Part shown: positions 1 through 22,656 of the stretch, one piece after another
Numbering within the stretch: the first letter of the stretch is position 1
Layout: every line of letters starts with the position of its first letter
Virus record (IMG/VR): IMGVR_UViG_3300032053_000565
Coordinates: 1 to 22,656 of that record
Direction: 5' to 3' (one strand)
DNA length: 22,656 nucleotides
From: a virus
Program-made: the position numbers and the translations under genes
The notes under the pieces: model-generated
Told to the model about the DNA's origin: nothing
Seen by the model: only the letters and a program-made list of their open reading frames with translations
Databases searched by the model: none

Positions 1-1687
1 ATGAGTTGTCATCTGTAATATTTAAGATTACAGCATTTGCTGTAAGCATAAGTCCAACAACTGAACTGGCATGTTCAAGAGCATATCTTGTAACCTTTAC
101 AGGATCAATGATACCTCTCTCAACCAAGTCACCGTACTCTGCCTTAGCAGCATCATACCCGAATCTAGCTTCAGTTGTCTTCTCTCTGTTAGATAGTTTG
201 TCCATGACAACGTCTGCACTCTTGCCTGTGTTATCAACGATCGTTCTCAAGGGTTGCTTGCAAGCCTCAAGAACAACCTGAATACCAGCCCACTCATCTT
301 CTGTGAGACTTAGGGTAGCATCGTCAGCATTGAGTTCGTCTTGGACATCAAGAGCAGCATAGAAGAGAGCACAACCTCCACCCGCGACAATGCCTTCTTG
401 GGCAGCTGCAAGTGTAGCATTTAGAGCATCTTCTACTCTGTCTTTCTTCTCTAGAATCTCTACCTCTGTAGAGCCACCAACCTTGACGATAGCAACGCCA
501 CCAGCTAGTTTGGCTAGGCGCTTACGATAGTGGTTGACTCTAAGGTCATCCATTGTTGTGTCGGTTGCTAGACTGGTTCTGAGAGAAGCAACACGTTCTT
601 CAATTCTTTGTTTGGTTTTAGGGTTTGATGAATCACCAATGATGGTAGCATTCATACGACTGACGATAACCTTCTTGCAGCTGCCAAGCTGTTCCACTGT
701 GACCTTGTTCAAGGCAATAGAAGAAGAGGCATCAATTACTTGGCCGTTTGTCACAGCAGCAATGTCGGAGAGAACGTTTGACTGGTTTTCCCCATAAGAT
801 GGAGCTTTGATAACGCAGGAAGAGAGGTTCCCCTTGAACTTGTTCACAATCAAGGTGTGAAGAGCTTCTCCATCAACCTCTTCAGCTACGATAAGCAATG
901 GTCTCTGACTCTTGGCTACAGTTTCTAGAAGTCCTAGGATATCATTCAGGGCTGAGATCTTCTTATTTGTGAGAAGGATAAGTGGGTTATTTAATTCACA
1001 TGTTACCTTCTCTGGGTTGTTAACGAAGTAAGGTGATACATAGCCACCTTCAATCTGCATGCCTTCAACAACGTCAAGAGTTGTTTGAGTAGACTTTCCA
1101 GGTTCAATGGTGATGATACCATCTCTACCAACCTTTGAGATTGCTTCAGCTAAGAGTTCACCTATCTTACGATCTCCATTAGCTGAAATAGAACCTACAT
1201 TGATAATATCTTGTTCGTTACGAACAGGAATACAATTCTTCTTGAGAGTTTCAATCACTCTCTCGGTAGCAAAGTCCATACCTCTCTTAAGGTAAATGGA
1301 TGATCTACCTGTGGCAATCATCTTGATACCTTCCTTGAGAAGCGCATGCCCAAGTACTGTAGCTGTGGTAGTTCCATCTCCAGCAAGTTCGTTAGTCTTG
1401 GCAGCAACCTCTTTCATGAGTTCTGCACCCATGGATTGAAGTCTGTCCTTGAGGTTAATAGACCTTGCTACAGTAACACCGTCTTTGGTAATGGAAGGTG
1501 GTCCAATGTCATTGTCAATGATGACGTTGTGCCCACTAGGTCCCATTGTAGACCTTACAGCATCTGCTAGAATGGTTGCTCCCTTGAGAAGTTCCTGGTG
1601 TGCCTTGGATCCAAATACAACATCCTGGTGTGGACGTTGAAGGGCATTATTCACCATCGCCTGAGTTGCAGCTCTGTTTGTGTTCAT
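1..1687 (-). CDS. groEL: GroEL-type (group I) chaperonin, 3' end cut by window edge
   Basis: Encodes a 60 kDa chaperonin that refolds proteins in an ATP-driven double ring. 561 codons are visible, compared with 548 aa in E. coli GroEL, so only the extreme C-terminus is missing. The equatorial ATP site is intact: TKDGVTVA near residues 67-74 (its Asp matches E. coli Asp52), GDGTTTATV near 103-111 (its Asp matches Asp87), and VEDALNAT with the Asp398 equivalent just before EGIVAGGG. The apical domain keeps GGYVSPYF and the hydrophobic ILGLLETV helix used to bind substrate and GroES. The ATG at 1687 lies 2 bases after the stop of the preceding gene and has CAGGT in front. It adds about 17 residues relative to E. 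coli; a Met at codon 11 is an alternative start. It is the last visible gene of the minus-strand operon. Phage GroELs are known from the EL and OBP jumbo phages. No GroES is seen here. Confidence 0.96.
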   Translation of the reverse strand, partial: MNTNRAATQAMVNNALQRPHQDVVFGSKAHQELLKGATILADAVRSTMGPSGHNVIIDNDIGPPSITKDGVTVARSINLKDRLQSMGAELMKEVAAKTNELAGDGTTTATVLGHALLKEGIKMIATGRSSIYLKRGMDFATERVIETLKKNCIPVRNEQDIINVGSISANGDRKIGELLAEAISKVGRDGIITIEPGKSTQTTLDVVEGMQIEGGYVSPYFVNNPEKVTCELNNPLILLTNKKISALNDILGLLETVAKSQRPLLIVAEEVDGEALHTLIVNKFKGNLSSCVIKAPSYGENQSNVLSDIAAVTNGQVIDASSSIALNKVTVEQLGSCKKVIVSRMNATIIGDSSNPKTKQRIEERVASLRTSLATDTTMDDLRVNHYRKRLAKLAGGVAIVKVGGSTEVEILEKKDRVEDALNATLAAAQEGIVAGGGCALFYAALDVQDELNADDATLSLTEDEWAGIQVVLEACKQPLRTIVDNTGKSADVVMDKLSNREKTTEARFGYDAAKAEYGDLVERGIIDPVKVTRYALEHASSVVGLMLTANAVILNITDDNS

Positions 1688-1688
1688 G

Positions 1689-2258
1689 TTACCTGTTTAC
1701 GATTGTGCCGTCAGGCATGACAATTGCGTCATCTGTTCCCAACATTTCTTCATCTGGTATAACCATGTTGCGAAGTTGTTCATGTTGGCTTATGGGTCTA
1801 GGTTGAGGACCACCCTGAAGCATCAAGGGATGATTCTGTTGCTGAAGTATCTGTACTGATTGTACAGGCATACCACTCTCAACAGCGTTCATCAACTGCT
1901 CCGGGTCTAACTTCTGGCTAGGTTGTCCTGGAAGGGAACCCATTTGCCCCTGATTGCCATACCAGTTATTGACCTTGTCTTGAGTTGAGTTAATCAAGTT
2001 ACTGACAAAGTCTTGCAGGTTCTTAGTCAAGAGAGTTCTGATGTCATCCAAGTTGGTGTACAGCTCTCCATCAATTCGGTTCAAGTCAACGATCTGACTC
2101 TTGTCAGGTGGACCAACCTTTACTCTGTAGCTAACAGTGTTCCCATCTAGTGTTTCCGTAATGTTACGACCAGCAATGATCGCGGGAACAACAGATTGGG
2201 TTTTGTTAGACAAAATATAGATGATCTGCCCTATTCGCAGTGGCTGTTGTTCGGTCAT
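1689..2258 (-). CDS. Unknown protein directly upstream of groEL
   Basis: About 189 aa from the ATG at 2258, which has an AAGTGAG Shine-Dalgarno-like stretch 10 bases upstream. A GTG at 2273 would add five residues. No family was recognised. The N-terminal 90 residues look like a compact beta-rich domain (QPLRIGQIIYILSNKTQSVV, then VKVGPPDKSQIVDL), followed by a helical segment LLTKNLQDFVSNLINS. The C-terminal half is rich in Gln, Pro and Met with little predicted structure. The stop is almost adjacent to the groEL start, so the two are probably co-translated. A virion or assembly role is possible from context only. Confidence 0.8.
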   Translation of the reverse strand: MTEQQPLRIGQIIYILSNKTQSVVPAIIAGRNITETLDGNTVSYRVKVGPPDKSQIVDLNRIDGELYTNLDDIRTLLTKNLQDFVSNLINSTQDKVNNWYGNQGQMGSLPGQPSQKLDPEQLMNAVESGMPVQSVQILQQQNHPLMLQGGPQPRPISQHEQLRNMVIPDEEMLGTDDAIVMPDGTIVNR

Positions 2259-2296
2259 AGAAGGGTTGCTCACTTAGGGTGTCAATAACCTTACGA

Positions 2297-2497
2297 TTAT
2301 TGTCCTCCGGGATTGTTCAACAGTTTCATATAGTCTTCAGTCAAGACTAGAATCAGGTCCTGGTTCCCGGTTTTTCTCTCATATGGAGTAAGGTCAATGT
2401 TCACTAGCTGTTCCTTGAGCTTGACATCATTCTCATGACCGCCATAGTTCTGGAACACATAAATCAACTTCTGAATAACGCTAAAATGTAACTTCAT
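2297..2497 (-). CDS. Small unknown protein (66 aa)
   Basis: A 66-aa product of unrecognised family in the minus-strand operon. It begins MKLHFSVIQKLIYVFQ and is otherwise hydrophilic; the first 16 residues could form an amphipathic helix, but there is no convincing transmembrane segment. Its ATG follows the TAG of the upstream gene by two bases, which supports translation as part of the operon. No function is assigned. Confidence 0.72.
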   Translation of the reverse strand: MKLHFSVIQKLIYVFQNYGGHENDVKLKEQLVNIDLTPYERKTGNQDLILVLTEDYMKLLNNPGGQ

Positions 2498-2499
2498 AT

Positions 2500-2895
2500 C
2501 TATTTGCCTTCTTTCTGCCTCTTGAGCAGTTCTTCCTTTATCTTGTCAACGTTGTCCTGCACTTTGTCTAAAATAGCCTGACCACTAGCTTCAGCTTTCT
2601 TTAGTGGTTGCATGCCAAGAGCTGTGCGAACAATATCGTTGAGATTCGGAGGAAGTTTTTCTTTCAAGACTTCCATGTCCACATACTTGTGCATCAAGAC
2701 ATCTAGAATCTCTTGTGGATTGCCCTTTTCGTCTGGTTCGGTTTCGCCAGTTTCCTTGTGTTCTTCAATGAACAACACAGGAGGCATTGACTTGTTCTTC
2801 TTTACCAGGATAAACGGAAATGGACTTGGTCTCTCTCCGGGTCTTGGTTCTTCGTATAGAAGTTCTGGAACTTCGTATTTTTCTTGTTGAGCCAT
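2500..2895 (-). CDS. Unknown charged protein (131 aa)
   Basis: A 131-aa protein with a proline- and glutamate-rich N-terminus (LLYEEPRPGERPSPFPFILV), a central region, and a strongly charged C-terminal helix (about residues 103-131, ILDKVQDNVDKIKEELLKRQ) likely to form a coiled coil. The start codon overlaps the stop of the upstream portal-like gene by one base (TAATG), a typical translational coupling arrangement. The family was not recognised. Operon position suggests a partner of the portal-like fragment or of another structural protein, but that is inference. Confidence 0.78.
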   Translation of the reverse strand: MAQQEKYEVPELLYEEPRPGERPSPFPFILVKKNKSMPPVLFIEEHKETGETEPDEKGNPQEILDVLMHKYVDMEVLKEKLPPNLNDIVRTALGMQPLKKAEASGQAILDKVQDNVDKIKEELLKRQKEGK

Positions 2896-3275
2896 TATAA
2901 CGTTACCTCTACTTGGTGTAGTTCAATGCGGGTAGCGCTAATCTCTTGTGGTTCACGACCAACAAAGAATTGCTTTATTCTCTGCCAGAGATTAGGATAT
3001 CCAGGTATTACACCCTTGACTGGAATGAAAAAATCTTCCCATAGTCCAACAGACTTGGCATTCTCAACGAAATTGTTCTTATTGTTAGTTTCAGGTGTCA
3101 AAGATTCTTTTACCTTAGCCATGTACATTGGAATGTCTTTTGGCGGTACCAGTGACACGTCAATATAGAATACACGATTGACAATCGTTGACTTGACAGG
3201 TTCTTGTTTCGGAGGCATCTTGAACGAATCAAAGTTACGTTGCGGGCGTCTTAGAGGAGGATCACCAGTAGGCAT
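2895..3275 (-). CDS. Portal-derived small protein (gp20 segment paralogue)
   Basis: A 126-aa protein whose residues about 34-88 align with residues about 248-305 of the portal protein encoded at 5618 on the other strand. Both contain RVFYIDV, then V-x-P-x-D-(I/V)-P-x-YM-x-x-VK-x-SL, and end in ED-(F/Y)-FIP-x-(K/R)-G. By eye this is about 23 identities in some 55 positions. The RRVFYIDV block is a hallmark of T4 gp20-type portals. The flanks differ from the portal: a Pro-rich N-terminus (residues 1-30) and a C-terminal tail without portal similarity. The gene overlaps both neighbours by one base (TAATG), so it looks like a maintained gene rather than debris. Its role is unknown; an interaction with the portal ring or an assembly function can only be guessed. 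Confidence 0.82.
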   Translation of the reverse strand: MPTGDPPLRRPQRNFDSFKMPPKQEPVKSTIVNRVFYIDVSLVPPKDIPMYMAKVKESLTPETNNKNNFVENAKSVGLWEDFFIPVKGVIPGYPNLWQRIKQFFVGREPQEISATRIELHQVEVTL

Positions 3276-3541
3276 TAGAGCTTCTCCAAAACCTCAACGA
3301 AGGTGTCAAAGGTATCCTTGTGTCCAACTTTTTCTCTGACTTCAACAACTCTCATAGCAGCTTTGAGAGTCTTGACATCAAGCTTCGGACCAAACTCTTC
3401 AACAAGTTGCTTCTTGTCGTCGTTCAGTAACTTGATTTCATTTTCAATGACTCTGAGTCTCTTAACGAACTCTTCAACAATGGGTTGAAGCTCGGTAATG
3501 GAAGATGGTTGTTCGTCTGCTAGTGTTTCTTTGTGTATCAT
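3275..3541 (-). CDS. GapR/DUF2312-like small DNA-binding protein candidate
   Basis: An 88-aa protein resembling the GapR (DUF2312, formerly UPF0335) family. A coiled-coil helix (FVKRLRVIENEIKLLNDDKK, about residues 24-43) is followed by EFGPKLDVKTLKAAMRVVEV, which matches the family pattern of E, a few residues, G-x-D-x-K-x-L-(R/K) and a basic helix. Bacterial GapR proteins of about 80-90 aa bind AT-rich or overtwisted DNA as dimers or tetramers. The length fits. The assignment rests on pattern recall only; a generic coiled-coil structural protein is the alternative. The ATG at 3541 follows a stem-loop that contains part of its AGAGG ribosome-binding region. Confidence 0.6.
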   Translation of the reverse strand: MIHKETLADEQPSSITELQPIVEEFVKRLRVIENEIKLLNDDKKQLVEEFGPKLDVKTLKAAMRVVEVREKVGHKDTFDTFVEVLEKL

Positions 3542-3551
3542 GCGTGTAAAC

Positions 3552-3584
3552 CTCTATTATAGGATTGTGACCTATAGAATAGAG
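3552..3584 (-). promoter_or_regulatory. Intercistronic stem-loop before the GapR-like gene
   Basis: On the plus strand CTCTATTATAGG and CCTATA-GA-ATAGAG form a 12-bp stem with a 2-base bulge and a 7-base loop. It sits in the 70-base gap between two minus-strand genes. In the minus-strand transcript its 3' arm includes the AGAG of the AGAGG ribosome-binding region, 10 bases before the ATG. There is no T-tract after it on the minus strand, so an RNA-processing or translation-control role is likelier than termination. Confidence 0.45.
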
Positions 3585-3610
3585 ATTTTATGAAAGGGAT
3601 GTATAGAAGA

Positions 3611-4606
3611 CTATTTCAGCGCTTGAATTTGCTTTAGGGCGTTCTGGATGTAAGGTTTCATGTTTGGATCCTTACCGGCTTCAGCGTTCAACTTGCCAAT
3701 GTAGAACTCTTTGTACTTCTGCTTCAGCTGTGGCAAGAGATTAGCCTTGACAGCTGCATCTTGTTGAGGTGGAAGCTTGCCCTGTTTCTCGTTTGCTTGC
3801 ACGACTTGAGTTATCTTACCAACAGCTTGCGGAAGTAACTGTTGAAGGGTGTTGTAGTCCTTCGCAGCCATGATCTTCCTGACACGATCAACCATCAGTT
3901 CCATTGCGTCTGCTCTGCCTTGCTTCACAACAGGATTATTGTCAATCATCTGTTGAACCTTCTTGTCTTTCAACAAGTTTCCAACAGCCTGAACTAGTCT
4001 TGGATCAACACCCTCGTGCAAGTGTTCACCATTCTGCATACCTTGAAGAGCAACATGAAACTGAGATGCTGCATCCTTTACAGCTTGATAGCCGTTGGTA
4101 AGGTCATCTAGAATTGACAACACAATCTCAGGAGACTTGGCTAGGAGTTTTGCTCCCAAGAACAGTCCAGGTTCAAACACAAAGGCTAGACCAAAGGCGT
4201 CGTTGCTTGTGATGGCTTCCCAGTTACGTCCCAGTACTTCCTTGTACTTCTCTTCTATACCATGAACCTTTTCAGCTTCATCTTCTCTGAATTTTTCATA
4301 GTCATAGTCTAGAAATGGCACAAAGAGTGTTGGTAAGCCATAGAGAATACCCTTGACAACTGTCGCAGCTTGTGCACTAAGTTTCTCAACACCATAGGCA
4401 ATAGTTTGTCCTACATCAGTGAAAGGACGAATGAAGGTATTATAGAGATCATTACCTCCACCATGTCCGGTTTCACCACCGCCCCCACCTCCACCATACT
4501 GACTTACGTCAAAACCATAGTCGCTTTCGCTGTCTTCTCGGAGCGTGTCCTTGACTACGGCTTCAATATATTCCCTTAGAAGCTTATTAGACTTATTGTC
4601 TGGCAT
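3611..4606 (-). CDS. Probable virion protein with capsid-targeting-like N-terminus
   Basis: 331 aa from the ATG at 4606; an ATG at 4630 would add eight residues. The chosen start puts NKLLREYIEAVVKDTLRE at residues 7-24, an amphipathic helix ending in L-R-E before DSE. This resembles the leaders of other genes in this window and the T4 capsid-targeting segment cut by gp21 after (L/I)-x-E. A polyglycine stretch follows (about residues 38-52), then a moderately hydrophobic region (IAYGVEKLSAQAATVVKGIL, later LAFVFEPGLFLGAKLLA), and a helical Lys/Gln-rich C-terminal half. No enzyme motif was recognised. It is probably a structural or injected protein and overlaps the upstream gene by about 14 bases. 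Confidence 0.75.
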   Translation of the reverse strand: MPDNKSNKLLREYIEAVVKDTLREDSESDYGFDVSQYGGGGGGGETGHGGGNDLYNTFIRPFTDVGQTIAYGVEKLSAQAATVVKGILYGLPTLFVPFLDYDYEKFREDEAEKVHGIEEKYKEVLGRNWEAITSNDAFGLAFVFEPGLFLGAKLLAKSPEIVLSILDDLTNGYQAVKDAASQFHVALQGMQNGEHLHEGVDPRLVQAVGNLLKDKKVQQMIDNNPVVKQGRADAMELMVDRVRKIMAAKDYNTLQQLLPQAVGKITQVVQANEKQGKLPPQQDAAVKANLLPQLKQKYKEFYIGKLNAEAGKDPNMKPYIQNALKQIQALK

Positions 4607-4928
4607 AGTTGTTCTTTCTTCTCTCTGCATTGATAGCTACCAAAGCCCATCCCTTTTTCTTGTGAACCCAATCGGTGTCGTGAAGCTTGTCTGGGTCTAT
4701 CACCAGTTCAATACCCGTGACTGACTTCCAGTATGCTATCACAGATTCGTCAAAAGCATTTGGGGTTTGTTTCTTAGTACAGGGATGTCTTGCTGAGAAC
4801 AGTTTCCTGTCCTCCTTTGCAAAGGAATTAATCAATTCCTTCTTGACACGTAACCAGTCGGTAGTGGTATCACCAACATAACTTATTACAGTATCAATGC
4901 GTTCTTTGAGGTTAACTGGGATTTCCAT
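4593..4928 (-). CDS. Unknown protein (111 aa), first gene of the minus-strand operon
   Basis: 111 aa from the ATG at 4928, preceded by AGGA nine bases upstream. A GTG at 4958 is possible but has no ribosome-binding site. The family was not recognised. The product is charged, with Trp-containing segments (TTTDWLRVKKELINSF, ESVIAYWKSVTGIELVIDPD, TDWVHKKKGWALVAINAERR) suggesting a small soluble alpha/beta domain. Its 3' end overlaps the start of the next gene. It is the promoter-proximal gene of the minus-strand operon, facing the divergent region at about 4929-5024. Confidence 0.72.
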   Translation of the reverse strand: MEIPVNLKERIDTVISYVGDTTTDWLRVKKELINSFAKEDRKLFSARHPCTKKQTPNAFDESVIAYWKSVTGIELVIDPDKLHDTDWVHKKKGWALVAINAERRKNNYARQ

Positions 4929-5024
4929 AACAGATATTCCTGTAGTGATCTGAACCACTGTCTATAGACCATAATTAGGGTGTGGAAGATTACCAAATAG
5001 AGGGAAGAGGATAGACAGCAATAT
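4929..5024. promoter_or_regulatory. Divergent intergenic region with a 10-bp palindrome
   Basis: This 96-base gap separates the minus-strand operon from the plus-strand structural genes and must hold promoters for both directions. It contains a perfect 10-bp palindrome GTCTATAGAC (4960-4969), immediately followed by CATAATTA (4970-4977). The latter octamer recurs in the gap before the gene at 9733. No canonical T4 late promoter (TATAAATA) or clear sigma70 pair was found. A purine-rich AGGGAAGAGG (5001-5010) lies 14 bases before the plus-strand ATG. Confidence 0.4.
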
Positions 5025-5579
5025 ATGGCTAAGATAGGTTATATCCCAGGTGGCTTCAAACCATTCACAAAAGGTCACTACTTTTTGGTTGAAAAGGCTT
5101 CTCACGAGTGTGACAAAGTCTTTCTTCTTGTTGGTCAGGGTGACCGTATACGCCCTGGTGAACATCCTATTCCCGGTTCTGCGATGCAGGTTGTCTGGAA
5201 TAAGTTCTTGATACCCATCATGCCAGGGAACGTAGAAGTGTCGTTCGCTCCTTCACCTATTAGAGTTGCCTATGAGAAGCTCGGAGCAGCTGACAAGGAC
5301 CCGACAGATAAAAACATCCACATAGTATATGGTGATAATAAGGATTTGGCGGATAACTTCAAAAAAGAAAAACTGGATAAATACATGCCAAACCTCGTCA
5401 AGCAGAAAAGACTTGTACTCAAACCAGTTGAAAGATCCAGCAGCGTGAACATTTCTGGTACAATGATGCGAAAGTATCTACAACTGGGATTGAAGGATGA
5501 ATTCATTCAAGGTCTTCCTGATCCTGTTCAAGCAAAGGGAGAGGCTATCTGGAAACTTCTTGGCGGTCAAGAAGCTTAA
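5025..5579 (+). CDS. Nucleotidyltransferase (cytidylyl/adenylyltransferase fold)
   Basis: A 184-aa protein of the nucleotidyltransferase alpha/beta phosphodiesterase superfamily, which joins a nucleotide to a phosphorylated substrate with release of pyrophosphate. The HIGH-like motif is at residues 9-18 (GGFKPFTKGH), followed by the helix YFLVEKA. The C-terminal nucleotide-binding motif is VNISGTMMRKYL (about 141-152), equivalent to the ISSTxIR motif. A middle strand (NIHIVYGDNKDL) fits the Rossmann-like fold. Size and motifs resemble NMN adenylyltransferase and pantetheine-phosphate adenylyltransferase relatives; the substrate cannot be told from sequence. It lies 38 bases before the portal gene and is probably co-transcribed with it. 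It may serve NAD or cofactor supply, or modify a head component. Confidence 0.87.
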   Translation: MAKIGYIPGGFKPFTKGHYFLVEKASHECDKVFLLVGQGDRIRPGEHPIPGSAMQVVWNKFLIPIMPGNVEVSFAPSPIRVAYEKLGAADKDPTDKNIHIVYGDNKDLADNFKKEKLDKYMPNLVKQKRLVLKPVERSSSVNISGTMMRKYLQLGLKDEFIQGLPDPVQAKGEAIWKLLGGQEA

Positions 5580-5617
5580 CGTAGCCATACAGTATCCCCA
5601 GAGGCAGTATCAACTCA

Positions 5618-7651
5618 ATGGCAAGTAACGAATCATTTTTCACAAGGCTTACACGAATCTTCCGTTCTGGACCATCTATCAGAAGGAAGATCAAGGGCTA
5701 CGACTATAACTCTTATTACGACAAGAGAGTTACTCAGAACAACCTTGGCTACAATGGTCCTCTACCATTCAAGAGAGAAGCTTCTCAGTTTTCTGTCATG
5801 GGTGCTTACGGCATTCTGAACCGTATGGCTCAGTACGCTGAGTACTCTGAGATGGAATACACTCCTATCATTGCCAAGGCACTTGACATCTATGCAGATG
5901 AGTCTTTCTCTGGTGATGAAAACGGACAGTGCTTTCACATCTCCAGTGACAATCCAGATATCAAGAAGAAGCTGGAAGAGCTTTTCTACGACACAATCAA
6001 CATTGAATTCAACGGAAGAACCTATGTAAGAAATCTTTGCAAGTATGGAGACTTCTTTCTCTATAACGAAGTAGCTCCCGACATCGGTGTTATTAACGTT
6101 CAGCCAATTGCTGTTAACGAGCTTGAACGCGAAGAAGGATTTGATCCAGAAGATCCATATGCTGTCAGATTCAAGTGGCTTACCAGAGGACAGAAGTATC
6201 TAGAGAACTGGCAAGTTACTCACATGAGAATTCTTGGCAACGACTTGTTCTTGCCATATGGAACTTCTCTCCTGGAATCTTCAAGACGTATCTGGAGACA
6301 GTATGTCATGATGGTAGACGCCATGTTGGTCTATCGTCTTGTTAGATCTCCTGAACGTAGAGTTTTCTATATTGACGTTGGAACTGTAGCTCCGAATGAC
6401 GTTCCAAACTACATGGAAGCTGTAAAGGCTTCTCTTAGGTCTCAGACAGCTGTTGACAAGCTAACCGGTAGACAAGACTACAGATATAACCCCGTAGCTG
6501 TGGATGAAGACTATTTCATCCCTATGCGTGGACCCAACACAGCCACCAAGATTGACACGCTTGCCGGTGGACAGCATGTTACAGCAACAGAAGATATTGA
6601 ACTGATTCAATCTCAGTTGTTCGCAGCTCTCGGTGTTCCAAAGGCTTACTTGGGCTATGACGAATCTCTAAGTTCCAAGGCTACTCTAGCCCAGGAAGAC
6701 ATTCGTTTCTCTAGAAGTATCAACATCATTCAAAAGATCATCATTGCTGAGCTCAACAAACTAGCAATGCTTCACCTCTATGCCTGTGGTTGGGACGGTG
6801 AAGATCTCAATGACTTTGAACTAAGGCTTTCCAATCCATCTACAGTTGCTCTACAGCAGAAGCTTGACATCTGGTCAACCAAGTTTGACATTGTTAGCAC
6901 CATCATGGGTCTTGAAGAAAGACCTGTTGACATGGAATGGATTCAGAAGGAAATCTTACAGTTCAACGATGATCAGATTTCCAAGATCAAGTTTGGTCTT
7001 AAAGAAGACAAGAAGTTCAAAGCTGCACTTGAGCTTATCACAGAACCTGACAAGGACTACGAAGATGTTGTAGATCCCTTTGATCCTTCCAGCTATGAAC
7101 TTCCAGGTGGTAATCCTCCACTACCTGAAAGAGATGAAGGTGAAGGCGACAAAGCCAAGATCACTCCATATGACGGTCAACCAAAGGATGACAGCGTTAT
7201 CTCTAACTCCATTGGAGATGGACTTCCTATCAAGGCTTCAGCTGAAGCTACAAGAAACAGGAAGAACAGACTTAGAAGAAAGAGCGATGGAGCAATTGCT
7301 GCCAATGTTCCTAAGCTAGCCGACATGATGAACTCTAGAAAGAATCAATCACTGAGAGACGTGTATGACTCCGAGTTCCTAAAGAATCCCTTCAGAGAAA
7401 GTATTGAAAACGAAATTCGCAAGGGAGCTTCAACATCTTCATTGTCTAGAGAGATGAGATCCATCATTGAGAACTTCAAGGATGCCAGTGCTCCTATTCA
7501 CCCGACACTTGACATAGACCTTCTAAGAGAAAATGAAGCTGATCGGTCAGAAATCGTTGTTCCTCTCAAACGAGATGAAAACTCTGATGAATTGATTTCT
7601 GAGGCTGACCTACATGAACTTGGGGTTGAGTTAAAGGTACCTAAGCTTTAA
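5618..7651 (+). CDS. 20: Portal vertex protein (T4 gp20 type)
   Basis: A 677-aa portal protein forming the twelve-fold ring through which DNA enters and leaves the head, and which starts head assembly. Recognised from the T4 gp20 pattern: YTPIIAKALDIYADE (about 81-95), LPYGTSLLESSRRIWRQ (about 212-228), ALVYRL-type helix then SPERRVFYIDVG (244-255), EDYFIPMRG (297-305), TLAGGQ (314-319), and ALGVPKAYLGYDES followed by ATLAQEDIRFSRSI (337-369). T4 gp20 is 524 aa; the extra length is mostly a C-terminal extension (about 485-677) that is polar and basic in its middle. A LISE-A sequence near the C-terminus matches the gp21-type cleavage pattern, but its use is unproven. GAGG lies about 13 bases before the start. 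Confidence 0.95.
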   Translation: MASNESFFTRLTRIFRSGPSIRRKIKGYDYNSYYDKRVTQNNLGYNGPLPFKREASQFSVMGAYGILNRMAQYAEYSEMEYTPIIAKALDIYADESFSGDENGQCFHISSDNPDIKKKLEELFYDTINIEFNGRTYVRNLCKYGDFFLYNEVAPDIGVINVQPIAVNELEREEGFDPEDPYAVRFKWLTRGQKYLENWQVTHMRILGNDLFLPYGTSLLESSRRIWRQYVMMVDAMLVYRLVRSPERRVFYIDVGTVAPNDVPNYMEAVKASLRSQTAVDKLTGRQDYRYNPVAVDEDYFIPMRGPNTATKIDTLAGGQHVTATEDIELIQSQLFAALGVPKAYLGYDESLSSKATLAQEDIRFSRSINIIQKIIIAELNKLAMLHLYACGWDGEDLNDFELRLSNPSTVALQQKLDIWSTKFDIVSTIMGLEERPVDMEWIQKEILQFNDDQISKIKFGLKEDKKFKAALELITEPDKDYEDVVDPFDPSSYELPGGNPPLPERDEGEGDKAKITPYDGQPKDDSVISNSIGDGLPIKASAEATRNRKNRLRRKSDGAIAANVPKLADMMNSRKNQSLRDVYDSEFLKNPFRESIENEIRKGASTSSLSREMRSIIENFKDASAPIHPTLDIDLLRENEADRSEIVVPLKRDENSDELISEADLHELGVELKVPKL

Positions 7652-7668
7652 CCTTATAAGTCTCCTGT

Positions 7669-7688
7669 GTTTCTCGCGATTGAGAAAC
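7669..7688 (+). promoter_or_regulatory. Stem-loop between portal and next gene
   Basis: GTTTCTC and GAGAAAC form a perfect 7-bp stem with a 6-base loop (GCGATT) in the 74-base gap after the portal gene. It lacks a following T-run (TAATTATC instead), so it is more likely a processing or stability hairpin, or a weak attenuator, than a full terminator. Confidence 0.4.
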
Positions 7689-7725
7689 TAATTATCTCTT
7701 GACACAATAGGCAGAAGGATAACTG

Positions 7726-8610
7726 ATGTCTCTCCTCAAGCACAACAAAAAGAGAAATACTGGTCTGATTAGTGAGTTCTTTGCTCGCTATATGGCAAAA
7801 GCTATTATAGAGCGTAGAGATGGTGATCTTACCAAGGCTCGTGAAATCTTTCGCAAGCACTTTCACAAGGGCACAGATTTGCATCGCGAACTCAAGTTGT
7901 TTGAGGCTTTGTACGACACAAAGGTTGCTAGCAAGGAAACTGCACACTCCATGATCCAACAGGTCAAGGAAGCATGCAAGTTGCAAAGTCAACAGAAGAT
8001 TGACCTAGAGAAGACTGCCCTTCTACATGAAGTGAACGCCACTCTAAACGATCCTGAATTCTTCAACAAGGAAGTTGAGGACTTCAAGACCTATGCCACT
8101 GTACAGGTCTTGTTGAACCACTGGAGAGGTAAGGTTGTTTCAGAGAACATCAGTGAAGCTGCTCAACTAGAAGACAGACTCATTCAACACCTTACACGTC
8201 GTGAATCTGTAAGTGAGAACAAGAAGTATCTCTCCATGACCAACGAAGACATTGATGTCTTGGTTTTGAACATCATGACAGAGAAGCTCAACTCCAAGTA
8301 TAATTCTCTCCTTTCTGAAGATCAAAAGAAGATCCTTCGTCTCTTTGTCTTTTCAAAGGACAATGTTTCGGCGAGAGAAGAACTTGCTGGATTACTTGAA
8401 GGTATTCGTCTCAGTACTATCCAGTACGCAACCAGAGTTATGAAAGACTCTTCACAAGATTCAAGTCTTGATGGTATCACGGCTGACAAACTCAATGAAG
8501 TAAAGACCTTGCTTCTAACTGAGTACAAAGATACAAAGAACGTAACCGACGAGATGGTAACCTTTTACTTGTCTGTTTGCAAACTTGAAAAGGAACTAAG
8601 AGATGAGTAA
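7726..8610 (+). CDS. Unknown helical head-module protein between portal and protease
   Basis: 294 aa, almost entirely alpha-helical by composition and rich in Lys, Glu and Leu. It starts basic (MSLLKHNKKRNTGLISEFF), followed by ERRDGDLTKAREIFRKHF. No family was recognised with certainty. In T4 the portal and protease genes are separated by the small prohead core genes 67 and 68, so position suggests a core or head-shape protein, although this one is larger. Its TAA overlaps the protease ATG (ATGAGTAA, 8603-8610), indicating coupled translation. The ATG at 7726 has GAAGGA nine bases upstream. Confidence 0.82.
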   Translation: MSLLKHNKKRNTGLISEFFARYMAKAIIERRDGDLTKAREIFRKHFHKGTDLHRELKLFEALYDTKVASKETAHSMIQQVKEACKLQSQQKIDLEKTALLHEVNATLNDPEFFNKEVEDFKTYATVQVLLNHWRGKVVSENISEAAQLEDRLIQHLTRRESVSENKKYLSMTNEDIDVLVLNIMTEKLNSKYNSLLSEDQKKILRLFVFSKDNVSAREELAGLLEGIRLSTIQYATRVMKDSSQDSSLDGITADKLNEVKTLLLTEYKDTKNVTDEMVTFYLSVCKLEKELRDE

Positions 8611-9226
8611 ACGTTTATTGCAGGAATACAGCTACTTTGAGTATTCAGTTGACACGATCAAGGAATCCCGTGAACTTCACGGTGGAAAACTTATCGTAAA
8701 AGGCGTTCTACAGCGTGCAGATACTCTGAACCAGAATGGTCGTATCTACCCAAGACCCATCCTTGAAAGGGAATTAGAGAATTACCAGAAGCTCATTCGT
8801 GAGAACCGAGCACTTGGTGAGTGTGATCATGCAGATTCTCCTGTTGTAGAACTCAAGCACGTCAGTCACGTTATCCGTAAAGCTTGGATGGATGGAAACG
8901 TTCTTCTAGGTGAAGTAGAGATTCTAGAGAGTCAACCAATGGGCAAGATCATTGCCGGTTTGATTGAATCTGGTATCAAGGTTGGTATCTCTTCAAGAGC
9001 TCTAGGGTCTGTCAAGAGAGTTGGAGAGAACAATGTTGTTCAAGAAGACCTCCAGCTTATCTGCTGGGACTTCGTAAGTGAACCAAGTACTCCAGGTGCT
9101 TTTATGATGGCTGAAGGCAAAGTCTACGACGACAACGTACTTAAAAGAGTATTCAATAAGTCTGATCGTATTGACCGTGCTGTAAACGAGATACTGTCAC
9201 TTAACAGAAATAAAAAGGTTCTCTAG
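8603..9226 (+). CDS. 21: Prohead maturation protease (T4 gp21 type)
   Basis: A 207-aa serine protease that cleaves scaffold, capsid and internal head proteins during prohead maturation, usually after (L/I)-x-E. The family pattern is clear: LNQNGRIYPRPILE (42-55), LGECDHAD with the catalytic His at 76, the catalytic Ser in VGISSRALGS (127-136, Ser130/131), and WDFVSEPSTPGAF (155-167), whose Asp156 fits the third catalytic residue. T4 gp21 has the corresponding GELNHP, GVSSRGLGS and a downstream Asp. Length matches T4 gp21 (about 212 aa). It overlaps the preceding gene by eight bases and is followed two bases later by a putative head protein. Confidence 0.95.
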   Translation: MSKRLLQEYSYFEYSVDTIKESRELHGGKLIVKGVLQRADTLNQNGRIYPRPILERELENYQKLIRENRALGECDHADSPVVELKHVSHVIRKAWMDGNVLLGEVEILESQPMGKIIAGLIESGIKVGISSRALGSVKRVGENNVVQEDLQLICWDFVSEPSTPGAFMMAEGKVYDDNVLKRVFNKSDRIDRAVNEILSLNRNKKVL

Positions 9227-9228
9227 TC

Positions 9229-9687
9229 ATGAAGCTAACGAAATCCGAATTCAAAGAAATGCTAAAGGAGTGCATCGTTGAGTTGCTTACCGAGGGTAAA
9301 CTCTCGGCTGGACAACTTGCTGGTGATAACTCACACCAGCGTCCAACGTTTGCTCAACACCAGCAACAGGAATCACCAGAAGGTTATACTGCCAACACTC
9401 GTTTGAACGAGGCTGTTAGAGCAACTGCTATGGCTGTAGCTAAGGGTGATCCAAAGCAGTCAAAGATGTTTGAGAGTGTGTTTCAAGATACAGCAATGAC
9501 GACTCTTCAAGAAAAACTTCAAGCTGACAAGGTTCTGTCTGGTGGTGGTGGTTACGGCGGATTGCCAGCAACCCCTCAAGAAAAAGAATCTGACACGGTA
9601 CAACTTAACTCGTTTGCTAACAAGAGCCGCTGGGCTACTTTGGCTTTTGGTGGATCAAATGGAAAATTGCCTGGAGGAAACCAATAA
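9229..9687 (+). CDS. Probable internal head protein with capsid-targeting-like leader
   Basis: 152 aa. Residues 1-22 (MKLTKSEFKEMLKECIVELL then TE) form an amphipathic helix ending LLTE before GKLSAGQ, matching the (L/I)-x-E site of gp21-type proteases. Very similar leaders start other genes in this window. The rest is Gln-, Ala- and Gly-rich with a SGGGGYGGLPATP stretch (about 104-116). No enzyme motif is seen. It lies two bases after the protease gene, so co-expression with the protease is expected. Most likely a core or packaged internal protein by analogy with T4 internal proteins; function unproven. Confidence 0.8.
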   Translation: MKLTKSEFKEMLKECIVELLTEGKLSAGQLAGDNSHQRPTFAQHQQQESPEGYTANTRLNEAVRATAMAVAKGDPKQSKMFESVFQDTAMTTLQEKLQADKVLSGGGGYGGLPATPQEKESDTVQLNSFANKSRWATLAFGGSNGKLPGGNQ

Positions 9688-9688
9688 C

Positions 9689-9715
9689 TTCAATTGGACA
9701 TAATTACCAGTTGAA
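9689..9715 (+). promoter_or_regulatory. Intergenic stem-loop
   Basis: TTCAATTGG and CCAGTTGAA pair over nine positions (eight Watson-Crick, one G-U) around a 9-base loop that contains CATAATTA. It sits in the 45-base gap after the gene ending at 9687, and the ribosome-binding GAAAGG of the next gene follows it. No T-tract. Possible RNA-processing site. Confidence 0.4.
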
Positions 9716-9732
9716 CGAAAGGTGCTAAGCTC

Positions 9733-10203
9733 ATGCCTACCCATCACTATATTACAACAGAACCCCCAGTAACAACATTCCAACTTGGCAAGTCAGGCAC
9801 TGCCGAACTGAGAGCATTGTTCCCAGCATCCCCATGCTATGATGGAACCTACTCAGAAGCAAACCTCAAGACCATCTATGAGGCTCTAGAGTTTCCTGCT
9901 CTCTTGAATGACGCTGGACATTACTTTGGAACTGTTGAAAGACACTACCAGAGCTCTCCAAACCTTGTTGACGTAGTTGTCGGTGGTGGTGGTTTACCTG
10001 GAACACCTTACTCGCCAAATCCTGCATCACCAGATGCAAGCTTGGCACCATCAAGTATTCCTGCTCCTGCTGTAGCCCCAACAAGAGGTGGCGGTGGAGC
10101 ATTCTTCGGAGACGGTCTTGCCTCTCCAACTACATCCGCTGCAAGAATCGGTAGACAGCGCATTGGTAACCTTATCTTTGGTAGGTCTACTCCTGTAACG
10201 TAA
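9733..10203 (+). CDS. Unknown Gly/Pro/Ala-rich protein
   Basis: 156 aa, family not recognised. The N-terminal 75 residues look folded (KSGTAELRALFPASP, then LKTIYEALEFPALLNDAGHY). The rest is low complexity: VVVGGGGLPGTPYSPNPASP, PAPAVAPTRGGGGAFFGDG. The GGGG-LP-TP linker style is shared with the preceding gene product. The last stretch ARIGRQRIGNLIFGRST is basic. Placement between protease and core genes argues for a head component. GAAAGG lies about 8 bases before the ATG. Confidence 0.75.
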   Translation: MPTHHYITTEPPVTTFQLGKSGTAELRALFPASPCYDGTYSEANLKTIYEALEFPALLNDAGHYFGTVERHYQSSPNLVDVVVGGGGLPGTPYSPNPASPDASLAPSSIPAPAVAPTRGGGGAFFGDGLASPTTSAARIGRQRIGNLIFGRSTPVT

Positions 10204-10231
10204 TACGTCCTTAGTTAAGGAAAGATGAACG

Positions 10232-12541
10232 ATGACCATTTATGAAGAAGCGCTAGTAGACGCAAAGAAGCTTAAAGAAGTAGCTGAGTTTGAAGCAAAG
10301 AACGCTATTTTGGAAGCAATTGCGCCTCATATCAAGAGGATGATTGGCAAGGAAGTTGCCGGTCTCTCTTCCCCATTATTTGAGGAAGACGATCCAACAG
10401 CAATGACTGGAGATCTTCCAAGCGATCTTCCTGTGAGTGCAGATGCTGGTGCTATGGGCAGTGCTGCATCTCCAGTATCTTTACCATCCGCTGTATCAGG
10501 TACAGATGACGCACCAATCAAGCCATCAGGCGAGGAAATGATGAACATGCCTCTTCCTGGTCCCGATGGTAAGTTGATTGTTGACTTTGAAGATCTATTT
10601 ACACCAACAGATGACACAGCTCAGGAAGTTCCTGACGAGTCTCCTGCAAGTGCAGAGACCATGCCAGCAGCTGGTGCAGAAGGCGAACTAACTCCTCCGG
10701 GATTGCCAGTTCCACCTTCTTCGGCAGGAGAAGCTGTACCGCCAGAGTCCGCCCCATCACCAGTTGGCAACGTAATGCAAACTCCTGTTGTTGGTGGACT
10801 ACCAGGGGAAGAGAATAAGGAAGAAGAAATGCCAGAAGCACTATCATACGAAGCTTTCAAAGAGGGTATTGACACTCTCGCCTTGAGAATTGACAAAGCT
10901 TTCTGGAAACCTTCCGTACCGTCTCTAGTTAAAGAAGCATTGCAAGAAAGACTTTTTGAAGCTTATGAGAAGCTAGAAAAGCTATCGGAGTCAGGTAAGA
11001 TTTCTTCTCGTCTGGCTAAGCTGAGCGAGAATCGTTTGGAGTTCTTGCACATGAAGTTGAAAGAAGCTTCTGTGGGCACTAATTATCAAAGAACAGAAAA
11101 GGGTAAGGACATGAAGAGTCTAAAAGAATTCGCTTCAAAGCTTTTTGAGGATACACTAGAGGGTGGTGAAAACACCAGCCCAGCAGATAGTTTTGAGGAT
11201 AAGGGCACCCTTAAGGTGGACAACGCTCAAAACGAGAAGACTGCTGACAAAGCAGCCGAGCATGCTAAGAAGCTTACAGAGCCAACCGTCACACTCAAGA
11301 CCGAAGCCAAGGACGATGAGGACATGGACGAAGGCAAGATGTACGAAGCCGAAATGAAGAAGCTTGAGGAAGAACTCAAGGAAGTTCTATCAGCTGAAGA
11401 CGGTCTTCAAGACCTCGCAGGTGCTGCATCATCAATTCCCGACAAGAAAGTCGGAGACGTTGACACAACGAAGCAATCAGCTGCTGGTCCAAGTACCCCA
11501 AGTGCTAAGGTTCAGGGAGTCAAGAAGGAATCCAAGGATGACGCTGACGACCTAGACGAGTGGATTGAACACGACAAGGCATCTGGCTCTGAGAAGGACG
11601 TTGGTCCAGTCTCTGAGAAGAAGAAGAGTGCTGTTGACGAAGAAATCCTAGAAGTTAAGGACGAAGAGCTTGCAGAAGCAGTTCGTTCAATCAAGAAGGA
11701 AAACATCAAGCGCCGTATTCGTGCTCTCAAGGAAGCTCTTGTAGAGTGTGAGATGGAAGATGAGATGAGCATGCCTTCAATGCCACACATGGAAGATGAA
11801 GCCATGATGGGTGGAGTCCCAGGTGCTATGGGTGGTGGAAAGCCTCCAATGGCAGACGAGGGTGGAACTGTTGTCAACTTCAACTTTGATCTAGATGATC
11901 TTGGTATGGGTGACATGGGCGACGACGACGAGATTGAAATCGTTGACGACGAACCCGGTTCTGAAGAAGGTGGCATGGGAGATATGGACATGATGGGTGG
12001 AGCTTCCGGTGAGGAAGAGCCAGCTGTCGGTGGTCATGGCGAAGAGGGTGAAGAAGGCGAAGAGCTTGAAGCATCCGGTCTACCAGCTCCAGGACTACAC
12101 ATGGAAAGTCGTAAGAGGAACATGGCAAAGGCAAAGAAGCTAGCAGAAGCAAAGTCATCAAAGGAAGTTACAGCACTACGTGCTCAACTAACCGAGTCAC
12201 AACTTTGGAATGCTAAGGTTCTATACCTTAACAAGTTCTTGTACAAGGAAGATTTGTCTAGACAGCAGAAGCAAAAAATTGCGGAGTATCTGGACAAGGC
12301 AAAGACACTTGAAGAAGCAAAGACCATCTATGGTCGTGTTAAGAAGCTTCTAGAGGGTGCATCTTCAAAGAGAAAAGCAGGATCGTCTTCAAAAGTTACC
12401 TCCAAGGGTAGCTCAACGAATTCTCTGAGAGAATCTGTTGCTAGCGATGACGCAAAGGCAAATCTCTTCGAGGGAGCAGCTCTTGTAGAGCCAGAACGCA
12501 ACCGTCTAATGGAATTGGCTGGAATTAAGAAAAGAAGCTAA
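10232..12541 (+). CDS. 22: Prohead scaffold core protein (T4 gp22 type, enlarged)
   Basis: A 769-aa, very acidic, Met- and Gly-rich protein directly upstream of the capsid gene, where T4 has the scaffold gene 22. The C-terminal helical module (about 649-712: LTESQLWNAKVLYLNKFLYK, then QQKQKIAEYLDKAKTLEEAK) resembles the T4 gp22 C-terminal region, which also has a D/N-A-x-x-x-YL helix, an S-x-x-QK-x-K segment and a conserved coil. T4 gp22 is only 269 aa. Residues 294-306 (MKSLKEFASKLFE) look like an internal capsid-targeting segment with a protease site, and a proline-rich acidic linker fills about 50-200. Scaffolds of this type coat the inside of the capsid precursor and are degraded by the prohead protease; many L-x-E sites are present. 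Confidence is high for role, moderate for gp22 homology. Confidence 0.85.
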   Translation: MTIYEEALVDAKKLKEVAEFEAKNAILEAIAPHIKRMIGKEVAGLSSPLFEEDDPTAMTGDLPSDLPVSADAGAMGSAASPVSLPSAVSGTDDAPIKPSGEEMMNMPLPGPDGKLIVDFEDLFTPTDDTAQEVPDESPASAETMPAAGAEGELTPPGLPVPPSSAGEAVPPESAPSPVGNVMQTPVVGGLPGEENKEEEMPEALSYEAFKEGIDTLALRIDKAFWKPSVPSLVKEALQERLFEAYEKLEKLSESGKISSRLAKLSENRLEFLHMKLKEASVGTNYQRTEKGKDMKSLKEFASKLFEDTLEGGENTSPADSFEDKGTLKVDNAQNEKTADKAAEHAKKLTEPTVTLKTEAKDDEDMDEGKMYEAEMKKLEEELKEVLSAEDGLQDLAGAASSIPDKKVGDVDTTKQSAAGPSTPSAKVQGVKKESKDDADDLDEWIEHDKASGSEKDVGPVSEKKKSAVDEEILEVKDEELAEAVRSIKKENIKRRIRALKEALVECEMEDEMSMPSMPHMEDEAMMGGVPGAMGGGKPPMADEGGTVVNFNFDLDDLGMGDMGDDDEIEIVDDEPGSEEGGMGDMDMMGGASGEEEPAVGGHGEEGEEGEELEASGLPAPGLHMESRKRNMAKAKKLAEAKSSKEVTALRAQLTESQLWNAKVLYLNKFLYKEDLSRQQKQKIAEYLDKAKTLEEAKTIYGRVKKLLEGASSKRKAGSSSKVTSKGSSTNSLRESVASDDAKANLFEGAALVEPERNRLMELAGIKKRS

Positions 12542-12567
12542 TACTTATTGAAAGACAATAAGGTATT
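12540..12567 (+). promoter_or_regulatory. Stem-loop in the capsid gene leader
   Basis: AATACTTATTG and CAATAAGGTATT form an 11-bp stem with a single bulged G (12562) and a 5-base loop (AAAGA). It overlaps the core gene stop codon and ends four bases before the GGAG ribosome-binding site (12571-12574) of the capsid gene. Such hairpins can protect or process highly expressed late messages. Confidence 0.45.
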
Positions 12568-12581
12568 CACGGAGACTCATT

Positions 12582-14495
12582 ATGAATAAGACTTTTACAC
12601 TATCCCAACTTGCAGAGAGCGTTAACAAGCGCAGCCTAGGTGCTGACGCCCCAAGACTTATCTCCAAGTGGGGAGCAACCGGACTATTGGACGGTTTGCA
12701 GGGACTACAGAAGGAGACGATGAGCAAGCTCCTTGAGAATCAGACTGCACAGTTGATTCAAGAAAGCAACTCTCTATCTCTAGGTGGTGCATCACTCACC
12801 AGCTCTGGACAGATTGCCGGATTCTCGAACGTGGCATTCCCAATCGTTCGTAGAGTGTTCGCTGGATTGGTAGCTAATGAAATCGTTAGCGTTCAGCCAA
12901 TGAGCCTCCCATCTGGACTCTTGTTTTACTTGGATTACACCTACGGCAGCAATGTCGGTGGAGATGCAGGTCTTACACTGTCTAACAGCTCAACTGTTAA
13001 CACCTATACACGTGGACAGTCTGTGTACAACAACCCAACTGGTAACCAGATCCGTTCTGGCTCGTTGGCAACTGGTGGTCAGTACGACCTCGTTGGTACT
13101 GGATTCTCTAGAGTTCACAAGCAAGCGCTAACAATCACTGGTTCTTCGGATTCAGTTGGTTACTGGCTCTCAGGCTCGGTTTGGACACCAGCTGGTCTTG
13201 TAACGACAGATGCCGACTTCGTTGGATTCAACGCACGTTGGGCAAACTTTGATTCCGGTGTTGAGCAAGTGCTCATTGACGGAACCCTAGACTACACCTT
13301 CTTGATGATCTCGGCTTCCGAGTTTGTCAGCAAGATTGTTGGTACAGATCTAACCTCGGTAGAGCAGATTGCTATCACAGGTTTCGGTTCAGCTGCGAAC
13401 TCTGCAACAGCTTGGGGTGCAAACTTCCAAGGTGGTACAGGCGTACTCAACCTTCGCAAGCTCAACAAGCGTGGTGATTGGAACGGAAATACCGGACTCT
13501 TTACGCCAAACGCACTAGGTGGCTCGCACATCCAGTTCGTCATCGGTGTTGCAAATGCCGGAACAGCTCCTGCGCCAAGCAACGGTGCAACCAACTCAGT
13601 AACAGCTTCGGCAGTTATTGCAGACGCGCTCTCGGTTAACAGTGACGGTTCTACTCTAACGATCCCATCGTTTGAAACTGACTTCGCTATCAACCCACCA
13701 ACTCCAGTTATTCCTGAAGTTGATATCAAGATCCAGAGCATCGCAGTTACGGCAACAACCCGTAAGCTCAGAGCTCGCTGGTCGCCAGAAATGGCTCAGG
13801 ACCTCACAGCCTTCTATTCAATTGACGTAGAAGTTGAGTTGACCAACATCTTGAGCGAGATGATTACTCTAGATATTGACCGCGAAATCTTGAACGATCT
13901 TCTATCACAGGCATCGGCAGCTAACCTTTACTGGTCCCGTGCTCCAGGTAGAATCGTTAACAAGATTAACGGACAGGAAGCTCTTCATAACAGCGTTCTT
14001 GCACCAGGACCACAGTTCTTCGGAAATGTGCGTGAATGGTACGAGACCCTAATGGAGACCATCACAGATGCAGCTAACACCATCCACAAGAAGACTTTGC
14101 GTGGTTCGGGTAACTTCATCGTAACATCGCCAGACGTAGCAACCATCCTTGAACACTTGGTCGCTTACAAGGCAGCTTACAAGATTGATTCTGACGGTCA
14201 AGTCAAGGACTCAATGACCATCGGTGCAGAAGCTATCGGTACTCTAAACAACAGATATGTTGTCTACAAGGACCCATACTTCCCAAGCAACAAGCTCTTG
14301 ATTGGTTTGAAGGGTAACACCTTCCTAGAGTCCGGATACATCTACGCACCATACGTGCCTTTGATCCTAACTCCAGTAATCTACGCACAGGAAGACTTCA
14401 CGCCACGTAAGGGAGTAATGACCCGCTACGGTAAGAAGATGGTCAGAGCGGACTTTTACGCAACTGTCACCGTGCTAGATATGAACTTGATCTAA
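12582..14495 (+). CDS. 23: Major capsid protein precursor (T4 gp23 type)
   Basis: A 637-aa major capsid precursor. The T4 gp23 pattern is visible: GGASLTSSGQIAGF, then IVRRVFAGLVANEIVSVQPM (88-107), RKLRARWSPEMAQDL (about 394-408), a GSGNFIVTSPDVATIL strand-helix near 507, and the C-terminal SGYIYAPYVPL with a TRYGKKM end. Residues 1-61 form the prohead leader: helical and ending in LIQE (58-61), the (L/I)-x-E site cut by gp21-type protease; T4 gp23 loses 65 residues after FLTE. The region about 120-390 is longer and quite different from T4, probably an enlarged insertion domain. GGAG is seven bases before the ATG, and a strong terminator follows the gene. T4 gp23 needs GroEL for folding. Confidence 0.95.
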   Translation: MNKTFTLSQLAESVNKRSLGADAPRLISKWGATGLLDGLQGLQKETMSKLLENQTAQLIQESNSLSLGGASLTSSGQIAGFSNVAFPIVRRVFAGLVANEIVSVQPMSLPSGLLFYLDYTYGSNVGGDAGLTLSNSSTVNTYTRGQSVYNNPTGNQIRSGSLATGGQYDLVGTGFSRVHKQALTITGSSDSVGYWLSGSVWTPAGLVTTDADFVGFNARWANFDSGVEQVLIDGTLDYTFLMISASEFVSKIVGTDLTSVEQIAITGFGSAANSATAWGANFQGGTGVLNLRKLNKRGDWNGNTGLFTPNALGGSHIQFVIGVANAGTAPAPSNGATNSVTASAVIADALSVNSDGSTLTIPSFETDFAINPPTPVIPEVDIKIQSIAVTATTRKLRARWSPEMAQDLTAFYSIDVEVELTNILSEMITLDIDREILNDLLSQASAANLYWSRAPGRIVNKINGQEALHNSVLAPGPQFFGNVREWYETLMETITDAANTIHKKTLRGSGNFIVTSPDVATILEHLVAYKAAYKIDSDGQVKDSMTIGAEAIGTLNNRYVVYKDPYFPSNKLLIGLKGNTFLESGYIYAPYVPLILTPVIYAQEDFTPRKGVMTRYGKKMVRADFYATVTVLDMNLI

Positions 14496-14504
14496 TTCCG
14501 GTAT

Positions 14505-14522
14505 AATACCTCAACAGGTATT
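14505..14522 (+). promoter_or_regulatory. Short hairpin after capsid gene
   Basis: AATACCT and AGGTATT form a perfect 7-bp stem with a CAAC loop just after the capsid stop and nine bases before the main terminator. The sequence TATAAT (14502-14507) overlaps its first arm but has no properly spaced -35 element. It may be a 3'-end stability element of the capsid message. Confidence 0.4.
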
Positions 14523-14530
14523 GCCCAACT

Positions 14531-14559
14531 AAGCCCAAGCCTAAAAACTTGGGCTTTTT
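14531..14559 (+). terminator. Intrinsic terminator after major capsid gene
   Basis: AAGCCCAAG pairs perfectly with CTTGGGCTT (9-bp, GC-rich core) around an 8-base loop, followed by TTT and a T-rich GTTGT. This is a classic rho-independent terminator 36 bases after the capsid stop codon. It separates the capsid message from the homing endonuclease gene. Confidence 0.85.
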
Positions 14560-14573
14560 GTTGTACATCTCAC

Positions 14574-14611
14574 TAGACATGAACTATACTAATTCCGTTA
14601 GACATGAACTA
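14574..14611 (+). repeat. Direct repeat of 13 bases upstream of homing endonuclease gene 1
   Basis: TAGACATGAACTA occurs at 14574-14586 and again at 14599-14611, separated by 12 bases. The second copy forms most of the hairpin that covers the ribosome-binding site of the gene at 14622. It could be a binding site for a regulator or a trace of insertion. Confidence 0.6.
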
Positions 14612-14617
14612 ACGGAG
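14593..14617 (+). promoter_or_regulatory. Hairpin sequestering the ribosome-binding site of homing endonuclease gene 1
   Basis: CCGTTAG (14595-14601) pairs perfectly with CTAACGG (14609-14615) around ACATGAA. Adding T14594-A14616 and a T14593-G14617 wobble gives a 9-bp stem. The GGAG ribosome-binding site (14614-14617) lies entirely within the stem, 4 bases before the ATG. Comparable hairpins limit translation of T4 homing endonucleases such as I-TevI from read-through transcripts. Confidence 0.65.
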
Positions 14618-14621
14618 AAAA

Positions 14622-15311
14622 ATGAAAATAGTTTACAATGGATATAGTGAAGTTGGTGGCGTATACAAGATAACCAACATTTCAAATGAACGTTTGTATG
14701 TTGGTTCAACAGGTTGTTTTCGCAAGAGAGCAATGAATCATCTTAACCAATTAACCGCCAATACACACAAAAACACATTCCTACAAAATGACTTTAATAA
14801 GTGTGGATCTGATGCATTTAGATTTGAAGTACTTGATGTTGTTGAAGGTGATAAGGCAAATAGACTAAACCATGAACAACACTTCCTAGATCAATTCTAT
14901 GATGGACAAAAAAACTGCTATAATCTTGTTGACAAAGCTACAGATAACAGAAGTGACACTCATAATAAAGAAACTATAAACCCTCTTATAGATGGGCGCT
15001 GTAAGTCACCATCTCCCGAAACTCTCTTAAAGCGTGGACAAGCCATAAGAAAGTCCAAATCAACACCTGAACAAAAAGAGAAGGCAAGACAGAACTGTCT
15101 CAATGGTCGTTGGAAAAATCACTCAGCCAACGTCACCGTAACAAATCTTGTAACCAAAGAGATAGCCACAATTACCGGAAGTGTCCGTGAGTGGTGTCTG
15201 TTACGTAACCTGTCTTACAAGGCTTTTAATCAATTGTTAAATGGCAAAATCAAGAGTTCTGGCGGGTGGGTAACATTTCCAGAATCAGGAATCTATTTAA
15301 GTCTTGAATAG
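14622..15311 (+). CDS. GIY-YIG homing endonuclease 1
   Basis: A 229-aa free-standing homing endonuclease that cuts a DNA target in a sister phage so that its own gene is copied in. The GIY-YIG nuclease domain is residues about 12-101: GVY (13-15), YVG (26-28), catalytic Arg36, metal-binding Glu85 in NHEQHFLDQF, and Asn101. Spacings match I-TevI (Tyr6, Tyr17, Arg27, Glu75, Asn90). The C-terminal part (about 165-229) has a helix-turn-helix DNA-binding look (GSVREWCLLRNLSYKAFNQL), like IENR1/NUMOD modules. Base use is more A/T-rich than the capsid gene, fitting a mobile element. It lies between the capsid terminator and the gene at 15326. Confidence 0.93.
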   Translation: MKIVYNGYSEVGGVYKITNISNERLYVGSTGCFRKRAMNHLNQLTANTHKNTFLQNDFNKCGSDAFRFEVLDVVEGDKANRLNHEQHFLDQFYDGQKNCYNLVDKATDNRSDTHNKETINPLIDGRCKSPSPETLLKRGQAIRKSKSTPEQKEKARQNCLNGRWKNHSANVTVTNLVTKEIATITGSVREWCLLRNLSYKAFNQLLNGKIKSSGGWVTFPESGIYLSLE

Positions 15312-15325
15312 CGAAGGTATACCCA

Positions 15326-15565
15326 ATGAAAATTACCAAAACAGAGCTCTTGGAAATGATTGATCGCACGGTGTTCAACATTGTAACCGAGAGATTCAAC
15401 TTGCTTGATGAGGACTATCAAGGATTTGACAAGCTCTCAAAGAAGCTTGGATCTAAGGGAGCAAAAAATCCAAAGGCTCTAGCAGCTTGGATTGGTCGTA
15501 ACAAGTATGGTAAAGGTAAGTTCCAGAAGGCAGCTGCTTCTGGTAAGAAGATGGGAAAGAAGTAA
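15326..15565 (+). CDS. Small basic probable internal head protein
   Basis: 79 aa. Residues 1-22 (MKITKTELLEMIDRTVFNIV then TE) are strikingly similar to the leader of the protein at 9229 (K-(I/L)-TK-(T/S)-E-(L/F)-x-EM, same length, ending V/L-T-E). The remainder is a basic module: FDKLSKKLGSKG, then KALAAWIGRNKYGKGKFQKA and AASGKKMGKK. This (A)-x-x-IG-x-x-KYGK pattern recurs in the next gene product. Lys-rich composition suggests DNA contact inside the head. Its stop overlaps the next ATG (TAATG). GAAGGT precedes the start. Confidence 0.8.
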   Translation: MKITKTELLEMIDRTVFNIVTERFNLLDEDYQGFDKLSKKLGSKGAKNPKALAAWIGRNKYGKGKFQKAAASGKKMGKK

Positions 15566-16185
15566 TGACCATTATTACTGCCAAAACTTTGAAACAACTA
15601 GTTGAAGCCAAGATTCTAGAAGCTCTTGCCGAGAAGGCTCCAAAGGGTTGGGAGAAGACTGTAAAGGGAATGAAGAAGCACAAGGACATCACAAATCCTT
15701 TTGCTCTCGCCAATTACATGAAGAACAAAGGCTTTAAGTCTCACAAGCAAGACGAGGGTGCAGCTATCGTTGGTGAAGCCAATGCTTTGTACGAGAAGCA
15801 CATCGGATTCAAGAACCTTGTGAAGCAACTCACAGACAAGGGTCACAGTGAAGACAGTGCCAAAGCTATAGCCTATCACATTGGTGTTGCGAAGTATGGT
15901 AAGAAAAAGATGACTCAGGCTGCTGCTTCTCACAAGCCATTGAGTGACAAAGATGCTAAGAACGAGTCCATGATTAATCAAGAACCATGGGATGCTAAAC
16001 GCGTACTCAAGGTTATGGTTCATGTTCTCAAGAAGAATCCAGAGCTAGCAGCAATGTCTCCAGATGAAGTTGCAATGCAATTCGTAGAGAACATCCCAGA
16101 GATTACAGACAGCGAAGTTGTAACTCCTGGAGAACTTGAAAAACTAGCCGCTATGGCTCTCAAGATGGTTGGACAGAGTGGCTAA
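15565..16185 (+). CDS. Probable internal head protein with KYGK-type modules
   Basis: 206 aa. The N-terminal leader (TLKQLVEAKILEALAE, about 8-23) ends in a L-A-E site. It is followed by KAPKGWEKTVKGMKKHK and TNPFALANYMKNKGFKSH (about 24-60), a helical motif seen in many phage structural proteins. Residues about 80-127 repeat the module of the preceding gene: FKNLVKQLTDKG, KAIAYHIGVAKYGKKKMTQA, AASHKPL. The last 70 residues are acidic and helical. No catalytic motif. It is translationally coupled to the gene at 15326, so the pair probably works together; packaging in the head is inferred from the leader. Confidence 0.8.
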   Translation: MTIITAKTLKQLVEAKILEALAEKAPKGWEKTVKGMKKHKDITNPFALANYMKNKGFKSHKQDEGAAIVGEANALYEKHIGFKNLVKQLTDKGHSEDSAKAIAYHIGVAKYGKKKMTQAAASHKPLSDKDAKNESMINQEPWDAKRVLKVMVHVLKKNPELAAMSPDEVAMQFVENIPEITDSEVVTPGELEKLAAMALKMVGQSG

Positions 16186-16228
16186 CGGGAATCCCAGCTT
16201 CAATAATCCAGCAGTGTTTGTTGGAACT

Positions 16229-16873
16229 ATGGACGAACCTACCAAGAAAGTAGGTTCAACAGCAATGGCAAGAGAAGAGAAGACTATGAAGAAGACACCA
16301 AAGAAGATGACGCTCAGTGAATTCAATACCATGGTTCGTGGTATGGTGAAAGAAGCTCTTGTCAAGGAACTTGCCGAAGCAAAGGGAAAGAAGAAAGATC
16401 CATTCAGCAAGCTTAAGACAGCTGACAGTCGTGATTCTCATGATGCTGTTGGTAAGCGCAGAGCTCAAGAAGATGACAAGAAGAAGTCCAAGAAAGACAT
16501 GGATGCAGCCAAGAAAAAGGGTAAACTCCAAGAATTTGGAACTCAACCTCCTCCCGTTCCAGCCAGAGCAATGATTCAGTCTCCACAGAAGGTTGGCGGA
16601 CCACCTACAGCTCAGCAAGCTGCTCAACCGGGCAACAAGAGCGTCCCACCTCCCGTACCTAACGTCAAGCCACAGCCCGTTGATATCAATGCTGTGATGG
16701 CAAAGAGACAAGCGGGTCAACCTCTCACTCCAGAAGAGAAGAGAGCATATCTAGATAACGTAGCCAACCAGAACAAGACGGCTCAGGGACAAGCACAACA
16801 ACAAGCTGCTCAGTCGCCAGTTGGACAGTCACTCAACGCAATTGAGAAGAATCCTAACCAGTTCGTCAAATAG
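16229..16873 (+). CDS. Lys-rich / Pro-Gln-rich probable head protein
   Basis: 214 aa from the ATG at 16229. The start is uncertain: TTG 16169 would overlap the previous gene, while ATG 16286 has the best ribosome-binding site (GAAGAGAAG) and would begin MKKTPKKMTLSEF. From that point the segment MTLSEFNTMVRGMVKEALVK, ending ELAE-AK, is another capsid-targeting-like leader with a L-A-E site. A very basic stretch follows (KGKKKDPFSKLK, DDKKKSKKDMDAAKKKGK), then a disordered Pro/Gln-rich half with repeated PPPVP (two copies). No family was recognised. It ends 14 bases before the DUF1704 gene. Confidence 0.75.
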   Translation: MDEPTKKVGSTAMAREEKTMKKTPKKMTLSEFNTMVRGMVKEALVKELAEAKGKKKDPFSKLKTADSRDSHDAVGKRRAQEDDKKKSKKDMDAAKKKGKLQEFGTQPPPVPARAMIQSPQKVGGPPTAQQAAQPGNKSVPPPVPNVKPQPVDINAVMAKRQAGQPLTPEEKRAYLDNVANQNKTAQGQAQQQAAQSPVGQSLNAIEKNPNQFVK

Positions 16874-16887
16874 TCTAGTTATATGAA

Positions 16888-18132
16888 ATGGCTCACTCAG
16901 AAACTTCCGTATACAAACGAAAGGTCAAACTCCTTTCAAAGAAGTATATTCACTTACAGAACAGCATATCTGTTCTAAGTGACATCCATTGGAAGCCTTC
17001 AGTCAAGAACAAGTTCCAAGCCTTGGAATTCAAGAGTTTTCCCGAAGTTACAAAAGAAGACTTCGGAGATCCAACCTATGACTATGCCAAGAAGCACAAA
17101 CAACTTACCGACTTCGTAGAAGAAGTTGAATATCACCTAAGTTCTGGTGACCCTGTTGGTCGTATGCTTATTCGTAACACGAAAGCATGGATCTTGGGAC
17201 TTGAACTATCAGAAGCAAAGAACACTCCGGAGTTCTATGAGATCTCAAAGAAGATCTATGGTTCCAGTGAGGATCGTATCTTTGGAATGAAGCTCATTGA
17301 CATAGCCAAGAAGCTTGACAAGTGGTTTACAGAACTTGAAATCAAACAACCTGTGTTAGAGAAGACGGTTACCTCCTCAGAGATGGTAACGGAGCTCAAG
17401 ACACGTTTGAAGAGTTACTTCAAGAAAGATATTGCTGTTCATGAAAAAGAACACATGAGTTCTGACGCCGATGCTGGTCTTGATAGTATTAACATCCGAA
17501 AGGGTGCTGTGTTTACTCTAAAAGACGTTGGAGTCTTTGAAGTTCATGAAGGCTGGGTTCATATGGGTTCGTTCATGAACGGGCACCAGCAGCCTTATAC
17601 GGAATTCCTTGGAGAGCCTTGTCCCGGTACCGACATCGTTCAGGAAGGTTTGGGAGCTTTAACCGAAGTTGTGACCATGAACATCTATCCAGCCCGAGCT
17701 AAGAAGATCATAGACAGGGTTATTGCCATTAACATGGCAGAGAACGGTGCCAGCTTCTTAGATGTCTATCGGTGGTATCTCAACAAGACGAAGGATGATC
17801 CAGACACAGCTTTCGTTAACACAGAAAGAGTGTTTCACGGTGGACTTATTCAGGGTGGAGCTCCATTCACAAGAGACATCATATACCTTAAGGGGTTCTT
17901 GTTTATTGTGAAGTTCCTTGACATGTGCTTTGACAAGAACCATCCAGAACTTATTCCATATCTCTTTGATGGCAATCTTTACATAGACGATATTCCAAGT
18001 ATATACCTTTTGGCTAAACAGGGTATTGTTAAGCCTCCCACATATGTGCCTACCATCTTCAGGGAAGACATAAATCACCTGAAGAAGTTTCTAGAGAAGT
18101 TCAGTTTCATCAAAGACAAGCTTCGTTCGTAA
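16888..18132 (+). CDS. DUF1704/MATCAP-type putative zinc metallopeptidase
   Basis: 414 aa, full length for the DUF1704 ('QEGLA motif', MATCAP) family. The zinc-binding HEGWVH (220-225) is an HExxxH motif; NGHQQPY (231-237) follows; QEGLGALTE (252-260) carries the downstream Glu253; RVFHGG (314-319) and FTRDIIYLKGF (327-337) complete the signature. Eukaryotic members of the family are tubulin tyrosine carboxypeptidases using the HExxxH pair plus a later Glu; bacterial members are largely uncharacterised. All expected residues are present, so it is probably active. The substrate is unknown: it could trim a virion protein C-terminus or act on a host protein. The N-terminus has no signal peptide and no capsid-targeting leader. 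It sits between the KYGK-type head genes and the gp13-like neck gene. Confidence 0.85.
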   Translation: MAHSETSVYKRKVKLLSKKYIHLQNSISVLSDIHWKPSVKNKFQALEFKSFPEVTKEDFGDPTYDYAKKHKQLTDFVEEVEYHLSSGDPVGRMLIRNTKAWILGLELSEAKNTPEFYEISKKIYGSSEDRIFGMKLIDIAKKLDKWFTELEIKQPVLEKTVTSSEMVTELKTRLKSYFKKDIAVHEKEHMSSDADAGLDSINIRKGAVFTLKDVGVFEVHEGWVHMGSFMNGHQQPYTEFLGEPCPGTDIVQEGLGALTEVVTMNIYPARAKKIIDRVIAINMAENGASFLDVYRWYLNKTKDDPDTAFVNTERVFHGGLIQGGAPFTRDIIYLKGFLFIVKFLDMCFDKNHPELIPYLFDGNLYIDDIPSIYLLAKQGIVKPPTYVPTIFREDINHLKKFLEKFSFIKDKLRS

Positions 18133-18162
18133 CCTCTAGCATTAACGCTATTTAAGAGAATC

Positions 18163-19407
18163 ATGGTTAATTTCAATCAAACTCTCAGACCAACACCGTT
18201 CGGGCTCTATGATTCTGACATCCAGTTTCAGAGAGACGCTGACAGCATGGTTGTATTTGTTATGCGTAAGCTTGGAGAAGACATTCTTTCGGTTGAACTT
18301 ACCAAGAAGGAAATCTGGGCATGCTTTGAAGAAGCTTGTCGTGAGTTCAATGGCTACATCATTGAGTACCAAGCTATATCCAACTTGGTTAATCTTCTAG
18401 GCACGTCTACCGGATCTATTGACAGCACTACAGGGTTGAACACAATCAATCTAACCAATGCCTATGTTGGACAGAACCTGGAGTTTCTTGATCGCTTAGC
18501 TGAGCCGTATGCTAACATCATTGGTTTCGGTTCAACCCAAGACAGCTTTTCTGGGTCTATTCACCTAAGACCAGGAGTTCAGAACTACGATCTCTACACA
18601 GAACTGGTCAATGATAGTGGAAATCCAATTTATACCACCAACAATCCTACCGGTGGCAAAATGCGTATCTATGAAGTCTTCCACTTCATGCCTCTTCAGT
18701 ATGTTTTCAACAGTAACCTTGCTTCTAACTTCGTTGCTCAGGGATTGCCTGTAGAGAGCTACATTCCAGACACAAGATTCTATGTTCTTCCCTTGTTTGA
18801 AGACATTCTCAGGGCTGACATGCTCAAGAGTGCTGCCAAGGTAAGAAGATCTCACTACTCATACAAGATTTCAGGTAGAAATATTCAGGTATTCCCTGCT
18901 CCAAGTAACCTAATTGAAGGTTTGAACAACCAGTTGTGGATTAGAGTTGGCTTTACAAGCAATGCTACACCGTTTCCATCCGGTTCATTCTTTGATGCTA
19001 GCGGTTCTCTCATTGGTGGAGGAACTTCTACCACAGCTGCAACATATTTCGGTGCTTCTAACCCTGCCAATGTTCCCTTTGGTCTTGTTACCTATGCTAC
19101 ACTGAATCAGTGGGCAAAGAACTGGATCATGCAATATACCCTGGCGCTCGCAAGAGAAGTTTTGGGTTCTATCCGTAGAAAAATCAAGAGTCTTCCGATC
19201 CCAGGTGCTACCCTTGAGTTGGACGGTGAAGAGTTGGTTACTCAAGCTAGAGAAGACAAGGAAAGACTGCTTACTCACCTCAATGAATACCTTCAGGGTC
19301 TCAGCTTCAGCAAGCTAGCAGAACAACAGGCTACACAAGCAGAAAACCTGATGAAACAGATGAGTTTTCTTCCAATGCCTCCAGCATATGCGATTAAGAT
19401 CTGGTAA
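18163..19407 (+). CDS. 13: Neck / head-completion protein (T4 gp13-like)
   Basis: A 414-aa structural protein placed directly before gp14-like and gp15-like genes, as gene 13 is in T4. Features: DADSMVVFVMRKLGEDILSV then LTKKEIWACFEEACREFNGY near the N-terminus, a central beta-rich region, RNIQVFPAPSNLIEGLNNQL, and a C-terminal helical part MQYTLALAREVLGSIRRKIK with PGATLELDGEELV, a pattern common in T4-type neck proteins. Such proteins seal the portal after packaging and form the tail-docking ring. T4 gp13 is 309 aa, so this one is longer. Assignment rests on pattern and gene order; another virion connector role is possible. Confidence 0.65.
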   Translation: MVNFNQTLRPTPFGLYDSDIQFQRDADSMVVFVMRKLGEDILSVELTKKEIWACFEEACREFNGYIIEYQAISNLVNLLGTSTGSIDSTTGLNTINLTNAYVGQNLEFLDRLAEPYANIIGFGSTQDSFSGSIHLRPGVQNYDLYTELVNDSGNPIYTTNNPTGGKMRIYEVFHFMPLQYVFNSNLASNFVAQGLPVESYIPDTRFYVLPLFEDILRADMLKSAAKVRRSHYSYKISGRNIQVFPAPSNLIEGLNNQLWIRVGFTSNATPFPSGSFFDASGSLIGGGTSTTAATYFGASNPANVPFGLVTYATLNQWAKNWIMQYTLALAREVLGSIRRKIKSLPIPGATLELDGEELVTQAREDKERLLTHLNEYLQGLSFSKLAEQQATQAENLMKQMSFLPMPPAYAIKIW

Positions 19408-19436
19408 TTGATTATAATACAAACGGGGGCTCTTGA

Positions 19437-19455
19437 TTCATACTGAACCTATGAA
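19437..19455 (+). promoter_or_regulatory. Hairpin covering the start codon of homing endonuclease gene 2
   Basis: TTCATA (19437-19442) pairs perfectly with TATGAA (19450-19455) around a 7-base loop. The ATG at 19451 is inside the stem. TTGA (19433-19436) and TCAA (19458-19461) can extend it after a 2-base bulge. Upstream are TATAATAC (19413-19420) and a GGGGG run (19425-19429) that is too far from this ATG for normal use. Confidence 0.45.
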
Positions 19456-20098
19456 ATTCAATTATCAAACCAATTCTAACAAATCAGGTATTTACAAAAT
19501 TACCAATACGATTGTTAACAAGGCATATATTGGTTCTGCTGCTAAATTTGAACGAAGGTGGTATGATCATAAACGAGCCTTTGAAAAAGGAACTCATAGA
19601 AATCAACATCTTCTCAACAGTTTCAATACACATGGAACAGATGCATTTGTATTTGATGTTATTGAAGTAATGGAAAACTCAACCAAAGCTGAACGATTAG
19701 TTAGAGAAGAATTCCATCTCCAAGAGATCATCAAACAAGGAATTGAAGTCTATAACTCTCAACTCAAACCGACCAAAGAGGCTAAAGAACGATCGTGTTT
19801 CTCTAAGACGCCAGAGGAAACAGCTTGTGATGCATCTAATCGTTTTACAAAACTCTGGGCAGACCCTTCTTACAAACAAGAAGTCTCGTCCAAAATCAAA
19901 GCTTTCTACAATACAGAAGAAGGTCGTCAGCTATCAATTGAGCGCAATACTGAAGCCTGGAAAGATAGTGCGGAAAGACGAGAGAAAGCTAAAGAACGCA
20001 TGGTTAAGCGCAATGCTTCCATGACATTAGAACAGAAGACCATCGCAGCTCAAAAGATGACCGAAGGTCGTAGAATTGCTAAATTACGCCGACAATGA
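19451..20098 (+). CDS. GIY-YIG homing endonuclease 2
   Basis: 215 aa from the ATG at 19451; a TTG at 19433, three bases after GGGGG, could add six residues. GIY (13-15), YIG (26-28), Arg36, Glu86 or Glu87 in VREEFHLQ, and Asn102 give a complete GIY-YIG active site, with the F-N-x-x-G-x-D-x-F pattern around 58-67. The C-terminal half is basic and helical (PSYKQEVSSKIKAFYNTEEG, SAERREKAKERMVKRN), probably the DNA-recognition part. It fills the gap between the gp13-like and gp14-like genes and ends 16 bases before the latter. A/T-rich, consistent with a mobile gene. The start site is in a hairpin. Confidence 0.92.
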   Translation: MKFNYQTNSNKSGIYKITNTIVNKAYIGSAAKFERRWYDHKRAFEKGTHRNQHLLNSFNTHGTDAFVFDVIEVMENSTKAERLVREEFHLQEIIKQGIEVYNSQLKPTKEAKERSCFSKTPEETACDASNRFTKLWADPSYKQEVSSKIKAFYNTEEGRQLSIERNTEAWKDSAERREKAKERMVKRNASMTLEQKTIAAQKMTEGRRIAKLRRQ

Positions 20099-20114
20099 TT
20101 AGCTACTTACTATC

Positions 20115-20792
20115 ATGGCACGTTTGTTCTTAACCCGCAGAGAAATTGAATTCATTAACGATGTAACGAAGGAATTTGTAAAGGACATTGTTGGACAGAA
20201 GATTACCTACTGGCCTATTTCAATGCTCAAGACCAATGTCCACGACGTGTATGATGAAGCTATTCACAAGATTTTTGAAAACCCCATCAAGCTTGACGTG
20301 CTCGCCGGACAGCCAACTTGGGAAAACAGAAACAACGTCTTCGGACAAGAGCAAACTAACAAGCTTGAAGTCTTTGTACAGGCAAGGGACTTACTGGATA
20401 AAGGTATCAATATACATGAGGGCGATTACTTCACCTACGGTGATGCTGTGTTTGAGATTACTTCATTCCTTAACCTAGGAAATATCTATGGACAAGAAGA
20501 ATATGCCACTGGCTTCAAGCTAACCGGCATTCTTGCAAGACCTGGACAATTTGATCCCAAGACGTTCTTTGCCCCACGAGCAGATACGTCTCAACCATTT
20601 GAACAGTCTTCAGTGCAACAGACATTCGTTCAACAGAGAGGTTTGCCTGAGAACATTGAAGGTGCAACAGGCGACGTACGTCAACAGAGAGATCGTTTGG
20701 GAGAAGATGCTCCACAGACAGCTTTGGGTGAAGGTCCAAGAGAAGTGGGTATAGATGAGACCAAGAAAGCAAACGTATTCTACGACGAATAA
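20115..20792 (+). CDS. 14: Neck / head-tail connector protein (T4 gp14-like)
   Basis: 225 aa. The N-terminus FLTRREIEFINDVTKEFVKD, then GQKITYWPIS and DVYDEAIHKIFENPIKLDVL, is typical of phage neck proteins. The central HEGDYFTYGDAVFEI, LGNIYGQEEYATGFKLTGIL and ARPGQFD resemble the T4 gp14 segment with EGDLIYFPMDNSLFEI. The C-terminal 70 residues are Gln-rich and look disordered. T4 gp14 is 256 aa and forms the outer part of the neck with gp13 and gp15. No clear ribosome-binding site precedes the ATG, perhaps because the homing endonuclease gene now occupies the upstream gap. Confidence 0.75.
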   Translation: MARLFLTRREIEFINDVTKEFVKDIVGQKITYWPISMLKTNVHDVYDEAIHKIFENPIKLDVLAGQPTWENRNNVFGQEQTNKLEVFVQARDLLDKGINIHEGDYFTYGDAVFEITSFLNLGNIYGQEEYATGFKLTGILARPGQFDPKTFFAPRADTSQPFEQSSVQQTFVQQRGLPENIEGATGDVRQQRDRLGEDAPQTALGEGPREVGIDETKKANVFYDE

Positions 20793-20808
20793 ATTGTTTG
20801 TATCCTGA

Positions 20809-20824
20809 CCCATACTTGCATGGG
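20809..20824 (+). promoter_or_regulatory. Hairpin overlapping the ribosome-binding site of homing endonuclease gene 3
   Basis: CCCAT (20809-20813) pairs perfectly with ATGGG (20820-20824) around ACTTGC. The GGG belongs to the GGGAG ribosome-binding site (20822-20826) that lies five bases before the ATG at 20832. The stem is short but GC-rich, and also ties up the alternative ATG at 20820. Confidence 0.5.
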
Positions 20825-20831
20825 AGTAATC

Positions 20832-21518
20832 ATGGAAACAATCTATAATGGAAACTCAAAAGCTAGCGGCACATACAAGATAGTCAACAAAACAAATAGC
20901 AAAACTTATTATGGTTCAGCGAAGTGTTTTCAAGTGAGAGCTTCGCAACATCTTAAGGATTTAATCACAAATAAACACGGAAACAGACATCTTCAAGGAT
21001 CATTCAACTTGGATGGAGCTGATTCATTCGTATTTGAAGTTCTTGAAGTGATTGAAGGCACCAAGCAAGACAGACTTGATGCCGAGCAAAAGCTTCTTAA
21101 CCAATTCTGGGATAATTGTGTGAACTGTTATAATATTGAGAAAACATCTTACAGTAGAGAAGGAAGTAAAGACAAAAGTCCGGAAGCTTCATTTCAAAGA
21201 CGTTCAAGGTCGGTTATAGGAAGGAAACATACTGAAGCTTCTAAACAATACATGTCACAGATACACAAAGCTTTGATTTCTAACCCACGAATGACAGGGA
21301 AAACTCATACAGAAGAAACAAAGCTTAAGATGTCAGCAGCTAGAGCAAACAAAAGAAAAATCAAGGCGATTTGCATTTCTTCTGGGGTTATAAGTGAATT
21401 TTTAAGTGTAATTGAAGCTTCTAAACAGCTAGAGATTACACCAAGCTGTATTGTTCGTGTTGCTAAGGGTGACCGACAAAAGACACACGGATACAGGTTT
21501 GAATATATGAATGAATAG
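20832..21518 (+). CDS. GIY-YIG homing endonuclease 3 with NUMOD3 and IENR1-type domains
   Basis: 228 aa from the ATG at 20832, chosen because GGGAG is five bases upstream and the N-terminus then matches endonuclease 1; an ATG at 20820 would add four residues. Active site: GTY (13-15), YYG (26-28), Arg36, Glu85 (AEQKLLNQF), Asn101. Two NUMOD3-like DNA-binding repeats follow (GRKHTEASKQYM and GKTHTEETKLKMSAARA). The C-terminal helix-turn-helix (EFLSVIEASKQLEITPSCI, then GYRFEY) is of IENR1 type. It is clearly related to endonuclease 1, especially in the first 100 residues, and lies between the gp14-like and gp15-like genes. Confidence 0.94.
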   Translation: METIYNGNSKASGTYKIVNKTNSKTYYGSAKCFQVRASQHLKDLITNKHGNRHLQGSFNLDGADSFVFEVLEVIEGTKQDRLDAEQKLLNQFWDNCVNCYNIEKTSYSREGSKDKSPEASFQRRSRSVIGRKHTEASKQYMSQIHKALISNPRMTGKTHTEETKLKMSAARANKRKIKAICISSGVISEFLSVIEASKQLEITPSCIVRVAKGDRQKTHGYRFEYMNE

Positions 21519-21544
21519 CTTCTTGATCGTTTCTACTTAATCAC

Positions 21545-22656
21545 ATGACTGACAACTTCACGCGCTTCAACATACCTAGAGACCCTCGTAATCCAGTGGA
21601 TCACCTTGATTCTGGTTATGAAGGTGCTACGCTTGATGATGGCATAACAATTCCTTCGTGTGAGATTGAAGATGTTGACAGAGCTATGAAAGCTTTGTTC
21701 AACAAGGACATTGGTTTTGCTGCCAACACTGTTTACTACAAGATTGAAGGTTCGGAAGATGCCAAGTCCGTACAGCTCAACAAGCCATTTGTCATCATGG
21801 CAACGGGTGAAAGATTTGCTCTTGTAAAGCGTCTGAGACCACCAAGAGATCGCAACCAAGCTTTACTACTTCCAGCTATCTCTATTCGTAGAACTTCTAT
21901 TGCTCAGACTCCAGAAGACTTCGTTGGTAGAGGTATGAATCAGTCAACAGGCAATCTTGTCATCAAGAGAAGATTAGATTCCAGTGACAGAGACTACCAG
22001 AACCTCATCAACAAGATCGGTCTCAAAAATGCTCAGCTTTCTCCAACCTCAATACGTCCAGAGATAGGTTCTGAAGGGATCAATGTCAATCTTGGTACTC
22101 AACAGGGTATTCTATTAGACCCCAACCTGGGCAACAACGTATTTGAGATAATCACAATTCCTCAACCACAGTTCTACACAGCTACATATGAGATTGTGTT
22201 CTGGACCAGCTATACGCAACACATGAACTATCTCATAATGACTCTCTTCTCTTCTTTCTTGCCTCAAGGCAAGATGTTCAGATTAAACACTGACAAGGGA
22301 TACTGGTTCATTGCTTATGTAGAAGATGAGTTTGCAAACCAAGAGAACATTGACGACTTCGTAGATCAAGAGAAGGTCGTACGTTACAGCTTTACAATGA
22401 AGGTGAAGTCGTTTGTTCTTGCAGCTAATGGTCCTGGTAATGCAGTACCTATTCGTAGACACATATCAGCACCCCAAATTGACTTTGAACTTGAAGCCGT
22501 AACAGACCAAGTTATTGGTAAATCACAGATACCAACCAGTGATGATCAATTCGTTCTGTCAAATATTGGAGAAGAACCAACTAAAACCGAGACTGAAACC
22601 ACAGAGAAGAAATTTCTGGTTAAGAAAACTAGCGTAGATCCTAGAACCGGAAAACA
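21545..22656 (+). CDS. 15: Tail completion / sheath-stabiliser protein (T4 gp15-like), 3' end cut
   Basis: 370 codons are open from the ATG at 21545 to the window edge. The protein follows gp13-like and gp14-like genes, as gene 15 does in T4. The segment QPQFYTATYEIVFWTSYTQH, then MNYLIMTLFSSFLPQ and a later EKVVRYSFTMKVKSFVL, resembles the T4 gp15 pattern of a YELSIFTRY strand, a helix with LPYF, and a late RRIEWSLTFEVNGW strand. Before it, KRLRPPRDRNQALLLPAIS fits a body domain. T4 gp15 (272 aa) caps the tail tube and sheath and joins the tail to the neck. Homology is inferred from pattern and order. No good ribosome-binding site is seen. Confidence 0.65.
   Translation, partial: MTDNFTRFNIPRDPRNPVDHLDSGYEGATLDDGITIPSCEIEDVDRAMKALFNKDIGFAANTVYYKIEGSEDAKSVQLNKPFVIMATGERFALVKRLRPPRDRNQALLLPAISIRRTSIAQTPEDFVGRGMNQSTGNLVIKRRLDSSDRDYQNLINKIGLKNAQLSPTSIRPEIGSEGINVNLGTQQGILLDPNLGNNVFEIITIPQPQFYTATYEIVFWTSYTQHMNYLIMTLFSSFLPQGKMFRLNTDKGYWFIAYVEDEFANQENIDDFVDQEKVVRYSFTMKVKSFVLAANGPGNAVPIRRHISAPQIDFELEAVTDQVIGKSQIPTSDDQFVLSNIGEEPTKTETETTEKKFLVKKTSVDPRTGK

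Follow-up and report, generated by a model that had tools for sequence, protein, structure and literature searches.

The portal protein of T4-type phages, gp20 in T4 (PF07230, phrog_213), forms the DNA-entry ring of the head, and its clip domain (residues 279-358, three strands and helix α6) is exposed outside the capsid, where it is the docking site of the packaging ATPase gp17 and the neck protein gp13 (PMC4493910). The clip sheet is built from two neighbouring subunits and holds the only main-chain bonds between them (PMC4493910), and, according to a preprint, the arm of gp13 inserts between clip helices (PMC12270204). A synthetic peptide of gp20 residues 288-311 binds gp17 and inhibits packaging (PMC4493910), but this is an experimental fragment and not a natural gene. 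Two other systems bear on what follows. Phage-encoded GroEL-like chaperonins (phrog_5725) include gp146 of phage EL, in which helix αQ is replaced by a plastic equatorial loop near the ring-ring interface (PMC7185714), a loop that is variable in phages too. Phage satellites encode packaging interference proteins, which are not known to be copies of the portal.

Here I analysed a window of 22,656 nucleotides, positions 1 to 22,656 of IMG/VR record IMGVR_UViG_3300032053_000565, in which a 126-aa protein resembling the portal clip is encoded by a separate gene on the strand opposite to the portal. The relevant features, with cassette genes named by their number, are as follows.

2895-3275, minus strand: stand-alone clip-like gene, 126 aa
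3012-3176, minus strand: its clip-like core, residues 34-88 (strand, helix, strand)
3090-3161, minus strand: its residues 39-62, the counterpart of the gp17-binding T4 peptide 288-311
3275-3541, minus strand: gene 88, a conserved family, the upstream neighbour in the cassette
2500-2895, minus strand: gene 131, a conserved family, the downstream neighbour
2297-2497, minus strand: gene 66, cassette gene of unknown function
1689-2273, minus strand: gene 194, cassette gene of unknown function
2-1687, minus strand: phage GroEL-like chaperonin (phrog_5725, E 4e-147), the last cassette gene, without a clip-like insert before GYDAA
3611-4630, minus strand: gene 339, cassette gene of unknown function
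4593-4958, minus strand: gene 121, cassette gene of unknown function
5025-5579, plus strand: cytidylyltransferase-like gene next to the portal, kept in many relatives
5618-7651, plus strand: T4-type portal protein (Portal_T4, E 3e-63; T4 gp20 in the PDB, E 8e-20)
6359-6532, plus strand: clip segment of the portal (residues 248-305), aligned to T4 gp20 from R283 and thus inside the clip
18163-19407, plus strand: head-tail adaptor (Ad2, neck) family protein (phrog_211, E 5.7e-9), a likely partner of the portal clip, a role inferred from T4 gp13 (PMC12270204)

The initial annotation proposed that a piece of the portal lives here as a gene of its own, and this observation is confirmed. By BLASTP, residues 34-124 of the protein align with residues 248-334 of the window's own portal (37/97 identical, E 8e-13), with a strong core at residues 34-88 against portal 248-305. 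The only PHROGs family hit is the portal family phrog_213 (E 0.0026, residues 34-85), and the only Pfam hit is Portal_T4 at 13.8 bits, below the gathering score of 22.9. A clip profile gives the protein 40.9 bits, whereas the best of 20,000 shuffles of the same protein reaches 11.9, so the resemblance is not due to chance. Both junctions with the neighbouring genes read TAATG, so that the stop and the next start overlap on each side, and the gene differs from the only near-identical contig by a single synonymous base. The flanks, described as unrelated to the portal, are indeed so for the N-terminal ~30 aa, but the C-terminal end may hold the third clip strand, at residues 100-105 in the predicted model. 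Nothing else of a portal is present: in a protein of 126 aa, BLASTP and profile matches are confined to the clip region, and the predicted model contains none of the helical stem that flanks the clip in a portal, nor are there wing and crown domains.

The gene is not a one-off. Its neighbours form a conserved late-gene cassette, 121-339-88-[clip]-131-66-194-GroEL, opposite to the portal, in about thirty IMG/VR contigs (referred to here by L numbers). In most of these, gene 88 overlaps or directly abuts gene 131, but in six divergent lineages (window/L119, L120/L121, L124, L125, L126 and L028/L127) a small ORF lies exactly between them on the same strand. These ORFs share a strand, a helix starting around P-x-D-I-P-x-Y-M, a strand with (F/L)IPV, and a further strand. 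Left out in turn, each is recovered by a profile of the other five among 18,807 ORFs, at E 2.5e-4 to 4e-18 (2.5e-7 for the window gene), and portals are the only other family with strong matches; the profile built without the window gene matches portals with a best E of about 1e-9. Supporting this, whole-record searches of 25 relatives with the 126-aa protein and the family profile returned only portals, these same-position ORFs and, in two records, an insert in the cassette's GroEL. The one comparable pair, L120 and L126, gives dN 0.30 and dS 0.91, which is consistent with purifying selection, though the gene is short.

Tracing the distribution on the portal tree requires four changes, for example one gain and three losses inside one 14-member clade. 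I considered whether the portal was duplicated independently in each lineage, but the clip tree instead groups the stand-alone genes together (81/91, 76% of bootstrap trees), although long branches make this grouping weak. A direct comparison of the 126-aa protein with the L028 ORF by BLASTP and MAFFT showed no convincing similarity, and only clip or family profiles link the two. Clip-profile hits at E about 1-2 in L060, L062, L111 and L074 were rejected as noise, and a scan of viral contigs with the L126 and L120 proteins found no further members. Single-gene queries with genes 339 and 131 found only the near-identical contig, and a search of genome contigs gave no relative of gene 131 and so no host. 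The reference phages Microcystis Mel-JY01 and Flavobacterium immuto show neither the cassette nor the gene near their portals. A hit of the protein to the GroEL of Pantoea phage Survivor (E 0.9) is due to chance, as the aligned stretch is ordinary chaperonin sequence. In L141 (6072-6962) and L146 (6075-6965) a GIY-YIG type gene is inserted at the same junction of genes 88 and 131, so the junction may be an insertion hotspot; three further GIY-YIG homing-endonuclease-like genes lie among the head and neck genes of the window (14622-15311, 19433-20098 and 20820-21518, plus strand).

The initial annotation missed a second occurrence of portal clip sequence in a sister clade of the same cassette. 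In L028 (GroEL at 333-3134, minus strand) and L043 (9971-11734, plus strand) the chaperonin carries about 45 extra residues just before the conserved GYNAA, for example KVFYIDVGNVQPEEMALYIEQVKKEM, and each insert alone finds portals at E 1e-7 to 1e-8. Among the relatives L036-L042 and L053, eroded versions are present in L036, L038, L039, L040, L042 and L053, whereas L037 and L041 differ. The four inserts included in the tree form one group (100/99) inside the portals of the very clade that carries them (83/77), so a portal segment was probably copied into groEL there, and portal clip sequence thus seems to have been captured at least twice. By alignment the insert follows the region of helix αQ. 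AF2 models it mainly as a helix at low confidence (pLDDT about 50-76), and the inserts hold mainly strand 1 and the helix. In that clade the stand-alone gene is missing except in L028, but the complementarity is incomplete, as L122 and L123 lack both the gene and a clip-like GroEL insert.

AF2 on the six-member alignment, from which portals were excluded, predicts a strand at 31-39, a helix at 45-59, strands at 79-86 and 100-105, and a helix at 109-125. This is clip topology, at moderate confidence (pLDDT 75-87 in the first strand and helix, pTM 0.45). The viral structures in BFVD that resemble the model are led by T4-type portals, but with poor E-values; they include a short uncharacterised protein (A0A6J5KTP7, 114 aa) that may be another member. 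Against solved structures, residues 274-357 of T4 gp20 (9lu6) aligned to model residues 28-110 only weakly, at Z 2.3 among unrelated rows. Foldseek against the PDB gave no hit, its rows being tubulins and thioredoxins of low probability, and there was no PDB sequence match. An isolated clip may in any case differ from the subunit-shared sheet of the ring. A profile match to the portal and the predicted fold had both been named beforehand as points on which the idea could fail: the profile match exists and the predicted topology agrees, although the fold match itself is weak.

What does a portal clip do outside the portal? The initial interpretation, that a stand-alone piece of portal might modulate ring assembly, act as a plug or adaptor, or protect against related phages by poisoning their portal, is supported only in part. 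That a separate, maintained gene carries a piece of portal, and that it recurs in related phages at the same place, holds; since the piece is the clip, the surface that in T4 docks terminase and neck, a plug is unlikely and an adaptor or decoy is plausible, while ring poisoning and superinfection protection remain conjecture. At this point the best candidate, to which I would assign a probability of roughly 0.4, is a soluble clip mimic without the stem, wing and crown needed to build a channel. In this view it would present the helix that terminase (gp17 type) and the neck adaptor (gp13 type) recognise, bind one of them off the portal, and so delay, chaperone or tune their docking. Its association with the phage chaperonin, through the shared operon and the segment fused into GroEL in the sister clade, suggests that the partner is handed to or from GroEL during head maturation. 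The sequence analysis itself establishes the homology to the portal clip, the conserved position and the intact, translationally coupled reading frame, together with repeated capture of portal sequence in so far as the probable copying into groEL holds; the mimicry, every binding step and the link to the chaperonin are inferred, the binding from T4 work alone. The T4 contact residues N291, M292, R295 and K296 are not conserved in the protein (L, V, K, D), although the window portal also differs from T4 there (T, V, N, D). Furthermore, the stand-alone genes diverge fast, the gene is absent from sister phages such as L122 and L123 and so is dispensable, and the presumed partner terminase is encoded outside the window.

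A broader version of this reading, that a reusable clip module exists outside the portal, carried as a free protein or grafted into the chaperonin to control how terminase and neck engage the portal and linking chaperonin action to the packaging-to-neck switch, is not excluded but is unlikely on present evidence. The clip is where the packaging motor and the neck take turns on the head, and how that hand-over is timed is an open question; a natural free clip, and the same domain built into a chaperonin, would be a ready tool to trap motor or neck off the portal and would show that a ring-protein domain can move between unrelated machines. It also marks small phage ORFs usually filed as hypothetical as possible assembly regulators. 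The fold is known, and its use as a separate gene is the new part: literature searches, restricted to open-licence papers, found no description of a stand-alone or paralogous clip gene or of a clip graft in a chaperonin.

Of the alternatives, a portal-ring regulator survives best, though I consider it unlikely: the free clip would add a strand to the exposed edge of the portal's clip sheet and cap or time ring assembly, so that dodecamers form only when enough portal is present. The subunit-shared sheet of T4 and the strands and helix kept by the family are compatible with this, but a cap would also poison the phage's own portal, and the GroEL-grafted version holds mostly strand 1 and the helix. 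Less likely still is interference with co-infecting related phages by a moron-like packaging or portal decoy, comparable in effect to the satellite proteins; if this reading is right, the protein would act on packaging in trans as they do, although here the gene is in the phage itself. The patchy presence and fast divergence, the GIY-YIG gene at the same junction in L141 and L146, and the inhibition of T4 packaging by a free clip peptide are in its favour. However, such a decoy would have to spare its own terminase, and the gene sits in a conserved cassette of unknown genes with a chaperonin rather than in a defence island; PADLOC gave no hit, though novel systems would be missed. A minor virion protein beside the true clips at the portal-neck junction is similarly doubtful, as the small size, shared clip fold (as predicted) and nearby head genes are offset by its location in a separate opposite-strand cassette and its absence from sister phages. 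A functionless relic of portal duplication or recombination, attractive because the portal is the sole relative and portal sequence has been copied elsewhere (GroEL), is very unlikely given intact frames, overlapping start/stop junctions, one position kept across six divergent lineages and a dN/dS of about 0.33 in the one comparable pair.

The L028 GroEL (333-3134) also bears an intein-like insert, its middle matching PHROGs that often bear inteins, and the portal ORFs L028:8630-13012 and L125:588-4961 are unusually long (about 1460 aa) and look intein-bearing. Finally, a MATCAP (microtubule-associated tyrosine carboxypeptidase, PF08014) family protein (E 3.7e-88) is encoded among the phage head genes of the window at 16888-18132 on the plus strand.

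Follow-up and report, generated by a model that had tools for sequence, protein, structure and literature searches.

Closest described systems

MATCAP1/TMCP1 (KIAA0895L) and MATCAP2/TMCP2 are eukaryotic tubulin metallocarboxypeptidases. Their family, DUF1704, also has bacterial members, annotated as "flavohemoglobin expression-modulating QEGLA motif protein" (TIGR02421), which are widespread and uncharacterised. In T4-like phages, accessory genes include those for Alt and the internal proteins (IPs). In the T4 internal proteins, the N-terminus bears a short capsid-targeting sequence (CTS) that is cleaved after L/I-x-E (PMC9026906; PMC5694885). C-terminal processing of a head protein is known for T4 Alt, the agent being gp21 (PMC9026906). 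In addition, phage ATP-grasp peptide ligases have been described and were proposed to modify host proteins (PMC4431377).

We analysed a stretch of 22,656 nt (22.7 kb, hereafter the window) from the IMG/VR virus record IMGVR_UViG_3300032053_000565, in which a MATCAP-family gene (phage MATCAP) lies between the major capsid and neck genes of a T4-like phage. The features referred to below are the following:

5618–7651, + strand: portal protein (gp20 type); PF07230, E 3e-63
8603–9226, + strand: gp21-type prohead serine protease (S77), the usual enzyme of head maturation; PF03420, E 1.3e-23; phrog_207, E 4.9e-44
12582–14495, + strand: Gp23-type major capsid protein, which bounds the cargo interval on the left and is conserved; PF07068, E 2e-75
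14622–15311, + strand: GIY-YIG homing endonuclease just after the capsid gene; PF01541, E 1.4e-7; phrog_314, E 4.6e-22
15326–15565, + strand: 79-aa protein with a tag-like N-terminus resembling that of ORF 9229; local alignment
15565–16185, + strand: probable packaged head protein with a tag-like N-terminal helix (MTIITAKTLKQLVEAKILEALAE followed by K) and a PKGWEKTVKGMKKH-type domain; ORF, LxE site
16169–16873, + strand: K/P/Q-rich probable packaged head protein directly upstream of phage MATCAP; ORF, LxE sites
16888–18132, + strand: MATCAP/DUF1704-family metallopeptidase gene; open frame, 414 aa
18163–19407, + strand: neck / head-tail adaptor, which bounds the cargo interval on the right and is conserved; phrog_211, E 5.7e-9

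Family, fold and active site

The original prediction had placed the protein in the DUF1704/MATCAP family on the strength of five motifs. The assignment was borne out by a Pfam profile search, in which PF08014 (MATCAP) matched with 296.4 bits (cut-off 27; E 3.7e-88) over profile positions 2–363 of 365, i.e. at full length. The motifs HEGWVH, NGHQQP, QEGLG, RVFHGG and FTRDIIYLKG were all present in the protein, but not all are typical of the family; since its consensus is RVFRGG and FTKD, the RVFHGG and FTRD of phage MATCAP are departures from it. The zinc motif HExxxH is found as HEGWVH at residues 220–225 (H220, E221 and H225), and E253, the glutamate of the xEG motif within QEGLG (252–256), is the predicted third zinc ligand. 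E221 and E253 are the counterparts of E281 and E316, on which TMCP1 depends (PMC10499314), and are spaced by 32 residues against 35 in TMCP1.

With the NCBIfam profile of the bacterial QEGLA equivalog (TIGR02421), the protein scored 231.9 bits, below the cut-off of 338.65, which leaves it outside that equivalog. No PHROGs family matched it, nor did any of the PADLOC profiles of known anti-phage defence proteins. Searches of PDB sequences by phmmer (single protein) and hmmsearch (bacterial profile) gave nothing meaningful; the relationship to human MATCAP was recovered from the PDB by fold comparison only. For this comparison, an AlphaFold2 model was used (mean pLDDT 91.1, pTM 0.89). Its five best Foldseek matches in the PDB were human MATCAP chains (7z5g, 7z6s; E 7.5e-7 to 2.6e-6, probability 1.00), and next came two M32-type carboxypeptidases, 3dwc and 3hq2 (E about 1e-2). 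Both the DUF1704 match and the zincin-like fold, on which the family claim had been staked, were thus found, the latter in a predicted model. Phage MATCAP resembles MATCAP1/TMCP1 and MATCAP2/TMCP2 in its full-length PF08014 match, its HExxxH motif with the xEG glutamate and its best PDB match, and differs from them in sharing just 15–20% identity in structural alignments, with TM values of 0.59–0.68 (by target).

In an alignment with 88 main-group bacterial sequences, 65 columns were near-invariant (at least 97% identical). Phage MATCAP keeps 50 of these despite an overall identity of just 34%, which argues that its catalytic apparatus is under constraint. In a wider alignment of 99 sequences, distant subfamilies included, 26 of the 31 near-invariant columns are kept. 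H220, E221, H225 and E253 are retained in both alignments, in columns at least 97% identical in the bacterial homologues, and the protein appears to be intact, with a complete set of active-site residues. Three basic positions that are near-invariant elsewhere differ (R317H, K329R and K363N), and an A256G change is found inside the QEGLA motif. The changes at R317, K329 and K363 suggest altered substrate recognition; they could reflect either altered specificity or reduced activity.

Probable bacterial origin and rarity among viruses

Judging from sequence similarity, bacterial DUF1704/QEGLA proteins are the probable source of phage MATCAP. Members of the family are common in bacteria (14 of 150 Pseudomonadota genomes), and the best matches, from Myxococcota, Bdellovibrionota and Gammaproteobacteria, have the same length, the motifs and 33–38% identity, with no bacterial relative above 38%. 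What separates phage MATCAP from the TIGR02421 proteins, besides its score below the equivalog cut-off, is the A256G replacement, the three basic changes and a very long branch of 2.66 changes per column, with which its exact position in the tree is unsure.

In the virus collections searched, the protein is very rare. IMG/VR (2.9 million contigs) was scanned with the protein, a two-row alignment, a 20-row alignment and a C-terminal alignment, bearing in mind that motif scans can miss divergent copies. The sole match besides the source was L002, a 5.3 kb contig carrying a near-identical fragment (MATCAP at ~100% identity, the same junctions and a few SNPs), and the two alignment-based scans and the C-terminal motif scan revealed no new virus relative. 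The C-terminal patterns, FTKD and LFxGK, do not match phage MATCAP itself, so that scan probes more bacteria-like copies only. In BFVD, no viral structural match was obtained under E 0.001.

A tblastn search of 50,697 phage records gave a single match, in Pseudomonas phage Y1 (L003, OQ572403.1:51473-76690), a record flagged UNVERIFIED "complete genome". This candidate was rejected as a phage MATCAP, the stretch being Pseudomonas chromosome. The copy is flanked by lysS (lysyl-tRNA synthetase), adk (adenylate kinase), ppc (PEP carboxylase), cheB and a metal ATPase, and it nests among Pseudomonadaceae-type sequences.

Among the MATCAP-family proteins of the collections searched, phage MATCAP alone has a genuine virus context. 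An assembly artefact, in which a bacterial gene had been misjoined to phage DNA, would agree with the homologues being otherwise bacterial. However, the second contig L002 has the same junctions with a few SNPs, the spacing of the gene is operon-like, and its composition is phage-like (GC 0.42 and GC3 0.47, similar to the structural genes; 0.37–0.38 and 0.30–0.31 in the homing endonucleases). Moreover, all bacterial relatives stand at 38% identity or less, and we regard such a misjoin as extremely improbable. Phage MATCAP is therefore genuine and apparently intact; it represents a known family in a virus, which is very rare, and its location is unusual.

The capsid-neck interval

Loci from 80 capsid-protein relatives (54–80% identity) were compared. 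The MATCAP gene was found in none of the 80 within the locus DNA examined, and in none of 50 whole records of relatives, many of which are fragments; the same whole-record search succeeded in 8 of 8 bacterial genomes taken as a positive control. The neck protein at the right border has orthologues of 43–60% in the relatives listed and matches in 26 loci. Both borders are present in 26 loci, where the gap between the capsid and neck genes is between 154 b and 9.7 kb long (it lies at 14495–18163 in the window) and its contents vary. L085 carries a GNAT acetyltransferase there, whereas L144 has Thg1 as well as an ADP-ribosyltransferase domain of Arr-like type, which scores just short of the Pfam cut-off. 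Mom-like proteins are encoded at this place in both L095 and L102, and L137 has a protein resembling RNA ligases, which is also below cut-off. With unrelated enzymes in different phages, this hypervariable interval is a cargo site.

The same interval was observed to be variable in L085, L088, L092, L094, L095, L100, L102, L115, L121, L137 and L144. In L144, the product of 13596–14411 combines a tag-like N-terminus with an Arr-like domain at its C-terminus, a layout reminiscent of T4 Alt. In L085, a 217-aa protein encoded just after the capsid gene (12857–13510) is similar to the C-terminal portion of the capsid protein; it may be a vertex-type protein or a capsid protein that arose by duplication.

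Possible packaging tags and the neighbours of phage MATCAP

Phage MATCAP begins 14 bases after ORF 16169–16873, and 30 bases separate its end from the neck gene, which is on the same strand. Its predicted placement between probable packaged head proteins and a neck gene holds, with the tag-like N-terminus of ORF 16169–16873 on one side and the phrog_211 adaptor on the other. Helix-like N-terminal stretches, most of them with L/I-x-E sites, occur in ORFs 9229, 15326, 15565, 16169 and 3611. In ORF 16169–16873 the likelier start is the ATG at 16265, and the tag-like N-terminal helix ends in L-A-E followed by A; a crude tag score missed this ORF, and its LxE sites were found by separate inspection for sites. 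Outside the window, its protein was found in L002 only, while the PKGWEKTVKGMKKH-type domain of the 15565–16185 protein recurs in the cargo gene of the nearest relative (L085).

The proteins of 9229–9687 and 15326–15565 are otherwise different, and were seen to share a similar N-terminal stretch of ~20 residues (MKLTKSEFKEML... and MKITKTELLEMI..., respectively). Local alignment of these N-termini gave a score of 51; shuffled sequences averaged 20 (sd 3.8), and none of 300 shuffles reached 51. This common stretch is likely a packaging tag of the phage.

Phage MATCAP could, in principle, ride in the capsid together with its tagged neighbours and act on host proteins early after injection, as T4 Alt does. 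The three upstream neighbours with tag-like N-termini and LxE sites speak for this, as does the Arr-like domain encoded behind a tag-like N-terminus in the L144 interval; by analogy, the tag-like start of that enzyme would favour packaged enzymes at the capsid-neck site. Phage MATCAP itself, however, lacks a capsid-targeting-like N-terminus, and its first 70 residues contain no L/I-x-E, the features that mark T4-type internal proteins. Nor do the interval genes of relatives show an excess of tag-like starts (13/106, vs 37/212 other genes), and a packaged and injected effector appears rather unlikely to us. Compared with T4 Alt and the IPs, phage MATCAP is likewise an accessory gene of a T4-like phage whose neighbours bear N-terminal tags with L/I-x-E, but it is untagged and belongs to another enzyme class. 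A "packaged cargo island" was considered as a description of the interval and is not claimed, because tag-like N-termini lack enrichment there.

Head maturation or an accessory function

The original prediction had suggested that the protein may be a late C-terminal-trimming peptidase, and a second maturation protease besides the gp21 type. The family, the intact active-site residues, the fold and the head/neck location are borne out, whereas a second head-maturation protease is not supported. Such an enzyme would shorten capsid, scaffold or neck proteins from their C-terminal ends during assembly. The close spacing on one strand to a tagged head-protein gene and to the neck gene would suit such a role, and the C-terminal processing of T4 Alt offers a precedent, although it is carried out by gp21 (PMC9026906). 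Against it, the gene is missing from 80 of 80 capsid relatives' loci and from all 50 records, in an interval that swaps its cargo; an ordinary gp21-type protease is already encoded (8603–9226); and phage MATCAP carries no CTS-like tag. In addition, the major capsid protein, the neck protein, gp21 and several other shared proteins have no extra C-terminal tail relative to their counterparts in MATCAP-free relatives; since they end where those end, no extra tail is available for trimming. Taken together, absence from 80 loci, variable cargo, lack of a tag and lack of extra C-termini leave a core maturation protease unsupported, and we consider this reading improbable. A lineage-specific trimming of virion proteins may nevertheless occur. 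Although both peptidases lie within the same gene cluster, the gp21-type S77 enzyme is a serine endopeptidase, whereas the MATCAP type is by homology a zinc exopeptidase and is not conserved in the relatives.

On balance, it seems reasonably probable that phage MATCAP is an accessory late metallocarboxypeptidase taken from bacteria, kept in the cargo interval and probably acting on a host protein. Its full-length PF08014 match, HExxxH with E253, the 50 of 65 columns kept and the MATCAP-like model support this reading, as do the structural-gene-like GC and GC3 and the second contig. The sporadic presence of the gene, the occurrence of enzymes at this position in relatives and the untagged N-terminus make an accessory enzyme likelier than a required head-maturation protease. 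From homology and gene order we infer the following activity, timing, site of action and substrate class. An ancestor of this T4-like phage would have acquired a MATCAP/QEGLA gene from bacteria long ago and retained it in the variable interval between the major capsid and neck genes. The protein would be made late, together with the structural proteins, as its spacing to both neighbours suggests; TATAAATA, the late promoter motif of T4, shows no enrichment across the window (8 occurrences against 13 expected), so it is the gene order that points to late expression. By homology, the enzyme would remove exposed C-terminal residues one by one in a zinc-dependent manner, E221 being the general base and the zinc being held by H220, H225 and E253. 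It would act in the infected cell, late, and its substrate would be a host protein tail or a peptide tag. Whereas the eukaryotic enzymes act on tubulin, no tubulin is expected in the bacterial host. A host-protein target, which the original prediction had also allowed, is likelier than a virion-protein one. Some observations sit less well with an in-cell accessory enzyme. The gene adjoins others whose products have packaging-tag-like N-termini, and co-packaging by another route may take place; R317H, K329R and K363N fall at otherwise near-invariant positions; and the very long branch blurs donor and timing.

A special case of the accessory enzyme would be an eraser of tags, e.g. glutamates, added to host or phage proteins by RimK-like ATP-grasp ligases, in a bacterial parallel to tubulin deglutamylation by TMCP/MATCAP. 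In eukaryotes, members of the family both deglutamylate and detyrosinate tubulin (PMC10499314), and in 7 of 80 bacterial loci the MATCAP-family gene adjoins both an RLAN-RimK ATP-grasp ligase and a GNAT-C39 protein, a neighbourhood which weakly hints at a tag-and-trim pair like that of tubulin. Yet these are just seven loci, all gammaproteobacterial where named and not from the lineages nearest to phage MATCAP; bacterial neighbourhoods are otherwise mixed, making for a weak functional lead, and no ATP-grasp gene was found within the 22.7 kb window. Erasure of RimK-type tags is thus only a tentative proposal, and we think it equally doubtful that the phage protein erases ligase-added or genetically encoded C-terminal residues on host proteins during infection. 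If true, such an eraser of C-terminal tags would be the equivalent, in viruses and bacteria, of the tubulin tail code.

The family of tubulin detyrosination and deglutamylation is also used, with its active-site residues intact, in a phage. Phages tend to retain enzymes whose targets matter, and for this reason the substrate of phage MATCAP could reveal what the widespread bacterial QEGLA proteins do. Moreover, the capsid-neck interval is a place to seek further protein-modifying accessory enzymes in the same phage group.

Other features of the window

Three GIY-YIG homing endonucleases lie amid the head and neck genes (14622–15311, 19433–20098 and 20820–21518), with a GC of 0.37–0.38, clearly below that of their neighbours. 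A GroEL chaperonin is encoded on the opposite strand at 2–1687 (−), upstream of the head cassette (phrog_5725, E 4e-147). Before the portal gene, 5025–5579 encodes a nucleotidyltransferase-like protein (weak NMN adenylyltransferase/citrate lyase ligase match), a relative of which sits inside the capsid-neck interval in L100.
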